Source: Phycisphaerae bacterium
Lineage (GTDB): Bacteria; Planctomycetota; Phycisphaerae; Sedimentisphaerales; SG8-4
Length of the DNA: 8,685 nt
Assembly: GCA_030613765.1 (NCBI GenBank)
Contig: JAUWLI010000108.1
Location: forward strand, 1 to 8,685
Direction of reading: 5' to 3'
Below the pieces are notes generated by a model, which was not told where the DNA came from, did no database searches, and worked only from the letters and a program-made list of their open reading frames with translations. Position numbers and translations under genes: made by a program. This document shows positions 1 to 8,685 of this stretch, piece after piece; positions within the stretch are counted from its first letter, which is position 1; every line of letters begins with the position of its first letter.

Positions 1-178
1 GCAAAAAAGCCATATCGCAGCAGCCGCAAACGATTCAAAAGATAAAGCCCCAACCCAGCCGGGCATGAACGGTGGACGAGAGATAAAGGACAATGGACGC
101 GTTTACCGGTTAATGACTACTAAACACCAACTCACAAAAAAGTATCCGGTATAGAGATTCGAGTATTCCCCATTTTTC
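1..178. other. Unresolved left-edge region, possible 3' end of an upstream gene
   Basis: No gene can be defined here. All three forward frames are open at the left edge. Frame 1 closes at 43-45 after a very basic tail (PYRSSRKRFKR), frame 3 closes at 66-68, and frame 2 stays open for 50 codons to the TAG at 152-154 with an unremarkable polar sequence. Any of these could be the tail of an upstream gene, and the choice cannot be made without sequence to the left. A short direct repeat TGGACG occurs at 73-78 and 94-99, 21 bp apart, inside a purine-rich patch. The stretch becomes AT-rich towards the promoter of the next gene. Confidence 0.3.
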
Positions 179-207
179 TTGACCCATTATTTTATTTTTA
201 TTAAGAT
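179..207 (+). promoter_or_regulatory. Sigma70-type promoter of the aminotransferase gene
   Basis: A -35 box TTGACC (179-184) is followed by exactly 17 bp and a -10 box TAAGAT (202-207). The spacer is almost pure A/T. The matches to consensus are 5/6 and 4/6. Transcription would start near 213-215, giving a leader of about 36 nt before the ATG at 251. The assignment is by eye. Confidence 0.55.
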
Positions 208-212
208 GACCG

Positions 213-242
213 CCTAAAATCGGAAAATACAATTTTAGGAGA
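213..242 (+). promoter_or_regulatory. Palindrome overlapping the Shine-Dalgarno of the aminotransferase gene
   Basis: A perfect 8-bp inverted repeat, CCTAAAAT (213-220) and ATTTTAGG (232-239), encloses an 11-nt loop. The right arm contains the AGG of the Shine-Dalgarno AGGAGA (237-242), which sits 8 nt before the ATG at 251. In RNA the stem would partly hide the ribosome binding site. As DNA, its left arm lies at the predicted start point, where a repressor could bind. The pairing is seen; either role is inferred. Confidence 0.45.
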
Positions 243-250
243 CCAAAGGA

Positions 251-1441
251 ATGAATATCAGCAAACGAGCACAGGCCGTTCCGCCTTCGGCTACTCTCGC
301 CGTTTCGGCGAGGGCACAGGAATTGAAAGCTCAGGGGATGGATGTAATCGGTTTTGGTGCCGGCGCACCGGATTTTGACACCCCAGACTATATCAAAGAA
401 GCTGCTGTAGATGCCCTCAAGGCAGGCAAAACAAAATACACGGCCGCAGCAGGCATCATCGAGCTAAAAACCGCCATCGCCGAAAAGCTCGCTAAGGAAA
501 ATAACCTCAAATACACTCCCGACCAGATCATTGTAAACATTGGCGGCAAACACTCCGTCTACGAGGCCATGCAGGCCATACTCGACCCCGGCGATGAAGT
601 TATTCTGCCAACTCCGTACTGGGTAACATATCCGGAAGCAATAAAGCTTGCCGATGCTACTCCTAAGATTGTCCGGACGGAGAAAGATAACGGCTATAAA
701 ATTACGCCATCCCAGCTAAAAGATGCCATCACCGAGAAGACTACATTGCTGCTGATAAACTCACCCAATAATCCAGGCGGCTTTACATATACACCCGATG
801 AGCTCAAGGCCATCGCCAGGGTACTCGAAGGAACGAACGTCTGCGTTATTTCAGATGAAATCTACGAGAAACTAATCTATGGTGACACCAAATTTATAAG
901 CTTTGCCTCAATAAGCGAAGATGCTTTCAACAGGACCCTCACCCTCAACGGTTTCAGCAAGGCATTCTCAATGACAGGCTGGCGTCTCGGTTACACGGCA
1001 GGGCCCCTCGATGTGATAAAGGCAATGGGCCGGCTGCAATCCCACATGACTTCAAATCCTGTCACCTTTGGTCAATATGCCGCTATTGCTGCCCTCGGCC
1101 CGCCCGCCGAAGAGGCCATCGAAAATATGAGAATTGAATTTGAACGGCGGGGAAAATATATGACCGAACGCCTAAACAGCATCAAGGGCGTCGAATGTCT
1201 TGAATCCACCGGTGCTTTTTACTCTTTCCCTGATGTTTCCGGCCATTATGGCAGAACCATTAATAATGCGGCCATCAACGGCAGCATGGACTTTGCAAAA
1301 GCGCTTTTGGAGCAGGCAAATGTCGCCCTCGTGCCGGGCTTGCCCTTTGGCTGCGACGATAACGTCCGCTTAAGTTTCGCCTGCTCGCTTGAACAGATTA
1401 CAGAAGGTTTGGACAGACTCGAAAAATGGCTGGCCCAATAG
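251..1441 (+). CDS. Class I PLP-dependent aspartate aminotransferase (subgroup Ib), possibly also prephenate aminotransferase
   Basis: Predicted cytosolic enzyme that moves an amino group between aspartate and 2-oxoglutarate. Some subgroup Ib members also transaminate prephenate to arogenate. The 396 residues are the usual full length. Visible family marks are the N-terminal SATLAVSARA, GFGAGAPDFDTP (34-45) for the usual GxGEPDFDTP, GGKHSVYE (98-105), SPNNPGG (171-177), SDEIYE with the PLP-ring aspartate D202, NGFSKAFSMTGWRLGY with the Schiff-base lysine K237, and NVRLSFA with the substrate-carboxylate arginine R373. KYTAAAGI (62-69) replaces the common KYTPxAGI. The ATG has a good SD (AGGAG, 237-241). 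It appears monocistronic: its own promoter lies upstream and a strong hairpin downstream. The fold and reaction class are secure; the exact substrate is not, so no symbol is given. Confidence 0.93.
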   Translation: MNISKRAQAVPPSATLAVSARAQELKAQGMDVIGFGAGAPDFDTPDYIKEAAVDALKAGKTKYTAAAGIIELKTAIAEKLAKENNLKYTPDQIIVNIGGKHSVYEAMQAILDPGDEVILPTPYWVTYPEAIKLADATPKIVRTEKDNGYKITPSQLKDAITEKTTLLLINSPNNPGGFTYTPDELKAIARVLEGTNVCVISDEIYEKLIYGDTKFISFASISEDAFNRTLTLNGFSKAFSMTGWRLGYTAGPLDVIKAMGRLQSHMTSNPVTFGQYAAIAALGPPAEEAIENMRIEFERRGKYMTERLNSIKGVECLESTGAFYSFPDVSGHYGRTINNAAINGSMDFAKALLEQANVALVPGLPFGCDDNVRLSFACSLEQITEGLDRLEKWLAQ

Positions 1442-1479
1442 ATTTAGCCAATGCCTCACTATTTTGGCGCTCAGCCGCC

Positions 1480-1528
1480 CGGCGTGTGCAAAATTTATTT
1501 CTCACACGCCGAAAAACTGCACTTTTTT
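1480..1528 (+). terminator. Strong hairpin after the aminotransferase gene, likely terminator
   Basis: A perfect 9-bp GC-rich stem, CGGCGTGTG (1480-1488) with CACACGCCG (1503-1511), encloses a 14-nt AT-rich loop 38 nt after the stop codon. The T6 run (1523-1528) lies 11 nt past the stem rather than directly after it, so this is not a textbook intrinsic terminator. A second, weaker pairing, GTGCA (1486-1490) with TGCAC (1518-1522), abuts the T run directly and excludes the first. Confidence 0.5.
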
Positions 1529-1547
1529 AAGATTCTTCCATTTTTGC

Positions 1548-1575
1548 GCCAACACCTGTACACTTCGTCCGTCTA
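1548..1575 (+). promoter_or_regulatory. Candidate ECF-type promoter ahead of the sigma factor gene
   Basis: GCCAAC (1548-1553), carrying the AAC core typical of ECF -35 elements, is followed by 16 bp and CGTCTA (1570-1575), which resembles the CGTC-type -10 of many ECF promoters. It lies 53 bp upstream of the GTG start, which fits autoregulation by the sigma factor. A competing sigma70-like reading is TGTACA (1557-1562), 18 bp, TATAGT (1581-1586). The sequence alone does not decide between them. Confidence 0.35.
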
Positions 1576-1587
1576 ATTATTATAGTT

Positions 1588-1622
1588 GGGCACAACAGCC
1601 CGGTTGTGCTCCGCCATTGGAG
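1588..1622 (+). promoter_or_regulatory. Leader hairpin and ribosome binding site of the sigma factor gene
   Basis: GCACAAC (1590-1596) and GTTGTGC (1603-1609) form a perfect 7-bp inverted repeat with a 6-nt loop. One G-U pair and one G-C pair extend it to 1588-1611. An alternative stem, GGGC (1588-1591) with GCCC (1598-1601), competes with it. The SD GGAG (1619-1622) follows 7 nt after the hairpin and 6 nt before the GTG at 1629. This spacing decides the start: the ATG at 1625 lies in another frame that closes quickly. Confidence 0.45.
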
Positions 1623-1628
1623 ATATGA

Positions 1629-2180
1629 GTGGCGTCAAGAGCGGAAAGAAAGAATCTAAAGAGGTTGCGTCAGGGTCGGCGCAAGGCTTATGAAGCAGCA
1701 GTGCTTCAGCATTACAGGACCGTTTTCTGTTTTATGGCTTATTTGACGCGCGACACAGGGCTTGCTGAGGAGTTGACACAGGAGACTTTCGCCTCTGCAT
1801 GGGCCAACATTGATTCTTTCAAAGCCAGGTCATCATTCCAAACGTGGCTGCACACGATTGCTTACCGAAAATTCATTGACTCAAAACGCAGCCACCGCCG
1901 AGACGCTGATTTGATGGCCGGCTTAGAGGTTGAAAATGATAATGCAACGCAAGATTCAAATCCCTTGCACCGGCTCTCCGCAGACGAAAACACGCGTCTG
2001 CTATACGAAGCGATGCGCAGTTTGAAACAGGCTGAATACATAGCCATTCTCTTGCATTACATTCAGGGTCTCAGCTTTCGACAGGTCGCAAAAGTGTTAA
2101 ACCAGCCCGTCGGGACTGTTAAGTGGCAGACTTCCCGGGCCCTGAAAACATTAAAGCAATATTTATCTGGCAGGGTATAA
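1629..2180 (+). CDS. ECF-type RNA polymerase sigma factor (sigma70 family)
   Basis: A 183-residue sigma factor with only the two domains usual for the ECF group. Region 2 spans about 22-88 and includes AEELTQETFASAWANIDSF and the promoter-melting/-10 helix SFQTWLHTIAYRKFIDSKR. Region 4 spans about 122-178 and contains the helix-turn-helix LSFRQVAKVLNQPVGTVKW, which would read the -35 element. A polar linker (about 89-120) joins them, and there is no sigma 1.1 or region 3. It would direct RNA polymerase to a small regulon, usually for envelope stress or surface functions. The first 20 residues are very basic (RKNLKRLRQGRRK). Translation starts at GTG. The next gene begins two bases after its TAA and encodes a membrane protein, the usual arrangement for sigma/anti-sigma pairs. 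The specific ECF subgroup was not determined. Confidence 0.92.
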   Translation: MASRAERKNLKRLRQGRRKAYEAAVLQHYRTVFCFMAYLTRDTGLAEELTQETFASAWANIDSFKARSSFQTWLHTIAYRKFIDSKRSHRRDADLMAGLEVENDNATQDSNPLHRLSADENTRLLYEAMRSLKQAEYIAILLHYIQGLSFRQVAKVLNQPVGTVKWQTSRALKTLKQYLSGRV

Positions 2181-2182
2181 CA

Positions 2183-2563
2183 ATGACCCAAAAACGAAAA
2201 AAGAAATCAAAACGTATCACACTAAAATCGCTGGCAGCCAACTTGCGAAGTCTTCCCGAAGTCGAAGTCCCCGAATCTCTCAAACCAAGGCTCCTGGCTG
2301 CGATTCCCGATACACAGGCAAAACCTGCGACGGCGCATCAGTTCCGACGGTATCCTGCTTGGGATTTCGGGGTGACCGCCGCTGCCGCAGTCCTCATTTT
2401 TGCTTTGATGTTCCTCGTAAATTACGGCCTGTCTACGCCCTCGCGGACCTCAATAATAGAATTTGATACTTCGCTTTGTAGCACAACGTGGAACCAAAAC
2501 AACTTTCTATATGACCAGAACAATACTTATCTTGAAAAGTCCGGGTCGTATGAGTTAAAATGA
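2183..2563 (+). CDS. Small single-pass membrane protein, probable anti-sigma factor
   Basis: 126 residues. The very basic N-terminus (KRKKKSKR) leads into a short cytoplasmic segment, LRSLPEVEVPESLKPRLLAAIP (21-42, written as one conserved-looking block), then one transmembrane helix at about 62-83, then about 43 polar residues outside. The ATG at 2183 lies two bases after the sigma factor's TAA, with AGGG (2172-2175) as a possible SD, so the pair should be translationally coupled. The in-frame GTG at 2123 lies inside the sigma gene and is unlikely. The anti-sigma role is inferred from position and topology. No HxxxCxxC zinc motif is present, the cytoplasmic part has no cysteine, and the outer part is too short for a FecR or RsgI-like sensor. 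It might instead be a shortened or degenerate version. I do not recognise a defined family. Confidence 0.75.
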   Translation: MTQKRKKKSKRITLKSLAANLRSLPEVEVPESLKPRLLAAIPDTQAKPATAHQFRRYPAWDFGVTAAAAVLIFALMFLVNYGLSTPSRTSIIEFDTSLCSTTWNQNNFLYDQNNTYLEKSGSYELK

Positions 2564-2618
2564 CAGAGGTTCAATAACAATGAAGATGGGGATTGACTTT
2601 GGGCCGCCCATGCTTCTC

Positions 2619-2646
2619 TTGACATAAAACTTATGGGCCGTATCTT
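2619..2646 (+). promoter_or_regulatory. Sigma70-type promoter ahead of the DUF4190-like gene
   Basis: A perfect -35 TTGACA (2619-2624), a 16-bp spacer and a -10 TATCTT (2641-2646, 4/6) lie about 70 bp before the ATG at 2717. The short palindrome TGGGC-C-GCCCA (2600-2610) lies just upstream of the -35 box, where an activator might bind. This promoter would separate the downstream genes from the sigma/anti-sigma unit. Confidence 0.5.
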
Positions 2647-2666
2647 ACAGAAACTACAATTATAAA

Positions 2667-2708
2667 GCTCTATTCTGACGATATATAGTATAGAGCAGGT
2701 TTACGGGA
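2667..2708 (+). promoter_or_regulatory. Leader palindrome and weak ribosome binding site of the DUF4190-like gene
   Basis: GCTCTAT (2667-2673) and ATAGAGC (2690-2696) form a perfect 7-bp inverted repeat with a 16-nt AT-rich loop. It lies between the predicted start point and the SD-like ACGGGA (2703-2708), which is 8 nt before the ATG. It could be a leader hairpin or an operator; only the symmetry is seen. Confidence 0.35.
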
Positions 2709-2716
2709 AAAAACGA

Positions 2717-3094
2717 ATGGAAATGGAACGAAACATAGGCGATATATTCAGTGACATAATAAACCCAAAAGCAAAAACTTCCAAAATGGCGGTCACCTCT
2801 ATGGTATTGGGAATTCTTGCTCCTTGTTGCTTTTTCGCTGTTTGGATTGTATCATCCTTTTCTTCTTATGGTATAATAACTGTGGGTCGATATATAATGA
2901 CTGCTTTTTCTTGCTCTGTAGCCTGGATTTTGGGCCTTGTATTAGGAATGATATCTCTTGAGCAGATACGGAACAGTGAACAACATTTGATTGGAACCGC
3001 GTATGCTGTTGTAGGGATTGCAATATCTGCGCTCTGGATAGCTTTGTTAGTGGTACGTTTTTTGTTACCTGCGTTATTTTACGTGGTAAGTTAA
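2717..3094 (+). CDS. DUF4190-like small integral membrane protein
   Basis: A 125-residue inner-membrane protein of unknown function. A short polar N-terminus (1-22) is followed by three hydrophobic stretches at about 24-46, 52-80 and 94-122. The signature resembles DUF4190: KTSKMAVTSMVLGIL at the start of the first helix, GLVLGMISLEQIRNSEQHLIG at the loop after the second (the family usually shows GxIALxQIRxSxGxxxG), then YAVVGIAISALW. The family normally has two such helices around the conserved loop; here the first helix is longer and followed by an extra aromatic segment. A second ATG two codons downstream (2723) is an alternative start. It has its own promoter, and the next gene begins 67 bp after its stop, so read-through into the large membrane protein is possible. 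No function is assigned. Confidence 0.78.
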   Translation: MEMERNIGDIFSDIINPKAKTSKMAVTSMVLGILAPCCFFAVWIVSSFSSYGIITVGRYIMTAFSCSVAWILGLVLGMISLEQIRNSEQHLIGTAYAVVGIAISALWIALLVVRFLLPALFYVVS

Positions 3095-3097
3095 ATG

Positions 3098-3119
3098 ACA
3101 GGCCTTCAGTTTTGCCTGT
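3098..3119 (+). other. Hairpin between the DUF4190-like and GT-C-like genes
   Basis: ACAGGC (3098-3103) pairs with GCCTGT (3114-3119) around a 10-nt loop, immediately after the TAA at 3092-3094. The right arm has no following T run, so this is at best a weak attenuator or an mRNA-end stabiliser. The rest of the 67-bp gap shows only the weak purine-rich SD of the next gene (AGAAGAGA, around 3147-3154). Confidence 0.3.
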
Positions 3120-3161
3120 TCGCTCAACAATATTTCTGTTAGGTTTAGAAGAGAAACAAAA

Positions 3162-6100
3162 ATGGCCAAGCCGGTAAGACGCGTCAAAAATGCTGCAAAA
3201 ACAAAAAATACGGTAGAAACTCTCGATATTTCTAACGAGCAAACATCCAATATACGTCATGCTTTGTCTGGCTGGCCGATGATCTTAGGCTGGCTCGCTA
3301 TGCTCATCTTCGCTTTCCACTCCAGCACGCACATGGTCGGTGCCGGCGATACGTGGGTCGCGATGGCTTGTGGCAGACACTTTCTAAACAACGGCGTGAA
3401 CACCGTAGAGCCATTCAGCGCAAACTCGCACAAGGCGGGTCCCTCGGCGGCTGAAATCAGAAAATGGCCCGGTTGGGCACAATCCATTGCTGATAAAGTC
3501 AGCCCCGAGACACTGAAGTACTGGCATCCTACTGGATGGGTAAACCAGAACTGGCTCACACATGTCATCTTCTACTGGCTCACACACGAATCGCCCATAG
3601 CGGACCCTGATGCTTTTCCGCCGTCATTCAATCAGCTCGTATACTGGAAGATTGCCCTTTACATAGTTTCAGTCATTTGTGTTTACTACATAGGCAGAAT
3701 CTTGGGTGCCAACCCGGCCCTGTCAGCATTCTTCGCGTGCTTTGCAATGTTCGTAGGCCGTTCTTTCTTTGACGTCCGGCCCGCCGGCTTCTCAAACGCC
3801 CTCGTAGCGGTCTATTTGCTTATACTTGTTCTTGCAACATACAGAAACATATTATATATCTGGCTCATCGTACCCGTCGTCACTTTCTGGTGTAATCTCC
3901 ACGGCGGATACATCTATGCATTCATTATGCTCGTACCGTTTGTCGTGCTGAACTTTCTCACGAGCTTTTCAAAAAAATGGTTCGTTTCAATCGGCCTCAG
4001 AGGTGTATATCACACCATCGCCGCCGGATTTGTCGCTTTCATTGCGACTATCGTATTCAATCCCTTTCATTTGACGAACCTCACACACACCTTCGTCATT
4101 AGTTTCAGCAAGCACGCCGAAATGTGGCGAACAGTAAACGAATGGCACCCGGCTTTTGAATGGACAAATCCAGTCGGCACAAGTTTCCCTTTTTTGGTTC
4201 TTTATATTCTAAGTATAGGCTTGACTTTATTTTGGCTCTTCTCTCGACTCCTAAAGCCAAGATTACTCAGAGCACCGATAAATGAGCTCCAGGAACAGAA
4301 ACAGCTCTTCACAACACTCTCAAAAATCCTCGGATGCGCGACCGCCATTCTTGTTTGTTGGATCATACTTATTAGTTTCTCGCTTCTTAACTTTTCTACG
4401 GTCGATTTTCTTATTAGTGCGGCATTCGTCGGTATCATCCTCCTTAGTATCTACAGGAATGTACACTTCATTACTCTGGTAATTCCACTAATTCTTCTCG
4501 TTATGGGATTCGTTGATCCTGATTGGATTAAGGTGTTCTCGCGGTGGTTCAACTCTCCGGAGTGGCTGAGAAACATCCCCAGCGGCTATAACGGAAGATA
4601 TATCTACCCTTTCATCCTGTTGCCCGCTTATGTCACGATGCATATTTTCGCTTCCTTGTTCTCAAAGAACGTCAAATTCAAACAAACCAACATCATCTAT
4701 CCCGTATTAGCATCACTTGCTACCATCCTCTTGATGATGCTCATATTTAATCCTTTCGGTTTCAAATTCCAGTCTTGGACTATGAAGCCTGCCGAAGGCT
4801 TCTTCCCTTCCATCTTCAGTTGGTTCCTTGCTGTTCTTAATTGGGTGATCAGTTGCTTGACACAATTTCTAAACTTTCATCGGCTGACGCGCCCGGTATA
4901 TGAACGTAATGTCGAAGTAAACTACACAAATTTGTTTGCCGCGCTTTATATACTGAGCATTATTTCGATTATTATCTGGTTAATGTTACCATATCTGCGA
5001 AAGATTTTCAGTCAGTTGCCGAACAAAACCGAGGAACAACTACCTGCCGATACTTACCGCTTGCCTAAAATCGATTTGGTTATGATTGCCATTGCCGTCC
5101 TCACTACATATATGGCCATTCAGTCACGAAGGTTCATACCGATTGCTGCTTTCGCCGCCTGTCCCGTTGTGGCGATGTTCATCGACCAGATAGTTCGGAC
5201 AATCTCGGCCGCAAGAAACTTCCACGGTAAAAATCAGCTCACCGTCTCGCCAATGTCACAGCCGCTCCAATTGTTTTTCATCGTTCTCGGAGCAGTGGTT
5301 GTTTTAATCTCAGGTGCAGGTTGGGGCCTTAAATTTAAGCGCGTTTATCTCGATGCATGGCCCACCGATTCGAAATTAAATTCCGCTTTTATGAGAATGA
5401 CTGCATCCGATGCAAAACCGTTCTATGCCTGTAAATTTATAAGAGACAACAAAATAGGGGGTAAAGTATTCAATTACTGGACAGAAGGGGGTTTCATCGC
5501 CTACGGTCAGAATCCTGATCCGAACACAGGAAGAACTCCTCTGCAATTATTTATGGACGGCAGGGCACAGGCGGCTTATGAGCCCAATGCTTACAGAATG
5601 TGGTCTGATATTATGTCTGGTGGACCCGCTGTCTACGAGGCAAAGGTCAGAAAAAAGGCCTTCGACTACAAAAAAATCGGAAATTGGGTGGATAAAAAAC
5701 TGAAAGGACAAAAGGTTTGGGTCGTCTTAATGCCGACCGGACAGTTTGAAACACCTTTTACAAAAGGACTCGAATATCACCCCGATTGGCAGATTGTTTT
5801 CTATAATAACAAGCAAAAGCTCTTCGTTGATATAAAAACGCCCCAGGGAAAGAAAATCTCTGATGGTATTTCCACTGGAGAAACGCTGTACCCCGATGAT
5901 TTTTCTCGAAACCTTATTATGGCCCAGACAGGCTTTACAATCGATCCGAAAACAAATGCAAAACAGGCATTTGAATTTGCTAAAAAAGCATTCGAGTTAA
6001 ATCAGTCACAGGCGCCTATGCGGCAGGTAATGCTCGCCACAAGGTTCCCGGGGCTAAGAGCTGATGCTGAGGTGTTTTGCAGAAATTATTTTAAACAGTT

Positions 6101-6293
6101 TGAAGAAAATATAGAGACCTGGCCCAAAGAGGATGGCTATCACCATAGAATCGCTGCCGCATTAAACGCCTGCAGTTTTTTAAGAGAAATTGCCAAAAGG
6201 GCGAAAAACACAAAACTTGAACAGGAGTATGCCGCAAAAATGAAACTCTATCAAAGTAGGCGACAACTGTTACTCAAAAGAAAAAGGTGGTGA
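3162..6293 (+). CDS. Large polytopic GT-C-like membrane protein with C-terminal soluble region
   Basis: A 1043-residue inner-membrane protein with about 17-18 predicted helices between residues 38 and 722 and a soluble C-terminus from about 723. It belongs to a widespread, mostly unnamed family that I recognise by GAGDTWVAMACGRHFL (60-74) after the first helix, the motif WVNQNWLTHVIFYWL (126-140), DVRPAGFSNALVAVYLL (204-220), and WCNLHGGYIYAF (243-254). This layout, with an acidic GDTW motif in the first outer loop, resembles GT-C glycosyltransferases that use polyprenyl-phosphate sugars; catalysis is inferred. The soluble part has VFNYWTEGGFIAYG (769-782), MDGRAQAAY (798-806), a small alpha/beta segment around VWVVLMPTG, then a TPR-like helical tail (about 930-1040) ending in basic residues. 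It is longer than the typical member, with extra helices at about 480-610. The coupled downstream GT2 supports a glycan role. Confidence 0.7.
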   Translation: MAKPVRRVKNAAKTKNTVETLDISNEQTSNIRHALSGWPMILGWLAMLIFAFHSSTHMVGAGDTWVAMACGRHFLNNGVNTVEPFSANSHKAGPSAAEIRKWPGWAQSIADKVSPETLKYWHPTGWVNQNWLTHVIFYWLTHESPIADPDAFPPSFNQLVYWKIALYIVSVICVYYIGRILGANPALSAFFACFAMFVGRSFFDVRPAGFSNALVAVYLLILVLATYRNILYIWLIVPVVTFWCNLHGGYIYAFIMLVPFVVLNFLTSFSKKWFVSIGLRGVYHTIAAGFVAFIATIVFNPFHLTNLTHTFVISFSKHAEMWRTVNEWHPAFEWTNPVGTSFPFLVLYILSIGLTLFWLFSRLLKPRLLRAPINELQEQKQLFTTLSKILGCATAILVCWIILISFSLLNFSTVDFLISAAFVGIILLSIYRNVHFITLVIPLILLVMGFVDPDWIKVFSRWFNSPEWLRNIPSGYNGRYIYPFILLPAYVTMHIFASLFSKNVKFKQTNIIYPVLASLATILLMMLIFNPFGFKFQSWTMKPAEGFFPSIFSWFLAVLNWVISCLTQFLNFHRLTRPVYERNVEVNYTNLFAALYILSIISIIIWLMLPYLRKIFSQLPNKTEEQLPADTYRLPKIDLVMIAIAVLTTYMAIQSRRFIPIAAFAACPVVAMFIDQIVRTISAARNFHGKNQLTVSPMSQPLQLFFIVLGAVVVLISGAGWGLKFKRVYLDAWPTDSKLNSAFMRMTASDAKPFYACKFIRDNKIGGKVFNYWTEGGFIAYGQNPDPNTGRTPLQLFMDGRAQAAYEPNAYRMWSDIMSGGPAVYEAKVRKKAFDYKKIGNWVDKKLKGQKVWVVLMPTGQFETPFTKGLEYHPDWQIVFYNNKQKLFVDIKTPQGKKISDGISTGETLYPDDFSRNLIMAQTGFTIDPKTNAKQAFEFAKKAFELNQSQAPMRQVMLATRFPGLRADAEVFCRNYFKQFEENIETWPKEDGYHHRIAAALNACSFLREIAKRAKNTKLEQEYAAKMKLYQSRRQLLLKRKRW

Positions 6294-6299
6294 CCTGTG
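6285..6299 (+). promoter_or_regulatory. Shine-Dalgarno and GTG start overlapping the end of the upstream gene
   Basis: AGGTGGTGA (6285-6293) is a strong SD formed by the last codons and the TGA stop of the large membrane protein gene. The GTG start of the glycosyltransferase follows at 6297-6299. A ribosome ending the first gene stops directly on the second gene's binding site, so translation should be coupled. This also decides for GTG, as the first ATG in this frame is far downstream. Confidence 0.65.
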
Positions 6300-7040
6300 A
6301 CAGAGCATGACTCGAATAAAATCACTGCTGATTCAGGCCCCCAAAAGTCTGTTTCCATAAGTGTTTTCTTTCCATGCTTTAATGAACAGGGCAACGTCGC
6401 GCGTACAGTCCAGAACGCACTTGATGTCTTGGAAAACCTGAAAGCGAACTTCGAGGTAATTATCGTTGACGACGGAAGCCGCGACGAAACAGCAAAAATT
6501 GCCGACGAAATCGCCGCTCAAAACAGCAGGGTCAAAGTAGTCCGCCATCCTGCTAATCTCGGTTATGGCGCCGCTTTGCAGTCCGGCTTCAAAGCTGCAA
6601 AAAAAGATCTCGTCTTTTACACAGATGGCGATGGTCAGTTCGATATAAAGGAAATGCCACCTTTACTGCATCTGATGGAAAAATTCGATATTGTATGTTG
6701 CTACAGGCTAAACAGACAGGACCCGCTTGTAAGAAAAATAAACGGATGGGCATGGACAAAGCTGGTTTGCTTCGTATTCGGCATCAAAGTTCGCGACATC
6801 GATTGTGCTTTCAAATTATTCAAAACAAAAATCTTCGAAAATATGGTATTGTCGAGCACTGGAGCGCTCATCGACGCTGAAATCTTGGCTCGGGCTGTAC
6901 GAAAAGGTTGTTCTGTTACTCAAAAGGGCGTGCATCATTATCCCAGAACAGCCGGCGCGCAAACCGGCGCAAACTTAAAGGTCATTCTCCGTGCCTTCAA
7001 AGAGTTGTTTAAATTACGCCGAAATATTCGGCAATCGTGA
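6297..7040 (+). CDS. Family 2 glycosyltransferase, DPM1-like polyprenyl-phosphate sugar transferase
   Basis: 247 residues, cytoplasmic or peripherally membrane-bound, predicted to transfer a sugar from a nucleotide donor to a polyprenyl phosphate. The GT-A fold marks are in order: ISVFFPCFNEQGNVARTV (21-38), VIIVDDGSRDET (54-65) for the nucleotide, VRHPANLGYGAALQSGF (82-98), the metal-binding DGDGQFD (110-116), and the family tail RDIDCAFKLFKT (166-177), where DPM1-type enzymes read 'D..(C/S)GFKL/R'. The acceptor-side GALIDAEILARAVRKG (189-204) and VHHYPRTAG (212-220) are also typical. No C-terminal transmembrane pair is present, unlike the GtrB/ArnC type, so this is the short soluble form. 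It starts 3 nt after the GT-C-like gene, which would be the natural user of its lipid-linked sugar. The sugar identity is unknown. Confidence 0.88.
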   Translation: MTEHDSNKITADSGPQKSVSISVFFPCFNEQGNVARTVQNALDVLENLKANFEVIIVDDGSRDETAKIADEIAAQNSRVKVVRHPANLGYGAALQSGFKAAKKDLVFYTDGDGQFDIKEMPPLLHLMEKFDIVCCYRLNRQDPLVRKINGWAWTKLVCFVFGIKVRDIDCAFKLFKTKIFENMVLSSTGALIDAEILARAVRKGCSVTQKGVHHYPRTAGAQTGANLKVILRAFKELFKLRRNIRQS

Positions 7041-7053
7041 ATCGCTGTTTAGC

Positions 7054-7072
7054 CGTTGCCCGAAAGGCGACG
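7054..7072 (+). other. Compact hairpin between the glycosyltransferase and the GGCT fusion gene
   Basis: A 7-bp stem (7054-7060 with 7066-7072, one G-U pair) closes a 5-nt loop CGAAA. It lies 14 nt after the GT2 stop and 18 nt before the next ATG. No T run follows, so it is not an intrinsic terminator. It could protect the upstream mRNA end or shape the leader of the next gene. No promoter is convincing in this 50-bp gap. Confidence 0.4.
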
Positions 7073-7090
7073 ATATACGTTCAATAACCA

Positions 7091-8685
7091 ATGACCGATG
7101 AAGAAAAACTCAACCTGTTCATCTATGGCTCACTGCGTGACCGCAGGATCTTCAAATCAGTAAGCAGCTTCAGTTTTACCAGAAAGCCCTCGAAAGTCGG
7201 CGAAAAGACTCTGCTGGCTGAACCCGCATTACTGCCGCACTATCGAAAACTCAGCCCCGACAATGTCTATTTCTATGCTGTACCGGCTAAGTCTGCAAGA
7301 ATTGATGGATTTGTAATCTATGATATACCTGCCCACGCAATCGCTGAAATCGATAGTTATGAAGGAAAAAGATACGACAGGGAGACCGTCCACGTAAACA
7401 CCGCAAAAGGTATCGTCGAAGCACAGGCATACATGACAACCCGCGAGTCGATGAAAAAACACTTCGGAGACAGGTTCCACGTCAATTTAATACACGAGCT
7501 TTGGCTCAGGAAAAGGATTGAGAAATTTATTAAAAGGCACACTCGGCCCGGCGAACGTACAATAGACGCCGAATTGGAACGACGGGCCGAAAGAGAGCTC
7601 ATCGCAACTACTGAACGTGACCTCGTTATGAGCCATTATCAAACAGATGCCGTCAGCGATTATTATCTTGAGCACGAGCTTGACCGCCCGCGACCAAGCA
7701 TAAAACATTTATACGACGACCCAATGGCCGGGCCACTCATCAAAAATTATTTGCCTTTGGTTCTAAAACAGGTATTGCTCAATCAGCTCGACGACAAAAT
7801 CCAGTCGGAGTATCGATTCGACCTTGAGCACATGCGTACTTCTGAGAGATATTTCAAGCGCTCTATTAGTCTTCTTGTCGCTTTGCAAATGATAAATACA
7901 AACAGCAGGGCGGTTGATTTGATTGTGCAGGAATGTCTTCAAACTATGCCCTGTCAAAAATACGACCTCATTGACTACGTCAAATACGCCGTACAGGCCG
8001 CAAGGAGCATGTTTCATTCTCGTATTGCACGGGCACACTTGGAACGCATTCGCGCCAATTTTCAGCCCGGCGTCGTACCGCTCGGAATTGAAGTCGAGTT
8101 AAGCAACCTCGGTCCCGCTGCCGTTGAGCCACAGAGAAGCATACAAAATAAAATTGACCCGATATTTAACGGGTTTAAGTATTTCTATGATTTTCATCTC
8201 GATGTATTGTCATGGAAAATCGGAGGCTACATCGACGACCACTCCGGATCAACAGACCGAGTACGGCGAGCGGGTTTTCTTGAGCTGGCCCCTGGAAGAC
8301 TAAACATCGCTGGTGAGCTCTCCCGGCCGGCGACCGCCGATCCTTGGCTCCTTAATCACTTAATACAGGAGATAGCAAATTTCTATGACGTTCGGCCGCA
8401 CAGTTTGCATCTTTCTTTTCAACTTAGAAAAAAACAAATCGGTAATCAAAATATTCTACCTTTAGGTTTTGTCAAGTGCCTCCTTGTCCTCGGTGGCGGA
8501 CCGGAAGTAAAAGATACCGGGAAAATGTGGCTTTCAAGAATGGGGTATGATGAGATAACACAATACGGATACGGTGAAGAGCTTGTCTTTGCAAGGACCA
8601 GCAAAAGAAGATGGTATTTGGGAGGAGATGATATTGCAAACAGGCCCCCCGCGCAGGCAACTACACATGTCCAGCAGTATAAATT
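7091..8685 (+). CDS. GGCT/AIG2-like domain fused to a probable amidoligase (GCS-like) domain, 3' end outside window
   Basis: Open from ATG to the window edge (531 codons, no stop), so the C-terminus is missing. Residues 8-115 look like a gamma-glutamylcyclotransferase/AIG2 fold: LFIYGSLRD (9-17) carries the YGSL substrate loop, and IDSYEGKRYDRETV (87-100) carries the catalytic-type glutamate E91 plus the family's EGxxYxRxxV pattern. Residues about 135-325 are helical, charged and unrecognised. From about 328 the sequence resembles GCS-like carboxylate-amine ligases: PLGIEVELS (330-338) with E334 and E336, DDHSGSTDR (382-390), GFLELAPGR and GELSRP (395-413), and HSLHLSFQLR (437-446) at the place of the usual HVH strand. 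An in-frame TAA at 7085-7087 fixes the start at 7091. There is no clear SD. GGCT is fairly sure; amidoligase is an inference. No signal peptide or membrane helix is visible. Confidence 0.65.
   Translation, partial: MTDEEKLNLFIYGSLRDRRIFKSVSSFSFTRKPSKVGEKTLLAEPALLPHYRKLSPDNVYFYAVPAKSARIDGFVIYDIPAHAIAEIDSYEGKRYDRETVHVNTAKGIVEAQAYMTTRESMKKHFGDRFHVNLIHELWLRKRIEKFIKRHTRPGERTIDAELERRAERELIATTERDLVMSHYQTDAVSDYYLEHELDRPRPSIKHLYDDPMAGPLIKNYLPLVLKQVLLNQLDDKIQSEYRFDLEHMRTSERYFKRSISLLVALQMINTNSRAVDLIVQECLQTMPCQKYDLIDYVKYAVQAARSMFHSRIARAHLERIRANFQPGVVPLGIEVELSNLGPAAVEPQRSIQNKIDPIFNGFKYFYDFHLDVLSWKIGGYIDDHSGSTDRVRRAGFLELAPGRLNIAGELSRPATADPWLLNHLIQEIANFYDVRPHSLHLSFQLRKKQIGNQNILPLGFVKCLLVLGGGPEVKDTGKMWLSRMGYDEITQYGYGEELVFARTSKRRWYLGGDDIANRPPAQATTHVQQYK

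Follow-up and report, generated by a model that had tools for sequence, protein, structure and literature searches.

A gene that opens at position 7091 of the window (the whole stretch of 8,685 nucleotides analyzed here) very probably encodes a protein of two-domain architecture, with a GGCT/AIG2 domain at its N-terminus and a domain of the GS/GCS fold at its C-terminus. We propose that this protein is a make-and-break enzyme, soluble and bifunctional. With Mg-ATP, the C-terminal domain (residues 327-640) would activate a carboxylate, in all likelihood the gamma-carboxylate of glutamate, and couple it to an amine. At the N-terminal domain (residues 1-126), cyclisation would cleave a gamma-glutamyl amide into 5-oxoproline and the free amine, E91 serving as catalytic acid/base, and the helical middle (residues 131-325) would hold both sites together. 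The amine would probably be a cell-envelope component, e.g. an aminosugar or alanine. Formation of a gamma-glutamyl amide by one half and its cleavage by the other is the simplest reading of two conserved and opposed active sites in one chain. We infer that ATP is used, in which direction the reaction runs, that glutamate supplies the acyl part, what the substrate is and that both halves act on one molecule, and we give the full reading, a make-and-break enzyme for a gamma-glutamyl amide, about an even chance of being correct. Glutathionylspermidine synthetase/amidase and the protecting gamma-glutamyl group of butirosin are precedents for making and cutting an amide.

The ATG at position 7091 of the forward strand opens a frame of 531 codons that reaches the end of the window (7091..8685) without a stop, the final two bases being a partial codon. 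About 111 further residues are present in L001, a relative of 642 amino acids that is 94% identical to the window protein; we used it as a stand-in for the full protein, its last 111 residues lying beyond the window. A scan of a genome collection located relatives at 23 loci. In 22 of these the frame remains open for 633 to 658 codons, counted from where the match begins; L023 is cut at codon 372. The alignment of the window protein with 22 loci covers 64 to 94% identity to L001. Against five relatives, dN/dS was 0.07-0.12 for the whole frame, 0.08-0.20 for the N-terminal domain and 0.05-0.10 for the part of the C-terminal domain inside the window, which places both domains under purifying selection, strongest on the C-terminal part. 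The relatives at 23 loci, the long open frames and the low dN/dS show that this is a real gene, not a chance frame. The motifs named in the original prediction (YGSL at residues 12-15, E91, GIEVEL at 332-337, ELAPGR, GELSRP and the HxS strand) were all located at the residues given for them.

The N-terminal domain (7091..7468, forward strand) matches PF06094 with 42.9 bits in the window protein, above the curated cut-off of 22.8, and 22 of the 23 aligned members match this family with E values up to 10. The corresponding part of the structure model matches the GGCT fold and can be placed with the GGACT/AIG2-like proteins; a GGACT entry titled E82Q is among the fold matches listed. YGSL lies at positions 7124-7135, and E91 (7361-7363) falls within YEGKRYDRETV. 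Y12, G13 and E91 are present in 53/53 rows of alignment A6 and in 47/47 rows of A4, residue 14 being S or T. A YGSL motif and a catalytic glutamate are typical of GGACT/AIG2-like proteins.

The structure model was obtained from 72 diverse rows with a pLDDT of 89, an earlier model from 23 close rows (pLDDT 56) having been dropped. In it, the C-terminal domain (8069..8683, forward strand, for residues 327-531 of 327-640) matches the GS/GCS superfamily over 220-252 residues, and all 32 C-domain matches among the best 50 listed belong to this superfamily. The prediction thus came through the comparison on which it depended, that is, whether the C-terminal half has a GCS/amidoligase fold, and the model of the whole protein matched both predicted folds in one chain. 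Residues 131-325 (7481..8065, forward strand), originally described as a helical stretch between the domains, are mostly helical in the model; fold matches barely cover them and no fold is assigned. The GGCT fold is therefore predicted from the HMM and the model, and the GS/GCS fold from the model alone. No sequence link of the C-terminal domain to any ligase family was found through Pfam (E<=10), PHROGs, PDB sequences or hhalign comparisons with Amidoligase_2 and Pup ligase. In particular, the HMMs for Amidoligase_2 (PF12224) and for Pup ligase/Dop (PF03136) gave no match at E<=10, the former in the window protein or its 22 relatives and the latter in the window protein or the aligned relatives. 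With hhalign the C-terminal domain reached a probability of 0.1-0.2 against Amidoligase_2 over 10-12 columns, but these sequence-search failures say little because the control, Amidoligase_2 against Pup ligase, also failed.

The nearest fold matches of the C-terminal domain are Dop, a hydrolase, and PafA, a ligase, followed almost as closely by GCS, YbdK and glutamine synthetases; Foldseek E values were only 0.046 for a glutamine synthetase and 0.13 for Dop. Since Dop and PafA tie, the fold cannot separate a ligase from a hydrolase. The C-terminal domain could accordingly be Dop-like, an amidase or deamidase that depends on ATP or phosphate, in which case both halves of the protein would break bonds, in turn or at different parts of one conjugate. 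We consider this unlikely, given that bond-making enzymes match almost as well as Dop and that Pup and PF03136 are absent from 18/18 carrier genomes tested.

Candidate residues for a ligase site were identified. In PMC8599861, the Mg ligands of Dop are given as Glu8, Glu10, Tyr92, Glu99, His155 and His241. All seven Dop rows among the matches listed align residue 327 of the model at Dop residue 1, so that E334 and E336, within GIEVEL (residues 332-337, 8084..8101) and the predicted Mg ligands, would correspond to Glu8 and Glu10, provided that the alignment starts without a gap and that both numberings agree. E398, in ELAPGR (residues 398-403, 8282..8299), and H440, in HSLHLS (residues 437-442, 8399..8416), may be placed on Dop ligands by strand order only. 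A kept acidic pair, D382 and D383 (8234..8239), lies on a strand, and GELSRP occupies residues 408-413; the first four of these motifs are all read on the forward strand. Conservation in A6 is high for E334 (70/72), E336 (69/72), D382 (67/72), D383 (65/71) and E398 (66/72), as well as for H437 (71/72), H440 (67/72) and S442 (69/72). E91, E334, E336, E398 and H440 occur together in 48 of the 53 A6 rows with letters at all five positions and in 45/47 rows of A4; one fragment, P0231, carries E336Q and E398D. Both predicted active sites are conserved at the sequence level, and both are probably catalytic.

Five rows (P0251, P0253, P0254, P0256 and P0257) keep YG and E91 and carry substitutions at four or five of six positions (334, 336, 382, 383, 398 and 440). 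A part of the substitutions is mild (E to D, D to E), and E398 and H440 were replaced by unlike residues in all five. The same rows changed 14-23 of 74 other C-domain columns for which the remaining 47 rows show a conservation of 95% or more. A tree of 87 rows places them in a single group with a support of 100 (two of them as L077 and L078), so that they represent one set of events, whose direction we infer because the root is the midpoint. This joint change adds support to the reading of the residues as one site; only this change, the Dop register and the conservation support the predicted clustering of E334 and E336 with the later E and H residues. The clade also shows that the putative cyclotransferase half can outlive the ligase site and that some genomes can do without the predicted ligase residues. 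With an altered ligase site and an intact cyclotransferase site, it constitutes a natural control.

These five rows, without the ligase residues and with E91 and YG kept, are what would be seen if the GGCT half were the sole enzyme and the C-terminal domain a scaffold or sensor left by decay, which would tune the GGCT half through a bound nucleotide or glutamate. We hold this to be quite improbable, as the ligase set is kept in 48/53 rows, constraint on the protein is strongest in the C-domain part and the rows that lack the set are a single clade. Finally, the nearness of Dop and PafA as fold matches would suit a pair that acts on the tail of a protein or peptide, the C-terminal domain conjugating and the GGCT half trimming in a Pup-like system with an unidentified tag, but this is very doubtful because Pup is absent from 18/18 carrier genomes and no small conserved neighbour stood out on clustering of ORFs of at least 45 amino acids.

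The proposal of an envelope amine as the substrate for the make-and-break enzyme comes from the genomic neighbourhood, since in the main clade the gene follows those for a GT2 glycosyltransferase and a large membrane protein and, in one branch, that for the sole alanine racemase of the genome. We compared 97 loci, 91 of them distinct once six duplicates were set aside, and divided them into a main clade of 68 loci with a profile score of at least 880 and a divergent clade of 23 loci. Marker profiles were built from the first 57 loci, leaving 34 later distinct loci as an independent set. Directly upstream in the window is a GT2 glycosyltransferase (6297..7040, forward strand; PF00535, E 1.4e-31), whose closest solved structures are ArnC-type undecaprenyl-phosphate transferases (E 1.2e-18). 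A same-strand GT2 gene is found upstream in 56 of the 62 main-clade loci whose upstream sequence extends for 700 bases or more, and in 30/32 of the independent loci with as much upstream sequence. It is preceded by a membrane protein of 1,043 amino acids with 17 TM-like segments (3162..6293, forward strand) that belongs to no known family: it gave no Pfam or NCBIfam match and no solved relative (best E 1.1), and it may be GT-C-like. A large membrane protein is located upstream in 55/58 main-clade loci with at least 2,500 bases. Family matches identified a class I/II, aspartate-aminotransferase-like aminotransferase at 251-1441, and an aminotransferase occurs within 6 kb upstream in 36 of the 49 main-clade loci with at least 4,800 bases. 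The genes for the aminotransferase and the membrane protein are separated by an ECF sigma factor gene (1629-2180) and an anti-sigma-like gene (2123-2563), which overlap; the sigma factor gene is found again in some of the loci. A small membrane protein at 2717-3094 shows three TM-like segments and a DUF4190 score of 31.6 bits, below the cut-off of 35.

An alanine racemase gene lies directly upstream in 24/68 main-clade loci, all of one branch (L085, L087, L088, L090, L091, L093, L095, L096 and 16 later loci), and is the one PF00842 match in 10/10 genomes tested of that branch. Among eight other carriers searched for PF00842 seven gave no match. A search for D-Ala-D-Ala ligase as a sign of peptidoglycan was uninformative, as it matched 14/14 controls including archaea. 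A convergent NUDIX gene recurs downstream in some of the loci, as do heptosyltransferase-like and Kdo-kinase-like genes. Many loci of the alanine racemase branch (L088-L096, L123-L140) have a convergent downstream gene that appears by eye to be malate/lactate dehydrogenase-like. The partner genes had been expected past the right edge of the window; however, judging from L001, the next 111 residues there are the rest of the same gene, and the most recurrent partners are upstream, inside the window. ATP-grasp, peptidase and small-peptide genes, which were to be looked for there, are not among the recurrent downstream neighbours identified.

A make-and-break enzyme with an envelope amine has against it the divergent clade, which lacks the envelope neighbours (GT2 in 0/21 loci, membrane protein in 0/18, aminotransferase in 0/14 and alanine racemase in 0/23), and the confinement of the alanine racemase to one branch. 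The make-and-break reading itself is weakened by the missing sequence link to ligase families, the weak Foldseek values, the tie of Dop with PafA and the clade that lost the ligase residues. We advance only as a speculation, with a low probability of being right, that Phycisphaerae-type planctomycetes have a one-chain family that attaches a gamma-glutamyl group to an amine of the envelope (alanine, or an aminosugar borne by polyprenyl phosphate) at the expense of ATP and removes it as 5-oxoproline, as a protecting group or a reversible charge switch for the cell surface. If the envelope link holds, planctomycete surface chemistry would be opened to direct assay.

The record titles of the 23 loci name Planctomycetota, Phycisphaerae, Phycisphaerales or Sedimentisphaerales in 21 cases and an uncultured bacterium in two. 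A protein search in which 7,998 candidates were scored gave 1,141 relatives at E<=0.001; PF06094 is the sole precomputed domain in 119 of the best 120 listed, and P0050 has none. P0045, among the relatives listed, bears the name of a Coxiella assembly. The A1 profile matches 6/294 genomes drawn from the phylum and 101/397 drawn from the class, where all six matches of the phylum sample recur and G487 matches over the N-terminal domain only. Amidoligase_2 was detected in 4/149 and Pup ligase in 16/119 genomes of the phylum, and the viral contigs scanned contained no relative of the protein. In 15/15 carrier genomes with a PF06094 match the fusion gene is the sole PF06094 gene; the PF06094 search was empty in three further carriers, though each holds the fusion gene. 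Four proteins of 345-380 amino acids (P0157, P0168, P0178 and P0195) match the C-terminal domain and lack PF06094. They are either stand-alone copies of this domain or broken frames, contig ends being an unlikely cause as the longest contigs measure 1,016, 392, 84 and 118 kb, respectively. A link to pupylation was also tried and rejected, PF03136 and PF05639 (Pup) both scoring 0/18 carrier genomes with the C. glutamicum control positive for both.

The protein combines known folds in an apparently new way, and its ligase-fold family is unnamed. No report of a fusion between a GGCT and an amidoligase-fold domain was found in the literature searched, which is a weak test. Database names of the protein derive from the N-terminal domain alone; our analysis adds two testable active sites, extends the GS/GCS ligases by an unnamed family and provides an example of a ligase-fold domain joined in one chain to a predicted gamma-glutamyl cyclotransferase. 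With the GGCT/GGACT/AIG2 cyclotransferases (PF06094) it shares the sequence family, the fold, the YGSL motif and the conserved glutamate, but known members are mostly single-domain proteins whereas here the domain heads a chain of 640 amino acids. Gamma-glutamylcysteine synthetases and YbdK-type carboxylate-amine ligases show no sequence match to the C-terminal domain, which is fused here to the GGCT domain and the helical middle. Unlike Dop and PafA, it has no PF03136 match, and the carriers tested lack Pup and pupylation genes. Glutathionylspermidine synthetase/amidase and BtrJ/BtrG of butirosin are precedents in which one kind of amide is both made and cut, in the former case by a single polypeptide; their ligases are ATP-grasp enzymes and the glutathionylspermidine amidase is of another fold. 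Phage clusters of the UFV-P2 type are also related, and the reports on UFV-P2 (PMC3890496) and on a planctomycete phage (PMC10945688) describe an amidoligase and an AIG2 protein as separate genes. The match of the C-terminal domain to the Amidoligase_2 (PF12224) profile is not significant, but the GIEVEL and GIEVELE stretches are alike, and two related activities that those clusters encode in separate genes would here be carried by one chain.
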